Shown here piece after piece: positions 1 through 64,000 of a stretch of DNA of 64,000 nt; position 1 is the first letter of the stretch; every line of letters starts with the position of its first letter. The position numbers and the translations under genes are program-made. Origin of the DNA: Pedobacter montanisoli (lineage in GTDB: Bacteria > Bacteroidota > Bacteroidia > Sphingobacteriales > Sphingobacteriaceae). Under the pieces are notes generated by a model. It was not told the DNA's origin, made no database searches, and saw only the letters and a program-made list of their open reading frames with translations. The stretch covers positions 868,001-932,000 of the forward strand of contig NZ_JALGBH010000001.1 in the NCBI RefSeq assembly GCF_022809115.1, in the 5' to 3' direction.

Positions 1-2
1 TT

Positions 3-614
3 ACGGTTAATATCGCAGCAGATCCTGCAATGATAGCAACGTATAATGCCGGAGTTTCTGGCGCTAATTATGCTCAATTGGCAGCAACTTCATATTCATT
101 CCCATCAACGGTTACTATACCTAAGGGACAAAGAGAAGCTAAATTTAAAATATCAGTTAAACCAAATACTTTTGATGCAACTAAAGAAAACGCTTTAGCT
201 TTAAGAATTACTTCTGCATCAACTGGTACTATTAGTGGAAATTTTGGTGCTGTTATTTTCAGTATGCCATTAAAGAGTATATGGCAAGGTACTTATACTG
301 TACGTTTCAATAATAACTATGGTGGAATTGACGTAAATATTGGAGATTTCACTGAAACAGGAGTTAAATTGGAAACTGTAGGTCCGAATAAATTACAGAC
401 ACAATACGCTGCTAATACTTATTCTGGCTATACTCAGTATCAGTTTAATGGTAACAATACCTCTATAACCTCTGTTACTGTATTCTCGGGTTCAATCTTG
501 GCTTCTTCAGTTGATGGAGTTGATTTGATCGATCCGGTGAATGGTAAGTTTACCATAAGATATACTTTTGCAGGTAGAGGTATGACAGAAACTTGGGTAA
601 GAACAGGTCCATAA
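3..614 (+). CDS. DUF1735 (BT_3987-like) domain protein, 3' part only
   Basis: The open frame enters from the left edge, so the N-terminus and any lipoprotein signal are missing; the first visible residues read TVNIAADPAM. The YN-x(n)-Y-x(n)-P arrangement followed by a beta-rich C-terminal half resembles the DUF1735-type lipoprotein encoded at 5096-6019, so this is probably a paralogue. Such surface lipoproteins commonly follow susC-susD pairs, so a second operon of that kind probably lies to the left (inference). The gene ends 33 bases before a strong terminator. Family assignment is fairly sure; ligand unknown. Confidence 0.7.
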   Translation, partial: TVNIAADPAMIATYNAGVSGANYAQLAATSYSFPSTVTIPKGQREAKFKISVKPNTFDATKENALALRITSASTGTISGNFGAVIFSMPLKSIWQGTYTVRFNNNYGGIDVNIGDFTETGVKLETVGPNKLQTQYAANTYSGYTQYQFNGNNTSITSVTVFSGSILASSVDGVDLIDPVNGKFTIRYTFAGRGMTETWVRTGP

Positions 615-647
615 GATTAACATCTTATAATTCTTTCATTCATAAAA

Positions 648-685
648 CAAATAAGCCGCCTTTTAAGGGCGGCTTATTTGTTTTT
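648..685 (+). terminator. Rho-independent terminator
   Basis: A perfect 13-bp stem (648-660 with 668-680) has a 7-base loop and is followed by a T-rich tract. It closes the DUF1735 gene; its complement has a weaker T-run and could also serve metG from the other side. Confidence 0.85.
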
Positions 686-780
686 ATATATTGTGGAAAG
701 GATTTCTTTGTTCAGATAGGGATTACTATAAATTAATATATGACTCAGGAAAGTTGTATAATTGCCCTATATAAAATTAA

Positions 781-2889
781 TTATCTGATTACAGCACCCT
801 CTGGCATCCGATCAGTTGCTTTCACAAAGGTCAGTTTACCTTCGCTATCCTCAGCCATTAATATCATTCCCTGCGAAACAATTCCTTTGATTTCTCTTGG
901 TGCTAGATTTACGATGATACTTACTTGCTTTCCTATAATATCTTCAGGTTTATAGTGTTCGGCAATACCCGAAACTACTGTGCGCTCATCTAATCCCGTA
1001 TTTAAAGTCAGTTTAAGTAATTTCTTGGTTTTTTCTACTTTCTCTGCAGCAACTATTGTGGCTACTCTGATATCTATAGCACTAAACTGTTCAAATTCAA
1101 TGTTAGGTTTGGACGGAGTAACTTCTTTTTGCATTTGTTGATTGGCAGTTTTGCTCTGATTTAACTTATCTATCTGTGCCTGTACAGCTTCATCTTCTAT
1201 TTTATCAAACAACAGCTCCGCTTGGTTTAATTTATGCCCTCGTTTTAACAGATCAATAGATCCTGCATCAGTCCAGGTATTTCCACCACAATTTAACATT
1301 TGTTTTAGCTTAACAGAGGTAAAAGGCAAGAATGGTTCTATCAGAATTTCTAAATTGGCGGCAATTTGTAAGCTGATATTTAAAATAGTACGTACTCTGT
1401 CTTCGTCTGTTTTAATCAATTTCCAGGGTTCTGTATCTGCTAAATATTTATTCCCTAAACGAGCAACATTCATTACCTCTGTTAGAGCTTCTCTAAAGCG
1501 ATAATTTTCTATAGAGGTGCTGATCTTATCAGGATAAGACTTAAGTTCTTCTATAATCGCTTTATCGTGCGCTGTAAGTTCCATTAAGGTTGGTACATTA
1601 CCATCAAAATATTTATGGGTTAGAACTACCACACGATTAATGAAATTACCTAAAATAGCAACCAGCTCATTATTGTTCCTTGCCTGAAAATCTTTCCAGG
1701 TAAAATCATTGTCTTTTGTTTCAGGAGCAGTTGCCGTTAAAACATAGCGTAAAACATCCTGCTTGTCTTTAAAATCTTCGAGATATTCATTTAACCATAC
1801 AGCCCAATTTTTAGAGGTTGATATTTTTTGTCCTTCTAAGTTTAAAAACTCGTTAGCCGGTACATTATCTGCCAAAATATAATCTCCATGAGCCATTAAC
1901 ATAGCAGGGAAAATAATGCAATGAAAAACGATATTATCTTTACCTATAAAGTGAACCAGTTTAGCTTCTTTATTTTTCCAGTAATCCTCATAATTAAAGG
2001 ATGTTAAGTTGCTTTGGTTAATATAATATTCCTCAGCTTTAGGATTCCATATTCCTAATTTAGCATATTCAGATAGTTCTTTAGTAGCTGATATATAACC
2101 AATAGGTGCATCAAACCAAACATACAATACTTTTCCATCTGCTCCCTTAACAGGAACCTTTACGCCCCAATCCAGATCGCGGGTCATTGCCCTTGGCTGT
2201 AAACCTGCATTAAGCCAGCTTTGACACTGTCCGTATACATTAGGCCGCCACTCTTTATGACTTTCTATATAGGTACGTAATTGATCTTCATATTTATCAA
2301 GGGGTAAGAACCAGTTTTTAGTCTGTCTTAAAACAGGTGGTTGACCAGATAATGTTGATTTTGGATTGATTAGATCTGTGGCGTTTAATGAACTTCCACA
2401 GCTTTCGCACTGATCGCCATAGGCATTTTCGTTGCCACATTTGGGACAGGTGCCTGTAATGTATCTGTCTGCCAGAAAAGATTTAGCCTGCTCATCATAA
2501 TACTGCTCTGTTATTTCTTCAGTAAATACTCCGTCTTTATATAACTTTTCAAAGAAATCTTCGGCTGTTTGATGATGTGTTAACGAAGAAGTACGATGAT
2601 AAATATCGAAAGATACGCCGAATTCCTTAAATGAATCGCCAATTATTTTATGATATTTATCTACGATCTCCTGTGGCGTAACTCCTTCTTTTTTAGCTTT
2701 AAGCGTTATAGGAACTCCATTTTCATCAGATCCGCAGATAAATTTAACATCTCTTTTATTGGCACGCAGATAACGTACATACGTATCGGCAGGCAAATAC
2801 ACGCCAGCTAGGTGGCCAATGTGTACAGGCCCGTTGGTATAAGGCAAGGCAGCCGTAACCGTATATCTTTTAAATTTATTATTATCCAA
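781..2889 (-). CDS. metG: methionine-tRNA ligase
   Basis: Charges tRNA-Met in the cytoplasm. Visible class I synthetase signatures: HIGH box (HIGH, about residues 23-26), a CxxC...CxxC zinc knuckle (CPKCG and CESCG), and a KISTS version of the KMSKS loop. The C-terminal ~100 residues form an OB-fold tRNA-binding domain (IDIRVATIV...), as in long bacterial MetG. The open frame extends to 3006, but that would overlap the divergent neighbour by about 80 bases, so I place the start at the TTG at 2889 ([20 protein letters not shown]), giving 702 residues. A TATCTTTG promoter element sits just upstream. Function near certain; start moderately sure. Confidence 0.95.
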
Positions 2890-2906
2890 AACTATTTTTT
2901 TATTTT

Positions 2907-2915
2907 GCAAAGATA
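2907..2915 (-). promoter_or_regulatory. metG -7 promoter element (TATCTTTGC)
   Basis: Matches the Bacteroidota TAnnTTTG element on the minus strand, in the 37-base divergent gap between metG and the LD-carboxypeptidase gene. It would give a very short metG leader, consistent with the TTG start. Confidence 0.5.
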
Positions 2916-2926
2916 TTGTTTTCAAA

Positions 2927-3823
2927 ATGATTAAGCAGCCAGCATATTTAAAAAAGGGCGATAAAATTGCAATTGTTTGCCCTGCAAAGAAACTTCCCAA
3001 GCCCATTGATTATGGAATAAGTGTACTTCAAAGTTGGGGACTTGAAGTAGTTATAGGTCAATCAGTAACGGCATCGCACCATCAGTTTGCAGGAACTGAT
3101 CAGTTAAGAGCCCAAGACTTGCAGCAATTTTTAGATGATATATCAGTAAAAGCAATTATTGCAGCACGTGGCGGATATGGTACCATCCGTATAATTGATG
3201 AACTTGATTTTACTTTGTTTAAAATAAATCCTAAATGGATTATAGGCTTTAGTGATATTACAGTGTTGCTTTCACATTTGAATGCAGATTTAAAAATGCA
3301 AAGCATACATGGGCAAATGCCTTACACATTTGATGAAAGTACACCGGAAGCTCTGGAAAGTTTGCGTAAAGCGCTGTTTGGAGAGGTTGATGTATATAAT
3401 TATTCGAGTGAATTTACCAATAGAGAAGGAAATGTTAGTGGAGAACTTATAGGCGGGAATTTAACCCTGCTTTTGGCCGTTGAAGGCTCAGTTTCTGAGA
3501 TGGATTATAGCAACAAAATTTTATTTATTGAAGATGTTGGTGAGCATGAATATGCAATAGATCGAATGATGCGAACGCTAAAAAGAAATGGGAAATTAAA
3601 GGATTTAAAGGCCTTAGTTGTTGGCGCATTTAATGAGCTTGGCGAAGAAAGTATTGCCTTTGGACAAAGTCCTGAAGAGGTAATATGGGAATTGGTAAAA
3701 GAATATGATTATCCGGTTTGTTTTAATTTTCCTAGCGGCCATATAAGTGATAATAGAGCCATGGTATTAGGTAAAACTGTAAATTTAAGTATAGAAAAAA
3801 ATAAAGTAATCTTTAAATATTAA
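2927..3823 (+). CDS. LD-carboxypeptidase (peptidase family S66)
   Basis: Muramoyl-tetrapeptide LD-carboxypeptidases remove the terminal D-Ala of peptidoglycan tetrapeptides during cell-wall recycling. At 298 residues it has the family length. The S66 Ser-Glu-His triad is visible: S109 in GFSDIT, E202 in [13 protein letters not shown], and H272 in GHISDNRAM. There is no clear signal peptide, which suggests cytoplasmic action. It is divergent from metG and 4 bases upstream of a DoxX-family gene, so the two are probably co-transcribed. Could be named ldcA by homology, but specificity is not proven by sequence. Confidence 0.9.
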
Positions 3824-3827
3824 CCGT

Positions 3828-4235
3828 ATGGCTATTTTAGACAATTTAGGTAAATATCGTAATACAGGCCTTCTCTTATTGAGATTAGGCTTAGGTATAA
3901 TGATGATGACTCACGGACTGCCGAAAATTATGGGAGGCCCTGATAAATGGGCTGCTATTGGTGGTAGTATGAAAGTAATTGGTATTGATTTTATACCTGC
4001 ATTCTGGGGATTTATGGCTGCAGTTTCTGAAGGGTTTGGAGGGTTTTTATTGCTTTTGGGCTTATTTTTCAGGCCGGTAAATATACTATTAGTATTTACC
4101 ATGATGATTGCTGCATTGGTACATTTCTCAAAAGGAGAAGGACTCTCGGGCGCTTCTCATGCAATTGAGCTTGGAATTGTATTTTTGAGCTTAATATTTA
4201 TTGGCCCGGGAAAATATAGTGTAGATAAAAAGTAA
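3828..4235 (+). CDS. DoxX family membrane protein
   Basis: A 135-residue protein with four hydrophobic segments. The N-terminal LLLLRLGLGIMMMTHGLPKI stretch and a later PVNILLVFTMMIAALVHF segment are typical of DoxX/SURF4-like inner-membrane proteins of the TQO subunit/DoxD superfamily. Function in this family is poorly defined; some members are tied to quinone-linked redox or oxidative-stress roles. It begins 4 bases after the LD-carboxypeptidase stop and ends before a terminator, so it closes a two-gene operon. Confidence 0.85.
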   Translation: MAILDNLGKYRNTGLLLLRLGLGIMMMTHGLPKIMGGPDKWAAIGGSMKVIGIDFIPAFWGFMAAVSEGFGGFLLLLGLFFRPVNILLVFTMMIAALVHFSKGEGLSGASHAIELGIVFLSLIFIGPGKYSVDKK

Positions 4236-4255
4236 AAAATACAGATTATAAAATT

Positions 4256-4290
4256 CAAAAAGGGGCATGCAAAGTATGCTCCTTTTTCGT
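4256..4290 (+). terminator. Rho-independent terminator after doxX
   Basis: Stem with arms aaaaggggcat and atgctcctttt (one G-U pair), a short loop and a T-run, 20 bases after the DoxX stop. Confidence 0.75.
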
Positions 4291-4362
4291 ATTAAATTAA
4301 CCTAAATAAGAAACCCACTTCAATTTTTGAAATGGGTTAAAAGTAGTTTGTTATTGTTCTAT

Positions 4363-5022
4363 TTATTTAAAAATATTTCTCAGTAAGGAGATAATATCAT
4401 TCTCTTTTTTAAGATTTAATTTATTTTCCTTAACATAATTGCTCGCATCATTAGAATTCAGATAGTCTAGAACAGAGCGATCATTTAGCTTAACATCAGT
4501 CACCTTCCCATTTTGAACAAAGAAATATTTCACGTTCTGATCAATTTTTTTAGATACAACTGCGGTATTGTAGCCCTTGGTTTCTATAATATCTTTTTGC
4601 AAAAGTTTTAGAAATTTTATTTTCCCGTCATATAAAACTTCAGCAAATTGTTCGTTTTTCAAACCAGCGCCTGTAAATCCATCCCGGAATACCTTTAATT
4701 TGCCATCATTTTTTAGGATGAACTCTTTAATAGGCTCTCTAAAAACACCTTCTGATCCGTTCTCTGTTTTAACTAAAACCTCACTGGACATTACATTATA
4801 TTTAATTTCTGCCTGCATGTTCTTAAATGTCGAATCTTTAAAAACAATAGTAGCATTCATCCATTTATCATATAAAAAGGGATTGCCTTCAATATCCAGA
4901 TCAATTCCTTTTACAGATTTAATCAACATAGGATCGCCACTTATTCTAACTTTTTGCTGAAGCTGGGCAAAACTGCTTTTACCTAAAGCAAAGAATAAAA
5001 TCAAAACAAATACTTTTTTCAT
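4363..5022 (-). CDS. secreted hypothetical protein
   Basis: 219 residues. A hydrophobic signal peptide (MKKVFVLILFFALG...) appears to end at an AQ cleavage site near residue 20. The mature part is a mix of beta strands and lysine-rich segments (FKDSTFKN, FVQNGKVTDVKL) and has no cysteine or catalytic motif I can see. It resembles the many secreted Bacteroidota proteins that carry repeated short strands, but I do not recognise a named family. It lies downstream of the susCD-type operon beyond a terminator and so is likely a separate unit. Confidence 0.75.
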   Translation of the reverse strand: MKKVFVLILFFALGKSSFAQLQQKVRISGDPMLIKSVKGIDLDIEGNPFLYDKWMNATIVFKDSTFKNMQAEIKYNVMSSEVLVKTENGSEGVFREPIKEFILKNDGKLKVFRDGFTGAGLKNEQFAEVLYDGKIKFLKLLQKDIIETKGYNTAVVSKKIDQNVKYFFVQNGKVTDVKLNDRSVLDYLNSNDASNYVKENKLNLKKENDIISLLRNIFK

Positions 5023-5047
5023 CTTCTAAATCTAATGTAATCGTGAA

Positions 5048-5079
5048 CAAAAAGAGGGATTGAAAAATCCCTCTTTTTG
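5048..5079 (-). terminator. terminator of the susC-susD-DUF1735 operon
   Basis: Near-symmetric hairpin (arms caaaaagagggat / atccctctttttg, loop tgaaaa) followed by T-runs in both directions. It lies just after the last gene of the minus-strand operon. Confidence 0.8.
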
Positions 5080-5095
5080 CATTTTTTAATAAAGA

Positions 5096-6019
5096 TTATC
5101 TTTCTTCTTCAAAGGTCCATTTTTCACTAACGGTCCATCTTCCAGAAGTCCATTTTACTGTAACTGATCTATCTCCAGGATTGAACTTACCACTTACATT
5201 GGTAAATACCCTGGCAGGCGAGAACGGGTCTGATACAGAAACCAAGTTATTCGTTACCGGATCAAAGTCAAATTTTAAACCAATACCTGTATTTGCAGCA
5301 GAAGTTCCTGCATTATTAATTACAATGTATCTGTCAAAATCGTAATCTATATCATAAACGCTAACTGCTGTAGTAGAAGCAGTAGTTAAAGAGAATGTTC
5401 TAGGGTAATCTCCTTTGTACAAGCCATTCGCATCTACACAGGTTCCATCTACAGTATAAACGCCATCATATGCATTTTTAATACTGATTAGAACAATAAT
5501 AGACTCAGAGCCTTTCTTTTTGTAAAGACCATTTGTCTGATCAATCTTATAGGCTACAGCATATTTCTTGCTTAGATCCCATAAGCTTCCGTTCAAATTG
5601 ATTTTAATGTTCTTTGAAAAGTCTCCAGCCGCAAAATCAATAGTAAAGCCGGTAGCTGTTTTAGTTACTCCTGCATCTGCTGCTAAGGTATAAATCGCTT
5701 CAGGAAGCAATTCATAATCTGTACCGTTTGCAGTATTATATGCAGTGATAGCTGCCGGGTCAGAAACCAAAGTTACTTTAGAAGCTGTGTTTAAATCTGC
5801 TGCACTTGCGGCATCTTTACGCACACTAAATAACTGAATTTTCTCTTTTACACCTGTAAATGGAGTAAAGTACAGACTCTTTGAGGGAGCTTCTAAAAGC
5901 TTAACCATAGTAACGCCTTTATCAGCGGCTGATTCTCCTTCAAAGCTGTCTTTTCTACAGCCTATTGTTGTTCCGAACAACACGATGGATAACAACAGAT
6001 ATATATATCTTTTTTTCAT
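5096..6019 (-). CDS. DUF1735 (BT_3987-like) domain lipoprotein
   Basis: 307 residues with a lipoprotein signal ending at C21 (TTIGC). The region at about 40-180 has the DUF1735 pattern, and the C-terminal ~110 residues form a second beta domain rich in aromatics that ends with WTFEEER. In Bacteroidota such lipoproteins are surface-exposed glycan or peptide binders encoded with SusC/SusD transporters. It is the last of three genes, 27 bases after susD. Paralogous to the truncated gene at the left edge. Ligand unknown, since no glycoside hydrolase gene is present. Confidence 0.85.
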   Translation of the reverse strand: MKKRYIYLLLSIVLFGTTIGCRKDSFEGESAADKGVTMVKLLEAPSKSLYFTPFTGVKEKIQLFSVRKDAASAADLNTASKVTLVSDPAAITAYNTANGTDYELLPEAIYTLAADAGVTKTATGFTIDFAAGDFSKNIKINLNGSLWDLSKKYAVAYKIDQTNGLYKKKGSESIIVLISIKNAYDGVYTVDGTCVDANGLYKGDYPRTFSLTTASTTAVSVYDIDYDFDRYIVINNAGTSAANTGIGLKFDFDPVTNNLVSVSDPFSPARVFTNVSGKFNPGDRSVTVKWTSGRWTVSEKWTFEEER

Positions 6020-6046
6020 TTTATTTGAATTATAATTTAGATTAAA

Positions 6047-7492
6047 TTATTGATCCCACCATATTCTGGCATCCTGGGTATTACCTCCCTGTAGTCTGGC
6101 AATAGCGGCATCATTATTAGCTTTATTACTGGTTTGCTCACTGGTAGCATAAGCTATTCTTCTAGGAATTTGTTTAGAAGCATTTGTTGCTGCAGTAGCA
6201 GGAGTTAATACAGGGAATCCGGTTTTTCTCCAGATGTTCCAGCCAGTTAATCCATCAGGGTAGCTTGCTAAATAACGTTGAGTAGAAATATTTTTAACAT
6301 TATTTGCCGCACCTACTGCTCCAATAGCAACATTAGTATTTGATAAATAGCCTGCAGAAGGTGCTCCTGCTCCCCATTGTTCAAATGATAAACTTATACC
6401 ATCTGCATATAAGGTCGCCAAGTTTTCTGTAGTCCAGCCAAGATTAGCTGCTTCTGCTCTTGCTAAATTAACCTGAGCAGCAGTAACAATATATACAGGA
6501 CTATTTTCAGCTCTTAAGTCTCCTCTTAATACACGTGCCCAAGTAGGGTTATTGTTTGTAAAAGCCTCTGTTGTTGCTTTATCAAAACCGTAAGGAATAC
6601 CTACACTAGAAGTAGCAGTATTGCCTACTTGCTCTGATGCTCCTCCAAAAGCGCTCTGACGAGGATCTGCTAAACTTGCAGTTAAATCTGTCAGAGTTTT
6701 ACTTTCTCCATAATCTTTACGTCCATCATAACCTCTCCAGATGGTGTTTTTATAGTTACCACCAGGGAAAGACAATTTAAAATTCTGAGCATTTGTAGTT
6801 ATAACACCTGCAGGATCGGCAAGAGCTGCTTTTAACTGAGTAGCAGCATAATCACCTGCACCAGGATATCTTTTTGATAGCTGGATTGACATTAGAACTC
6901 TTAATGAGTTTGCAGTTCTTTTCCAAGAAGCCACATCTCCATTAAAAACAATATCACCTGTAATAGGAGAGCCATCAAAAGATGCCACTGCTGTTGTTAA
7001 AGCTGCAATCATTCCTTTATAAATAGCTTCTTGTGTATCGTATTTCGGTGCATTAAATTCTATACCTTTTAAAGCTTCACTGTAAGGAACATCTCCCCAT
7101 TGGTCAGTTATTCTCCAAAAATAATATTGCTGAAGAATTTTAGCGACCTGATTCTGGTTATTGCTCTGATTCAGGTTAATGATATTTTGTAAATCATAAA
7201 GAGAACCTGCGTAAGCACCTGTAAAAGACAGCTGTTGAAGCGAATAATTCATTGCATCAGGATACTGACTTTGAGAAAAATACTGGCAGTAATAACCTTC
7301 TATAATCATATTTCCACCAAAAACCTGACCGCCTAAGTTTGATTGTGCATTGGTCATTAGGGCACTTATATTAGGTACAGTAGTTACTGATGGATCCACG
7401 TTCGTATCCCCGAAGTCGCTCATCTTCTTACATCCTGCTGATCCCAGAGCTAAAAGGCCTGCCAATGTATAATATATAAATTTCTTTTTCAT
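6047..7492 (-). CDS. SusD/RagB-family outer-membrane lipoprotein
   Basis: 481 residues; lipobox with C21 (SAGC). The alpha-helical TPR-like scaffold, the YCQYFSQSQYPD segment and the NLARAEAANLGWTTENLATLY segment fit the SusD-like 2 group. It acts as the lid that delivers substrate to its SusC partner, encoded 33 bases upstream. The C-terminal ARIWWDQ tail is common in this group. Substrate cannot be read from sequence. Confidence 0.92.
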   Translation of the reverse strand: MKKKFIYYTLAGLLALGSAGCKKMSDFGDTNVDPSVTTVPNISALMTNAQSNLGGQVFGGNMIIEGYYCQYFSQSQYPDAMNYSLQQLSFTGAYAGSLYDLQNIINLNQSNNQNQVAKILQQYYFWRITDQWGDVPYSEALKGIEFNAPKYDTQEAIYKGMIAALTTAVASFDGSPITGDIVFNGDVASWKRTANSLRVLMSIQLSKRYPGAGDYAATQLKAALADPAGVITTNAQNFKLSFPGGNYKNTIWRGYDGRKDYGESKTLTDLTASLADPRQSAFGGASEQVGNTATSSVGIPYGFDKATTEAFTNNNPTWARVLRGDLRAENSPVYIVTAAQVNLARAEAANLGWTTENLATLYADGISLSFEQWGAGAPSAGYLSNTNVAIGAVGAANNVKNISTQRYLASYPDGLTGWNIWRKTGFPVLTPATAATNASKQIPRRIAYATSEQTSNKANNDAAIARLQGGNTQDARIWWDQ

Positions 7493-7525
7493 TTTATTCT
7501 GTTTTATCTATTAATGACCGAACAA

Positions 7526-10500
7526 TTAGAATCCCACTCTTAAGTTAAAACCAATCCCTCTTGTACCTGGTAATTGAGCTGTTTCACCTGTAGTAGCTGA
7601 AATTTCTGAAGGATCGAAATCTTTTGTTTTAGCATAAATTAAAACAGGATTTCTGGCAACAACAGAGAAAGTAGCGCTTCTTACGAATTTATCAGCACCC
7701 CATTTTTTTAATGGAAGTCTGTAACCTACTGAAACCTCCCTTAGTTTAACGAAAGTTAAATCGTAAACATAGTCATCAAATGTTTTATTGTTATATAAGT
7801 TCTGATAATAGGTTTGGGCATCTACATAATAAGTTTTTGGCTGACCAGTAGTTGCATCTACACCATCTACTCTAACACCACCGCCATCTGCTACAGCATC
7901 TCTTACAGAAACGCCTTTATCATTTAATGCAGCAGTACGGGCTGTTAAACCACTATATGTACCCCACATGTTTGATAGTGAAACGAACTTACCACCAATT
8001 TGCCAGTCAATATTGGCATTGATTTCAAAATCTTTCATTACTACAAATGAGTTTTGCAAACCACCTGTATGCTTAGGAAGAACACTTCCAAAATATACGT
8101 TAGGATCGTTGATATAAGCTCCTGTAGATGTTAACAATGGAACTCCGTCAGCATTTCTTTTTATACCGTTACCATAAATTTGTCCCCACTGCATTCCTTC
8201 CTGATGAATCATGTAAGGCATAGTAGTTCCCCATACAGCTTGTACCGAAATACGGGTTTGTTGGTATTTTTTACTGATTTCAACAACTTTATTGTCTAAC
8301 AAATTAGCATATGAAGCGTTGATATCCCATGAAAAATTAGTACTTCTGAAAGGCTTAGCATTTAAAGAGAAATCCAGACCTTTTCTGTCAATACGACCGA
8401 TATTAGTTACAATAGAACTAAATCCTGAAGCGGCATTGATTGTAATTGCTCTTGGATAATTAATCTCTCTGGCATCCCAATAAGTTGCTGAAACACCTAA
8501 CCTTCCTTTAAGGAATTTTAAATCGATACCATATTCAGAGTTTGAAGAAGTTGCTCCTTTAATATCTGGATCCACCAATTGATCTGGAGTATTCATTAAT
8601 AAGTTACCATTCCATTTTAACGGATCTACACCATATGCAGAGCCTGGATATGTATAAGCACTTATTGATTGAGGAATCTCTCCATAAGAAGCGCGGATTT
8701 TACCTTCATATAGCCAGTTAAAAGCCGTATTATCTTTTAATAAATCACTGAATACAAATGATGCACCAATAGATTTAGATAATACAGAACTGTTTTTCTC
8801 AGGAAGTGTAGAATACCAGTCATTACGTATTGATCCTTCTAAAAATACCATATTTTTATAGCCAAAAGTGGCACGTGCTAAAAGCGCTCTGTATTTATCC
8901 TGGCTACGGTCATTTCCTATAACTGGTTGATCAACTGAGTTTCCGATGGTAAATAAATCCGGAATAGATAAACCATTATTTGTTGCAGCAGTATTGGTTT
9001 TGTATTGAGATCTGAAGATATCCATACCTGCGGTTGCATCAATACTAAAATCATTTATTTTTTTAGTATAATAACCTAATATCTCATAGTTTTCTCTATT
9101 AGAATAAGTGTTTCCTGTTCCATAATAACCTTTTACTAAAGCGTTATTTCCAGAAGTTTGCGTTCCACTATCATTTAACCTTGTACTATATTTACTTTCG
9201 TAAAAAGTAGTGTTTTGTTGTTTTCTGTAAGTCCCTGTAAATTTCAGATCATTATTTACTTTGTAAGTAAATGAAATGTTGCCATAAAATCTATCTCTCT
9301 GATTAACTTTATCTAACAAATCATAGTAAGTATAGAAGTTATACCAATAGTTTGCGGCATAGAAAGATCTTGGATCTGCAGCATTATAGGTGTTTGGATC
9401 ATTATGGTTCCAGCTTGCATAGATTTTTTGTGAACCTATACCCGGAACGGTAAGCCCTCTTAGTTCTTTCATAATTTTCATATCCAAATCTCTGTGGAAC
9501 CATTGGTTAAATGATCCTGTACTTTGACTTGAATAAGCATCATCAATTTCTCCGTTTAATAGTGTATTAACATAATTGATGTTGGCACCAACAGAGAAAT
9601 GATCATTAATATTGTAATTAGCTACAAAATTAAGGGTATTCTTTTTCAGATTGGTATTAGGAATCAATCCATGTGTGTATTGATTTCCGTATGAAACTTT
9701 TACATTGTATTTTTCATTGGCATTGCTATAGCTGATAGAGTTGTTATAAGTTACACCAGTATCAAAATAATCTCTTGCGTTATCAGGTTGAGCAACTAAA
9801 TTGGTTGTTTTATAAGAATACTGAGTTCCCGGATACCATGCGTACCATGGAATATATTCTTGTCCAACCATTTTTGGACCCCAGCTTGAATCATCGCTAT
9901 AATTGTGATAGTATTTACCATCTAGTGCTTTCCACTCAAGAGGATCGCCTGCTTTCCAATTATATTGAATCAAATCTTTCTGGTTACCACCTGCGTATAC
10001 ATTCTGATAATTTGGGAGAACATAAGCATTTTCAAATGTTGTTCCTATATTAACAGCAATACCACTTCCAACTGCAGGTTTACCTTTTTTGGTAGTGATT
10101 AATATTGCTCCGGCAGCAGCTTGTGAACCTAATAAAGCGGCGGCAGCTGGTCCCTGAAGAACAGAAATATCATCTATATCATCTAAGTTAACATCATCCG
10201 CATTGGGTAAAATCGTACCGTCAACTACGTATAGAACATCATTTCCTGTACCAAAACCACTTGCACCTCTTAAACGTATAGTAGTATTTCTACCTAAAGC
10301 AGCAGCAGACTGGCTTCTTACCTGAACACCTGCAACCTTACCCGCTAATGCGTTATTAAGGTTCGTGCTTCTAACGGTGTTTAACTTTTCTCCTGTTACG
10401 TTCTGGATATTTGCCGAAGCTGCTCTTGAAGTTGTTTTTGTACCGTAAGCACCTTCAATTACTACCTCGTTTAAAACTTTAGCATCAGGAGATAAGGCAA

Positions 10501-10777
10501 CGTTTACTACGTTTCCTGTAATCTCTACTTCTTTCTTAAGAAATGCAATAGATGAAATAACAAGTGTTTTTGCTTTTGAAGGACCTCTTAAAGAGAATTT
10601 TCCCTGAGCATCAGTAACTGCTCCTGATCCCGGAATGTCCTTCAACCTTACAGAAGCTCCCGGAATAGGCAGCCCGTCTTCTGCAGAAGTAACTGTACCA
10701 GTAATTGTTCTTTCTTGTGCCATTGCCGTGGTAGCAACGAACAAAAGAATGAACAAACTTTGTAGAAGTTTTTTCAT
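7526..10777 (-). CDS. SusC/RagA-family TonB-dependent outer-membrane transporter
   Basis: 1083 residues. Order of parts: signal peptide (to about residue 20, AMAQE), a carboxypeptidase-D-like regulatory domain (about 22-105), a TonB plug (about 115-235, with NALAGKVAGV, IRLRG, YVVDG and AGAILITTKKG), then a 22-strand barrel ending in the usual terminal aromatic (LRVGF). There is no STN anti-sigma signalling domain, and no sigma/anti-sigma genes are nearby. It is the first gene of the operon. Its start codon is buried in a perfect inverted repeat (10768-10802). Confidence 0.95.
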   Translation of the reverse strand: MKKLLQSLFILLFVATTAMAQERTITGTVTSAEDGLPIPGASVRLKDIPGSGAVTDAQGKFSLRGPSKAKTLVISSIAFLKKEVEITGNVVNVALSPDAKVLNEVVIEGAYGTKTTSRAASANIQNVTGEKLNTVRSTNLNNALAGKVAGVQVRSQSAAALGRNTTIRLRGASGFGTGNDVLYVVDGTILPNADDVNLDDIDDISVLQGPAAAALLGSQAAAGAILITTKKGKPAVGSGIAVNIGTTFENAYVLPNYQNVYAGGNQKDLIQYNWKAGDPLEWKALDGKYYHNYSDDSSWGPKMVGQEYIPWYAWYPGTQYSYKTTNLVAQPDNARDYFDTGVTYNNSISYSNANEKYNVKVSYGNQYTHGLIPNTNLKKNTLNFVANYNINDHFSVGANINYVNTLLNGEIDDAYSSQSTGSFNQWFHRDLDMKIMKELRGLTVPGIGSQKIYASWNHNDPNTYNAADPRSFYAANYWYNFYTYYDLLDKVNQRDRFYGNISFTYKVNNDLKFTGTYRKQQNTTFYESKYSTRLNDSGTQTSGNNALVKGYYGTGNTYSNRENYEILGYYTKKINDFSIDATAGMDIFRSQYKTNTAATNNGLSIPDLFTIGNSVDQPVIGNDRSQDKYRALLARATFGYKNMVFLEGSIRNDWYSTLPEKNSSVLSKSIGASFVFSDLLKDNTAFNWLYEGKIRASYGEIPQSISAYTYPGSAYGVDPLKWNGNLLMNTPDQLVDPDIKGATSSNSEYGIDLKFLKGRLGVSATYWDAREINYPRAITINAASGFSSIVTNIGRIDRKGLDFSLNAKPFRSTNFSWDINASYANLLDNKVVEISKKYQQTRISVQAVWGTTMPYMIHQEGMQWGQIYGNGIKRNADGVPLLTSTGAYINDPNVYFGSVLPKHTGGLQNSFVVMKDFEINANIDWQIGGKFVSLSNMWGTYSGLTARTAALNDKGVSVRDAVADGGGVRVDGVDATTGQPKTYYVDAQTYYQNLYNNKTFDDYVYDLTFVKLREVSVGYRLPLKKWGADKFVRSATFSVVARNPVLIYAKTKDFDPSEISATTGETAQLPGTRGIGFNLRVGF

Positions 10778-10802
10778 AAATTAATAAAATTTATGAAAAA
10801 AC
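10768..10802 (-). promoter_or_regulatory. 15-bp inverted repeat covering the susC start codon
   Basis: Arms 10768-10782 and 10788-10802 are perfectly complementary with a 5-base loop. The ATG of susC (10777-10775) lies in one arm, so the mRNA leader could fold and hide the start. The sequence is AT-only apart from a few bases, so chance is possible. Confidence 0.45.
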
Positions 10803-11011
10803 AGTGCTTAAAATTCTTTTATTGAATTGAAAATCAGGTGAATGATTGTTTATTTAGGTTTTTGTTTTTATGAAGGAATGCTTTTTTATTTTATGATCTG
10901 GAATGGAAAAAAGAGGCGTTAATTTGCCGGTAAATTGTACACTCCTTTAAGATATATTATGTAATATTACAAAGATCATAAGATTAAGCCCAACAAAATT
11001 ATTTAAAGATT

Positions 11012-12307
11012 ATGATACTCCTAAAATATCAGCGATTAGAAGATTTAAGCCAGTTCTTTTATAAACTGTTTATAAAATGGCGCATCCAAGAAAATATTGC
11101 TGAGCTGATCAATATGTTTATCCTTATTTTAATTACGCTTTTACTCATTACGCTAAGTCAATATGTATTACGCCGTATATTGCGTCTTATCGTTATTCAA
11201 ACCATCAGAAAAACCAACAATGAGTTTTTTAAAGGTCTTTTAGATAGCAAAGCGCCCTATTTTCTATCTCTTACAGCTCCGTTGTTTATTATAGATGTTG
11301 CCCTTCCCCTTATTTTTAAAGAACAACCTACAGTAATTAAATTCTGCAATGCACTTATCGAAATTTATACTGTGCTGGTATTTGTATGGATTATGATAGC
11401 TCTGATTAGAGCAGGGGCCAGTGCTTTAAAATCTTTGCCCTCTTACAAAACCAAACCAATAGAAGGGTATCTGCAGGTTATCAGAATAGGTTTGTATCTG
11501 GCAGGCATGATTTATCTTTTTTCTAACCTTACCGGTAAATCGCCTGCGGTATTTTTCACTACAATGGGTGCAATATCAGCTATTCTCTTGCTCATGTTCA
11601 GAGATGTTATTATGGGTTTCGTAGCCAGTATCCAGGTAAATACCAATGATATTGTGCGTATAGGCGACTGGATTACGATGCCTAAATATGGTGCAGACGG
11701 AGATATTTTAGAGATCAACCTTACTACAGTAAAGGTGCAGAATTTTGATAAGACCATTACTACAATTCCAACTTATGCGCTCATTTCAGATTCGTTTCAG
11801 AACTGGAGAGGTATGCGCCAGGCGGGGGGACGTCGCATCAAAAGAGCCATTCACATTAAACAATCGAGCATACGATTTATTAAGCCTGATGAATTAGAAA
11901 ATTTTAGCCGCATACAATTGCTTACCTCATATATTGAGCATAGACAAAAGGATATAGAAAAGCATAATACCCGTGTTAATGCCGATAAAAGCTTGCCCAT
12001 TAATGGACGTAACCTAACTAATGCAGGTTTATTTAGGAAATACATCGATAATTATATTACCAATCATACGGGTACCCATAAAAGAATGAGTATGATGGTG
12101 CGTCAACTGGCACCTACTGAACATGGTCTTCCTATAGAGTTATATGTATTTACCAATACCATTGTATGGACAGAGTACGAATATATCATGGCAGACATTT
12201 TTGATCATATCATTGCTGCGGCACCCTACTTTGGCCTGCAGATTTACGAGGCAGAAGGTTCAGGAGATGTGAAGCAGTTTTATATTAAAGGGAATGATGC
12301 TGATTAA
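11012..12307 (+). CDS. mechanosensitive ion channel family protein (MscS/YbdG-like)
   Basis: 431 residues with about five N-terminal membrane segments (within residues 25-210), followed by the conserved MscS pore-helix/beta-domain sequence: DVIMGFVASIQ, DIVRIGDWI, TTVKVQNFDKTITTIPTY and SFQNWRGM. The long C-terminal domain fits the YbdG-type miniconductance subgroup. It releases solutes upon membrane tension. The final ~75 codons are duplicated as a decayed copy at about 13155-13386. It stands alone on the plus strand. Confidence 0.92.
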   Translation: MILLKYQRLEDLSQFFYKLFIKWRIQENIAELINMFILILITLLLITLSQYVLRRILRLIVIQTIRKTNNEFFKGLLDSKAPYFLSLTAPLFIIDVALPLIFKEQPTVIKFCNALIEIYTVLVFVWIMIALIRAGASALKSLPSYKTKPIEGYLQVIRIGLYLAGMIYLFSNLTGKSPAVFFTTMGAISAILLLMFRDVIMGFVASIQVNTNDIVRIGDWITMPKYGADGDILEINLTTVKVQNFDKTITTIPTYALISDSFQNWRGMRQAGGRRIKRAIHIKQSSIRFIKPDELENFSRIQLLTSYIEHRQKDIEKHNTRVNADKSLPINGRNLTNAGLFRKYIDNYITNHTGTHKRMSMMVRQLAPTEHGLPIELYVFTNTIVWTEYEYIMADIFDHIIAAAPYFGLQIYEAEGSGDVKQFYIKGNDAD

Positions 12308-12567
12308 GATGACGATTGTTAATTAGAAACTTAACGGGCGATACGATTTGAAAATGAAGTAGAAGGTTAACAGTAGGTCATCAAGGCTTATGACGGTGTA
12401 TTTTCAAAGCAAAAAAAATAAAAAGCTCTAATTTTATATTATTTACGAAGGTTTTAGTAATATCATTTTTAATGTTATGAGGGATATTTTTTTAGCTTGA
12501 TTTAGTAGGTTAGGTAAGTATAGTATTGAAAAGGGATAGCCGTCATTAGACTAATAATTTGATTTTC

Positions 12568-12600
12568 TTGTTGTTAAGAAATATTACGTATCTTGAATTA
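12568..12600 (+). promoter_or_regulatory. putative promoter of the GG-leader peptide gene
   Basis: A TTGTTG element is followed about 17 bases later by TATCTTG (12589-12595), close to the Bacteroidota -33/-7 pattern. It lies about 55 bases before the ATG at 12653. The rest of 12308-12567 shows nothing recognisable. Confidence 0.4.
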
Positions 12601-12652
12601 GGTAATGAGCTATATACCGCTAATAAAACTATAGCCTTTTAAATCTTTTAAT

Positions 12653-12862
12653 ATGTTAAATTTTGGGAAAAATTTATCTCGAGAAGAGATGAAAAATGTA
12701 AAAGGAGGTTGGGGATATGAGGGACCTTTCTGTGCTCCATCTGGTTCGCTAGCATATGGGTATCCTCTTGGATGCTGTCAGGCTATGTGTCATGAGTTTG
12801 GAGTAGGAGATATTTGTTATGACCCAGACAAAGGTAAACCATGTCGGGATATACTGATCTAA
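12653..12862 (+). CDS. double-glycine leader peptide (bacteriocin-like natural product precursor)
   Basis: 69 residues. The N-terminal 19 form a classic leader (LSREEMKNVKGG), which C39-peptidase ABC exporters cut after GG. The ~50-residue core has six cysteines, a pair CC, and aromatic/Gly-rich stretches. This matches the Bacteroidota GG-leader peptide group. No modification enzyme, exporter or immunity gene is visible in the window, so it is an orphan that would need a transporter elsewhere. A terminator lies 140 bases downstream. Role (antibacterial peptide or signal) is inferred. Confidence 0.75.
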   Translation: MLNFGKNLSREEMKNVKGGWGYEGPFCAPSGSLAYGYPLGCCQAMCHEFGVGDICYDPDKGKPCRDILI

Positions 12863-13004
12863 TTTTATACTCTTGCGAAATTTAAAGACTTTGCAGCGAA
12901 AAAAAAAGTGCTAATAAAAACCAGCAACATACACTAACTATTCTTAATAAAACCATGTAATACAGGAAAAGGATAGAAACTTAAAGATTGCTTTGCTTTT
13001 ACAG

Positions 13005-13039
13005 ATACTTGCATAAGTTATTTTTATGCAAGTATTTTG
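13005..13039 (+). terminator. terminator downstream of the GG-leader peptide
   Basis: Perfect 12-bp stem (13005-13016 with 13024-13035), 7-base loop, then TTTTG. The stretch between the peptide stop (12862) and this hairpin holds no ORF I would call. Confidence 0.75.
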
Positions 13040-13154
13040 TTTAACAATATTTACTATTAATAATGAAAATACCTAATTATTAATAGGTTGATAAATCCAA
13101 CTAAGCCCCTTATTGTAAGGAACTATTGTAAGTTTGATATTTTGACTACATCTC

Positions 13155-13386
13155 TAGCCATTCGGGTATCATAACCGCATGAGCATGATGGTGCGTCAAC
13201 TGGCACCTACTGAACATAGTTTTTCTATAGAGTTATGTGTTTACCAATACCATTGTATGAACAGCATATGAGTATATCATGGCAAACATTTTTAATCATA
13301 TCATTGCTGCTGCGCCTTGTTTTGATTTACAGGTGTTTGAATTGGAAGCTGTAGGTGATGTAAAACGTATAGAAATGTATAATTAG
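13155..13386 (+). pseudogene. decayed 3' fragment of a second mscS gene
   Basis: This stretch aligns with the last ~230 bases of the intact mscS gene (about 12060-12300): the block gtgcgtcaactggcaccta is identical, and most flanking sequence is similar with scattered substitutions. A one-base deletion near 13240 and an in-frame stop after the shift break the frame. The 5' nine-tenths of the gene is absent. Because it has diverged, it looks like the remnant of an old tandem paralogue rather than a recent duplication. It ends about 30 bases before tRNA-Arg. Confidence 0.85.
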
Positions 13387-13418
13387 AAATGTATAATTTT
13401 TTATATTTGCGCCCAGTT

Positions 13419-13490
13419 GGCCCTGTAGTTCAACGGATAGAATAGGTGTTTCCTAAACATTAGATAGCAGTTCGATTCTGCTCGGGGCTA
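13419..13490 (+). tRNA. tRNA-Arg (anticodon CCT)
   Basis: A 72-base cloverleaf can be drawn: acceptor ggccctg/cggggct (two wobbles) plus discriminator A, D arm gttc/gaat, anticodon loop ttcctaa giving CCT, and a perfect T arm agcag-ttcgatt-ctgct. CCA is not encoded. The anticodon stem (ggtgt/acatt) contains two G-U pairs, weaker than usual. It would read AGG. It sits at the left border of an accessory region, and tRNA genes are common integration targets. Confidence 0.88.
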
Positions 13491-13496
13491 CTTAAG

Positions 13497-13528
13497 TGAA
13501 CGATTTATTTAGGTCGTTCATTTTTTAT
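13497..13528 (+). terminator. terminator after tRNA-Arg
   Basis: 7-bp stem tgaacga/tcgttca with a loop, followed by a run of six T. Confidence 0.65.
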
Positions 13529-13552
13529 TTGGGACTAGACGTTGAGTTATAG

Positions 13553-13669
13553 CTAGTCGAATTTTTCATTGATAAACTCTTCAGTAAGAACATTCAACCT
13601 TTGTAATCCTGCTTCTCCCATAATTAGGAAGGATTGTAAGTGCCTGCTGTTACTTTTTAGGGGTATCAT
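13553..13669 (-). other. possible 38-codon ORF or gene remnant
   Basis: An ATG-initiated frame on the minus strand encodes a well-mixed peptide (MIPLKSNSRHL...EEFINEKFD) with protein-like composition, but I recognise no family. It may be the C-terminal scrap of a lost gene or a chance ORF. The rest of 13530-13768 shows nothing else clear. Confidence 0.2.
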
Positions 13670-13768
13670 ACCCTAAGTTGCATTTCGTCTACAATTTATA
13701 GGCTTCCGTCGACAATGTGTAACCCGGAGATGGGTTTGGTAGTCAACTAAACAATAAACAAAGCAATT

Positions 13769-15103
13769 ATGTACAAAAAACTATTATGGGTCCTTTTGAT
13801 TCTACCGACACTGGCCAAATCACAAGATATTCCTACCCAGGCAGATTCTTTATTAACGAGCTACTCACGCCAGGGGCTCTTTTCAGGAAATGTGGCCATT
13901 CTGAGAAAGGGCAAAGTCCTTTTTTCCAAATCTTACGGCTATAGTGATGCAGCGGCCAAAAGACTTAATGGCCTAGCTACGCAATTCCGTATAGGTTCTA
14001 TTACGAAAACATTCACGGCAGCCCTGATTATGCGCCTTCAGGAGCGAGGCAAACTTTCGCTGGAGGATAAGATTTCGAAATACTTGCCAGATTATCGTTT
14101 TGGCGATTCAATAACTGTTAAAAATCTTCTGAACCACACATCGGGGATCAGGAGCTTCACTTCCATTGAGAAATTTCAGCAGGAGAAAATGAAGATGTCG
14201 GGCATTAAAGAAATAATGGGTACGTTTTTCGATGCCCCATTGCTATTTTCGCCGGGAAGCAATTTTCAATACAGTAACTCCAACTACCTACTGTTGGGAT
14301 ATATTGCCGAAAAGGTGACCCAAAAAAGTATTTCTAACCTGTTGAGGGATGAAATTACCAGACCCCTGGGAATGAAAGCTACCGGATTTGATAGTGACCA
14401 ACGAAAATCAACACATAAGGCTTTGGGTCATGAAGCTACCATCCGGAGCGACCATGATATTTCGCCCGCCAATAACATTGGATTGTTAGCCGGAGCAGGG
14501 GCAATGTACAGTACCATTGAAGATCTGATGCGTTGGGAACGTGCGATGTATGGCAACCAGATCCTAAGCGATAGTAGCAAGGAACAGATGTTCCAGCCTT
14601 ATCTTAAGAATTATGGGCTGGGCTGGGAGGTGAGCAAGCGTATCGGTCGTTTGAGTTACTCGCATTCGGGTTCTATTGATGGGTTCAAGTCAAATATCCA
14701 ACTGTTTCCAGAATCAGAAACGGCTATAATCTTCCTTTCAAACTATTTCAATACACCAGGACCCGAAATCTGTGCTGCCTTAGAGGCCATTGCTTTTAAC
14801 GAGCCTTTCCACATGCCGTCTGAAATAAAAGCGGTTTCACTTTCGCAATCCCAGCTTAATGTTTATACCGGCGATTACCTGTTGCAGAACAAATTGAAGA
14901 TGGCCATCGTTCTTGAAAGCGGAAAACTGTTAAGTAAAATTGAGGGCCAGCCCACCGTAAGCCTTAGGCCCATTGGTGCCCACAATTTCTATGTGCCCAT
15001 GAACGGGGTGTACATCCGTTTCGGGATGACACCTGACGGAAGCGCTGTTTCTCTAAAGGTTATTGACGGAAAGAGAGAATTGGAGTTCAACAGAAGAAAA
15101 TAG
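13769..15103 (+). CDS. serine hydrolase, beta-lactamase/D-Ala-D-Ala peptidase (class C) fold
   Basis: 444 residues with a signal peptide (ending LAKSQ), so secreted or periplasmic. Catalytic motifs of the beta-lactamase-fold family S12 are present: S77-I-T-K80, Y168-S-N170, and H299-S-G in the KTG position. The HSG version is usual for esterases and peptidases of this family rather than for true beta-lactamases. A C-terminal ~100-residue beta domain (GDYLLQNKLKMAIVLE...) is of the kind that often follows. It stands alone; its base composition is visibly more GC-rich than the genes on either side, which may signal transfer. Confidence 0.9.
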   Translation: MYKKLLWVLLILPTLAKSQDIPTQADSLLTSYSRQGLFSGNVAILRKGKVLFSKSYGYSDAAAKRLNGLATQFRIGSITKTFTAALIMRLQERGKLSLEDKISKYLPDYRFGDSITVKNLLNHTSGIRSFTSIEKFQQEKMKMSGIKEIMGTFFDAPLLFSPGSNFQYSNSNYLLLGYIAEKVTQKSISNLLRDEITRPLGMKATGFDSDQRKSTHKALGHEATIRSDHDISPANNIGLLAGAGAMYSTIEDLMRWERAMYGNQILSDSSKEQMFQPYLKNYGLGWEVSKRIGRLSYSHSGSIDGFKSNIQLFPESETAIIFLSNYFNTPGPEICAALEAIAFNEPFHMPSEIKAVSLSQSQLNVYTGDYLLQNKLKMAIVLESGKLLSKIEGQPTVSLRPIGAHNFYVPMNGVYIRFGMTPDGSAVSLKVIDGKRELEFNRRK

Positions 15104-15143
15104 TATAAGGTTCAAAGGGTTTTCCTAGATACGATAAAAAAAG

Positions 15144-15172
15144 AAAAGGATGGTTTTTAACCATCCTTTTTT
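15144..15172. terminator. bidirectional terminator
   Basis: Arms aaaaggatggtt and aaccatcctttt with a three-base loop and A/T runs on both sides. It lies between the converging serine hydrolase and SH3 protein genes. Confidence 0.8.
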
Positions 15173-15221
15173 AATATTGGTTATGCTCCACCTCATAGAA
15201 AAAAGAGTAAGGCGAACAAAG

Positions 15222-15707
15222 CTAACGTACATGCGCTATATTACAAAAGCCAATATTACCTGAGCTGACTACCTTTACTTTTACCCATTGATCTTTTTTG
15301 CTAATCAGCATTAGTTTTTGCTTGCGCTTTAACTTTTCTATTAGCGGATAAGAATTACCCGGGCCTGAACGCAGGCTAAGTTCTTCAATAACTACCTCAA
15401 TATTTTTGTTGCCTGCAGGGCTGGCTAAACTTTTGTTAGAGGCTATTTTTGAAGGCTTTTTGCTTTTAGGGTTAGCGGTTTTGGTAGAATAATAATCAGA
15501 TGTTGATGTTGAAGAAGGAGCGCATACGCCACAGGTACCGCCGCTACTGCAGTGCGCACAACGAGAACAGTTGCGGCAGGCCGAGCAATAGGCCGATCCG
15601 GTACACCTGCCTAAAGCCTCCTCTTTGAGTTTGCTACTCGCTACGTTTTGGGCGTAATTGTACAAGGGCAGCAGAGCAATACCAATAACAGATAAAAAGT
15701 ATTTCAT
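15222..15707 (-). CDS. secreted cysteine-rich SH3b domain protein
   Basis: Start chosen at 15707 because MKYFLSVIGIALLPLYNYAQ is a clean signal peptide; the frame could extend upstream to 15749. The mature protein has a cluster of eight cysteines in CxxC-like spacing (CTGSAYC, CSAC, CSRC, CAHC, TCGVC; about residues 34-62), a basic Ser/Lys linker, and a C-terminal bacterial SH3 domain (about 105-161, LSLRSGPGNSYPLIEKL). SH3b domains often bind cell-wall peptides. The Cys cluster may bind metal or form disulfides; function unknown. Confidence 0.8.
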   Translation of the reverse strand: MKYFLSVIGIALLPLYNYAQNVASSKLKEEALGRCTGSAYCSACRNCSRCAHCSSGGTCGVCAPSSTSTSDYYSTKTANPKSKKPSKIASNKSLASPAGNKNIEVVIEELSLRSGPGNSYPLIEKLKRKQKLMLISKKDQWVKVKVVSSGNIGFCNIAHVR

Positions 15708-15855
15708 GGTTTGTGTTTTTGATGAAGAACGAAGATAATTGCTTGGCAATTTGCCGTACTACGGTATTCCGTAAGGTTTGATTTTTCAAAGAGATTAATG
15801 GTTTATTACTCATAATTTTTCAAAAACCAATCCCTAAATTTACTGTTCCATACAT

Positions 15856-16359
15856 ATGGCAGCCCAACTATATAGCAACCCAGAAGAAGAACCTATCAAA
15901 GTCCCTCGATTTGAGGAAAAAGCAGGCTTTTATACTACCAAGCAGCGGAGCGGGGTAATGTCAAAGATAAAGGGCAAAAACTCTAAACCGGAACTATTGC
16001 TCCGTAAGGCTCTTTGGAGAAAGAACCTACGGTACCGTATACATGACAGCTCTCTGCCAGGGGCCCCAGACATTGTTATTAAAAAGTATAAACTGGCTAT
16101 CTTTATAGATGGCGAGTTTTGGCATGGTTACAATTGGGAGCAGGTAAAACCAAAGCTTAAAGCAAATAAAGAATTTTGGATACCTAAAATAGAGCGAAAT
16201 ATGCAAAAAGACCGTATTCATAATAGGCAGCTACAAGAAATGGGTTATACGATCTTTAGGTTTTGGTCGGAGGAAGTGATCAAACATTTAGAAAGAGTTA
16301 TAAATCAGATATTGTTATATATAGAAACGGCAAGAACAATTAAAATTCCTAATTTGTAA
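15856..16359 (+). CDS. vsr: very short patch repair endonuclease (Vsr)
   Basis: 167 residues. Vsr nicks next to T:G mismatches that arise when 5-methylcytosine deaminates, and usually accompanies a Dcm-type methylase. The family start MSKIKGKNSKPE is at about residue 35, followed by LRYRIHDSSLPGAPDIV with the catalytic Asp, then FIDGEFWHG and IERNMQKDRIHNRQL...GYTIFRFWSEEV. About 30 extra N-terminal residues precede the core. A C5-methylase gene follows 354 bases later, the expected partner. Confidence 0.92.
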   Translation: MAAQLYSNPEEEPIKVPRFEEKAGFYTTKQRSGVMSKIKGKNSKPELLLRKALWRKNLRYRIHDSSLPGAPDIVIKKYKLAIFIDGEFWHGYNWEQVKPKLKANKEFWIPKIERNMQKDRIHNRQLQEMGYTIFRFWSEEVIKHLERVINQILLYIETARTIKIPNL

Positions 16360-16713
16360 GCAAGAGGTTTTATTTACGTAGAAGTTTTAGCACAATTTAT
16401 TCAATAAAATTGGTTTCGCTTATGTAATCTTCTTCAAGAACATTGTTTTGTTATTTTTTGAAAATGAAAGTATTGACATGATGAAGAAATACGATTTTTA
16501 TTTGTATTATCTCTATATTGATAAGAGATAATTCATTATCAGTTTTTCCTCTAGACATTATGAGTTAATCGTTTAGAAAAAATGTAATTTTGTTCAATTA
16601 TTCATTTTTTGCAGTGAATTGTCTGCTGGTGTGTTTAGCTATGATTTTGAATACGCCACGTGGATTATACCTTAATTTAACAATTCTATTAAAATATTGT
16701 AGATTTCTAAAAG
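16360..16713. other. 354-base AT-rich intergenic stretch
   Basis: No ORF, RNA gene or clear terminator was found. It probably holds the promoter of the methylase gene, but no convincing TAnnTTTG element stands out. Confidence 0.5.
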
Positions 16714-18351
16714 ATGTTAAACCCATTAAAAGAGCAGCAGCTTAAACATATAGAATTATTTGCTGGTTGTGGTGGAATGAGTCTGGGCTTAGAGGCCGCA
16801 GGTTTTGAGCTTTTTTTCGCAAATGAGTTATCCCCTATGGCCGGGGAAACGTTTGCTTACAATATGTTAGGTGAGGATTTAGCAAATTTGTCTGAAAAAA
16901 AACTGTCATCTTCTAAAGTAAAATGGATTAAGAGCCAATATCCAGAAGATAAACTAAAGTTTAGATTAAGGGAAAACCCTTTTGAAGCTACGAATGGAGA
17001 ATATACTGATCTTAAAACTATAGAGGATATTAGAGGTAAGCTACTAATTGGTGATATTGACAACCTATTAACATTCTTTAATGATAACCAAAAAATTGTT
17101 GAGGAAATTCGTAATGTAGATATAGATCTGTTATCTGGAGGTCCCCCTTGTCAAAGTTTTAGTTTAGCGGGTAAACGAGAAAAGAACAATCATAAAAATT
17201 TATTACCGCTATCATTTGCAAAGATTGCAGGGCTCATACAGCCAAAAGTAGTTTTACTAGAAAATGTCAAAGGAATAACTTCTCCTTTTGATGAAGGTGG
17301 AGAAAAATACTATGCATGGTTAGAAGTTTGTAAAGCATTTGCTTTAGAAGGTTTCGTGCCTGTCTGCATGATGCTAAATTCCAAATTTTATGGAGTAGCG
17401 CAAAATAGACCTCGTTTTATTATGATCGCGTATAGGTATGATGTCTTCAGTCGTCTTTTTAGTTCAAGCAGAAAGAACCAAATTCTAATTAGTTCGAATA
17501 ACTTCTACAAGCTTGTTAAAAAAAAGCACAATAATTTATCAGATATAGGTATTCATGATTTTAATTATTATGATATAGATAATGATCCCGAGTTATTTGA
17601 TGGATTGCTTTTTCCAGAAATAACAAATAGGGAAGGAGATTTTGTATCCGTTTTAGAAGCAATAGGAGATATTAGACGTACTGAAATAGACTACAATGTT
17701 TCAACAATTAAGAAAGGTTATAGTGGCAAAATCAATCTTACTCTAAAAAATAAGCATCACGATGTAGTCAAAGTTCAGAATCATGAACCTAGAAATCATA
17801 ATTTCGGGACTAAGGCAAGATTTCGGTTCTATCAAGTAATTAATGAATTTCAAAATGGCCTTAAAAAAGGAGCCACTGATTTATTTACGGGAAAGGAGAT
17901 TGATGACGAAACCAAGGAAAGGTTAACACTTGCTTTTTTAAATTATAACTTATATTTTAAAGGGACAAATGGAGAGTTTTATAAAAAGCCTAAAACATTG
18001 AGTGAGGTAAATAATCTATTACGAACTATACCTACAAAAAAGCACTCTCAGAGAGCCCTTTTGGAATATGAGCCAGCACCTGCACAACTGACAATACCAG
18101 ATGATTTATGTCATTATCACATGGAAAATCTTCGTACTTTAACAGTGCGGGAAATGGCTAGGTTTCAATCGTTTCCAGATTGGTTTGTTTTTAGGTCTAA
18201 GGTTACAACTGGTGGAGATGGAAGAAAGTTTGAAGTTCCACAATATACGCAGGTAGGGAATGCTGTTCCTCCTTTATTAGCACTATCTTTAGGGAATATG
18301 ATTTCTAGAATTCTAAATGTGATGTATTATGGCAAAATATCAGAGGATTAA
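16714..18351 (+). CDS. dcm: DNA (cytosine-5-)-methyltransferase
   Basis: 545 residues. C5-methylase motifs in order: I (LFAGCGGMSLGLEAAGF, start), IV (GGPPCQSFSLAG with catalytic C146), VI (ENVKG), VIII (QNRPRFIMIAYR), and X (QVGNAVPPLLA, end). An unusually long stretch between VIII and X must hold the target-recognition domain. It methylates cytosine in an unknown sequence, protecting DNA or marking it. Its 3' end overlaps the next gene by 23 bases, implying translational coupling with the GHKL protein. Confidence 0.93.
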   Translation: MLNPLKEQQLKHIELFAGCGGMSLGLEAAGFELFFANELSPMAGETFAYNMLGEDLANLSEKKLSSSKVKWIKSQYPEDKLKFRLRENPFEATNGEYTDLKTIEDIRGKLLIGDIDNLLTFFNDNQKIVEEIRNVDIDLLSGGPPCQSFSLAGKREKNNHKNLLPLSFAKIAGLIQPKVVLLENVKGITSPFDEGGEKYYAWLEVCKAFALEGFVPVCMMLNSKFYGVAQNRPRFIMIAYRYDVFSRLFSSSRKNQILISSNNFYKLVKKKHNNLSDIGIHDFNYYDIDNDPELFDGLLFPEITNREGDFVSVLEAIGDIRRTEIDYNVSTIKKGYSGKINLTLKNKHHDVVKVQNHEPRNHNFGTKARFRFYQVINEFQNGLKKGATDLFTGKEIDDETKERLTLAFLNYNLYFKGTNGEFYKKPKTLSEVNNLLRTIPTKKHSQRALLEYEPAPAQLTIPDDLCHYHMENLRTLTVREMARFQSFPDWFVFRSKVTTGGDGRKFEVPQYTQVGNAVPPLLALSLGNMISRILNVMYYGKISED

Positions 18352-21103
18352 AGGAGGAGAAAAAAATGAGAGAACCGGAGTCCCGTTTTCTCGAATTGAA
18401 CTAGAGAAGGTATACGATCTTTATATCGAAATTAACGGTAAAGGGATACATGAGAATAACCCTAAAATACATCGTCTAGCGAAAGATTTAGGTAGGACTG
18501 TACGCTCCGTCGAAAATCAGCTCTTAGGCTTTAGAATTGTGGATACTGGCACGACTGGGAGGGCCAATTATAATCGTCTGATAAAAGATATCTGGGATGA
18601 TAAAAGAAAAGCTACGGAGAGTAGCATTCCAGTAAAGTTCAGCGACAAAAAAGAAGACACGCAATATGATTTCAAGTTTAAAATAAGTTCGCAATTAAAA
18701 AATATAATTGGTAAAGAACTTATTACGGATGACTACATAGCCATTTTTGAGCTCGTTAAAAATTCTTATGATGCCCATGCTAAAAAGGTTAAAGTAATTT
18801 TTGAAGAGGACAAAATAATTATACAAGATGATGGGAAAGGTATGGATATTGACGATATCCATAATAAGTGGCTGTTTGTTGCATATTCAGCAAAGAAGGA
18901 AGGCATAGAAGACAAAGAGTTTGAGGACAAAACCGACAATTCATACAGAGATAAGCTGATACCTAAAAGAAGTTTTGCTGGAGCGAAAGGAATAGGTCGG
19001 TTCTCAGCTGATAGACTTGGAGCTAGATTGAATCTTATTACAAGAAAGATTACCGAAACTTCCCCCTATTGGAATCTGACTTTTAATTGGGATGATTTTG
19101 AGCAAGATGCAGAGGATGAATTTGTCAATATTGAAGTGGACCATTCGTCTTCTGAAAATACATCTTATGAGAATTTTGATCATGGCCTTATTTTAGAAAT
19201 AACAAATCTTAGATCTATATGGCCGCGAGAAAAGTTGTTGAATTTAAAATGGTCTTTGGAAAAGTTGATAAATCCTTTTTCTAACTTAGATAATCAAGAT
19301 AACGATAAGACATTTCAAATTGAAATAATATCTGAGGAACAAAAACCATTAGATAACCAAATTAAAAAGCAAAATGATTTTTCTTTAAGGGACTTAGTTA
19401 ATGGGCTGGTCTCAAATTTTATATTTGAGACACTTAATATAAAAACTACACAAATCCAAACAGGCGTAGAGGATAACAAAATTATTACTACACTTTATGA
19501 CAGAGGGAATTTAATCTATAAAATAGAAGAAGAGAATCCCTATTATTATGTGCCTGAGAGTTCTAGAATACAGCTCTTTTATCTAAATAGATCTGCTAAA
19601 AATAATTTCACAAGGTTAATGGGAATTGAAGCTGTCAATTTTGGTTCAGTATTTCTTTTTAATAATGGCTTTAGGGTTTTTCCTATGGGTGAGCCAGGTG
19701 ATGACCCATTTGGCATTGATAAAAGAAAAGCTCAAGGTCACGCAAGATTTTTAGGTACTAGAGAGTTAATTGGGAGCATTGAGGTATGGGGGCAATCCGA
19801 ACACTTTCAAGAGACTTCAAGCAGAGATGGGGGGCTTATTGAAACTCCAGGAACTCAACAGTTATTCGATTTTTTTTTAGACACGCTTAAAAAATTAGAA
19901 AAATATGTACAGCCAATTTTGTGGCAAATAAAAAAAAGAACAGGAAATGAAAATGAGGAAATAGATCTTAATGCAAAGGCTGATATTATAGATTTTGTTG
20001 CTAATCTTGCTGGAAATAAAACAATCAAATTATTAGAGTATTCAAAAGAGTTTTTAAATATTCTTGAGAATAAAACTACTGATACTCCACCCGAGGTATT
20101 TTCAAATCTGAAAAAAATTGCGACAGAATTAAATGATGAAACTTTTATTAATGAAATAGATGAAAGTGAGCTTGAGTATGTTCGTATAAAGCGAGAAAAA
20201 GAAGAAGAAATACGCAAACGCTTAGAAGCTGAAAGACTTGCTCAGGAAGAACGGGAAAAAAGGCTGCTTGCAGAAAAGAAACTTAAAGAAGAAGGAGATA
20301 AAAGAAAAGAGGAAGAATATAAGCGTTTAAAGGCGGAGGAAGAAGCTAGAGAGGAAAGGGCGAAAAGGACAGCCGAAGAGCAAAGACGAAGACAGCGGGA
20401 GAGTCAAGTGCGTTTTCTGGAATCGATTAGTTCTCTAGACGTGGAAGACGTACTTAATTTAAATCATCAAATAGGAATTGATTCGAATGCGATTGAGCAG
20501 CATATTGTTAATTTTAAAAGAAAACTTGATAATGGCAAGGTTATAAGTAATGATGATATTCAGCTATTTTTAGATAAGATTACTTTTGCTAATAAAAAAA
20601 TATTAGCGGTAACCAAGTTCTCCACAAGACAGAATTTTATGGCTGCTGCCAGAATTATTGAAGACGATTTGATTTCTTTTTTGAAAAACTACCTTTTAAA
20701 TATTTATAAATTTCATTTAGGAAAGGATCTCGATTTGAAAGTAGTGGATGAAATCAACAATCCTTTTAGAATCAGCTTTAAACCTATTGAAATAACTATA
20801 ATAGTTGATAACCTAATTAGTAATTCAAAGCGGAAGAACGCTAAATCAGTAATTTTTACATTTAGGCTTAATAGTGAAAAAGATTTGGAGGTTTGTTACA
20901 CGGATGATGGAGATGGATTAGACAAGGAGCTTGAAAATTCTGAATTAATTTTTGAAAAGGGAATTACCACTACGAGAGGTTCAGGGTTAGGATTATTTCA
21001 CGTTAGAAAGATAATGAACGAACTAAAAGGTTCTGTGACATTAGATAAAGCATATCAGCCGGAGAATACCGGAATTCAATTTATATTAACGTTCCCAAAA
21101 TGA
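18329..21103 (+). CDS. dual GHKL ATPase protein, sensor-kinase-like, with N-terminal restriction-enzyme-like module
   Basis: 924 residues. Parts in order: residues 1-95 resemble the N-terminal module of HNH restriction enzymes (FSRIELEKVYDLY...LAKDLGRTVRSVENQL); residues 120-560 are a MutL/HSP90-like GHKL ATPase with N-box E141, N145, D148, G1 box DDGKGM (167-172) and G2 box KGIGRFSADRLG; residues 620-695 are a charged Glu/Arg coiled coil; residues 700-924 look like a histidine-kinase core, with NHQIG (H713) as a possible phospho-acceptor, N-box N828, G1 DDGDGL and G2 GSGLGLFHVRKI. It overlaps dcm by 23 bases and the receiver-HEPN gene by 4. Domain calls for both GHKL parts are firm; role in defence is inferred. 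Confidence 0.8.
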   Translation: MAKYQRIKGGEKNERTGVPFSRIELEKVYDLYIEINGKGIHENNPKIHRLAKDLGRTVRSVENQLLGFRIVDTGTTGRANYNRLIKDIWDDKRKATESSIPVKFSDKKEDTQYDFKFKISSQLKNIIGKELITDDYIAIFELVKNSYDAHAKKVKVIFEEDKIIIQDDGKGMDIDDIHNKWLFVAYSAKKEGIEDKEFEDKTDNSYRDKLIPKRSFAGAKGIGRFSADRLGARLNLITRKITETSPYWNLTFNWDDFEQDAEDEFVNIEVDHSSSENTSYENFDHGLILEITNLRSIWPREKLLNLKWSLEKLINPFSNLDNQDNDKTFQIEIISEEQKPLDNQIKKQNDFSLRDLVNGLVSNFIFETLNIKTTQIQTGVEDNKIITTLYDRGNLIYKIEEENPYYYVPESSRIQLFYLNRSAKNNFTRLMGIEAVNFGSVFLFNNGFRVFPMGEPGDDPFGIDKRKAQGHARFLGTRELIGSIEVWGQSEHFQETSSRDGGLIETPGTQQLFDFFLDTLKKLEKYVQPILWQIKKRTGNENEEIDLNAKADIIDFVANLAGNKTIKLLEYSKEFLNILENKTTDTPPEVFSNLKKIATELNDETFINEIDESELEYVRIKREKEEEIRKRLEAERLAQEEREKRLLAEKKLKEEGDKRKEEEYKRLKAEEEAREERAKRTAEEQRRRQRESQVRFLESISSLDVEDVLNLNHQIGIDSNAIEQHIVNFKRKLDNGKVISNDDIQLFLDKITFANKKILAVTKFSTRQNFMAAARIIEDDLISFLKNYLLNIYKFHLGKDLDLKVVDEINNPFRISFKPIEITIIVDNLISNSKRKNAKSVIFTFRLNSEKDLEVCYTDDGDGLDKELENSELIFEKGITTTRGSGLGLFHVRKIMNELKGSVTLDKAYQPENTGIQFILTFPK

Positions 21104-22020
21104 AACTAAAATACAATATCCTTTGGATAGAAAATGAGCATGAGTGGTTAGACCCTGCCTTAGAGTTCGTTTCAGATTTAATTGAAGAACATGGTTTTGA
21201 GCCTGTGCCAACAGTGAGATCTAAAGAAGAGGAAGTATTAGGCCTATTGGCAGAGGAGAAACCTTTTAAAGATTTTGATTTAATTTTGGTCGATTTGCAA
21301 TTGGACAAAGGAGATAGAGGAAGTAATATCATTAAAAATATTCGAGATCATAAGATATTTACAGACGTAATTTTTTATTCTCAAGACACCGAAGGGATTC
21401 GACAAATTGTGAAAGATCAATGGCTTGACGGTGTATATTGCTCTAGTCGGAACAGAGCTGATTTCGAAGATAAATTTGAAAGAGTTTTTTTGACAACTAT
21501 CAAAAAAATTCAACACATCAGTTCTATGAGGGGTTTAGTTCTTTCCGAGACTAGCCAGCTAGATGTTTTACTTGTAGATATTATTGGCTTATTCTTTAAA
21601 AATAGAGAAACAGAAGAAATCACTTCTTTAAAAAAATATATAGTAAAAGATCTTATATTAAGTTCCGCTAAAGATAATTTAAAGAGGGCAGAGAACATAA
21701 CAAATAATATAGCAAGTGAAGATTTGCTTAATCATAAATTGTTTGATTCTTATAAAAAAATGCGTGCTGTTGGTAAAATCATTGAGAAACTAAAAAATGA
21801 AAATCTGGTTAGCAAAGATTTGTTTTTAAGAGAATACACAGAGGAGGTTATAGAGATGCGAAATGATTTGGCTCATGTAAAAGAAGAAAATGAAGGTGGG
21901 CGTAGCATATTGAAGTGTATAAAAGGAACAAGAGAGTTTAATGATGAAGAATGTGTGATAATGAGAAAAAATTTAAAAAAACATTATCAACAACTAAATT
22001 CAATTCTTTCAACTCTTTAA
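21100..22020 (+). CDS. receiver-like domain fused to a C-terminal HEPN-type domain
   Basis: 306 residues. The N-terminal ~130 look like a response-regulator receiver: acidic patch E11/E13 (ILWIENE), phospho-acceptor position D65 (LILVDLQL), and a beta-4-like DVIFYSQD. The usual C-terminal Lys is not obvious. The remaining ~170 residues are all helical and contain R254-NDLA-H259, the Rx4H pattern with an Asn after Arg that marks HEPN ribonucleases. There is no DNA-binding domain. It overlaps the GHKL gene by 4 bases (ATGA), so the two proteins are probably partners. I infer an RNase effector controlled by phosphorylation or by binding. Confidence 0.7.
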   Translation: MKLKYNILWIENEHEWLDPALEFVSDLIEEHGFEPVPTVRSKEEEVLGLLAEEKPFKDFDLILVDLQLDKGDRGSNIIKNIRDHKIFTDVIFYSQDTEGIRQIVKDQWLDGVYCSSRNRADFEDKFERVFLTTIKKIQHISSMRGLVLSETSQLDVLLVDIIGLFFKNRETEEITSLKKYIVKDLILSSAKDNLKRAENITNNIASEDLLNHKLFDSYKKMRAVGKIIEKLKNENLVSKDLFLREYTEEVIEMRNDLAHVKEENEGGRSILKCIKGTREFNDEECVIMRKNLKKHYQQLNSILSTL

Positions 22021-22072
22021 AGTATAAGCTTTTGTTTTATTATAGATTAATGGTTCAAATTACTTTAGCTTT

Positions 22073-23065
22073 CTACTTCTTATTAAACAAGGCATATAAT
22101 ATACCTGAACAGGTTAATATGGACAATATATAAAGAGAAGCAAAAAAATCAAACCCACATTTCCAACAAAATAGGTTTTCTATCGAAGCCGTCTTATCCT
22201 TTAATAACCAGGTCGAGGCGATTAATAGAGAAGACAACACGCCAAATAAAGCCGGTTTATACTTTTTCATTTTTTTCAATACGTGAATATGGTTTTCATA
22301 TTCTTTTATTTCCTCATTTTTTTCGTTTTTTATATAGAATGAAAAGAATGATCTTTCTTCGAATGAATCAAGAGATTTTGTGGTTATTGGTATTCTCAAC
22401 TTATCAAAGGGAACACTAATAAAGTAATTATCTGTTATTATAATACTTACATCGTTAGAGGAAGATTCTATTGTTAGGGTATTTTTTGATTCGTTTTTAT
22501 TTGCTACAATTAGATTTAGTGTGTAAGAATTTCCGTGACGAAGAGTATAATAATATGAATGATTAGATTTATCAGTATTAAGTGCAATATTTCTCCCTTT
22601 ATTATCTGTAACTCCTTCTATCTTATAGAAAAAATGATTAGTAAATGCCAAGCTTATTTTCTCAATAATTTTTCTCCAAATCTCATCTTTAGATATTGCC
22701 TTGGTTTTAAAGAAAAAAATATTATCATTAAATTGAATCTTTGCAAGATTGGTTAAATCACAAAATTTACCAAGTTTAAAATAATAATGATAGATTTCAG
22801 TCTCTGTATTGTATTCAAAATCAATAATTTCCCCCTTTCTAATAGGGATGTATTCTAGAGTTTTTCCATTTTGAAGATGTTTGAAAACTAAGATAACCTC
22901 TTTGCCAATTAATTTTCCTCTGGTTTTGGAATCTAGGTCTCCAATCCATTGATCTTGATATCTAAAATGCTCTATTGCATTTTCTGGTTTTGCTAATATT
23001 CGATAAACATCAGCTTTGTAAAGCTCTCTACTATTTGAGCTTACAGCTATATAAACTTCTTTCAT
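22073..23065 (-). CDS. hypothetical protein with two C-terminal membrane segments
   Basis: 330 residues, no family recognised. The first ~265 residues are soluble and beta-rich (EVILVFKHLQ..., YYYTLRHGNSYTLNLIV). Two hydrophobic segments follow (about 272-290, ALFGVLSSLLIASTWLL; and about 306-327, ASLYILSILTCSGILYAL), separated by a short loop with C-x-x-C. A soluble domain linked to a C-terminal two-TM unit is a layout seen in several anti-phage effectors, but this is only an analogy. It starts 1 base after the XF1762-like gene ends, so they share an operon, convergent with the receiver-HEPN gene. Confidence 0.6.
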   Translation of the reverse strand: MKEVYIAVSSNSRELYKADVYRILAKPENAIEHFRYQDQWIGDLDSKTRGKLIGKEVILVFKHLQNGKTLEYIPIRKGEIIDFEYNTETEIYHYYFKLGKFCDLTNLAKIQFNDNIFFFKTKAISKDEIWRKIIEKISLAFTNHFFYKIEGVTDNKGRNIALNTDKSNHSYYYTLRHGNSYTLNLIVANKNESKNTLTIESSSNDVSIIITDNYFISVPFDKLRIPITTKSLDSFEERSFFSFYIKNEKNEEIKEYENHIHVLKKMKKYKPALFGVLSSLLIASTWLLKDKTASIENLFCWKCGFDFFASLYILSILTCSGILYALFNKK

Positions 23066-23066
23066 C

Positions 23067-23555
23067 TTAAGCTAATTCTAATTCCCATCTAAATTTTTTA
23101 TACTGATAGATAGAGAGGTTATCTCTATACTTTCCGTCGATATTGGTTTTATGGCTCCAATTATTGTGTGGCTGTACGGTTGCTTTTTTTTCCCACCCAG
23201 CACCCCTTAAAGACGAGCCGCTTTCGTAATCTAAAGTGTAAGTTAGGATTCTCTTCCCACCCATTGTTTTCCATATTTTTGCGCAGTTTGAAAGAAGAAA
23301 GCTAGCAGCTCCTTTAGGAGCCTCTTCGCAAATACACAAACGTGTAACCTCAAGAGTATAACCGTCCATGTAAGTTGCCGATACTGGATTTGCACAAATT
23401 GCAACCCCTATTGTTTTTCCAGTAATATTGTCGATAGCAGAAATTGCCCATTTGCCACAGTTTCTAGATGTCGGCCTATGATGTCTATGGTGTTTTAAAA
23501 CAAAAGTATTTGCTTCTTTTATAGTAGTAGGTTTAGTCGAGAGGCGTGTTGACAT
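23067..23555 (-). CDS. XF1762-like (GNAT-related) protein
   Basis: 162 residues. The pattern ANTFVLKHHRHHRPT near the N-terminus, then KWAISA...GVAICANPVSA, LEVTRLCICEEAPKGAASFLLS, and a C-terminal GSSLRGAGW segment match the XF1762 group of small proteins that look like N-acetyltransferases and are common in phages and mobile elements. The biochemical activity is unknown. First gene of a two-gene unit with the two-TM protein. A 116-base gap separates it from the HNH gene upstream. Confidence 0.65.
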   Translation of the reverse strand: MSTRLSTKPTTIKEANTFVLKHHRHHRPTSRNCGKWAISAIDNITGKTIGVAICANPVSATYMDGYTLEVTRLCICEEAPKGAASFLLSNCAKIWKTMGGKRILTYTLDYESGSSLRGAGWEKKATVQPHNNWSHKTNIDGKYRDNLSIYQYKKFRWELELA

Positions 23556-23671
23556 ATTTTCTTTTTCAATTTAACTGGTCGTATGATACAATAAATTATA
23601 CGTATGTCTATTTTAATTAGGAATTTGAGAAAAAGCAATCTTTATTACCTTAATTTAGAATTATTCGTTGT

Positions 23672-24670
23672 CTATCCTTGTTTAAATTCATGTTCGTTAT
23701 GGAACTTTAAGGCATCCAAATGTGGATGATCACTTGGTTTTTTTGGCAGAAATATTTTTTTTGCTTTAAACTGGCCATAATATGAGCTTGTTATCTCTTT
23801 ATTGAGGATTACTGTCTTATTTTTATAATTTATAGTTAAGAATCCGAGGTCGAACAATATGTGAATGTCAGACCTTAATAATAAGCCATTCTGGATATGG
23901 TTAGTCTGATCTCCTTTATAAGGCATGATATGACACGCTTCTAAAGTGCTTACGACATCGCAGCCTGTCACGGCACATTTGTATTCGTATGCCCGTAGTA
24001 ATTGGTCTCTAAATGATTTTTGCCCTCTTCTTGCCGTAATTTGTCGAGCAATTTTTGTTCTGGCATCTGCTAAATTTTGTGGGTCAAAAGCTTGGTCGTT
24101 TGCTCCAGTATCTGCTTTTTCAGCTATAGTCAAATCATCTTTTTTGGCTAACCCCAAATTGTAAAGAGCGATATCTAAGGATAAAGAAATATGATCTAAA
24201 AGCTGTTTTTCATCAATAGAGCCGAAGTAGAATTCTCTTGGGTTTTCAAAAACGTTATTATATTTTGTAGTTGGCCGTAAACCATCAACATCTATATTTA
24301 ATTTAATTCCTCGTTGTTTTCTTATAACTGTATTTAATCCCTTTGGGTTCGTGATCGATTCGGCACATCCTACTAAGATCCCCCTTCCCAGAATATCGAA
24401 ACACATTACAACATAAATGCCATTACTTACTTTTTGATTACGTGGCAAGATGGAAACATGTAATATGCTAGGAAAATTTGCCTGACCCTTTGAAATCTCT
24501 ATTTTTAGCTTCTCCACCTTATCACTTAAATAGTTTTCTAAAGAGGTTTTTAAATTCTCTAATTCCGAAAGTACAGGTAATAGGACAGGGTCGTTGACGC
24601 TAATTCCACTACCTCGAATACCCGGATTTTTTTGTCTAAAATAAAGTAAGTTGTTAATAGAATGTATCAT
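23672..24670 (-). CDS. HNH endonuclease
   Basis: 332 residues. The C-terminal ~110 residues hold an HNH_2-type nuclease: RDQLLRAYEYKCAVTGC, ACHIMPYKGDQTN, then NGLLLRSDIHILFDLGFL, giving the His-Asn-His set. The N-terminal ~200 residues form a separate domain (NGIYVVMCFDILGRGILVGC...) that I cannot name; it could be a DNA-reading domain as in modification-dependent enzymes. Likely the restriction or defence nuclease of this region. It is followed upstream by a small regulator gene on the same strand. Confidence 0.8.
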   Translation of the reverse strand: MIHSINNLLYFRQKNPGIRGSGISVNDPVLLPVLSELENLKTSLENYLSDKVEKLKIEISKGQANFPSILHVSILPRNQKVSNGIYVVMCFDILGRGILVGCAESITNPKGLNTVIRKQRGIKLNIDVDGLRPTTKYNNVFENPREFYFGSIDEKQLLDHISLSLDIALYNLGLAKKDDLTIAEKADTGANDQAFDPQNLADARTKIARQITARRGQKSFRDQLLRAYEYKCAVTGCDVVSTLEACHIMPYKGDQTNHIQNGLLLRSDIHILFDLGFLTINYKNKTVILNKEITSSYYGQFKAKKIFLPKKPSDHPHLDALKFHNEHEFKQG

Positions 24671-24744
24671 TAAGTGATTTTCTTTATATTTAAATTACCA
24701 TAGAAGCTTTAAAAAAAGCCCTTTCTCCTTACCTCTCTAAACTC

Positions 24745-25299
24745 CTACTTCTTCACCAATTTATAAAACACAGGCTTTGGCCCTCTGCCTTCTTTTGCCA
24801 TATCTTTCCTATCTGTTTTCTCTATTTTTTCTTTAAAAGATTTATTGAAGCGATCTATGATTTGGCTTACCGAATACTTTTCTCCATCTTCCTCTAAAAT
24901 GCTATTTGCAATATCTTCTGCTAAAAACTCTTCGCCAACATTGTAGCTTAATATTGCTTTATTAATTTGCTCATTAATATCACTTGGCGTGTAGGTGGTT
25001 TCAACAGATGGACCTTCTTCTTTTCGATAGGCGATCCGTTGTTTGGTTTTTTCTGGAAGCGAATCAAAAGAGGGGATAGGATGATGAGGGTTGCCAAACT
25101 CGAAATACCTTAAGCCAAAAACCTGAGCGACTTGTTCTAAAGTATTAAGTACAATGCCTTTCTCATTTTTTAAAATACCTTCAATTACATCTTTCTTTGT
25201 CTTTACTAAATATGCAATATCAATAGATTCTAGCTTAAATCTCTTTAAGTATTTTGCTAAAATTTTTGAGTATTCTTTAGTAAGATTTATTTTATCCAT
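24745..25299 (-). CDS. XRE-like helix-turn-helix protein
   Basis: 184 residues. Residues 5-65 match a Cro/C1-type helix-turn-helix (YSKILAKYLKRFKLESIDIAYLVKTKKDVIEGIL...LNTLEQVAQVFGL). The rest is helical, with a DINEQINKAI... segment and a basic C-terminus (GRGPKPVFYKLVKK). The position just upstream of the HNH gene suggests a controller protein for restriction, which would time nuclease expression (inference). No operator site was identified. Confidence 0.6.
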   Translation of the reverse strand: MDKINLTKEYSKILAKYLKRFKLESIDIAYLVKTKKDVIEGILKNEKGIVLNTLEQVAQVFGLRYFEFGNPHHPIPSFDSLPEKTKQRIAYRKEEGPSVETTYTPSDINEQINKAILSYNVGEEFLAEDIANSILEEDGEKYSVSQIIDRFNKSFKEKIEKTDRKDMAKEGRGPKPVFYKLVKK

Positions 25300-26019
25300 A
25301 AATAGTATAAATTATTTTTCTTTTATACTTTTATTTATTATGTTTGTTTTCAGTTAATTATAGCGACAAATAGAGTAAGGCTTAGGTCTTGCTTTTTACG
25401 ATGTCACTCATGATAGAAAACCGTCAATTTTCCGCATGAGCCGATCGTGGGTTCGCTTTCTATTGAATTTTGTATCTTCGTATACTATTCAATAGGGCGA
25501 ACTTCATGTAAGTCTTTTGCGGAACTCAAACTTTGGTTTGAGCGGTTCTTGACGGTACCACTATCAAAAGCTTTGAAGTTCGCCTTATTGATTCCTATCA
25601 ATTCGGTTTTCTCTCTTTGCTTTTGGGTACACATCGTTACATAACCAAATATTAAACGTTATGCAAACGAAAAAATTAAGCTCCGTGCTATACCCTTACC
25701 TCTGGGAGCTAGGGTACAGGTATTTCCAGTTACTCTTGTTAAAGAACGTATTCCGTTCGCCATCGTAGCTGCGGCAAGAAACCAGGCAAAATAAAAAAGC
25801 CGTAAAAGAGGCAATGTGGAGAGAGCGCACATTGGATCTAAGAGGTTCGTATTTAGCTTGGTGCCAGCCCTTAAGCTTTTTAGGCTAAAAGTTGCACATA
25901 CAATGGTTTGTCGTAATACCTAAGGTAGGCATCTTTTTCTTAATAAGCAACACGGTTTACCGTAAGGGCTGGTTATTCATGATAAAATTAACTTCAGTTT
26001 TTCTTATTCCCTTAACCAA
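25300..26019. other. long stretch without a clear gene; several hairpins
   Basis: No convincing long gene. It contains (a) a hairpin at 25407-25440 (ctcatg/catgag plus gaaaa/ttttc); (b) a longer inverted repeat, gttcgc..ctattgaat with attcaatag..gcgaac (25451-25502), whose loop carries TATCTTCG, near the promoter pattern; (c) a third related copy, gttcgccttattga, at 25578; (d) a 35-codon ORF at 25661-25768 (MQTKKLSSVLYPYLWEL...); (e) a 10-bp long-range stem, 25864-25873 with 25963-25972. This suggests a structured RNA, a regulatory leader or a decayed element. Confidence 0.4.
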
Positions 26020-26166
26020 ATGAACAGAAAACCAAATACTAACCACTTAAGTATACCTGGCTGTAAAAGCGGTGGTGGTTTATGGTTTTTTGCTCGCACA
26101 CACAACCCGCAATTGTTTTATCCATTTGATCGGCTTTATGCTTTAAAGCCTAAAAACCCAGTTTAG
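26020..26166 (+). CDS. putative 48-residue peptide
   Basis: ATG-to-TAG frame beginning MNRKPNTNHLSIPGCKSGGG and ending with KPKNPV. It is rich in aromatic residues and Pro, has no TM or signal, and is of no known family. A strong terminator hairpin begins 12 bases after the stop, which makes a genuine short transcript plausible. It could equally be part of a structured RNA. Confidence 0.35.
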   Translation: MNRKPNTNHLSIPGCKSGGGLWFFARTHNPQLFYPFDRLYALKPKNPV

Positions 26167-26177
26167 CCATAAGGCTT

Positions 26178-26235
26178 AACTGCCGCTTTTCTCATAAAAT
26201 TTAGGTTAATAGTTCTAAAGCGGCAGTTTTTATTG
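26178..26235 (+). terminator. terminator-like hairpin before the thioredoxin/SusC operon
   Basis: Perfect 12-bp stem (aactgccgcttt with aaagcggcagtt), a 27-base loop, and a following T-run. It ends 40 bases before the next ATG, so it could act as an attenuator of the operon. Confidence 0.6.
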
Positions 26236-26274
26236 TATTAAACAAACCACTAAAAACTTAAAACCATTTAAAAT

Positions 26275-26835
26275 ATGTTTAAAAAAATAACGCTTTTAGG
26301 CGTACTGGCTCTGCTATGCCTAAATTTTTTAGCTATGGCTCAGGCATCCCTATCTGAAATAAAGCCCTTAAAAGTAGGTGATAAACTGCCCGATAGCTTT
26401 TGGCAACAGGAGCATAACATCTACGCGAATGGGCAAACAACAAAACAAACATTAGCGCAATACAAGGGCAAACTGCTCATTTTAGATTTTTGGGCTACAT
26501 GGTGCGGCAGCTGTATTGCCAAGTTTCCACTGCTCAATAACTTGCAGCAAGCATTCGCAGGTAAAGCCAATATCCTATTAATAAACAAGGTAAAAACAGA
26601 TGCCAATCAGCCTAAGGTGATACAGGTATTTGATAGGCACAACATGGGCTTACAACTAGGTACCATATTAAGCGATACCTATCTGGGCGTACTGTTTCCC
26701 CATTGGCAACTGCCACATTATGTTTGGATAGGAGCAAACGGAACATTAATAGGTATTACCAATTCTGATTTTATCAATGCAGCTAACATAGAAGCACAAA
26801 CGTTAAATGCCCAAAAAGTGGAGGGCAGGCCATGA
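26275..26835 (+). CDS. TlpA-like secreted thioredoxin-family protein
   Basis: 186 residues with a signal peptide (ending LAMAQ). The thioredoxin fold is marked by GKLLILDFWATWCGSC (redox pair C77/C80) and a later cis-Pro-like LPHYVWI. It is a periplasmic disulfide oxidoreductase. It is shorter than many TlpA/ResA proteins and lacks an N-terminal AhpC-like extension. First gene of the operon: its last codon overlaps susC (ATGA). A thioredoxin preceding a SusC/SusD pair is a recurring arrangement in Pedobacter-like genomes; the substrate is unknown. Confidence 0.88.
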   Translation: MFKKITLLGVLALLCLNFLAMAQASLSEIKPLKVGDKLPDSFWQQEHNIYANGQTTKQTLAQYKGKLLILDFWATWCGSCIAKFPLLNNLQQAFAGKANILLINKVKTDANQPKVIQVFDRHNMGLQLGTILSDTYLGVLFPHWQLPHYVWIGANGTLIGITNSDFINAANIEAQTLNAQKVEGRP

Positions 26836-29800
26836 GAAAGTTATTGATGGTTTGGTGTTGCTGCTGCCTTTACTTCGGTGCACAGGCGCAATATGGCATC
26901 AAATTGAGGGATGCGGAAACCAACATGCCTATCCATACGGCTACGTTAAAGCTATTGGGTGCTAACAAGATTTTGCCAAGCAATGCCAATGGAGAAATCA
27001 CATTAGATGGGTTAAGTGGCAGGCAAAGGGTAAGCGTTGCGGCAATGGGCTATCAAACTGATACGTTAATGCTCAACCTGCCATTTACACAATGGTTGCT
27101 ACATCAACTTAAACCTGTAGCAACACAGTTAAATGAGGTCATCGTAAATACAGGCTATCAGCAATTGCCAAAAGAACGGGCTACGGGAAGTTTCAGCGTG
27201 GTCAATAACAAGACCTTCAACGAGCAACAGGGAGTAGATGTGCTCAGTAGGCTAGAGGGTATCACTCCGGCACTAAGTGTCGATCGCCGTACCTATGCAG
27301 GCTCCATCATGGTACGTGGATTAAGTACCATCAACGGTGATCGCTCACCACTCATCGTGGTCGATGACTTTCCCTATGCAGGGGAGCTATCCAACCTTAA
27401 CCCTAACGATGTGGAAAGTGTAACGGTATTAAAGGATGCCGCCGCGGCCTCTATTTGGGGAGCGCAGGCAGGTAACGGAGTTATTGTCATTACCACAAAA
27501 AAAGGGCGGTTCAACCAAACTATGCAAATAAATGTAAGCACTGGCTTGCTCCTCAACCAAAAACCAAAACTGGCCAATTATAATAATTTGAGCAGTGCCG
27601 AAATGATCGAGGTAGAGCAGTTCCTGTTCGGCAAGGGTTTTTACAATACACAGGAAAACTCTACAGCGCGTATTCCGCTTTCGCCGGTGGTCGAGTTGCT
27701 GATTGCCAACAGGGATGGGCAATTGGGCGCCGCCGAGCTGAGCGATAGGCTCCGCATGCTTTCCGAAAAAGATATTGTACAGGAATACCGCAACCACTTT
27801 TACGGCCAGCCATGGCTGCAGCAATATCATCTAGATATAAGCGGTGGTAATGCACTGAGCAAGTGGTATCTTTTTACTGGATATAATCAAGGTAAAGATG
27901 CTCTAGGGGCATACAGTGATCGTTTGAACTTAAAATCCGATTATACCTTCAAGTTGGGCAAAAAGATGGAGCTGACTGCGGCAGCATGGCTCACCTTGCA
28001 GAACAACCAGAGCGGTAGGCTGGATTTTAGCCAGTTAACAACCAGCAATGGCCTGTTACCACCTTATACAACTTTTACAGATGCAGATGGTAATGCCCTA
28101 TCGATAATGAAAAATTATAGGGAAAGCTATACAGCTCAATTGGGGCAGGGAAAATTGCTCGACTGGAAATACTATCCCTTAAATGAAGGAAATGAGGTGC
28201 TAAGTACTGGAAAGCAGATGGATGCCCTTTTTAATTTCAAGTTGAGCTATCAGCTATCAAGTGGTTTACAGTTCACGGCCAATTATAGTACACAGGTGGC
28301 CAGAAATATAACAGGCACAGATTACGGTGCTCAAAGTTACTACGTGCGTAACCTGATCAACCAATTTACACAACTGAACGGCAACGAAGTCAAACGTACC
28401 ATTCCTTTGGGTGGCATTAGCCAGGAGAGTAGGGTGCTGCTCAATAACCAGAACTTGCGTACACAGCTCAATTTCAAACAGCGCTGGGCAGCGTTCGACC
28501 TAAATATACTCGTTGGTGCCGAAATGCGCAGTACCAAGCGCAACACAAAGAGCAACGGTATGTACGGCATTGATCGGGAGACCTTGCTGAGCAGCCCTGT
28601 AGATTATCAAAATGCCTATACCAATATCATTAACGGCAATAGCCAGTTCATTCCTTATCTCGCAGATGCCTTTGGCGAGGTAAACAACTATATTTCCGCT
28701 TATACAAACGGGGCATTATCTTATCAAGGTAAGTACACACTGTCTGGCAGTGTCCGCCGCGATGCATCCAACCTTTTCGGCGTAGCTACCAATAATTTAT
28801 GGAATCCTTTATGGTCGCTCGGTGTTTCCTGGCTCGCAACCGAAGAAAAATGGTTAAGGTGGCAACCGTTAGGCTATCTGCGTTTGAGGCTTACCTATGG
28901 CAGTAGTGGTAATAGTGATTCTAGAAATGCGGCACTAACTACCATTACCTATACAGGTGTTTCCAACTTTACAGGTACACCCACGGCGGGCTATAACAAT
29001 TATGCCAACCCAGATTTAAGGTGGGAAACGGTAAATACGCTAAACGCTGGTTTAGATAGCAAATGGTTCAACGGTAGGCTAGCACTTTCGCTAGAGTATT
29101 ATCGAAAAAGGTCTTATGATCTCATCGCCTCCGACCCCATTGATTACACGGGTGGCGTAGGTTCTAGGACAAGGCGTAATGCGGCACAAATTACAGCAAG
29201 CGGTATAGATGTAGAGCTCGCTACGCAGAATACCCTAGGCGTGGTAAAATGGAACAGCAGTCTATTTGCTAACTTCTACAAGGATAGGGTAGATACCTAT
29301 TACCTAAATTCGCTAACGGGCTCAAACTTTGTAAACGGAAGTAACGTAGTCACAGCGGTAGTGGGCATGCCGGTGTATGGTGCCTATGGTTACCGTTGGG
29401 GAGGGCTCAACCCACAAACGGGTAGTTCACGAGGCTATGTAGATGGTGTACTCAGCGAAGATTATGCTACACTTATCGGAAGCCGAACAACCATTCACGA
29501 TCTGGCCTATGTTGGCCCTGTGTTGCCCAAGCTTACTGGCGCATTTGCCAATACTCTAAGTTACAACGGCTTTAATTTATCCTTTAGGTTTTCCTACAAG
29601 TTCGGGCATTACTACAGACGGCCTAGTCTAAATTATTCAGATTTGTACAACAGCCGAAATGGAAATAGGGAGTTTACGCAAAGGTGGCAGCAGTCCGGCG
29701 ATGAGGCTTTTACCAATGTGCCAAGTATGGTATATCCCATTGCGGGCAACAGAAATTCCTTTTATAATTTCTCTGAAGCTACCTTGGTTAGTGGCGACCA

Positions 29801-30002
29801 TATCCGTTTGCAGAACATAAGTTTAAGCTATGCCTTTGCCAAGCAGCAATGGAAGAAACTGCCCTTTCAGCAATTAACAGTTACTGGAAACCTTAACCAA
29901 GCGGGTTTAGTATGGAAACGCAATAATGAATCGCATGATCCAGATTATCCCTACAGCGAAGCTTTGAAAATGTACAGCATTAATGTTCAAATTAAATTCT
30001 AA
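26832..30002 (+). CDS. SusC/RagA-family TonB-dependent transporter
   Basis: 1056 residues. A signal peptide with an unusual CCCC run ends near GAQAQ. Then come a short carboxypeptidase-D-like domain (about 22-95), a TonB plug (about 105-225, with DVLSRLEGITPAL, IMVRGLSTI, VVDDFPY and GNGVIVITTKKG), and a barrel ending in VQIKF. No STN domain. It overlaps the thioredoxin-like gene by 4 bases and is followed 4 bases later by susD. The codons are richer in G/C than in the SusC at 7526-10777. Confidence 0.93.
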   Translation: MRKLLMVWCCCCLYFGAQAQYGIKLRDAETNMPIHTATLKLLGANKILPSNANGEITLDGLSGRQRVSVAAMGYQTDTLMLNLPFTQWLLHQLKPVATQLNEVIVNTGYQQLPKERATGSFSVVNNKTFNEQQGVDVLSRLEGITPALSVDRRTYAGSIMVRGLSTINGDRSPLIVVDDFPYAGELSNLNPNDVESVTVLKDAAAASIWGAQAGNGVIVITTKKGRFNQTMQINVSTGLLLNQKPKLANYNNLSSAEMIEVEQFLFGKGFYNTQENSTARIPLSPVVELLIANRDGQLGAAELSDRLRMLSEKDIVQEYRNHFYGQPWLQQYHLDISGGNALSKWYLFTGYNQGKDALGAYSDRLNLKSDYTFKLGKKMELTAAAWLTLQNNQSGRLDFSQLTTSNGLLPPYTTFTDADGNALSIMKNYRESYTAQLGQGKLLDWKYYPLNEGNEVLSTGKQMDALFNFKLSYQLSSGLQFTANYSTQVARNITGTDYGAQSYYVRNLINQFTQLNGNEVKRTIPLGGISQESRVLLNNQNLRTQLNFKQRWAAFDLNILVGAEMRSTKRNTKSNGMYGIDRETLLSSPVDYQNAYTNIINGNSQFIPYLADAFGEVNNYISAYTNGALSYQGKYTLSGSVRRDASNLFGVATNNLWNPLWSLGVSWLATEEKWLRWQPLGYLRLRLTYGSSGNSDSRNAALTTITYTGVSNFTGTPTAGYNNYANPDLRWETVNTLNAGLDSKWFNGRLALSLEYYRKRSYDLIASDPIDYTGGVGSRTRRNAAQITASGIDVELATQNTLGVVKWNSSLFANFYKDRVDTYYLNSLTGSNFVNGSNVVTAVVGMPVYGAYGYRWGGLNPQTGSSRGYVDGVLSEDYATLIGSRTTIHDLAYVGPVLPKLTGAFANTLSYNGFNLSFRFSYKFGHYYRRPSLNYSDLYNSRNGNREFTQRWQQSGDEAFTNVPSMVYPIAGNRNSFYNFSEATLVSGDHIRLQNISLSYAFAKQQWKKLPFQQLTVTGNLNQAGLVWKRNNESHDPDYPYSEALKMYSINVQIKF

Positions 30003-30006
30003 ACAC

Positions 30007-31368
30007 ATGAAATTAAGATATATCACTTTCTGGGTTTTCTTGTTAGCCTTTAGCAGCTTGTTAGGCTGCAAAAAGTTTTTAGAGGAGAAGCCAAGGTCTA
30101 ACTTGGCCGTGCCGAGTAGCTTGAAAGATTTTCAGGCGCTATTAGATCAAAGCAATGTAATGAATGATTTGGATGCTGCTTCTGGCGAAGCCAGTGCCAC
30201 AGATTGCTATTTAACTACGGCCAATTTTCTATCACGTACCGAATGGCAGCAACGAATGTACACCTGGCAAACCAGCGAGGTTTATGATCGCATCACCAAT
30301 GAATGGGCCAATTTATACAATGTGGTCTACAGGGCAAATACGGTAATCTCTGGTATAGATGAGGTGGAATTAACTACCACTAATGCTGCCGAGTGGCGGA
30401 ATGTAAAAGGACAGGCACATTTTTACAGGGGGAAAATGTTCTTATTGGGCTTAAGTATCTGGAGCAAGGCTTATCATCCCACTACCGCTGCAACTGAATT
30501 GGGCATTCCACTTAGGTTAAATGTCAATTTTAATGAAACATCTGTACGGAGCAGTCAGGCTACCTCTTACGCACAGGTTTTGGCAGATCTTACTTCAGCT
30601 GCCCAATTGCTACCCAATGTTCCCGTGCACGTAATGCGTCCTAGCAAGCCTGCAGCTTATGCGCTATTGTCTAGGCTATATTTGCAGATGGGGAATTTCG
30701 AGAAAGCTAGTTTGTATGCAGATTCTTGCTTGGCCATCAGATCAGAACTGATCGATTATAATACCTTAAATGTAGCTAGTAATTTTCCAATTGCCGCTTT
30801 TGGAAAAGAGGTGATCCATTCGAGCATGGTGCAATTGTTAAGTACCATCAATCCAAGTACAGCCCGAATAGATCCATTGTTATATGCCTCCTACTCCGAT
30901 AATGACCTGCGAAAAACCGTCTTTTTTCTACGCAACAGCGATGGAACTTATAGGTTCAAGGGCAGTTATCAAGGTTCTGCCAATCTGTTTAGTGGCTTAG
31001 CTACCGATGAGATGTATTTGAACCGAGCCGAATGTAAAGCGAGGCTCGGGCAACAAGAATTAGCCTTGCAAGACCTTAATCTGTTATTAAGGAACCGTTA
31101 CAAGACCGGAACATTCGTCCCCTATACATTGGCAAATACTACCGACGTATTAAAATTGGTATTGGAAGAAAGACGTAAGGAGTTATTGATGAGAAATTTG
31201 AGATGGGCAGATATCAAACGGTTAAATATACTTGGTGCAGGAATAACCTTGGAGCGAACCGTAAACGGGCAAACTTACCTGTTGCCCGCAAATTCACCTC
31301 GTTTTGCCGCACCCATACCAGAGGTAGTGATAGAGTTGAGCGGTATGCCACAAAATAAATATGATTAA
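30007..31368 (+). CDS. SusD/RagB-family outer-membrane lipoprotein
   Basis: 453 residues from the ATG at 30007, chosen because it gives a normal lipoprotein signal (C21 in SLLGC); the frame could begin at 29983 within susC. Typical SusD features: CKKFLEEKPRS after the lipobox, NVVYRANTVISGIDE, AAYALLSRLYLQMGNFEKA, EMYLNRAECKARLGQ, and the C-terminal LVLEERRKELLMRNLRWADIKR. It pairs with the preceding SusC as substrate lid. Last gene of the three-gene operon. Confidence 0.92.
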   Translation: MKLRYITFWVFLLAFSSLLGCKKFLEEKPRSNLAVPSSLKDFQALLDQSNVMNDLDAASGEASATDCYLTTANFLSRTEWQQRMYTWQTSEVYDRITNEWANLYNVVYRANTVISGIDEVELTTTNAAEWRNVKGQAHFYRGKMFLLGLSIWSKAYHPTTAATELGIPLRLNVNFNETSVRSSQATSYAQVLADLTSAAQLLPNVPVHVMRPSKPAAYALLSRLYLQMGNFEKASLYADSCLAIRSELIDYNTLNVASNFPIAAFGKEVIHSSMVQLLSTINPSTARIDPLLYASYSDNDLRKTVFFLRNSDGTYRFKGSYQGSANLFSGLATDEMYLNRAECKARLGQQELALQDLNLLLRNRYKTGTFVPYTLANTTDVLKLVLEERRKELLMRNLRWADIKRLNILGAGITLERTVNGQTYLLPANSPRFAAPIPEVVIELSGMPQNKYD

Positions 31369-31451
31369 ACCCTCTATAACGTTATCGATCAATTGCTCTT
31401 CCTATAATTCTCTTACAGAATGTAAGATACACACAATTAATTATGCAATTT

Positions 31452-31489
31452 GTATCTCCCCCTTTTGGAGGGGGTAGGGGGAGGAGATA
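31452..31489. repeat. short G/C-run inverted repeat
   Basis: tatctccccc...gggggaggagata, with an inner ccccctttt-ggaggggg hairpin. Such G/C-run palindromes recur between genes in this group. It could also act as a weak terminator for the susCD operon. Confidence 0.35.
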
Positions 31490-31547
31490 ATAAAATAAAC
31501 CAAAGTTTGATTAAAGTACTTAGGGGCTGAAACGCCCTTAAATAATG

Positions 31548-31898
31548 CTATGGCTCTACCACTTCATTTTTATAAGATTGAATTCTGTTAGTTTCAATCA
31601 TGTCGGTTAACGAAGGGTTTTGGTTAATAAAATCCTGGATATCGGTATACTCTCCAGAATCAAACTGCACCAGACAAGGGATTTCGTCCCCAGGTTCGCA
31701 ACCCTCAGGACTGGGTTGGCTGGAAACGTCATCCCAATTTGAAGCGGTATGGAGTCCCGTTTCATCGTTACCAGTATAACGGTATTTTAGTGTGGCAGTT
31801 TTTTTTGACGAAGTAAAAGCACTCACCATAAACACCAGCCCAAACACCACTAACAGCGTAGCTAGGCCAAATAATAATTTTTTTAAGTTTTTCATCAT
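31548..31898 (-). CDS. DUF6520-like small secreted protein
   Basis: 116 residues (start at the first or second Met). An N-terminal MKNLKKLLFGLATLLVVFGLVF segment, which may stay as an anchor or be cleaved after VSAF, is typical of the DUF6520 group. The mature part is acidic, with CEPGDEIPC (two Cys, possible disulfide). These Bacteroidota proteins have no known function. Single gene on the minus strand, downstream of the SusCD operon. Confidence 0.65.
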   Translation of the reverse strand: MMKNLKKLLFGLATLLVVFGLVFMVSAFTSSKKTATLKYRYTGNDETGLHTASNWDDVSSQPSPEGCEPGDEIPCLVQFDSGEYTDIQDFINQNPSLTDMIETNRIQSYKNEVVEP

Positions 31899-32136
31899 TT
31901 AAAGACTGCTTTGTTGCATTTGAAAAAGCAGACCAAAAAGTTTAGAGGTTAATAATAGGCAGCATTGTTTTGTACTAAGAACGTTTACACCCTCCGCATA
32001 AAAATTTAAAACTAAGCCGGTACGGGTAAAGGCCGGATAAAAGCTATGTGTTTTGCTGCACAGAACAAAGTTAGCCCGGTTTTACCATGCCTGCAGTTAC
32101 AAAAAAGATTAAAAAAAGCTACGAAATCTTAACTTT

Positions 32137-32682
32137 TTACCAGTTGGCAATCAAATAATTGTAGCTTACGTTGAGGTAAGCAGCCACATCTTTCTTTTTC
32201 AGGTAATTAATACTTGATGCAAAATGATGTTTAAACTGTTGTAAACGCTGCGGTACAGGAAGTTCTATAATGAGAGTTCTGAGGTTAAGCTGCTGTATAT
32301 ATTGGTATTTAAGATGATCATATGTAACCTTTAATTCTTTGTGAAATTTATAAATTTCTTTGAGTTGGGTCATCTCAAAAACTAAAATTAAGCTAGGTTG
32401 TATAGCTTTAAAATAATGGTTCTGATTAAAAATATCGATATAAAAACAGGTATTGTAGGATATGAAATTTACAATTCGGGGCTGGCTGCGTTGTAAAGTA
32501 TCATACTCTTTGAGCAGGCCTTGGGCTACATAATAAAGTGAACCCATTTCAAGCTTTATGCCTTCATTAGGTTTTACAGACACTACTTTGGCACATTGAG
32601 AAATGGCCAACCAAGCCTGGGGATGTAAGGCTCCTTGTTGCAAAAGGAAAAGTTTAAGTGCAGATAAATGTAGACTCATCAT
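32137..32682 (-). CDS. Crp/Fnr-like regulator, short C-terminus
   Basis: 181 residues. A cyclic-nucleotide-binding-type beta barrel fills about residues 20-110 (LYYVAQGLLKEYDT, RIVNFISYNTCFYI), followed by a linking helix and the start of a helix-turn-helix (LKKKDVAAYLNVSYNYLI). The protein stops right after the recognition helix, so it lacks the usual few final residues. The effector is unknown. It stands alone, 248 bases after the kinase/regulator pair. Confidence 0.7.
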   Translation of the reverse strand: MMSLHLSALKLFLLQQGALHPQAWLAISQCAKVVSVKPNEGIKLEMGSLYYVAQGLLKEYDTLQRSQPRIVNFISYNTCFYIDIFNQNHYFKAIQPSLILVFEMTQLKEIYKFHKELKVTYDHLKYQYIQQLNLRTLIIELPVPQRLQQFKHHFASSINYLKKKDVAAYLNVSYNYLIANW

Positions 32683-32930
32683 AACTTACCTCCTATTTAG
32701 ATGTATAAAATAAATATTTTAAGTAACTGTGAGCGTAATCGGCAAATAAGACGAGAGGATACAGGTAGAATAAACCTAATATACTAAATTTATTGTTAAG
32801 GCTAATGACTTTCTAAAATGAAATAAGGACGAAGGATAATCCTTGGATTTGCAGGCTATTGTCTAACCCCATGGGAAACTTTTATAAAAACAGGGGTCTA
32901 GAGGCCTATCAAAAATGATTAAGCATGGGT

Positions 32931-33533
32931 TTACTTAGCAAGTAAATGTTGGTTCTTTAGTGACCATTTTAGTAAAGCATTGGTTTCATCGTTAAGTCTC
33001 AGTTTACGGCAAATATTATGTCGGTGATTCTTGATGGTATAAGGGCTAAGATTTAATATACTGGCTATCTCAGGAGTTGTTTTTTGCTGGGCAATCAGTC
33101 TAAGGATATTGAGTTCACTCTGGCTGATCGTCTCGTTAAGATCTGCTGCTGGTTGCGGCAGATTTTCTTTTATTTTTTTGATTGCTGGTAAAATGCCTGC
33201 ATACAATCTGTTTTCATCCAAAGGTTTGATGATATAATTAAGAGGTTCAATTTCAAAAGCCCTGTTAATCATATTCATAGATTTATATGAGGTAATAAAA
33301 ACGGTTTCGAAAGTATGAGATACCTTTAATTGTCTAAGTAATTCTATTCCATCCAGCTTATCGTTAAGTTCTATATCACATATGACCAGCTGTGGAATAA
33401 AATCAGGAAAAAGGTGTTCTACCTCATCAACAGAAATAGCGATTGCAATTTCAAAAGCGGAAGATATGTTTTGTACCTGTTGTTCTATAAAGCGGGCAAT
33501 TACAATTTCGTCTTCTATAATTAATATGCGCAT
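32931..33533 (-). CDS. LuxR-type response regulator
   Basis: 200 residues. Receiver domain (1-125) with acidic pair E7/D8 (LIIEDE), phospho-acceptor D53 (VICDIEL), T/S at FITSYKS, and K in NYIIKPLD. The C-terminal LuxR/GerE helix-turn-helix (about 135-195) has SELNILRLIAQQKTTPEIASIL and YTIKNHRHNI. It begins 4 bases after the stop of the sensor kinase gene, so they form a cognate pair. Targets unknown, but the divergent methyltransferase/tail-collar cluster is the nearest candidate. Confidence 0.9.
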   Translation of the reverse strand: MRILIIEDEIVIARFIEQQVQNISSAFEIAIAISVDEVEHLFPDFIPQLVICDIELNDKLDGIELLRQLKVSHTFETVFITSYKSMNMINRAFEIEPLNYIIKPLDENRLYAGILPAIKKIKENLPQPAADLNETISQSELNILRLIAQQKTTPEIASILNLSPYTIKNHRHNICRKLRLNDETNALLKWSLKNQHLLAK

Positions 33534-33537
33534 GGTT

Positions 33538-35484
33538 CTATCGTTTTGAGAAAGTAAAAGAATAATAAAATCCTGATGAAGTATCGATTTGTACCTGACC
33601 TTTAAGTTGTCGGGTTAAGTCTTTGATCAATGAAATACCCATAGAAGAAGAATCACTTGAAGGGTTAGTTCTTTTCCCATTATCATGGTAAGTTAATTTT
33701 ACCTGATCCTGAGATAAAGAGATATTGATTTTTATTGCAGGATTGGCACTATGGCTTGCAAAAGCATGTTTGAAAGTATTGGTAAAAAGCTCGGTCAGGA
33801 TCAATCCAAAAGGTAAAGATTGTTTGGGATGAAGCGAAAGTTCGCCATCGGCCTCTATGGTTATTTGTACTTGTTTTAAAGGATCATATATATTTTGCAG
33901 ATGAAAGCTCAGATCCTTTGTTAAGGATACGAGTTCTATATATTGTTTTTCTGTTTCGGTGTTCAGGTGTTCATTTACCAGCATCATTGCTTTGATCCTT
34001 CCCTTCATCTCGTTAAAACCGTATTGATCTTGTGCCAGCTCTGTTCCGGGTAGCTGAAAAGAACTTAAGCCATATAGCATCTGCAGATTGTTTTTTACCC
34101 TGTGGCTTAATTCATCCATTAAAGTCTGAATATGATTACGATGGTTGATCAGTTCCTGTTGCTGTTCTTGTAACCTGTGATTGGAAGCCTGCAATTCGAG
34201 TGTACGCTCTTCTACTTTGCGTTCTACAATAATGTTATGTTCCTGATGCAGCCTGTTTAATTGCTTTAGCGTTTCTATTTTTTCATGCTCATGTTGCTTT
34301 AACTTTAGGTTGATTCCGGTTAAAAACAATATGGTAATAAGTATGATACAAGTCTGTGTAATAATAGGTGCATAAACAAAACCTTGCTCATGCAATACGG
34401 CAGTCATACTCACCAGACAAATTGCACCTAAAACAAATACGATAATGCCATAGAGTAAAAACCGTTGACTGTTATCTAATTTTTTCCACAAAGTAAAAGT
34501 GGAAATGATGTAGCTTACATGAACCACAGAAATATAAAGGTTGATCTGATTGGTTAAGTAATAATTTGAGGTTAAAATATTGTTGAGCAAACAAAGCACA
34601 GAGAAGACAGGTAAGCCGATAATGACTATGCGACTATATGAATAAAGCCGAGGACTATTTTTTCTGACTTCCAGAAAATCGACCATTAAAAGGTAAAAAC
34701 TTAATATTCCCAAGTGCAAGAACACCAGCACCAGGAGCCATCCTGTTTCAGGCTGCATAGGAAATAGAATATCTATATAGGCAGCTCCTAATGAGAAACC
34801 ATAAAGGCCCAAGAACAAGATAAATAGGCTTACCCATAAAAAAGGTCTATAGTGGTTTACTAACCAGGAAAGTGCCGAATAGATGAAGAGCACACATAAA
34901 GCTCCCTGTAGCCATGCATTGACAATATCTATGGTTTTTTTGTAATAAAGGCTGTTATAAGTAGTTTGTAAGGTGAAATTAAAATCGGGGGGATATTTTT
35001 TGGTATGCTTTATTTTAAATAAAAGTTGATAAGTGATGCCCCTATTAAAGGAAACATTAAACATAAAGCGACTGTCTCCGGGATAAATAGCATTTTTTTT
35101 TCTAAATGCACCAGCTTTACGATGACTTATCAGTTTTTCTCCTTCAAAGAGATAAAGTTCTACAAAGGTAAGATGAGGAAAGGTAATGCAAAAATTGCTG
35201 TAGTTTAAGCCTTGATCTGTTTTTAAAGAAGCTTTTAACCAGATAGTATGATCGGGAGAACTTATAGAAAACTGATTAAGACATTTAAGATCAGATGTCT
35301 GCCTGCGTAGGATATCTGTAGAGCTATAAATATCTAAAGAGTCTTCAACTGCATAGAAAAACGGCTTCAGCAGAATGTTTTTTTGAGCGTTTTTTTCAGA
35401 TAAAAAGATCTCCTTACCCTGGCATACCGAAGATATGCCCAGCAGGATAAGAAGATAGAGCGTAAGACCTGAAACAAACTTCAT
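33538..35484 (-). CDS. 7TMR-DISM sensor histidine kinase (HisKA_2 type)
   Basis: 648 residues. A signal peptide is followed by an extracellular 7TMR-DISMED2-like beta domain (about 30-170), seven transmembrane segments (about 185-395), a coiled coil (about 400-450), then a HisKA_2-type H-box with H461 (ELSHRVKNNL), and a HATPase domain (FGLILTELFTNTFKHAF; YHDNGKR; SMGISLIKDL). It senses an unknown extracellular ligand and phosphorylates the adjacent LuxR-type regulator. The divergent plus-strand cluster begins 238 bases away. Confidence 0.9.
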   Translation of the reverse strand: MKFVSGLTLYLLILLGISSVCQGKEIFLSEKNAQKNILLKPFFYAVEDSLDIYSSTDILRRQTSDLKCLNQFSISSPDHTIWLKASLKTDQGLNYSNFCITFPHLTFVELYLFEGEKLISHRKAGAFRKKNAIYPGDSRFMFNVSFNRGITYQLLFKIKHTKKYPPDFNFTLQTTYNSLYYKKTIDIVNAWLQGALCVLFIYSALSWLVNHYRPFLWVSLFILFLGLYGFSLGAAYIDILFPMQPETGWLLVLVFLHLGILSFYLLMVDFLEVRKNSPRLYSYSRIVIIGLPVFSVLCLLNNILTSNYYLTNQINLYISVVHVSYIISTFTLWKKLDNSQRFLLYGIIVFVLGAICLVSMTAVLHEQGFVYAPIITQTCIILITILFLTGINLKLKQHEHEKIETLKQLNRLHQEHNIIVERKVEERTLELQASNHRLQEQQQELINHRNHIQTLMDELSHRVKNNLQMLYGLSSFQLPGTELAQDQYGFNEMKGRIKAMMLVNEHLNTETEKQYIELVSLTKDLSFHLQNIYDPLKQVQITIEADGELSLHPKQSLPFGLILTELFTNTFKHAFASHSANPAIKINISLSQDQVKLTYHDNGKRTNPSSDSSSMGISLIKDLTRQLKGQVQIDTSSGFYYSFTFSKR

Positions 35485-35721
35485 GTAGCGTTAATCTATT
35501 TAAATTTTTGCCTATAGTCTGGCTTAAAAACTATAAATAAAAACTATATGTATTGGTGTGTCGGATATGTTTAGTTTATAACTACTAAATTAAAAATATT
35601 TATTTCATAATTAAAGGATAAAGACAAAACAGACCTATGGGTCTATATGATTTATAGGTATAGCCTCATAAATTTGAGTTTATAATTAACAATCTGTTCT
35701 CAGCCAATCTATCTTAACGTA

Positions 35722-36699
35722 ATGCAGCAAAAAATAGATATATCCCAAATAAAGGAAAAACTAGAGATTGCCTGCAGCACAATCTTGTTACCCGGAGATT
35801 TTCATGCGGCATTAGTGCCCGCCATAAATGAATATACTTCCATGCTCTTCGAACTGGCAGGCATAAACAGTGAAAGCGATGAGCAGAGAACAGATATTTT
35901 TACTCATACAGGTAAAGCGATCGGTCCGTTTTGGGCCGCGGCCTGTGTGCGTGAAGTGCTAAGGACACAACGTTTCTGCAGGGGGATCTATGAGGCTGTG
36001 AAAGATTGTCTCGTTAAACAAACTACAAAACCAATACAAGTGATCTATGCGGGTACTGGTCCTCTTGCAGCCTTGGCAATTCCAACCATGATGCAATTCA
36101 GGCCCAATCAGGTACAGTTTACATTGCTGGAGATTAATCCTGTTAGCTATGCTAAACTGCAGCAGCTTTTAACCATACTTGATTTGAATGCATACGTAAA
36201 AGAATTTGTTCTGGCCGATGCTGCTACGTGGAAGGTAACAGATACAGCAGATATTGTGGTAAGCGAAACCATGAACGGTGGTTTACGCAACGAACCTCAA
36301 ATAGCGATTATGCTCAATTTAGCTAGTCAACTACCCGAAAACACCCTACTTATACCTGAAGAAATAACTGTTGCTTTGGCAACACCCCGAAAAGAGAATG
36401 AACCCTTGCTTTTAAAAGAGCTGGGCAGATTTAACAAAGAAAGCTATCGTGAAATTATAGCAGGTTCAAATGCTGATAAATGGTCTTTTAAGGAGGTCGT
36501 TTATGAACCGGATGAAGAAATAGGATCTAAACTGATGCTTACAACGAATATAACCGTTTACAAAACCGATAAACTCGGTTATAACGATTGCTCATTGACA
36601 TTGCCTTATAGGGTAAAAGGGGATTTCAACGAAGCCAAAACACTGAAGTTTGCTTATAAACTGAGCGAACAGACAGGATTTAATGTATATGCCGGATAG
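35722..36699 (+). CDS. PRMT-like SAM-dependent methyltransferase
   Basis: 325 residues. Class I methyltransferase motif I is YAGTGPLAAL (about 112-120), with an acidic post-I residue in LLEINP. The segment S181-E182-T-M-x3-L-x2-E191 reproduces exactly the spacing of the arginine-methyltransferase double-E loop (SExMxxxLxxE). A beta-sandwich C-terminal part (NITVYKTDKLG...) follows, as in PRMTs. The substrate is unknown; both protein and small-molecule targets are possible. First of five plus-strand genes and paralogous to the gene at 39575-40591. Confidence 0.75.
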   Translation: MQQKIDISQIKEKLEIACSTILLPGDFHAALVPAINEYTSMLFELAGINSESDEQRTDIFTHTGKAIGPFWAAACVREVLRTQRFCRGIYEAVKDCLVKQTTKPIQVIYAGTGPLAALAIPTMMQFRPNQVQFTLLEINPVSYAKLQQLLTILDLNAYVKEFVLADAATWKVTDTADIVVSETMNGGLRNEPQIAIMLNLASQLPENTLLIPEEITVALATPRKENEPLLLKELGRFNKESYREIIAGSNADKWSFKEVVYEPDEEIGSKLMLTTNITVYKTDKLGYNDCSLTLPYRVKGDFNEAKTLKFAYKLSEQTGFNVYAG

Positions 36700-36728
36700 A
36701 TGATGAAAATCATATAATAACTAAACTG

Positions 36729-37688
36729 ATGAAAATTATTGTTTTTGCCAACCATCTTGCTGTTTTGCCCGCATTGGATCATTTTCAAAAATCGGGCTGG
36801 TTGCAGGCTGTAGTTTCTACAGATAAATTGCAGGGACCAAATTTTCAAATCAGAGATTATTGTGATCGGACAAATATTCCCTTTTATCAGGTAAGCAAAA
36901 AACAACTGAACGAAGATTTAGCCCATAAAATAGATTTGCAACAAGCAGATTTGGCTATCATGTTTGGTTTTTCTTACCGCATACCCGAGAAAATATTCAG
37001 TACGCCCAAGCTGGGTTTTTATAATGTACACTTTAGCTTGTTGCCTGCTTACAAAGGACCTGACCCTATATTCTGGCAGATTAAAAATGGTGAAACCACT
37101 GGCGGAATTTCCATTCATAAAGTGAATGCGGCATTTGATGAAGGCGAAGTGCTAATGCAACAGCAAATCTCTTTTATACCCGGCGAAAATTGGGGTATCT
37201 GTAATAGTCGTTATGCTGCTGTAGCACAGAATATGCTGATACAATTTACCCAAAATCTGTATAATGGAAATGAATTACCTGAGGTACAAACACAGCAAAC
37301 CTCAACCTATTATAAAATGCCCGAAAGGCAAGACCTTACCATAGATTGGGAACACATGAGCGCTGGGGAAATAGAAAATCTGATAAACGCAGCAAATCCA
37401 TGCTATGGAGGGGCAATTACTTATTTAAACCATCAGCCGGTAAGCATTTTGGAGGTTACGCCTGCTAATTTATCCTCAAACGGAGAATATAAATCAGGAA
37501 TAATTGTTTACAGCCAGCCAGATAGCGGAATTTTTGTGGGCTGCAAGCAGGATGAGTATTTAAGAATTAACATAGTGCAAACAGCAGATGGCGTATTATC
37601 GGGATTTAAGCTGGCCGCTTTAGGTTTGCAGACAGGGCAAAGTTTTGAAACAATGGTAGTTAGTATACCTGAAACCACTTTAACATAA
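36729..37688 (+). CDS. methionyl-tRNA formyltransferase-like formyltransferase
   Basis: 319 residues. The formyl-tetrahydrofolate fold is intact: N99-V-H101 (FYNVHFSLLPAYKGPDP) and D137 (AAFDEGEVL), the catalytic Asn-His-Asp set. A C-terminal domain (LTIDWEHMSAGEIENLINAANPCYGGA) resembles that of Fmt. It is shorter than, and distant from, housekeeping Fmt, and its context is not translational, so an amine on a sugar, peptide or small molecule is a more likely acceptor (inference). It lies 29 bases after the first methyltransferase and 14 before the tail-collar genes. Confidence 0.8.
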   Translation: MKIIVFANHLAVLPALDHFQKSGWLQAVVSTDKLQGPNFQIRDYCDRTNIPFYQVSKKQLNEDLAHKIDLQQADLAIMFGFSYRIPEKIFSTPKLGFYNVHFSLLPAYKGPDPIFWQIKNGETTGGISIHKVNAAFDEGEVLMQQQISFIPGENWGICNSRYAAVAQNMLIQFTQNLYNGNELPEVQTQQTSTYYKMPERQDLTIDWEHMSAGEIENLINAANPCYGGAITYLNHQPVSILEVTPANLSSNGEYKSGIIVYSQPDSGIFVGCKQDEYLRINIVQTADGVLSGFKLAALGLQTGQSFETMVVSIPETTLT

Positions 37689-37702
37689 ATCACTAAACAT
37701 AT

Positions 37703-38314
37703 ATGGAAACATTTTATTCATCAATTATCTTATGGCCTTTAAATTGGGCGCCTGCAGGGTATTTGCTCTGTCAGGGACAGGAGTTGCTGGTTAATCAATA
37801 TCCCGCACTCTATTCGCTCATTGGGCAAACTTATGGTGGAAGTGGGCAAAGCACATTTAAATTGCCTGATCTGCGAACTTACATTCCTGTGGGAAAGGGA
37901 CAAATTCCGGGGTCTTTGAATTTAGATTTGGGAAAAACGACAGGAGAAGCTCAGCATACTTTAAATGTTAACGAAATGGCTTCACATTCGCATGCAGGAA
38001 ATATAGGCGGAGTAGTTACACTTGCAGTTAGCAATGCCAATGCCGAAGCATCAATTCCTACTGCGGGTAGTTCTATTTCAGTAGCAGGAACAAGCACAGG
38101 GGGAGTTTTTGCTCCAAGACAAAACTTTGTAATGTCTGACCCTGATACTACCCTAAACCTTGGGTCTATAGGTATAAGCACACAGGGTAGTGGTGTTACA
38201 GCTGTTAACGGTGCTACAGGAGGTTCGCAAGCTCATAACAATATGCAGCCCTATTTGGTGCTAAATGCAATTATTAGTATTGACGGGCCAGTATATCCCT
38301 ACTTCAATGATTAA
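37703..38314 (+). CDS. tail-collar (MdpB-like) protein 1
   Basis: 203 residues. Phage tail-collar domain at the N-terminus (WAPAGYLLCQGQELLVNQYPALYSLIG, LPDLRTYIPVG), a variable Ala/Ser/Thr-rich middle, and the conserved C-terminal AHNNMQPYLVLNAI. This is the pattern of microcystin-dependent-protein-like (MdpB) bacterial proteins. There is no signal peptide. First of three tandem paralogues, with no phage structural genes nearby. Function unknown. Confidence 0.85.
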   Translation: METFYSSIILWPLNWAPAGYLLCQGQELLVNQYPALYSLIGQTYGGSGQSTFKLPDLRTYIPVGKGQIPGSLNLDLGKTTGEAQHTLNVNEMASHSHAGNIGGVVTLAVSNANAEASIPTAGSSISVAGTSTGGVFAPRQNFVMSDPDTTLNLGSIGISTQGSGVTAVNGATGGSQAHNNMQPYLVLNAIISIDGPVYPYFND

Positions 38315-38330
38315 CCTTAAAAATTAGAAA

Positions 38331-38939
38331 ATGATAGATGCATATGCAGGAGCCATTATATTATGGCCATTAAATAGAATACCAATGGACTGGCATCTTT
38401 GTGATGGCAGCTTATTAAATATTAATGAGTACCAGTTATTATACGCATTATTGGGAACAAGATACGGAGGCGATGGTAGGACAAATTTTGCCTTACCAGA
38501 TTTAAGAGGCCGTGTACCCATAGGTGCAGGACAGGGGCCGGGGCTTACTTCTCGTGTACTGGCACAGACTGGTGGTGAAGGAACACATACTTTAACCCTA
38601 GCAGAAATGCCTGCTCATATTCATACCGCTACTGCTCAGGGGGCTGCAAATGTAAAAGCAGTCCTTAATGTAAGTTCAGCGAATGCCTCGCAAACTGCTG
38701 CAACAGCCAATGCCACGCTGGCAATCGCAGGCTCAGGTTCAGGCAGATCATTCAGCCCAGTGTTAAAATATGGTAATAGTGCTCCTACAGTAATCCTGAA
38801 CAGTAAATCTGTAACCCTTTCTGGAGATTATATGAACACTGGAACAGGGAGTGGAGCAAGCCATAACAATGTGCAGCCTTCTTTTGCACTTAACTTTATT
38901 ATATGCACAAACGGACTTTACCCGGATTTTAATCAATAA
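38331..38939 (+). CDS. tail-collar (MdpB-like) protein 2
   Basis: 202 residues, paralogous to its neighbours throughout: IPMDWHLCDGSLLNINEYQ, LPDLRGRVPIGAG, an Ala-rich middle with GSGSGRSFSP, and SHNNVQPSFALNFI. It begins 17 bases after the first copy stops, so it is co-transcribed. The divergence between copies suggests an old triplication or a hetero-oligomer of three kinds of subunit. Confidence 0.85.
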   Translation: MIDAYAGAIILWPLNRIPMDWHLCDGSLLNINEYQLLYALLGTRYGGDGRTNFALPDLRGRVPIGAGQGPGLTSRVLAQTGGEGTHTLTLAEMPAHIHTATAQGAANVKAVLNVSSANASQTAATANATLAIAGSGSGRSFSPVLKYGNSAPTVILNSKSVTLSGDYMNTGTGSGASHNNVQPSFALNFIICTNGLYPDFNQ

Positions 38940-38958
38940 TTAAAAAGAAAAAGATATT

Positions 38959-39552
38959 ATGGAAGCTTTTATAGGTTCAATTATGCTATGGCCACTTGAA
39001 AATGTCCCTCGTGGTTGGCATGTTTGCGATGGGACAAGTTTACAAATAAGAAATTATCAGGCTTTATATTCGCTGATAGGTACAACTTATGGTGGAAATG
39101 CAAGTACTGATTTTAATTTGCCCGACCTTAGAGGGCGCGCTCCTCTTTTTGCAAACATGACTGTGCCGCAATTTCTACTTGCTACAAAAGGTGGAGAAGA
39201 AACACATGTTCTAACAAGTAATGAGATGCCTCAGCATACACATGCTGCAGGTGCAGTAACAAACCTATCTGCGCAGTTAAAAGTATCCGCACAAAATGCT
39301 TTACAACCGTTACCTGCACAGGGAGCAACTATTGCAACCAGTGGGGTAAATAACGCCGGAAGCTTTACTGCAGATGCAAACTATAACCAGGCAACCCCAA
39401 ATGTGGCTCTGAATGACCAATCTGTGGTAGTTCAGTCAGTGACTGCCTCAACGAGTATTGCTGGAGCATCTGCTCCGCATAACAATATGCAGCCCTATTT
39501 GGTTATGAACTATATCATTTGCTTAGTCGGACTTTATCCTCCCAGACCTTGA
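38959..39552 (+). CDS. tail-collar (MdpB-like) protein 3
   Basis: 197 residues; the third paralogue. VPRGWHVCDGTSLQIRNYQ, LPDLRGRAPLF, then PHNNMQPYLVMNYI. It begins 20 bases after the second copy and closes the cluster before a convergent terminator. The triplet gene order (1-2-3) with a methyltransferase beside it is the notable context. Confidence 0.85.
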   Translation: MEAFIGSIMLWPLENVPRGWHVCDGTSLQIRNYQALYSLIGTTYGGNASTDFNLPDLRGRAPLFANMTVPQFLLATKGGEETHVLTSNEMPQHTHAAGAVTNLSAQLKVSAQNALQPLPAQGATIATSGVNNAGSFTADANYNQATPNVALNDQSVVVQSVTASTSIAGASAPHNNMQPYLVMNYIICLVGLYPPRP

Positions 39553-39561
39553 TAGATGAAA

Positions 39562-39591
39562 AATACAGGGAAGATTAATCTTTCCTGTATT
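39562..39591. terminator. bidirectional terminator between tail-collar 3 and methyltransferase 2
   Basis: 14-bp stem (aatacagggaagat with atctttcctgtatt, one G-U pair) with a tight loop. It overlaps the stop codon region of the minus-strand methyltransferase. Confidence 0.65.
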
Positions 39592-40591
39592 CAATAGACC
39601 ATTGTGGAATGTGCTGAAAAGAATAATATAACCTGAAAGAACCGAATTGGTTCAAAGTATGGAAAGAACTGATGCAAACAGGATTGGTAATGGTAGATTG
39701 GGAACTGTGGATCACAACATGATCCCATACCTTTACAGTAGTAAACAGGCACAGATCGGGTACAGAAAAAGAAAGAGAAGAAGTGGTAAACCAGGGTGTA
39801 TAATGGATTTTTTCCTGTCCGCAATCAGAAAAATTATTGTTTAAATCTAAACTGAGAACAGATTTAGCAAGGACAACACGTTCTTTAAAAGATGTATTGG
39901 AAAGAATTAAATCGCTTTCATTGGAAATCTGAAGATTAGGCTCTGAATTAAAATCTGCATATAGCAAATCGATATTGATTTGTTCAGGTATGAGAATACC
40001 GTCTTTACAGATTTGCTTGGCCAGATTAGCCGTAATGGCAATTTGTGGCTCTCTATTCAAAGCTTCAAACATGGTTTCAGAGATGACCATATGAAGATTT
40101 TTAGCAGAGGGATAAGTGTAGGTAATGGCGTCTGTATGTAAAATTTCAGAAACGAAGGAATTGAAGCCCAGCTGACTAAATAAAGATTTAACGGATTTAA
40201 CTGACTGGCTGCTGATATCTAATAAAGTAAGGCTTAAGCTTGCTTGAGGAAGAAGGGAAAGTACAGGCAAAATAATAGTAGCAAAAGGCCCGGTACCGGC
40301 ATATAAAATATTTAATTGTTCATGAGGAAAGCGTTTAAAAAGTTCGAGAATAGCGAGGTAAGTTCCTTTGATAAAGCGTACAGTTCTGATGTGCTCCAGA
40401 GCACAGTTGGCCGCTTGTAAAGGAGATAAAGCAACCCCTCCTGTGAGGGTGGTTTCTTCATCACTATAACAGGTTTCAGGAAAAGTTAGGCTGTTTAGAA
40501 AGTCGGCATAAGCCTTTCCGGCATCGAACTCTTCGGCTTTCGTTTTAGCGTGAACAATAGAAGTAGCAATTTTAAAAAGAAAATTATTCAT
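39575..40591 (-). CDS. second PRMT-like SAM-dependent methyltransferase
   Basis: 338 residues. Motif I is YAGTGPFATI, post-I is LLDIS, and the segment S171-E172-T-M-x3-L-x2-E181 again has the double-E-loop spacing. It is paralogous along its length to 35722-36699 (for example EHIRTVRFIKGTYLAI against VLRTQRFCRGIYEAV). It faces the tail-collar genes, so the two methyltransferases bracket the cluster. Two divergent paralogues suggest two substrates or a heterodimer. Confidence 0.75.
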   Translation of the reverse strand: MNNFLFKIATSIVHAKTKAEEFDAGKAYADFLNSLTFPETCYSDEETTLTGGVALSPLQAANCALEHIRTVRFIKGTYLAILELFKRFPHEQLNILYAGTGPFATIILPVLSLLPQASLSLTLLDISSQSVKSVKSLFSQLGFNSFVSEILHTDAITYTYPSAKNLHMVISETMFEALNREPQIAITANLAKQICKDGILIPEQINIDLLYADFNSEPNLQISNESDLILSNTSFKERVVLAKSVLSLDLNNNFSDCGQEKIHYTPWFTTSSLSFSVPDLCLFTTVKVWDHVVIHSSQSTITNPVCISSFHTLNQFGSFRLYYSFQHIPQWSIEYRKD

Positions 40592-40662
40592 TTAAGCTCT
40601 AAGAAATTTTTGATAAAGTAATACTTTTAGGGCTGAAAAAGAAAAACAAACAAACTATTAAT

Positions 40663-43600
40663 ATGGTAAAACTTTACACAAGTTTATTTTTAGGAGTTTT
40701 CATAAGTTTACTGACCTTTACGGCACAGGCGCAAATCATAGAGGACTTCAGGAATATAGGTAATGGAACTCTCGTTAAAAGCTATCTAAACCCTAACACA
40801 TCAAGAAAATATACCTTTACAGGGCGATTGCATGGAACAATTTATCCAGGATTAGGTCATGGAGGAGATGATTATATTATTGATACTTACGATGATTGTT
40901 TAACTACAGTACCAGGAGCTATAGCTACATCTATAGGAAGTATTAAATTAAATGAGCCCGGTTATTTAAAAATACAGAGCTTATGGGTTTTTCCTTCGAA
41001 TAATTGCGAAACGGTTTCTAATTCAGGAGATATTGTATTTGTCGGTAAAAAATCTGGACAGATACAATATACTTTTACAGTGCTTGGCAGTACTCTGAAC
41101 AATGTTCAAGGTGTAGAAGAAGGATTTACGCTTATCAATTTTGCAAATTATTCAGCCGCTAATACTTTTGATATAGATGAACTGGAAATCCAGTTAAAAG
41201 GCAGTTTGGTTTATGCTGCATTGGATGATATTAAATATACTTTTAGCTCTCTTACACAGGCAACAAATATAAATTTTACCTCCACTCTGCAAGCGCAAAC
41301 AACGCTTGACTGGACAAATGGCACAGGAACATCGAGAGCTGTTTTCATGAAAGCAGCAGCAACAGGAAATCCTGCTTTAATTGATAATACTTCCTACACC
41401 GCGAATACTATATTTGGTTCGGGAACTCAGGTTGGATCATCAGGCTGGTATTGTGTTTATAATGGAACAGGTAGTTCTGTAACAGTCACTGGCTTAACGA
41501 GCAATACTACATACCGAGCAATGGTGGTAGAGTATAATGGAGCTTCAGGCTCACAAAAATATCAGGGAGTGTCGGGTACCAATAACCCTAATAATGTTAC
41601 TACCAGTGCTGTTGTTGCAACTCCTGCTATTACCACTTCAGTAACAATACTTTCGGTTTTTTCAACCTGTTCAGGAACGGCATCTGCACCACAATCTTTT
41701 ACGGTATCAGGCAGTGACTTAACCGCTAATTTAATAATAACAGCGCCTGGAGGTTTTGAGATATCAACATCATCAGCTGGTACTTATGGCTCTTCTATTA
41801 GTATGTTTCCAACGGGAGGTACAGTAAGCAATACCACCATATACATTCGTTTAAGAGCGGATATTATTGGCAGCCCTTCGGGTAATATCGCTGTAAGTTC
41901 TACCGGAGCAACCTCTAAAACTATAGCAGTTAGCGGTACTGCTAACATAACCCCGGCAACACCGTCTGCTTCAAGTAATAGTCCGGTAGTTTTGGGCACT
42001 ACACTTAATTTAAGTACACCTACTGTATCGGGAGCTACATATAGTTGGACTGGCCCTAATGCTTTTACTTCGAATGTACAAAACCCAAGTATTTCCAATA
42101 TAACAGCAGCATCAGCAGGTACCTATAGCGTAACTGTAACTGTGACTGGTTGTACCAGTGCAGCAGGTACAACGACTGTAGTTGTAAATGCGCCTTCTGG
42201 AATTACCCCAGATGCCAGCGGCATAGTAAGAGTTAAACAAAATGGAGCCGGAAGTAAAACCGGAGACAGCTGGACCAATGCTGCCGCCGAGCTGGCAGAC
42301 GCATTGAAAGTGGCCAAGACCAATACTGCCATTAAGGAAATCTGGGTAGCAGCCGGTACTTATAAACCCAAGTACAGCCCGCAGGATGGAGCAAATTTTG
42401 GAACCGACCAGGGTAGAGATAATACTTTCTTGCTGGTAAAAGATGTAAAGATATATGGTGGTTTTGCAGGGACAGAAAATACTTTGGCTGATAGAAATTT
42501 AAACCTTACAGCCAATGCCAGTATTTTGAGTGGAGACATAGATAATAATGACGCGGTTGACGGAACGATTGTGGGAAATAATGCTTACCACGTGGTAGTA
42601 AGTTCAGGCGATGCCGGAACAGCAACTTTAAATGGTTTTACCATAAAAGGAGGCTATGCAGATGGGGCAGGAAGCTTTCAGATAAGTGGAAATTCCATAG
42701 ATAAAAATTCTGGAGGTGGTATGTTGATTAATAATTCCAGCCCAGGACTAACCAATCTTACCATTACACAAAATAAAGCAGCCTACGGAGCAGGTATTTA
42801 TAATTTTTTCGCTAACTCTAAAATGGAATTTGTTAAGATAAGCTATAATGGAGGCGCTATTTATGGAGGAGGGATTACGAATATTCGTTCTAGTCCAAAA
42901 ATAATTAACTCCCTTATCAATAATAATAATACGTCTTTTAGAGGAGGTGCAATTTATAACATGTATGGTGAGGCAGCGCCTGAATTGACCAATGTAACAA
43001 TTACGGGTAATACAACCGGACCAACAGGATCAGCTATGGATAATGATGCCTCTAATGGAGTTACAGTTAAAAATAGCATTATCTGGGGCAATACTGGCAC
43101 CAATGGAATTGGAGGTAATGGAGCCACAGTTAACAACAGTATAGTGCAAGGTGTATATCCCGGGACAGCTATACTCAATGCAGACCCACAATTTACCAAT
43201 GCAGCAGCAGGCGACTATACGCTATCAGCTTCAAGTCCGGCTGTAAATAAAGGAAGCAATGCCTCGTTTACCGGATTAGATGCCAATACCAAAGACCTCG
43301 CAGGAAATGCCCGTGTGTATAAATATGCTAGTGCCGGTGTGATAGATATGGGTGCTTACGAGTTACAGGCCGATGCTGCAACAGCAATTACAACGGTAAC
43401 CGTACCTTCTAATGTAACTTATCGTATAGGACAACAATTAAGTTTTACCATAAAATTCAGTGGAAATGTAAATGTTACCACAACAGGAGGTATACCATTT
43501 TTAGCCTTAACGATTGGCTCAACTACACGATATGCAGCTTACGCATCAGGAAGCGGAACAACAGATCTGGTATTTACTTATACCATACAATCAGGAGATT

Positions 43601-46600
43601 TGGATGCGAATGGTATTGTAGTAGGAAACGCTATTGATTTAAATGGAGGAACCATAACAGACGTAGCATCTAACGCGGTGGTGCTGACATTAAATGGTGT
43701 AAGCTCAACTGCAGGGGTGCTTGTAGATGGCGTTGCACCTTCGGTAACCTCTATTGTCAGATCCTCAGGAAACCCGTCAGTAACTAAGCTTTCGCAGATT
43801 AGTTTCGATGTAAGCTTTTCAAAATCAGTAACTGGAGTGGATGCGGCGGATTTTACATTAACAACAACTGGAGGGGTTATGGGCGCTGCGGTTAGTTCAG
43901 TATCAGGAAGCGGTAGTGTTTATACTGTTACGGTAAGTACGGGAACTGGCGATGGAACCATTCGCCTCGATTTGAACAGTTCTCCAACGGGTATAAAAGA
44001 TAGCGCAGGTAATGATATCGCAGGCGGATATACAGCAGGCCAGAGTTATACCATAGACAAGACTGCACCTGTAATATCAGGTGTAACCAATAGTGGGGTA
44101 TACAATACCAATAAAACAATTACCTTTAATGAAGGTACCGCAACGCTGAACGGATCGGCGTTTACAAGTGGTACAACGGTAAGTGCCGAAGGTTTATATA
44201 CTTTGGTGGTAACCGATGCGGCAGGTAACTACACGACAATAGCTTTCACTATAGACAAGACAGCACCTATAGTATCAGGTGTAACTAATAGTGGTCTGTA
44301 CAACACTGATAAAACCATTAGCTTTAATGAAGGTACCGCAACATTGAACGGTTCGACTTTTTCAAGCGGTTCAGTAGTAAGTACAGAAGGAACTTACATT
44401 TTGGTAGTAACCGATGCGGCAGGTAATAAGACAACAGTAAGCTTTACTATCGATAAAACACCTCCAACTACCTATGTAACCTCTTTAAAACTGTCAGATG
44501 ACAGCGGCCCTTCTTCAACAGACTTTATCACAAATATCGCAGCCCAAACACTATCAGGGACCTTAAGTGCCAATTTACAAACCGGAGAGATAGTATATAT
44601 TTCACTGGACAATGGATCAACTTATGTAGCGGCAACAGTAGCTGTTGGTTCAAATACATTTTCTTTAAACGGGGTAACACTATCGGGCAGCAATACCTTA
44701 AAAGTATATGTAGGTGATCAGGCCGGTAACAAAGGAACAGAGCATGCTCAGGTTTATGTACTGGATACACAGGCACCGGCGGCACCGTCAACACCGGTAC
44801 TGACAGCAGCAAGCGATAGCGGTGTGTCTAATTCAGATCACCTTACCAATGTAACACAGCCTACTTTTACGGGTACGGCCGAACCAGGAACAACAGTAAC
44901 CTTGTATAGCGGATCTACCGTATTGGGTACCGGAATAGCAACAGGTGGAAACTGGATCATTACTTTAACATCGCCACTGGTCAATGGTACTTATAGCATT
45001 ACAGCAAAGGCAACCGATTTAGCAGACAATGTTAGTTCAGCTTCTTTGGCAATAGCGATTACAATAGATACCACGAAACCTTCAGTGGCTATTACCAGCA
45101 GTATATCTACCCTTAAAAAGGACGAAACGGCTACTATAACCTTTACTTTTAGTGAAGATCCGGGAGTTAGTTTCACTGCAGGAAGTATTACCGTTACAGG
45201 GGGTACAATATCGGGGATTTCAGGCATGGGTTTCTTACGTACAGCTACATTTACACCTAATGCGAATACAGATAACGGTGCCGCAAATATTATTGTTGCA
45301 GCAGGCGCTTATACCGATGCAGCAGGAAATGAAGGATCGAAAGGAGTTTTATCTCCCGATATTGCATACGATACCAAAGCACCGGCCGTACCAACGGGTT
45401 TAACCGCAATTTTTGATAACCAGCAGAGCGTGTTGAGCTGGACAGCCAATACAGAAGCAGACTTGGCATCATACAAAATTTATGGAGGTACAAGTACCAA
45501 CCCAACTAATTTATTAACTACGGTAACAAGTCCAACGGTTACTTACACGCACAGTGGACTGATCAATGGAACCACCTATTATTATCGGATAACAGCAGTA
45601 GATCAGGCTGGCAACGAAAGCACTTACAGTACAGAAGTAACGGCTATTCCAAAAGCATCGCAAACCATTACTTTTAATGCTCTTGCCGCTAAAACTTATG
45701 GCGATGCAGATTTTGATGCAGGAGCCACAACAACATCGGGCTTAACCATCAGTTACAGTTCTGATAACACAGCGGTAGCAACCATAGTTGCAGGTAAGGT
45801 ACATATTGTAGGAGCCGGAACCGCTAACATCTCAGCCAGTCAGGCAGGAAATAATTTCTACAAAGCTGCAGCCGATGAGGTACAGGTTTTAACCATAAAC
45901 AAAAAAACACTTACTGTTGCAGCTACAGCAGTTAACAAAGTGTACGATGGAAATACCAATGCGATGGTAAGTTTAAGCGATAACCGGGTAAACGGAGATG
46001 CATTGACTTTAACTTATGCCAACGCTACGTTTGATAATAAAAACGTGGGAAACAACAAATCAGTTGAAATAAGCGGTATCAGCATCAGCGGAACAGATGC
46101 AAATAACTATACCTTTAACACCACGGCATCGGCAACGGCCAGCATCACACCAAAAAACCTGACAGTTACCGCAACGGCAACAGATAAGGTGTATAACGGA
46201 AATACCAATGCAACGGTAAGCTTAAGCGATAACCGCATCAACGGTGACATATTGACTTTAACAAATACAAGCGCAACATTTAATAACAAAAATGTTGGAA
46301 CAAACAAAGCGGTAACGGTAAGCGGTATCAGCATCAGCGGAACGGATGCCGATAATTATACTTTCAATAGCACAGCATCAGCAACAGCAAATATCACGGC
46401 AAAAGCCCTAACGGTTACCGCAACGGCCACGGATAAAGAGTACGACGGAAATGCCAACGCTATAGTAGCTTTAAGTGATGACCGCGTAAATGGTGATATA
46501 CTGAGCTTGGCAAATACAAGCGCTGCGTTCGATAACAAAAACGTGGGCACCAATAAATCAGTGGAGGTATCAGGTATCAGTATTGGAGGAACAGATGCGG

Positions 46601-48411
46601 TGAATTATACCTTTAACACCACGGCATCGGCTACGGCTAACATTACCGCAAAAGCCTTAACGGTTACCGTTACAGCAAACAACAAAATTTACGATGGAAA
46701 TACCAATGCTATAGTAGCTTTAAGTGATAACCGTGTAAACGGAGATATACTGACCCTGGCAAATACCAATGCCACATTCAACAACAAGAATGTTGGTACA
46801 AATAAGCCGGTAAGCGTAAGCGGTATCAGCATCAGCGGAGCAGATGCTATAAACTATACCTTTAATACCACGGCATCGGCTACAGCAAACATTACCGCAA
46901 AAAACCTGACCATTACCGCAACAGCAACGGATAAGGTGTACGATGGAAATACCAATGCAACGGTAAGCTTAAGCGATAACCGTTTAACAGGCGATGTACT
47001 GACTTTAGCAAATACAGCAGCCACATTCGATAATAAGAACGTAGGAACCAACAAAGCGGTAAGTGTAAGCGGTATCAGTATTAGCGGTACAGATGCAGGA
47101 AACTACACATTCAATAATACTGCGGCTACAACAGCGGGTATCACTCCGGCTAAACTCAGCTATGTGGCCTCGCCGGCAACAAAAGTCTATGGAGATGCAA
47201 ACCCAACATTAACAGGAACGATTACAGGTTTTGCAACAGGAGACGACCAGGCCAATGCCACTACCGGAACCCCGAGCTTTGGCACAGTGGCCAACAATGC
47301 CAGCAGTACAGGCAGCTATGCGATTACCGGCAGCGGCCTAACGGCACAGAACTATACCTTAGAGCAGGCAACGGGCAATGCAGCGGCATTGACCATAACA
47401 GCCCGCCCGGTTACCATCAAGGCAGATGCGAAAGCCAAGACCTACGGAGATAACGATCCAGCATTAAGCTATCAGATTACATCTGGAAATCTGGTAAACG
47501 GAGATACCTTTACAGGTGCGCTGCTACGCGATAACGGACAGAATGCAGGTAGCTATACGATCAAACAGGGAACGGTTGCCCTGAGCAATAACTATAACCT
47601 GAGCTACCAACCGGCAAACCTGATAATCAATAAGGCATTGTTAACCGTTACAGCAAACAACAGCTCACGCTGCTACGGAACAAATAACCCGGCATTCAGT
47701 GTAAGCTACAGCGGGTTTAAATACAGCGACAATGAAAACGGCCTGACGACCAAACCAACAGTGAGTACCATCGCCAATGCAGGCAGTGTTGCTGGTAATT
47801 ACGAGCTGGTGCCATCCGGAGGCGCATCCGCCAACTATGATTTCAGCTATGTAAAAGGAACCTTGACGGTAAACCCATTACCGGTAAATACTATTGTGAG
47901 TGACAAAGGTACGAGCATCAGTAAAGGAGAAACAGCGGTACTTAGGGTAAACAGCGATAATGGAACAGGTTACAGCTGGACCACGGCGAATGGTATCATC
48001 AGCGGTCAGAGCAGTGCTGTGTTAACGGTACGTCCAATGGAAACCACTACCTATACCGTAACTGTAAAAAATGCTACGGGTTGTGAAAGCACCTCAACCA
48101 TCACTATAGAAGTAAAAGAAGACTACATGGTGCAGGCCGAGAATTTCATCACACCAAATGGCGATGGGGTAAACGATACCTGGGTAATCAAGAACATAGA
48201 TGCTTATCCAAACCATACGCTTTCAATCTATGACAGATCAGGAAAGGAACTGTACAAGGTACGAAACTACAAAAACGATTGGGACGGGACCTTTAACGGA
48301 TCACCGTTGGCCGAAGGAACGTATTACTATATTATCCGCTTCGACCAGAACCCAGCCAACCTCGGTGCTAAAGTTGCAAAAGGATTTATAACGATAGTAA
48401 GAAGTAAATAA
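40663..48411 (+). CDS. giant T9SS-secreted multidomain adhesin
   Basis: 2582 residues. A signal peptide (TAQAQ) is followed by beta domains and Ig-like units, a parallel beta-helix (about 520-900, rich in Asn/Gly, with [16 protein letters not shown]), Ig-like modules (about 910-1560), one fibronectin type III domain (about 1573-1665), a YDG-domain array (1750-2164, five repeats), three MBG-type domains (about 2165-2410, [10 protein letters not shown]), and a C-terminal T9SS type B sorting domain (about 2486-2582, [15 protein letters not shown]...). Exported by the type IX system and attached to the surface or released. PorP/SprF lies directly downstream. Probably an adhesin; ligand unknown. 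Confidence 0.9.
45910..47154 (+). repeat. five tandem 249-bp repeats (YDG domains)
   Basis: Units begin at 45910, 46159, 46408, 46657 and 46906, spaced exactly 249 bases (83 residues) apart. Each carries [18 protein letters not shown] and NKNVGTNK-like blocks. The DNA copies are similar but not identical, consistent with old duplication and some homogenisation. Confidence 0.92.
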
Positions 48412-48429
48412 AAAGTTAAAAAAAAGTAG

Positions 48430-48464
48430 AAACTCAGGTGTCTGTAAAAAAGATGCCTGAGTTT
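48430..48464 (+). terminator. terminator after the giant adhesin
   Basis: 13-bp stem (aaactcaggtgtc with gatgcctgagttt, two wobbles) 18 bases after the stop. The downstream T-run is short. Confidence 0.6.
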
Positions 48465-48565
48465 ATAACAAATGAGATATTAAGTTAATTAATAAATTTA
48501 TTTAGTAATTTTTAAATAAAAATTTACTTATTCAATATTTCAGATACCATACAAAGAAACAAAAG

Positions 48566-49429
48566 ATGAAAAGATATATACCTCTACTACTGCTGAGCAT
48601 CATGGTGGGAACTACCAGAGCACAGTTGAGTCCACTAAAAAGCCAATACTATCAAAATGAATATTTGGTAAATCCGGCAATGGCAGGAAACCATGGCAGA
48701 GCAGAAATGTTTCTGAATTATTCAAACCAGTGGAACAAAATAGACGGGGCACCAGTAATGGCTTCTTTCTCAGGAGTACTTCCGCTAAATGATAGAGCTA
48801 CAGTAGGTGTAAACCTTATTAATGATAAAAGTGGGCTGATCCGAAAAACGCAAGCTAGGGGAAGCTTTTCGTATAAAGTGCCTTTTGCCGAAGATCATGC
48901 CCTACGTTTTGGGGTATCTATGAGCTGGTCGCAAGATCGTTTGGATTACGGCCGGGCAACATCCAGCGGCCTCAATGATAGTGAACTGGCTAAATACAAT
49001 GACAGAGAGAATTATATAGACGGCAATTTTGGTGTAACCTATCAAATTAGGAACTTGGAAGCCCAGTTCAGCTATCTGAGCCTGAATGAAAAGCGTTACA
49101 GTAAAATATCCACAGTAGATTACGCAACTTTTTACAGTTCCTTAAGCTACAAAATCAACTTCGATGACAGCTTTGGTGTAAAACCGATGTTGGTTTACCG
49201 CGGCGTAAAAAACTACGATAACCAATGGGATGTGGCAGGCGAGTGGAACGCCGATCAATTGCGTTTTTATACCATGTACCACAGCAACAAGAGTTTTACA
49301 GGTGGTATGGGCTATTTAGATAAAAGTGGACTGATGATCTCAGCCATGTACAACTCAGAACCCTCAAACCTGAGAGGCCTAAGTGGAGGTATCTTTGATG
49401 TAGTGCTTGGATACAAGATTGGTAAATAA
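48566..49429 (+). CDS. PorP/SprF family outer-membrane protein
   Basis: 287 residues with a signal peptide (ending TRAQL). The start of the mature part, SPLKSQYYQNEYLVNPAMAGNHG, and the downstream barrel strands match the PorP/SprF family, which is encoded next to large T9SS type B cargo and helps their secretion or surface placement. The adhesin gene is directly upstream, so they are likely partners. A terminator follows. Confidence 0.9.
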   Translation: MKRYIPLLLLSIMVGTTRAQLSPLKSQYYQNEYLVNPAMAGNHGRAEMFLNYSNQWNKIDGAPVMASFSGVLPLNDRATVGVNLINDKSGLIRKTQARGSFSYKVPFAEDHALRFGVSMSWSQDRLDYGRATSSGLNDSELAKYNDRENYIDGNFGVTYQIRNLEAQFSYLSLNEKRYSKISTVDYATFYSSLSYKINFDDSFGVKPMLVYRGVKNYDNQWDVAGEWNADQLRFYTMYHSNKSFTGGMGYLDKSGLMISAMYNSEPSNLRGLSGGIFDVVLGYKIGK

Positions 49430-49457
49430 AGCTATAAACGCCCCGTTGTGTTTTAAT

Positions 49458-49492
49458 ACTGGGTTTAATCTAAATGCAGATTAAACCCAGTT
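49458..49492. terminator. bidirectional terminator between porP/sprF and GNAT
   Basis: 14-bp perfect stem (actgggtttaatct with agattaaacccagt), 6-base loop and a T-run. It overlaps the stop codon of the minus-strand acetyltransferase. Confidence 0.8.
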
Positions 49493-50008
49493 TTCCTTAC
49501 GAATTTCATAAACCACATTCATTCTCGAAGGTTCACCAAAATAAGCAACTTCCTGCTCCGCAATTTTTTGCGCACCTAATCTTTCCATAGCAATTTGTGA
49601 GCGGATGTTCTGTGCACCTACATGAAAATAAACCACATCAACATGGTTAAAAATATAGTTTAGCATGAGCCTTTTTACTTGATGGTTTATGCCTTTGCCC
49701 CAATATTTTGTAGTATAAAAAGTATAACCTATCAACAGACTATTATCTGCCGGATTGTAATCATAGAAACGAGTGCTGCCAATAAATTCATTTGAGCTTT
49801 TATCGATTATCTTAAAAGCACCACCACTTTGTAACGCCCCTTTAAAAAAATTAGCAAATACCTCTTTCTTCCATCGATCCTTATTCGGATGTTGCTCCCA
49901 TATTTTCGGGTCAGCAGCTACATTGTAAAGCGCATCAAAATCATCTGTTGCTAAAGGCGATAATATGATATGCTCAGTTTCTAAAGTAGGTTGTATTGAA
50001 AAGTTCAT
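49481..50008 (-). CDS. GNAT family N-acetyltransferase (RimJ/RimL type)
   Basis: 175 residues. The GNAT_3 pattern is visible: TEHIILSPLATDDFDAL at the start, FKIIDKSSNEFIGSTRF, IGYTFYTTKYWGKGINHQVKRLML (acetyl-CoA loop), and VGAQNIRSQIAMERLGAQ. It acetylates an amino group using acetyl-CoA; the substrate is not evident. Single gene on the minus strand. Confidence 0.85.
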   Translation of the reverse strand: MNFSIQPTLETEHIILSPLATDDFDALYNVAADPKIWEQHPNKDRWKKEVFANFFKGALQSGGAFKIIDKSSNEFIGSTRFYDYNPADNSLLIGYTFYTTKYWGKGINHQVKRLMLNYIFNHVDVVYFHVGAQNIRSQIAMERLGAQKIAEQEVAYFGEPSRMNVVYEIRKENWV

Positions 50009-50166
50009 GCTCTATAAATGAATAATCAGTTAAGATGTTTTCGAATGTAACAAATATGCTTATTCCTCATTGAAAAAATTAAAATAATTAGCGATAGGAA
50101 TATCAGATAGATGCTAACCTTTAATTTACATGCCTATAAACAACAATAATTAGTAATTTAGCCGCT

Positions 50167-50502
50167 ATGGAAGAAATTAACTGGAGCGATTTTGAGAAAG
50201 TAGAATTAAGAGTAGGTACTATCCTCGAAGCCTTTGAGTTTCCTGAAGCAAGACGCCCGGCTTATAAAGTGCGTGTAGATTTCGGAGAATTGGGCATTAA
50301 AATGAGCAGTGCACAGATTACCAAGCATTATACCCCAGCAACTTTGGTAGGTAGGCAGATTATAGGTGTTGTAAATTTTCCGAAAAAACAGATTGGTAAG
50401 TTTATGAGTGAGTTTTTGGTTACCGGATTTGCCGATGAAAATGGAGATATTGTCCTAAGTACTGTCGATAAAAAAGTGCCTAATGGCACTAAACTTATTT
50501 AA
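50167..50502 (+). CDS. CsaA-like tRNA-binding domain protein
   Basis: 111 residues, a single OB-fold of the EMAP/CsaA type: VELRVGTILEAFEFPEARRPAYKVRVDFG, ITKHYTP and VVNFPKKQIGKFMSEFLVTGF. These small proteins bind tRNA and have been linked to chaperone-like activity. It overlaps the following deaminase frame, so the two genes are coupled. Same fold as the C-terminus of MetG. Confidence 0.88.
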   Translation: MEEINWSDFEKVELRVGTILEAFEFPEARRPAYKVRVDFGELGIKMSSAQITKHYTPATLVGRQIIGVVNFPKKQIGKFMSEFLVTGFADENGDIVLSTVDKKVPNGTKLI

Positions 50503-50995
50503 GAAATTTAACAGATCTGAAGTGAGCTTTTATAATTTTGAAGATGCCCTCAATCCTGAGGCAGAAGATGAACATTATATGCGAATGGCGCTTAATGAAG
50601 CCCAAAAAGCATTGTCTTTAGATGAAATACCTATAGGCGCAGTAGTGGTTTGCAAAGGAAAGGTAATCGGCAGAGGACATAACCTTACCCAACAACTAAA
50701 TGATGTAACCGCTCATGCCGAAATGCAGGCCTTTACGGCAGCAGCGCAAACCTTGGGCGGAAAATATCTTAAAGACTGTACCTTATATGTAACTATTGAG
50801 CCCTGTGTAATGTGCGCTGGTGCTAGTTATTGGACACAGATTAGCCGCATAGTATATGGCGCAAGCGAAGAGAAACGGGGTTTTACCCAAATAAAGCAAA
50901 ACCTTTTACACCCCAAAACGTTATTAAAAAGTGGGGTTTTAGCGGAAGAGTGTGCTAACCTGATGCGCAGCTTCTTTGCCAAAAAACGAGATTAA
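50483..50995 (+). CDS. tadA: nucleoside (tRNA-adenosine) deaminase
   Basis: 170 residues. The zinc-dependent deaminase signature is clear: HAEMQAF and PCVMCAG. TadA makes inosine at the wobble position of tRNA-Arg(ACG). The ATG at 50483 overlaps the CsaA-like gene by 20 bases; a GTG at 50522 (MSFYNFEDALNPEAED) is an alternative start without overlap. No other deaminase-related gene is nearby. Name rests on family similarity; other nucleoside deaminases share the motif. Confidence 0.85.
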   Translation: MALNLFKKFNRSEVSFYNFEDALNPEAEDEHYMRMALNEAQKALSLDEIPIGAVVVCKGKVIGRGHNLTQQLNDVTAHAEMQAFTAAAQTLGGKYLKDCTLYVTIEPCVMCAGASYWTQISRIVYGASEEKRGFTQIKQNLLHPKTLLKSGVLAEECANLMRSFFAKKRD

Positions 50996-51006
50996 AGTTG
51001 ACAAAC

Positions 51007-51042
51007 TTTTGAATAAAACTTAACGTTGTGCTCTTATATTTG
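51007..51042 (+). promoter_or_regulatory. promoter of the superoxide dismutase gene
   Basis: An exact TAnnTTTG element (TATATTTG, 51035-51042) with a TTTTG at 51007-51011 as a possible -33 element. The ATG is about 35 bases on. Confidence 0.5.
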
Positions 51043-51076
51043 TATAGAAACAATTTTTAACTTTAAATAAAAAATT

Positions 51077-51688
51077 ATGGCTTTTGAATTACCTGCGTTA
51101 TCATACGCAACCGATGCATTAGAACCGCATATTGATAAAATGACCATGGAAATCCACCATGGCAAACATCATCAGGCTTATGTTACCAATCTTAACAAAG
51201 CTTTAGAGGGCAAGCCAGAAGCAAATGCAAATCTTGATGATATCATCAAAAATATTTCTAAATACCCTGCTGCAGTACGCAATAATGGCGGTGGTCACTA
51301 TAACCATACCTTATTCTGGACCGTGTTAGGCCCTAATAAAGGCGGAGAACCAACAGGCGATTTAGCAAAAGCAATTAATGAGGCTTTTGGATCTTTTGCT
51401 GATTTTAAAACTAAAATTCAGGATGCAGGTGCTACCCGTTTCGGGTCAGGATGGGCATGGCTTTCTGTAGGTGCAGATAAAAAATTATTTATTTCCTCTA
51501 CGCCTAATCAGGATAATCCTTTAATGGATGTTGCTGAGCAAAAAGGAACACCTATTTTTGGTATCGACGTTTGGGAGCATGCATATTACTTAAAATATCA
51601 GAACAAACGTCCTGATTATTTAGCTGCAATATGGAATGTAGTAAACTGGGATGCAGTAGCTGAGCGTTACAAAAAAGCAATGTCTTAA
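51077..51688 (+). CDS. superoxide dismutase (Fe/Mn family)
   Basis: 203 residues. Metal ligand motifs: H in [12 protein letters not shown] in [10 protein letters not shown], and D/H in DVWEHAYY. The enzyme converts superoxide to peroxide and oxygen in the cytoplasm. The sequence GSGWAWL and the overall length fit the family; iron or manganese preference cannot be read here. It has its own promoter and a strong terminator. Confidence 0.96.
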
Positions 51689-51701
51689 TCCAAAATAAGA
51701 T

Positions 51702-51744
51702 AAAAGCAAAGAGCGGACACATAAGTGCCCGCTCTTTGCTTTTA
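51702..51744 (+). terminator. terminator after superoxide dismutase
   Basis: Long stem (about 19 bp with one mismatch): aaaagcaaagagcgg paired with ccgctctttgctttt. Confidence 0.85.
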
Positions 51745-51814
51745 ATAAACCCACTCTATCAAACAAAATGCAGGCAGATAAAAATAAATACTTAAATTGG
51801 CTAAAATTTTAGCG

Positions 51815-52264
51815 ATGAGAAAGAGATTATTTTATCTGTTGATGTTTTTTGCGGTTTTTACCGTTCAGGCAAATGCCCAAAATAAAATACCGGGGCCTGA
51901 TGAGCTGGCGAAGAAAAATGTGGATGAACTGGAAAAGCGTTTAAATTTAAGTTCTACACAAAAAAGTGTAATCTATAACTATGCTTTTAATTTAGCTAAA
52001 GAACAGGTTGCCTTAATTAAAAAACAACAGGCAAGCGGCTATAATGATGAAGAAATGGCCAAATTCTATCGCATTAATAACGAAACCAATAAAAGTATCA
52101 AGGCGGTATTAAAAACAGAGCAAATTGCTGAATTTGACAAAATTATTGAAGAGCGCCTGAGTGGAGAAACTCCTGATAAGAAAAAGAAGAAACGTAAAAA
52201 AGGAGAAGAAGAAGAAAAAGTAGTGGGTATTGAAGGATTAAAATCTACGGGTGTAAATCTGTAG
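51815..52264 (+). CDS. secreted hypothetical protein, basic/acidic tail
   Basis: 149 residues from the ATG at 51815, chosen for its signal peptide (MRKRLFYLLMFFAVFTVQANAQ); the frame could start 18 bases earlier. The mature part is helical, with a NLSSTQKSVIYNYAFNLAKEQ stretch like small CpxP/Spy-type helical proteins, and ends in a Lys/Glu run (DKKKKKRKKGEEEE). I recognise no firm family; some DUF4890-like proteins look similar. A terminator follows at once. Confidence 0.7.
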   Translation: MRKRLFYLLMFFAVFTVQANAQNKIPGPDELAKKNVDELEKRLNLSSTQKSVIYNYAFNLAKEQVALIKKQQASGYNDEEMAKFYRINNETNKSIKAVLKTEQIAEFDKIIEERLSGETPDKKKKKRKKGEEEEKVVGIEGLKSTGVNL

Positions 52265-52290
52265 ACGGTCTGATTTTATACATAAATTTT

Positions 52291-52322
52291 AAGCCTTTTG
52301 AACAATTCAAAAGGCTTTTTTG
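52291..52322 (+). terminator. terminator
   Basis: 12-bp stem (aagccttttgaa with ttcaaaaggctt) followed by a T-run. Confidence 0.85.
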
Positions 52323-52441
52323 CTGATAAATAAAAGCATTTACAAAAAGAAGATGTTCAAAAAAGTTAGAACTCGTTTTTAGATGAATTCATGTATTACA
52401 TAATATATTAAAAAAATCAGCGAAAATTCTTTCATAAAATG

Positions 52442-52480
52442 TATCTTTGCAACCCGACAAGACAGTCGGGATTTTTCATT
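52442..52480 (+). promoter_or_regulatory. carB promoter with hairpin at the transcript start
   Basis: TATCTTTG (52442-52449) is an exact Bacteroidota -7 element. Immediately after it, cccgac-aagaca-gtcggg followed by attttt forms a terminator-like hairpin. The ~95-base leader that follows up to the ATG at 52545 has no ORF I would call. It could be an attenuator or a 5'-end stabilising stem. Confidence 0.5.
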
Positions 52481-52544
52481 TCATAGCAGAGGAATTCTCC
52501 TGGCTATTTGTCAGTTAGACAATCATTTAGACTTTTTTACCCAC

Positions 52545-55436
52545 ATGCCTAAAGACACTTCCATTAGTTCAGTATTGATTATCGGATCTGGCCCTATTAT
52601 TATTGGTCAGGCCTGCGAGTTTGATTATTCAGGATCTCAGGCAGCCTTATCTTTAAAAGAAGAAGGAATTAAGGTTTCCATTATCAATTCAAATCCGGCT
52701 ACCATTATGACCGATAAAGTTATTGGTGACCACGTTTATCTGAAACCCTTAACTGTTGATTCAATTGAAGAAATTTTGATTGAACACAAAAACAACCCGG
52801 AACTACCAACTATTGATGCCGTTTTACCTACAATGGGCGGACAAACTGCATTAAATCTTTGTGTAGAGGCTGAGGAACGGGGCTTATGGAAAGCACACAA
52901 CGTACGTATTATAGGTGTAGATGTTGCTGCCATTGATAAAACTGAGAACAGGGAATCTTTCCGTCAGTTAATGGTTGATATTGGTGTGGGCGTAGCACAT
53001 TCTAAAATTGCCAATTCCTTTTTAGAAGGAAAAGAAGCCGCCCAAGAAATAGGTTTCCCGTTGGTAATTCGTCCTTCATATACCTTAGGAGGCTCAGGCG
53101 GCGGTTTTGTCCATAAAAAAGAAGATTTTGATGCAGCTTTAAAACGCGGCTTAGAAGCTTCTCCTACCCATGAGGTATTGGTAGAGCAGGCTGTTTTAGG
53201 GTGGAAAGAATATGAGCTAGAACTTTTAAGAGATAGCAATGACAACGTAATTATCATTTGCTCTATCGAGAACTTCGACCCTATGGGCATTCACACCGGA
53301 GACTCGATTACTGTGGCTCCTGCAATGACCTTATCAGATCGTTGCTACCAGGAAATGCGTAATCAGGCTATTAAGATGATGCGTGCCATTGGTAACTTTG
53401 CCGGAGGATGTAACGTACAGTTCTCGGTAAACCCAGCCAATGATGAGATCATTGCGATAGAAATCAATCCACGTGTATCACGTTCATCAGCGCTTGCAAG
53501 TAAGGCAACGGGTTATCCTATTGCTAAGATTGCCGCTAAATTAGCTATTGGATATAATCTAGATGAGATTGAAAACCAGATCACCAAAACAACCTCAGCA
53601 TATTTTGAACCTACTTTAGATTATGTTATCGTAAAAATCCCTCGCTGGAATTTTGATAAATTTAAAGGAGCTAATCCTGAATTAGGCTTGCAAATGAAAG
53701 CCGTGGGAGAGGTAATGTCTATAGGTCGCAACTTTACCGAGGCATTACAAAAAGCTTGTCAGAGTTTAGAAATAGGCAGGGCGGGGATTGGTGCAGATGG
53801 ACGTCAGAAGCGCAATATCGAAGAAATTATGCATGGCTTAGAGCATCCGAGCTGGAACCGTTTATTCCTGATCAAAGATGCAATGAGTATGGGCGTGCCT
53901 TTAGAATCTATCCGTAAAGCAACCAAGATAGACAAATGGTTTTTAGTACAGATACAAGAGCTGGTAGCTTTAGAAACAGAGTTAAAGCGTTATAACCTGA
54001 GCAATATTCCTAGAGATTTTTTCTTTACACTTAAGCAAAAAGGATTTTCAGATATACAAATTGCTTATATTTTAGGTAACGTAACCGAAGACGAAGTTTA
54101 CCAACGTCGTAAAGAATTGGGCCTTACCCGTGCGTACAAAATGGTAGATACCTGTGCAGCTGAATTCCCTGCACAAACACCTTATTTCTACTCTACATTT
54201 GAAGAAGCACCTCAGCAAATCACAGCAAACGGAGTACAGGTACAAGGAAACAATTACGGTACAAACGAATCAATTCCTTCAGATAAAAAGAAAGTTATTG
54301 TATTGGGTTCTGGACCAAACCGCATAGGTCAAGGTATAGAATTCGATTATTCATGTGTGCATGGTCTGTTAGCAGCTAAAGAAACAGGCTTTGAAGCGAT
54401 CATGATCAACTGTAATCCTGAAACTGTTTCTACAGATTTTAACATGGCCGATAAGCTTTATTTCGAGCCTGTTTTCTGGGAGCATGTGCGTGAGATTATA
54501 GATTTAGAAAAACCAGTAGGTGTTATTGTTCAGTTAGGTGGACAAACGGCACTTAAAATGGCTGAAAAGCTACATGAGAACAATATCCCTATCATCGGTA
54601 CTTCTTTTGAAAATATGGATATTGCTGAAGATCGTGGAAGTTTCTCTGATTTATTGAAAGAGTTAGATATTCCTTATCCTAAATACGGTGTGGCTGAAAA
54701 TGCGGAAGAAGCAATTAAAGTAGCTAACGAAGTAGGTTATCCAGTATTGGTACGTCCTAGTTATGTATTAGGTGGGCAAGGTATGAGCATTGTGATCAAT
54801 GATGAGGACCTGGAAAAAGCTGTAGTAAAACTATTAGGAGATCTGCCGGGCAACCGTGTACTGATCGATCACTTCTTAGACAGAGCAGAAGAAACCGAAT
54901 CAGATTCTATCTGTGACGGAGAAGATGTACATATTATTGGTTTAATGGAGCATATTGAGCCTGCTGGCATCCACTCTGGAGATTCAAGTGCAGTATTACC
55001 TCCTTACAGCTTGTCTGATAAAGTAATAGCAGATATGGAGCAATACTCTAAGAAAATAGCCAAAGCGTTAAATGTACGAGGCTTATTAAATATACAGTTT
55101 GCGGTTAAAGACGAAAAAGTATATGTGATAGAAGCCAACCCACGTGCATCACGTACCGTACCTTTCATTGCTAAAGCTTACGATGTGCCTTACATCAATA
55201 TTGCGGCTAAAGTAATGCTAGGTGTAAATAAATTGAAAGACTTTACCATCGAGCGCAAGCTAAAAGGATTTGCGATTAAAGAGCCGGTATTCTCTTTCGA
55301 AAAATTCCCTGAGGTGCCTAAAGAATTAGGGCCGGAAATGAAATCAACAGGAGAAGCGATCCTCTTTATTAAAGATCTGGAAGATCCTTATTTCAGACAT
55401 CTGAATAAAGTAAAATCGATGTATCTGTCGCAATAA
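52545..55436 (+). CDS. carB: carbamoyl-phosphate synthase large subunit
   Basis: 963 residues. Forms carbamoyl phosphate from glutamine-derived ammonia, bicarbonate and two ATP, for pyrimidine and arginine synthesis. Two ATP-grasp halves are seen: SGPIIIGQACEFDYSG at the start and SGPNRIGQGIEFDYS at about residue 590. Enterobacterial CarB has ~1070 residues with a C-terminal allosteric MGS-like domain; here the protein ends shortly after the second ATP-grasp half (FRHLNKVKSMYLSQ), so that domain is absent. No carA lies beside it; the arginine operon that consumes its product begins 1.4 kb downstream. Confidence 0.95.
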   Translation: MPKDTSISSVLIIGSGPIIIGQACEFDYSGSQAALSLKEEGIKVSIINSNPATIMTDKVIGDHVYLKPLTVDSIEEILIEHKNNPELPTIDAVLPTMGGQTALNLCVEAEERGLWKAHNVRIIGVDVAAIDKTENRESFRQLMVDIGVGVAHSKIANSFLEGKEAAQEIGFPLVIRPSYTLGGSGGGFVHKKEDFDAALKRGLEASPTHEVLVEQAVLGWKEYELELLRDSNDNVIIICSIENFDPMGIHTGDSITVAPAMTLSDRCYQEMRNQAIKMMRAIGNFAGGCNVQFSVNPANDEIIAIEINPRVSRSSALASKATGYPIAKIAAKLAIGYNLDEIENQITKTTSAYFEPTLDYVIVKIPRWNFDKFKGANPELGLQMKAVGEVMSIGRNFTEALQKACQSLEIGRAGIGADGRQKRNIEEIMHGLEHPSWNRLFLIKDAMSMGVPLESIRKATKIDKWFLVQIQELVALETELKRYNLSNIPRDFFFTLKQKGFSDIQIAYILGNVTEDEVYQRRKELGLTRAYKMVDTCAAEFPAQTPYFYSTFEEAPQQITANGVQVQGNNYGTNESIPSDKKKVIVLGSGPNRIGQGIEFDYSCVHGLLAAKETGFEAIMINCNPETVSTDFNMADKLYFEPVFWEHVREIIDLEKPVGVIVQLGGQTALKMAEKLHENNIPIIGTSFENMDIAEDRGSFSDLLKELDIPYPKYGVAENAEEAIKVANEVGYPVLVRPSYVLGGQGMSIVINDEDLEKAVVKLLGDLPGNRVLIDHFLDRAEETESDSICDGEDVHIIGLMEHIEPAGIHSGDSSAVLPPYSLSDKVIADMEQYSKKIAKALNVRGLLNIQFAVKDEKVYVIEANPRASRTVPFIAKAYDVPYINIAAKVMLGVNKLKDFTIERKLKGFAIKEPVFSFEKFPEVPKELGPEMKSTGEAILFIKDLEDPYFRHLNKVKSMYLSQ

Positions 55437-55440
55437 AAAT

Positions 55441-55590
55441 AACGGGGTTGTCCAAAAAGGTCTGCCGTCACTCTATTCCGATAGCTATTGGAATTATTTC
55501 AGGATCTCTTTGTAGAGTTACTACAAGATGTTTCAGATTCTGAAACAAGTTCAGAATGACGAATCTGAAAACTTTTTGGACAGCCCCGTT
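55441..55590. repeat. MITE-like element with 19-bp terminal inverted repeats
   Basis: The ends (aacggggttgtccaaaaag and ctttttggacagccccgtt) are inverted copies with one mismatch. The ~110-base interior includes cagattctgaaacaagttcagaatgacg-type sequence, a pattern that recurs between genes in Sphingobacteria. It has no coding capacity. It lies right after carB. Confidence 0.7.
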
Positions 55591-55610
55591 TGCTACAACC
55601 TTGTTTACAA

Positions 55611-55645
55611 AAAATCCCGTTTGGCAACGCCAAACGGGATTTTTT
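55611..55645. terminator. terminator between carB and the DUF4397 gene
   Basis: Perfect stem (aatcccgtttggc with gccaaacgggatt), three-base loop, flanked by A/T runs on both sides. It can serve both converging genes. Confidence 0.85.
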
Positions 55646-55662
55646 CATGCACCAAATAAAAA

Positions 55663-56370
55663 TTACTGGTGCTTAATTACCTGTATATTTAAACCTCTTT
55701 CATCTGCAGCCGGATTGCTGTAAACCCCGCCTGCAAAGATGGTATAGACATTTCCAATCTCAATTTTCACATCATCACTCTCGGCTTTAACCGTTCCCGT
55801 TGAGTTTTCTTTTAAATTAAATTTTATTGTGCCCGCATCTACGGCTGTGTAAGTTCCATAACCTTTATAAGGGATATTACTGCTGATGGCGCTGGTTTTA
55901 TCTTTAACAAAGAGATCAAGAGCCGGAGCATTTAATGACAGGTTAATAAAACGTACATAAGCTTTTTTAATATCTAAATTAGAAAGATTATCAACCACCG
56001 TAAGCAATTCAAACTGGTTAGCTTTTCCTAAAAGATAATAGCTGGTTAATACATCCTGCTGTAGGTTAAGGCCAGACTTACTGAAAGCATCCTGAGATTC
56101 TCCAGCTACTTTGAACTTAATGTCATAAGTTCCAACAGGGTACTGGGTATTCTTGATACCACCACCGTAAGGAATGGCTACACTATTCGCTTTATTACCG
56201 TTGTAATAAATGTCGTACGTTAAAAATGTAGGAGAAGCGTTATAAATTCTTAATACTCCGGCAGTGGGAGCAGGGTCGTTTTTGCTTTTACAGCCAAAGC
56301 TTAGGGCCATTACGGCAAAAGCCATAAATAAAGTAAACGGTTTAAGCATTTTGTAGAAGTTGATATTCAT
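55663..56370 (-). CDS. DUF4397 domain lipoprotein
   Basis: 235 residues (start may be the second Met, 56349, which gives a shorter signal). A lipoprotein-like signal ends at C27 of the long form (LSFGC). The mature protein has the DUF4397 pattern: two beta repeats with RIYNASPTFLTYDIYYNG and VRFINLSLNAPALDLFVKD. Envelope protein of unknown role, common in Bacteroidota. Confidence 0.85.
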   Translation of the reverse strand: MNINFYKMLKPFTLFMAFAVMALSFGCKSKNDPAPTAGVLRIYNASPTFLTYDIYYNGNKANSVAIPYGGGIKNTQYPVGTYDIKFKVAGESQDAFSKSGLNLQQDVLTSYYLLGKANQFELLTVVDNLSNLDIKKAYVRFINLSLNAPALDLFVKDKTSAISSNIPYKGYGTYTAVDAGTIKFNLKENSTGTVKAESDDVKIEIGNVYTIFAGGVYSNPAADERGLNIQVIKHQ

Positions 56371-56528
56371 GCGCAGTAAAAATTAAAAAAATCAAGCAAA
56401 TCTAACTACTTAATTTTATTTAGAATACAAATATGGCTTTTATCTTAAAAAGAGTGATGTTAAACTTTGTTAAAAGCACAAAGATTCGTCAAAAAAGCAG
56501 TTGATTTTGGTAAAAAAATAAGAAAATT

Positions 56529-56560
56529 ATTGCACAATCCAATTTTTATTTAAACCTTTG
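56529..56560 (+). promoter_or_regulatory. promoter of the arginine operon (putative)
   Basis: TTG (56530-56532) and AACCTTTG (56553-56560), 20 bases apart, fit the Bacteroidota -33/-7 arrangement with one mismatch. Confidence 0.45.
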
Positions 56561-56585
56561 CAGCACAATAATTTTCAACAGTAAA

Positions 56586-56720
56586 ATGAGCAAACATATT
56601 TTTCATAAATTATCTGTTCTTGAGGCAAAAAACATTGCTTCAAACAGCTATTTTATTGAGCGTTTGCGCCCCGTTTTTTACATTACCACAAGCCGGCAAA
56701 TCTTTACGCCGCGTATTTAA
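56586..56720 (+). CDS. putative 44-residue leader peptide of the arginine operon
   Basis: An ATG frame of 44 codons starts about 25 bases after the putative promoter and ends 94 bases before the first operon gene. The peptide begins MSKHIFHKLSVLEAKNI and carries four Arg codons in its last 19 positions (ERLRP, TSRQ, TPRI). Between it and the GNAT gene lies a small hairpin (tgagga/tcctca) and a T-run. Translation-coupled attenuation is possible but unproven. Confidence 0.4.
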   Translation: MSKHIFHKLSVLEAKNIASNSYFIERLRPVFYITTSRQIFTPRI

Positions 56721-56814
56721 GTTTACCCTTTTCCCGGAACTTATACCATGAGGAATTGATCCTCACTAAAAACCCAATTAACAAAATACTCTTATTTTTT
56801 TCGTTAGAATATTA

Positions 56815-57510
56815 ATGAATCTAAACGATTTTATAGTGCAGGTGGCCTTACCTGAACATCGTGTATTTGCAGAAGAAATCGTAACCGAGATGGCCGAATC
56901 TGCAAAAGCCAGAGGTACAGGTATTGCAAAACGCTCACCAGAATACGTGGCTAATAAAATGCAAGAGGGAAAATCCGTAATCGCATTTCATAAAGATGGA
57001 ACCTGGGCAGGTTTCTGCTATATAGAAACCTGGAGCCATGGGCAGTTTGTTGCAAACTCTGGGCTGATTGTAAGCCCTAAATTCCGTAAAGCCGGACTGG
57101 CAAAAGCCATTAAGGAGGAAATCTTTAGCCTATCAAGAAAACTGTATCCAAAAGCTAAAATATTTGGCCTAACTACAGGTTTGGCAGTAATGAAGATCAA
57201 TTCTGATTTGGGTTACGAACCGGTTACCTATTCTGAGCTTACGCAGGATGAAGATTTTTGGAAAGGATGCCAGAGCTGCGTAAACTTCGAGATATTGAAG
57301 ATGAAAGACCGTAAAAACTGTATGTGTACGGCAATGCTTTATGATCCGGCAGAGAAGAAACATGAAGCAGCCAAAATTTTCGCAGAAGAACTTCAAAAGA
57401 AACCTAAACTTTATGAACGTTTTATGCGTATTAAACAAAGACTGATTTTGAAACAAAGAACCGGTCTTAAATCATTAATTGTTTTGTTTACCCTAATATT
57501 TGATAAATAA
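56815..57510 (+). CDS. GNAT acetyltransferase, probable N-acetylglutamate synthase of the arginine operon
   Basis: 231 residues. GNAT core: VIAFHKDGTWAGFCYIETW, LIVSPKFRKAGLAKAIKEEIFSLS (acetyl-CoA loop), and IFGLTTGLAVMKINSDLGYEPVTY. Its place directly before argG (no gap) and the absence of argJ or a classical argA make it the likely first enzyme, acylating glutamate. Bacteroidota are known to use acetyl or succinyl forms, so the acyl donor is not certain. Confidence 0.8.
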   Translation: MNLNDFIVQVALPEHRVFAEEIVTEMAESAKARGTGIAKRSPEYVANKMQEGKSVIAFHKDGTWAGFCYIETWSHGQFVANSGLIVSPKFRKAGLAKAIKEEIFSLSRKLYPKAKIFGLTTGLAVMKINSDLGYEPVTYSELTQDEDFWKGCQSCVNFEILKMKDRKNCMCTAMLYDPAEKKHEAAKIFAEELQKKPKLYERFMRIKQRLILKQRTGLKSLIVLFTLIFDK

Positions 57511-58698
57511 ATGAAAAAGAAAGTTGTTTTAGCATTTAGCGGCGGCTTAGATACCTCATTTTGCTGTATTTATCTGGCAAAAGACAGAGGTTTGGAAGTA
57601 CATTCTGTTGTAGTTAACACGGGAGGATTCTCTGAAGAAGAACTACTTGAAATAGAGAAGAAAGCCTATAGTTTAGGAGTAGCTTCGCACGCTGCGGTAG
57701 ATGAAACAGAGAACTATTACAACGATAGTATCAAATATCTGGTTTACGGAAATGTACTTAAAAATGCAACTTATCCTCTTTCGGTAAGCGCAGAACGTGT
57801 TTGTCAGGCAACGGCTATTGCAAATTATGTTAAAAAGATTGGTGCAGATTATGTTGCACATGGCAGTACCGGAGCAGGTAATGATCAGGTACGTTTTGAC
57901 ATGATTTTTAATATTTTAATTCCTGGGGTAGAGATCATTACTCCAATCAGGGATTTAAAATTATCCCGTGAAGCAGAAATAGAATATCTGGCTAAACATG
58001 GTGTAGAGTACAGTGCAGAAAAAGCAAAATATTCAATTAACAAGGGTTTGTGGGGTACATCGGTTGGTGGAGTAGAAACACTAACCTCAAACCAAACTTT
58101 GCCTGAAAGTGCGTGGCCTACACAGGTTACTGAAACAGAAGGCCGTAAAGTTGAACTGACTTTTGAAAAAGGCGAACTGACAGCAATTGATGGCGAGAAA
58201 ATGGGCCCGGTTAAAGTAATTCAGAAATTACAGGCCATTGCTCAGCCTTATGGCGTAGGCAGAGATATACATGTCGGAGATACCATTATAGGCATTAAAG
58301 GACGTGTAGGTTTTGAAGCCGCAGCACCCGTGGTCATTATCAAAGCGCATCATACTTTAGAGAAACATACTTTAACCAAATGGCAGTTAAGCTGGAAAGA
58401 AAACTTGGCCTCTTTCTACGGGAACTGGTTGCACGAAGGTCAGTTTCATGATCCGGTTATGAGAGATATTGAAGCTTTTTTAACTTCTACACAGAAAACT
58501 GTTAGTGGTAAAGTGTTTGTAGAACTGCTTCCTTACCGTTTCCATATCATCGGTATAGAATCTGATCACGATTTGATGAGCAATAAATTTGGTAGTTACG
58601 GAGAAATGAACAATACCTGGTCTGGCGAAGACGTAAAAGGTTTTTCTAAGATTTTCGGGAATCAAGTAACAATATGGCATAAAGTAAATGGGAAGTAA
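57511..58698 (+). CDS. argG: argininosuccinate synthase
   Basis: 395 residues. Joins citrulline and aspartate with ATP. The N-terminal PP-loop-type VVLAFSGGLDTSFCCIYLA is intact, as are AHGSTGAGNDQVRFD and YSINKGLWGTSVGG. Its start codon follows the previous stop directly, so translation is coupled. It comes before the reductase and transferase genes, an order that is usual in Bacteroidota. Confidence 0.96.
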   Translation: MKKKVVLAFSGGLDTSFCCIYLAKDRGLEVHSVVVNTGGFSEEELLEIEKKAYSLGVASHAAVDETENYYNDSIKYLVYGNVLKNATYPLSVSAERVCQATAIANYVKKIGADYVAHGSTGAGNDQVRFDMIFNILIPGVEIITPIRDLKLSREAEIEYLAKHGVEYSAEKAKYSINKGLWGTSVGGVETLTSNQTLPESAWPTQVTETEGRKVELTFEKGELTAIDGEKMGPVKVIQKLQAIAQPYGVGRDIHVGDTIIGIKGRVGFEAAAPVVIIKAHHTLEKHTLTKWQLSWKENLASFYGNWLHEGQFHDPVMRDIEAFLTSTQKTVSGKVFVELLPYRFHIIGIESDHDLMSNKFGSYGEMNNTWSGEDVKGFSKIFGNQVTIWHKVNGK

Positions 58699-58728
58699 GG
58701 AAGTTAAGAATTTAAAGTAAAAAGCTTT

Positions 58729-59088
58729 ATGCAGAATTACAAAGACTTATTGGTATGGCAAAAGGCGCATCGTTTTACATTAAAAATGTATGCGGTTGTT
58801 TCGGCTTTCCCAAAGGAGGAAACATACAATTTAACGAGTCAAATTAAAAGGTCTGCATCATCTATTGGAAGCAATATTGCCGAAGGATGTGGTAGGTTTA
58901 CATCAAAAAATTTGGCAAGCTTTTTACAAATTGCTTTGGGCTCTACCCACGAGTTAGAATATCAATTACTATTATCAAAGGATTTAAAATTCATTGATGA
59001 AGAATTATTTATAGAATTAGAGAAAGAAGTAGGCGAAATTAAGGCAATGTTAATTTCGTTAATCAAGAAGGTTAGACTAGCACCCTGA
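58729..59088 (+). CDS. four-helix bundle protein (S23-type)
   Basis: 119 residues. The family pattern is clear: YKDLLVWQKAHRFTLKMY, FPKEETYNLTSQIKRSASSIGSNIAEGCGR, and a helical ELEYQLLLSKDLKFI tail. These proteins occur as intervening-sequence products in 23S rRNA genes and as free-standing genes of unknown role. It sits within the arginine operon between argG and argC, 30 bases from the first and 32 from the second, which suggests it is a passenger. Confidence 0.85.
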   Translation: MQNYKDLLVWQKAHRFTLKMYAVVSAFPKEETYNLTSQIKRSASSIGSNIAEGCGRFTSKNLASFLQIALGSTHELEYQLLLSKDLKFIDEELFIELEKEVGEIKAMLISLIKKVRLAP

Positions 59089-59120
59089 CTTTTAACTTTA
59101 AACATTCAACTTTTTAACTT

Positions 59121-60098
59121 ATGATTAAAGCAGGTATTATAGGAGGGGCAGGATATACAGGCGGAGAAATGTTGCGTATTCTCATCAATCATCCGCAAGT
59201 TGAGCTTGTTTTTATAAACAGTAGCAGTAATGCCGGAAACTTAGTTTCCGATGTACATACAGATTTAGTAGGCGATACAGATTTGAAATTTACAGATGAA
59301 ATAGTTCAGGATATTGATGTACTTTTTCTTTGTGTAGGTCATGGCGATGCCCGAAAATTTTTGGAAGCTAATCCTATTGACGAACAGATCAAAATTATAG
59401 ACTTATCGCAAGACTTTAGGTTAAGTCGTAATTCATCAATTGAAAATCGTCAATTCATTTACGGTCTTCCTGAACTGAATAGAGAAGCTATAAAATCGGC
59501 ACAGAATATTGCTAATCCGGGTTGTTTTGCTACATGTATAGAACTGGGTTTATTACCACTTGCTAAAGCAGGTTTATTACAGTCAGAAGTTCATATCAAC
59601 GCTACAACAGGTTCTACAGGAGCCGGACAAAGTTTAAGTAAAACATCTCACTTCAGCTGGCGCAACAATAACTTATCGGCTTATAAAGCATTTGAACATC
59701 AACATTTAAATGAAATAAGCGAAAGTTTAAAGCAATTGCAGGGAGAGCTTAATTATGCATTGAATTTTATACCTCAACGAGGTGATTTTGCAAGAGGTAT
59801 TTTAGCCGCAATGTACATTGACAGTAACTTAACAGAAGAAGAAGCTTATCATCTGTATGAAACGTATTATGCTAATCATGCCTTTACGCATGTAAGCCGG
59901 AAAAATATCGACCTCAAACAAGTTGTAAACACCAATAAGTGTTTGGTACATATAGAAAAACATGGTAACAAGTTATTGATCATAAGTATTATAGACAATC
60001 TGTTAAAGGGAGCCAGCGGACAGGCCGTTCAAAATATGAATTTGCTGTTTGGTTTGGAAGAAACAGCAGGACTGAAATTGAAAGCGGTTGGGTTTTAG
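59121..60098 (+). CDS. argC: N-acyl-gamma-glutamyl-phosphate reductase
   Basis: 325 residues. NADPH-dependent third step of arginine synthesis. GIIGGAGYTGGEMLRIL at the start is the nucleotide loop; NPGCFAT holds the catalytic Cys; TGSTGAGQSLSKTSHFSWRN follows. It is of the shorter type 1-like length. It lies 27 bases before argD. Confidence 0.95.
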   Translation: MIKAGIIGGAGYTGGEMLRILINHPQVELVFINSSSNAGNLVSDVHTDLVGDTDLKFTDEIVQDIDVLFLCVGHGDARKFLEANPIDEQIKIIDLSQDFRLSRNSSIENRQFIYGLPELNREAIKSAQNIANPGCFATCIELGLLPLAKAGLLQSEVHINATTGSTGAGQSLSKTSHFSWRNNNLSAYKAFEHQHLNEISESLKQLQGELNYALNFIPQRGDFARGILAAMYIDSNLTEEEAYHLYETYYANHAFTHVSRKNIDLKQVVNTNKCLVHIEKHGNKLLIISIIDNLLKGASGQAVQNMNLLFGLEETAGLKLKAVGF

Positions 60099-60125
60099 TT
60101 AATAACAACTTATAACTTTTAAGAA

Positions 60126-61256
60126 ATGAATTTATTTGACGTTTATCCATTAAACGATATAGAAATAGTAAAAGCATCGGGCAGTTATGTTTGGGATGCT
60201 GAAGACAAAAAATATTTAGACCTGTATGGTGGACATGCTGTAATTAGTATCGGACACACCCATCCACATTATGTAAGCCGTTTAACCAGTCAGTTAAATA
60301 AAGTAGGATTTTATTCTAATTCGGTTAAAATTGCTGTTCAGGTACAGTTAGCAGAGCTACTAGGTAAAGTATCAGGCAAAACAGATTATCAATTGTTCTT
60401 GTGTAATTCTGGAGCAGAAGCTAATGAAAATGCATTAAAACTGGCATCTTTCTACAACGGGAGGAAGAAAGTAATTGCTTTTAAAGGTGCCTTTCATGGC
60501 AGAACTTCTCTTGCTGTCGCAGCAACAGATAACCCTAAGATTGTAGCTCCGGTAAATGAAACAGGAAATGTAATCTTTTTGCCTCATAATGATGAACAGG
60601 CTTTAGAAGATACTTTTAAAGCACAAGGTCATGAGATCTCGGCAGTAATTATTGAGGGTATTCAGGGTGTAGGAGGTATTAAAGAAGCTTCAAAATCTTT
60701 TTTACAAAAAATACGTTCACTTTGTGATCAGTACAATGCCGTTTATATTGCAGATAGCGTACAATGTGGTTACGGCAGAACAGGCTTATTCTATTCACAT
60801 GATTGGGCTGGTATAAATGCAGATGTTTATACTATGGCCAAAGGTATGGGTAACGGATTCCCAGTTGCGGGCATTTCTATTGCACCAAAATTTAAGCCTT
60901 GGCATGGAGAATTGGGAACTACCTTTGGTGGAAACCATCTGGCATGTGCAGCAGCCCTTGCTGTTCTGGAAACAATTGAACAAGAAAATTTGTTAGAAAA
61001 TGCCAGGAATATAGGAGATTACCTTATTTCAGAATTGAAAAAATTTGAGCAGGTTACAGCAATACGAGGCAGAGGTTTAATGATTGGCATTGACTTGCCT
61101 GAAGAGCTTTCTCATGTAAAGAAAGAGTTATTGTTTAAGCACCATATTTTTACAGGTGAGGCTAAACCTAATGTTATCCGTTTATTGCCTGCTTTAAACC
61201 TGGATAAAACTCATGCCGACGAGTTTTTAACAGCTTTTGGCAAACTGGTTAAATAA
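60126..61256 (+). CDS. argD: N-acylornithine aminotransferase
   Basis: 376 residues. PLP enzyme converting the semialdehyde to N-acylornithine. Class III aminotransferase motifs: CNSGAEANENALKLA, GAFHGRTSLA, and YTMAKGMGNGFPVAG with the PLP Lys. It is the fourth enzyme in the operon and lies 42 bases before the carbamoyltransferase gene. Confidence 0.94.
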   Translation: MNLFDVYPLNDIEIVKASGSYVWDAEDKKYLDLYGGHAVISIGHTHPHYVSRLTSQLNKVGFYSNSVKIAVQVQLAELLGKVSGKTDYQLFLCNSGAEANENALKLASFYNGRKKVIAFKGAFHGRTSLAVAATDNPKIVAPVNETGNVIFLPHNDEQALEDTFKAQGHEISAVIIEGIQGVGGIKEASKSFLQKIRSLCDQYNAVYIADSVQCGYGRTGLFYSHDWAGINADVYTMAKGMGNGFPVAGISIAPKFKPWHGELGTTFGGNHLACAAALAVLETIEQENLLENARNIGDYLISELKKFEQVTAIRGRGLMIGIDLPEELSHVKKELLFKHHIFTGEAKPNVIRLLPALNLDKTHADEFLTAFGKLVK

Positions 61257-61298
61257 TTATAGTTCACAATTTAAAATCTCTATAGGAGCAATCGGAGT

Positions 61299-62282
61299 AT
61301 GAACCTTTTCACGTCCGTTCATGATGTTACAGACATCAAACAATTGGTAGCCGATGCATTGGCTTTGAAAGCAAATCCATATGCGCATAACACATTGGGT
61401 AAGAACAAGACTTTAGGTCTGGTTTTTATGAATCCAAGTTTAAGAACACGGCTAAGTACCCAAAAAGCTGCCATGAATTTGGGAATGAACGTCATGGTAA
61501 TGAACATGGATAAAGATGGCTGGGCTTTAGAAACACAAGATGGTGTGGTAATGAATGGTAATACAACCGAACATATACGTGAGGCTGCGGCAGTGATGGG
61601 GCAGTATTGCGATATTTTAGGCTTACGTTCTTTTCCTAAGCTAAAAGATAGAGAAGAAGATTATAGCGAAGGCTTTTTTAACAAATTTGTACAGTTTTGT
61701 GGTGTTCCGGTAATAAGTCTTGAAAGCGCAACCAGACATCCTCTGCAAAGCCTTGCAGATTTGATTACCATTGTAGAAACTAATCCTGTGCCTATAGAAC
61801 AAAGAGCACAGGGTAAAAAGCCTAAGGTGGTATTGGCATGGGCTCCCCATGTTAAACCTTTGCCGCAGGCAGTACCTAACTCTTTTGCCGAGTGGATGTG
61901 TAAAGCACAGGAATTGCATATGATTGAATTTGTAATTGCACAACCAGAAGGGTTTGAACTGGCCGATGAGTTTACAAAAGGTGCAGAAATTGTACATAAC
62001 CTGGATCACGCAATAACAGATGCAGATTATGTGTATGTAAAGAACTGGAGCAGCTATAAAGAATACGGACAAATATTACCTTATGAAGGAAATTGGATGA
62101 TGAACAACGAAAAGCTTGGCCTTACCAATAATGCTAAAGTTATGCACTGTTTGCCCGTACGCCGCGATTTAGAATTGGCCGCAGAAATACTGGATGGTCC
62201 AAACTCATTGGTTATTCAAGAGGCAGGTAACAGGTTATGGTCGGCTCAGGCTGTTTTAAAAGCACTGCTTGAAAATCATTAA
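61299..62282 (+). CDS. argF': N-acetyl- or N-succinylornithine carbamoyltransferase
   Basis: 327 residues. In place of the ornithine enzyme's STRTR loop it has FMNPSLRTRLST, the mark of the carbamoyltransferase that uses acylated ornithine; HCLPVRRD is the second catalytic loop. Bacteroidota use this route, so acylation is kept until after carbamoylation. Which acyl group is used cannot be settled by reading alone. It consumes carbamoyl phosphate made by CarB, encoded upstream at 52.5 kb. Confidence 0.93.
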   Translation: MNLFTSVHDVTDIKQLVADALALKANPYAHNTLGKNKTLGLVFMNPSLRTRLSTQKAAMNLGMNVMVMNMDKDGWALETQDGVVMNGNTTEHIREAAAVMGQYCDILGLRSFPKLKDREEDYSEGFFNKFVQFCGVPVISLESATRHPLQSLADLITIVETNPVPIEQRAQGKKPKVVLAWAPHVKPLPQAVPNSFAEWMCKAQELHMIEFVIAQPEGFELADEFTKGAEIVHNLDHAITDADYVYVKNWSSYKEYGQILPYEGNWMMNNEKLGLTNNAKVMHCLPVRRDLELAAEILDGPNSLVIQEAGNRLWSAQAVLKALLENH

Positions 62283-62294
62283 CCAATTATAGAT

Positions 62295-63083
62295 ATGGAA
62301 AAGCTAACCATTGTTAAAATAGGCGGAAACGTAATCGACGATTCAGAAGCACTGCATGATTTTCTGAGAGATTTCTCTGCTGTACCAGGTAAAAAGATCT
62401 TGGTACATGGAGGAGGTAAAATAGCTACAGAATTATCCGGTAAATTAGGCATAGAAGCGCAAATGGTTGAAGGGCGGCGTATTACCGATATAGAAACCCT
62501 GAGAGTAGTTACAATGGTATACGCCGGCCTAATCAATAAAAATATTGTAGCCCAACTGCAATTGGTTAATTGTAATGCCATTGGGCTTACAGGTGCAGAT
62601 GGAAATATTATCAAAGCTCAAAAAAGGCCCGTAAAAGTAATAGATTATGGTTATGTGGGCGATTTAGATGATTCTTCTGTTTCGGCAAAAATGCTAAACA
62701 ACCTGTTGGAAGGTGGCTTTGTTCCTGTTTTTTGTGCAATTACGCATGATAAGGAAGGGCAGTTGCTCAATACCAATGCCGATACAATTGCTGCAGTAAT
62801 TGCGGTAGCGATGTCTGCACAGTACGAAACAGAATTGGTGTATTGCTTTGAAAAGAAAGGCGTTTTAAAAGATGTAAATGATGATACAACGGTGGTAAGA
62901 ACTGTAAAATCATCTCAATTCGAAGACTTTAAGGCAGATGGTACCATAGCCGGAGGAATGGTGCCTAAATTGCAGAATGCTTTTGATGCTATTCATAAAG
63001 GTGTGGCGGCTGTATATATTGGCAAGGCAGATGAACTTCCAATGCTAAATAAGGGAATATTCGGTACCAGAATGGAAGCATAA
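62295..63083 (+). CDS. argB: N-acylglutamate kinase
   Basis: 262 residues. Second step of the pathway. KIGGNVIDD, LVHGGGK, the GLTGADG segment and the C-terminal IAGGMVPKLQNAF match the amino-acid kinase family member ArgB. It starts 12 bases after the carbamoyltransferase stop. Arginine feedback residues cannot be assessed by eye. Confidence 0.95.
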   Translation: MEKLTIVKIGGNVIDDSEALHDFLRDFSAVPGKKILVHGGGKIATELSGKLGIEAQMVEGRRITDIETLRVVTMVYAGLINKNIVAQLQLVNCNAIGLTGADGNIIKAQKRPVKVIDYGYVGDLDDSSVSAKMLNNLLEGGFVPVFCAITHDKEGQLLNTNADTIAAVIAVAMSAQYETELVYCFEKKGVLKDVNDDTTVVRTVKSSQFEDFKADGTIAGGMVPKLQNAFDAIHKGVAAVYIGKADELPMLNKGIFGTRMEA

Positions 63084-63173
63084 ACCATTTATTTATATAT
63101 GAATGCAGACCGATATTAATACCTTTGTCTTTTTATTTATAGCTTAAGCGCTTATTGACTAATATTACCTTAA

Positions 63174-64000
63174 ATGATACCAGATAAATTAGTAAACGAA
63201 AGTATAGCACTCTTAAAAAAACTGATTACTATACAGTCGTTTAGTAAAGAAGAAGACAAAACGGCTGATCTGATAGAACTGTTTTTAAAGGAAAGAAATA
63301 TCCCCACTCATAGAAAGCTAAATAACATATGGGCCTACAATCAGCATTTTGATGAACATAAGCCTACTATTTTGCTTAATTCGCATCATGATACGGTTAA
63401 GCCCAATTCGGGTTATACCCGTGATCCTTATGATCCAGCAATAGAAGATGGAAAACTGTATGGATTAGGGAGTAATGATGCAGGAGGGTGTTTGGTATCT
63501 CTTATAGCTGCATTTTTATATTTCTATGAGCTAAAAGACTTAAAATATAATTTTTGCTTAGCTACAACAGCAGAAGAAGAAATTTCTGGTCATAACGGCT
63601 TGGAACTGGTTTTACCTGATTTGGGGAAACTTGATTTTGCTATTGTAGGTGAGCCTACAGAAATGCATCTGGCTATTGCTGAAAAAGGCTTATTGGTTTT
63701 AGATTGTATTGCACATGGTAAAGCGGGCCATGCTGCACGTGAAGAAGGAGATAATGCCATCTATAAAGCACTAAAAGATATTGAGTGGTTCAGAACCTAC
63801 CAATTCCCTAAAGTATCTGAGGTTTTTGGCCCGGTTAAGATGAGTGTGACTATTATTAATGCAGGCTCGCAGCATAATGTAGTTCCGGCAACCTGCACAT
63901 TTACGGTTGATGTAAGAGTTACAGACGCTTATACCAATGAAGAAGTGGTAGAAATCATCAAACACCATGTAAGCTGTGAGGTTAACCCACGTTCAGTAAG
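63174..64000 (+). CDS. argE: M20 family deacylase, probable N-acylornithine/acylcitrulline deacetylase, 5' part
   Basis: 275 codons visible; the frame runs off the right edge. Zinc-peptidase M20 motifs: LLNSHHDTV, GLGSNDAGG, TAEEEISG and VGEPTEM. A dimerisation domain begins near residue 180. It follows argB, so its likely substrate is N-acylcitrulline, made by the acylornithine carbamoyltransferase. argH, the remaining step, may follow beyond the window. Confidence 0.88.
   Translation, partial: MIPDKLVNESIALLKKLITIQSFSKEEDKTADLIELFLKERNIPTHRKLNNIWAYNQHFDEHKPTILLNSHHDTVKPNSGYTRDPYDPAIEDGKLYGLGSNDAGGCLVSLIAAFLYFYELKDLKYNFCLATTAEEEISGHNGLELVLPDLGKLDFAIVGEPTEMHLAIAEKGLLVLDCIAHGKAGHAAREEGDNAIYKALKDIEWFRTYQFPKVSEVFGPVKMSVTIINAGSQHNVVPATCTFTVDVRVTDAYTNEEVVEIIKHHVSCEVNPRSV

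Follow-up and report, generated by a model that had tools for sequence, protein, structure and literature searches.

The leader peptides of the trp, his and ilv operons are ribosome-mediated attenuators of amino-acid operons. TnaC, SpeFL and the fungal arginine attenuator peptide have an amino acid as their ligand, which is arginine itself for the fungal peptide. In Staphylococcus aureus, reporter evidence has revealed that the leader peptide rbfL senses arginine limitation via rare Arg codons and controls translation; rbfL differs from the leader treated here in being a peptide of 8 aa that overlaps the ribosome-binding site following it and acts on a biofilm regulator, and in that stalling lowers expression (PMC13009471). 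In Bacteroidetes, the Bacteroid-trp RNA motif RF01692, named for trp, has been introduced as a candidate cis-regulatory RNA (PMC2864571), and small ORFs of Bacteroides thetaiotaomicron have been characterized as reminiscent of leader peptides (PMC7366714). Flavobacterium psychrophilum, a member of the same phylum, is reported to give strong clues that leader peptides attenuate its amino-acid operons from upstream, but the passage presenting them names neither an arginine operon nor a motif like the one described below (PMC9723704). An arginine leader peptide in Bacteroidota was found in none of the matches listed in the open PMC literature. The remark of the initial annotation that such attenuators are rarely described in this phylum is fair, although the clues from F. 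psychrophilum, as far as that passage goes, keep it from being absolute.

The locus considered here lies in a window of 64,000 nucleotides of Pedobacter montanisoli, which is the whole stretch of DNA analyzed. It resembles the trp, his and ilv attenuators in having a short ORF with codons for the end product before the operon and a stem overlapping the end of this ORF. Unlike them, the Pedobacter form was found without an intrinsic terminator, and it has two conserved Arg codons in register with the stop and amino-acid constraint along the peptide. Conserved amino acids at fixed distances from the stop are shared with TnaC, SpeFL, and the fungal arginine attenuator peptide. The leader differs from these peptides by fixing an upstream Arg codon too and by serving a biosynthetic operon. 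We know of no sequence relation between the leader and TnaC, SpeFL, or the fungal peptide. Taken together, a cis-acting leader peptide that gives arginine control of the arg operon is the likely explanation of this locus.

The arginine operon and its leader region

The operon downstream of the leader makes arginine, as argG, argC, and argB are matched above cut-off (Table 1). Its first gene, at a distance of 94 nt from the leader ORF, had no Pfam match at 0.001 and gave a weak match to NCBIfam PRK07757 (N-acetyltransferase; E 4.1e-5, far under its cut-off); it is matched at E <= 1e-75 in 274 of 301 genomes of the family. Between argG and argC (58729-59088) lies an ORF for a four-helix bundle of the 23S rRNA intervening-sequence kind (PF05635, TIGR02436).

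Table 1. Features of the arginine locus, in window coordinates
Feature	Position	Strand	Remarks
Bacteroidota-type promoter (candidate)	56530..56560	+	TTG 56530-56532, 20 nt spacer, AACCTTTG 56553-56560
Leader ORF	56586..56720	+	44 aa, MSKHIFHKLSVLEAKNIASNSYFIERLRPVFYITTSRQIFTPRI, ATG start, TAA stop
Arg codon 37 (-8 from stop)	56694..56696	+	CGG
Arg codon 43 (-2 from stop)	56712..56714	+	CGT; relatives use varying synonymous codons
Hairpin 1	56718..56743	+	TAAGTT 56718-56723 (contains leader stop) / AACTTA 56738-56743
Hairpin 2	56749..56765	+	TGAGGA-ATTGA-TCCTCA; arms 56749-56754 / 56760-56765
AATTAA ... T-run ... CGTTA block, just 5' of first gene	56776..56806	+	Conserved in the alignment of 60 Pedobacter loci
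First operon gene, GNAT acetyltransferase	56815..57510	+	Putative N-acetylglutamate synthase
argG	57511..58698	+	TIGR00032 above cut-off
argC	59121..60098	+	TIGR01850 above cut-off
argD-type aminotransferase	60126..61256	+	TIGR00707 best, under its cut-off
N-acetylornithine carbamoyltransferase type (argF')	61299..62282	+	PRK04523 best, just under cut-off
argB	62295..63083	+	TIGR00761 above cut-off

The promoter-like pair reported upstream of the ORF in the initial annotation is present and is of the Bacteroidota type, TTG and AACCTTTG being named a promoter after what we take to be the consensus of this phylum. A loose form of the pattern, TTG-N18..22-nAnnTTT(G/A)C, occurs in 59 of 60 Pedobacter loci, a count made without shuffle control, and a sigma-70 scan of 55500-58000 returned no plus-strand site at the candidate promoter. 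The ORF of 44 codons with four Arg codons among its last 19 was also described correctly; they are codons 26, 28, 37, and 43, of which 37 and 43, six codons apart, are well conserved. Arg is found at codon 26 in 50 and at codon 28 in 23 of the 58 distinct Pedobacter copies. The hairpin holding the leader stop was absent from the initial annotation. Nearly all of the 60 aligned Pedobacter loci keep a T-run followed by CGTTA (56795-56806), for which no role was found.

Conservation of the leader and of its end

The initial annotation had suggested aligning the leader in related species, and the ORF proved to be conserved there. Searches with a single sequence and with a profile recovered it from 67 of the 69 genus genomes within a family sample of 301 genomes; the other two (G061, G331) have a divergent ORF ending in FRQHYTNRI at about the same distance. 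In a second sample, 55 of 60 genus genomes match the leader at E <= 0.01, and the five that do not are four genomes that are 78-83% complete (G021, G028, G059, G068) and again G061. Only one copy was found in the genome of P. montanisoli itself. In all, 65 of about 104 genus genomes were read at the leader, namely 60 loci together with G005, G307, G255, G061, and G331. The 60 were picked by a pattern (44 codons, Arg at -8, F/Y and later also L at -5, T-P-R at -4 to -2), which dropped G005 and G307; because this pattern required them, the length and the patterned residues arise by construction, as does part of the low dN/dS in codons 35-44, and the CGG codon at -8 and codons 2-34 lie outside it. 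One leader (L161, G255) has 31 aa with the conserved end kept, and looks like an in-frame loss in the N-terminal part. The loci found by searching are the best-scoring ones, and all tallies count relatives without correction for shared descent.

Among the 58 distinct Pedobacter copies, dN/dS is 0.28 over the leader, 0.33 for codons 2-34, and 0.20 in close pairs, and the synonymous sites are free (pS 0.52), so that much of the peptide, beyond its Arg codons, is under amino-acid selection in this genus. Judged by these substitution rates, which also indicate its translation, the ORF is a real gene selected as a protein. That it arose by chance within an untranslated leader has a negligible probability: no supporting point was found, and it is contradicted by conservation as a protein at a dN/dS of 0.28, by the register of the end motif, and by the comparison with shuffled sequences that follows.

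In 18 other genera of Sphingobacteriaceae, all 83 loci read upstream of the orthologous first gene have a leader; they represent 83 of the 205 genomes from other genera in which the first gene was matched, among the matches listed. Their length is 40-45 aa in 82 cases and 33 aa in one. This tally leans to 43 because the finder chose the start closest to 43 aa; it also demanded Arg among the final four residues and two Arg among the final ten. A strict criterion, requiring ATG, a length of 35-50 aa, three Arg among the final ten residues and one among the final three, selects 76 of these 83 loci versus 9 of 3320 dinucleotide shuffles. Outside the family, 63 of the 74 class loci were covered, and the criterion selects 15 of these 63 versus 2 of 1260 shuffles, the 15 being spread over eight families. 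Among the other 48 class loci, some of which may be paralogues, a number have similar ends that fall under the criterion (e.g., G442, G378), many have nothing, and four have a strong ArgR. A profile of the Pedobacter peptide gave no convincing match outside the genus among the matches listed, and the relation to the leaders of other genera emerged only from reading upstream of the first gene. Little is shared between genera beyond the last ten or so residues. In one leader (L179, G263), retained in the tallies, the usual stop after PRV is lost and five more codons are read.

The shared end, counted from the stop, reads R(-8)..F/Y/I(-5)..R(-2)-x-stop. All three residues are present together in 74 of the 83 other-genus leaders versus 1 of the 225 ORFs that the same finder accepted in shuffles. 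In a gap-free count from the stop, Arg stands at -2 in 83/83, Arg at -8 in 77/83, and F/Y/I at -5 in 78/83 (F/Y in 57), and Pro at -3 is found in 75/83; the 225 shuffle ORFs have Arg at -2 in 69, Arg at -8 in 37, and F/Y at -5 in 28. The 15 class leaders show Arg at -2 (15/15), Arg at -8 (12/15), an aromatic residue at -5 (15/15), and Pro at -3 (2/15), of which Arg near the end was part of their selection and the aromatic residue at -5 was outside it. In Pedobacter, Arg at -2 and an aromatic residue at -5 occur in 65 of 65 loci.

The two Arg positions are constrained in different ways. Arg at -2 is encoded by four to six different codons. The upstream Arg codon is CGG in 60 of 60 Pedobacter loci (58/58 distinct copies) and in 4 of the 5 further genus loci, which makes 64 of 65 at -8. 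Outside Pedobacter, 77 of 83 family loci have CGA-CGA as their first Arg pair, including 33 of 33 in genus g53, and the Pedobacter leaders retain just one Arg at the -8/-7 site. CGG and CGA are both little used, accounting for 5% (30/568) and 8% of the Arg codons in the 34 window ORFs of at least 200 aa. The -8 codon varies in the 15 class leaders (9 codons), and Pro at -3 occurs in two of them, so both the codon constraint and the proline are shown for the family only. Thus, Arg at -2 and F/Y/I at -5 are kept as amino acids in register with the presumed stall site regardless of codon, and the upstream Arg is fixed as a codon too. This combination would fit a ribosome slowed at the upstream Arg and a nascent chain that is important at the end. 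The purifying selection along the peptide and the motif in register with the stop point beyond a counting of Arg codons, and the aromatic (-5), Pro (-3), and Arg (-2) residues suggest that the nascent chain contributes.

A stronger role of the chain has to be weighed here. The fungal arginine attenuator peptide and TnaC/SpeFL serve as models for an arrest in which R..F/Y.PR-x-stop, lying in the exit tunnel, would at high levels of free arginine halt the ribosome at the stop or beside it and so turn the operon off. This is a different mechanism inside the same general reading, with odds that overlap those of the favored explanation, and it is regarded as possible rather than probable. It would account for Arg -2, Pro -3, and the aromatic residue or Ile at -5 being kept in the family while codons vary, for the register of Arg -2 and the aromatic -5 with the stop across nine families, for a motif register exceeding the shuffle-ORF control, and for purifying selection on the N-terminal part though synonymous sites are free. 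However, sensing by the chain does not need the upstream Arg codon that the family has fixed (CGG 60/60, CGA-CGA 77/83), and the leader of 31 aa in one genus member retains the end without the full chain length.

Another reading holds that the product of the ORF is a small protein acting in trans, its position before the arg operon reflecting simple co-transcription. There is a precedent in the attenuator leader peptide peTrpL, which is reported to act in trans (PMC7298713), and the purifying selection over most of the peptide in Pedobacter agrees with it. The poverty of shared sequence between genera outside the end, the single copy in the P. montanisoli genome, the stop register, the stop-overlapping stems, and the codon constraint argue instead for a cis role, and action in trans appears very improbable.

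The distribution of ArgR also bears on a leader peptide acting in cis, which probably stands in place of this repressor. No match to PF01316 or PF02863 was obtained in the genome of P. montanisoli (controls matched in 9 and 8 of 14 genomes). Of the 247 genomes in a class sample, 11 have an ArgR match; among them, G443 has a bare 25-bit match with an internal stop, and another four lack a match to the first gene. The other six (G091, G407, G440, G471, G501, G529) have strong ArgR matches, and in each the ArgR domain precedes the first-gene match by 40-127 nt, in the same orientation, the first-gene match of G471 containing internal stops. None of four upstream regions from these six genomes passed the leader criterion. 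The presence of argR at the position of the leader in six relatives suggests that a protein repressor and a ribosome-based sensor have been exchanged for one another.

RNA stems and regulatory output

In Pedobacter, the stem at the leader stop has at least 6 Watson-Crick pairs in 34 of 52 distinct contexts versus 17% in shuffles, and at least 5 pairs in 43 of 52 versus 43%. Its arms change together between lineages (TTTAAGT/ACTTAAA, TTTAGT/ACTAAA, TTGAGTTA/TAACTCAA). The second stem, hairpin 2, reaches at least 5 pairs in 36 of 38 distinct contexts versus 22% in shuffles. The stop codon has its own complement downstream in 6/6 TAA, 10/20 TAG, and 14/22 TGA contexts, with the TAG complement also in 4/6 TAA contexts and the TAA complement in 8/20 TAG and 7/22 TGA contexts; as this contingency is crude and not clean, the stem counts against shuffles are relied on instead.

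In genera g55 and g43, two covarying helices are found, both of which are also predicted by RNAalifold. In one, the last codons of the leader pair with a stretch 3' of the stop. In the other, the long helix, the Arg-Pro codons (CGACC) pair with GGTCG ending about 7-10 nt before the first-gene ATG. Over 17 sequences, 90.4% of the cells are paired, versus 32-47% in slid versions. The covariation score is 0.228 versus 0.113 in shuffles (reached by 0 of 500), and 24 cells are changed on both sides versus 8.6 shuffled (0/500); these helices were chosen beforehand on largely the same sequences, and kinship inflates such covariation counts. Pairs with a two-sided change number 5 versus 3.2 shuffled (22/500), and further pair types number 7, under the shuffled mean of 9.0. 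The key change in the long helix (C-G versus U-A, 8 and 8) may have happened only once. The 5' arms of both helices would lie under a ribosome positioned on the Arg codons.

In per-locus tests, the stop stem falls below 0.05 in 10 and the long-range pairing in 9 of 14 g55 loci. Outside g55, the stop-stem test is below 0.05 in three loci, one each in g54, g57, and g59, and in none of 33 g53 and none of 4 g44 loci; no locus outside g55 was below 0.05 for the long-range pairing. Since CGA-CGA is kept in all 33 g53 loci with no pairing partner found, the codon constraint is independent of this pairing. A single RNA architecture for all genera was considered and rejected, as RNAalifold gave nothing in the 33 g53 loci, almost nothing in 7 of g57, and a clear result in g55 and g43. 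At gathering score, Rfam covariance models matched just a tRNA in the window, and neither Bacteroid-trp (RF01692) nor a T-box or the like. In several other genera, small hairpins of the AGACT..AGTCT or TCCGC..GCGGA type occur just before the first-gene start, within the last 60 nt (L174, G109; L178, G119; L180, G123; L184, G120; L186, G110).

The initial annotation had taken a hairpin with a T-run as part of a ribosome-mediated attenuator. The hairpin TGAGGA/TCCTCA is real, but the T-run (56795-56801) begins 29 nt past it, and the two do not form a hairpin-plus-T-run terminator. A terminator scan of the plus strand of 55500-58000 found nothing. A hairpin running directly into a T-run (dG <= -2) occurs in 0 of 40 Pedobacter leaders versus 18 of 160 shuffles, and terminator-like structures at the same threshold in 14 of 42 loci of other genera versus 75 of 252 shuffles, which is no excess; the test covered 40 of 56 distinct Pedobacter leaders and 42 of 83 other-genus loci. 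An intrinsic terminator 3' of the leader was therefore rejected, being absent in Pedobacter and in no excess over shuffles elsewhere.

Classical transcription attenuation, with terminator and antiterminator hairpins, could draw on the tandem Arg codons of other genera, on the stem overlapping the leader stop, and on hairpins resembling terminators that precede the first gene at a few loci (e.g., G119, G246, G120, G123). Against these stand the 40 of 40 Pedobacter leaders lacking a hairpin directly followed by a T-run, the want of an excess elsewhere, and the 29 nt separating hairpin and T-run in the window, so that this explanation is unlikely. Output of the cis-acting leader via translation initiation or Rho is more likely than via an intrinsic terminator. 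When folding was computed with a masking ribosome, the first-gene start was more open than in the free RNA in 2 of 60 Pedobacter loci, in 9 of 14 g55 loci, and in 0-1 loci in each of six other groups, and no consistent start-codon switch appeared across the eight genus groups. What stands of the attenuator originally proposed is an arginine leader peptide, which conservation strongly supports at the level of the genus and the family and in some further families; no intrinsic terminator was found, and only two of the Arg positions are kept.

A candidate arginine sensor of Sphingobacteriaceae

From sequence conservation, the locus belongs to an arginine leader peptide that is common to the family and extends partly beyond it, as a variant of known leader-peptide regulation. 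Translation of the leader ORF would be coupled in cis to operon expression. In the mechanism considered most likely, a shortage of charged Arg-tRNA would make the ribosome stall at the slow Arg codon or codons around -8, the RNA near the stop would stay open, and the operon would be expressed. When arginine is plentiful, the ribosome would finish and depart, the stop-proximal hairpin would form, and expression would fall; in g55 and g43, the Arg codons would then also pair with the stretch just before the start codon of the first gene. Against this explanation count the lack of an intrinsic terminator signal, the predicted openness of the first-gene start, which a masking ribosome altered little or not at all, the differences in RNA stems between genera, the low number of further pair types in g55 and g43, the lone Arg at the -8/-7 site of Pedobacter, and the restriction of the codon constraint and the proline to the family. 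Confidence is evenly divided as to the direction and the step of stalling drawn here.

In a broader and more tentative proposal, these leaders would form a family of bacterial arginine-sensing arrest peptides, about 40-45 aa long and ending in R-x-x-[F/Y/I]-x-x-R-x-stop, to which Sphingobacteriaceae add Pro at -3. Across Sphingobacteriaceae and several related families, they might replace ArgR in controlling the arg operon, the ribosome and the nascent chain acting as a joint sensor. Arginine control by the leader would give the arginine operon of a Bacteroidota family a defined regulator. Whether a peptide in bacteria senses arginine in the manner of the fungal attenuator peptide would become testable, and the end motif could be used to seek such leaders elsewhere.
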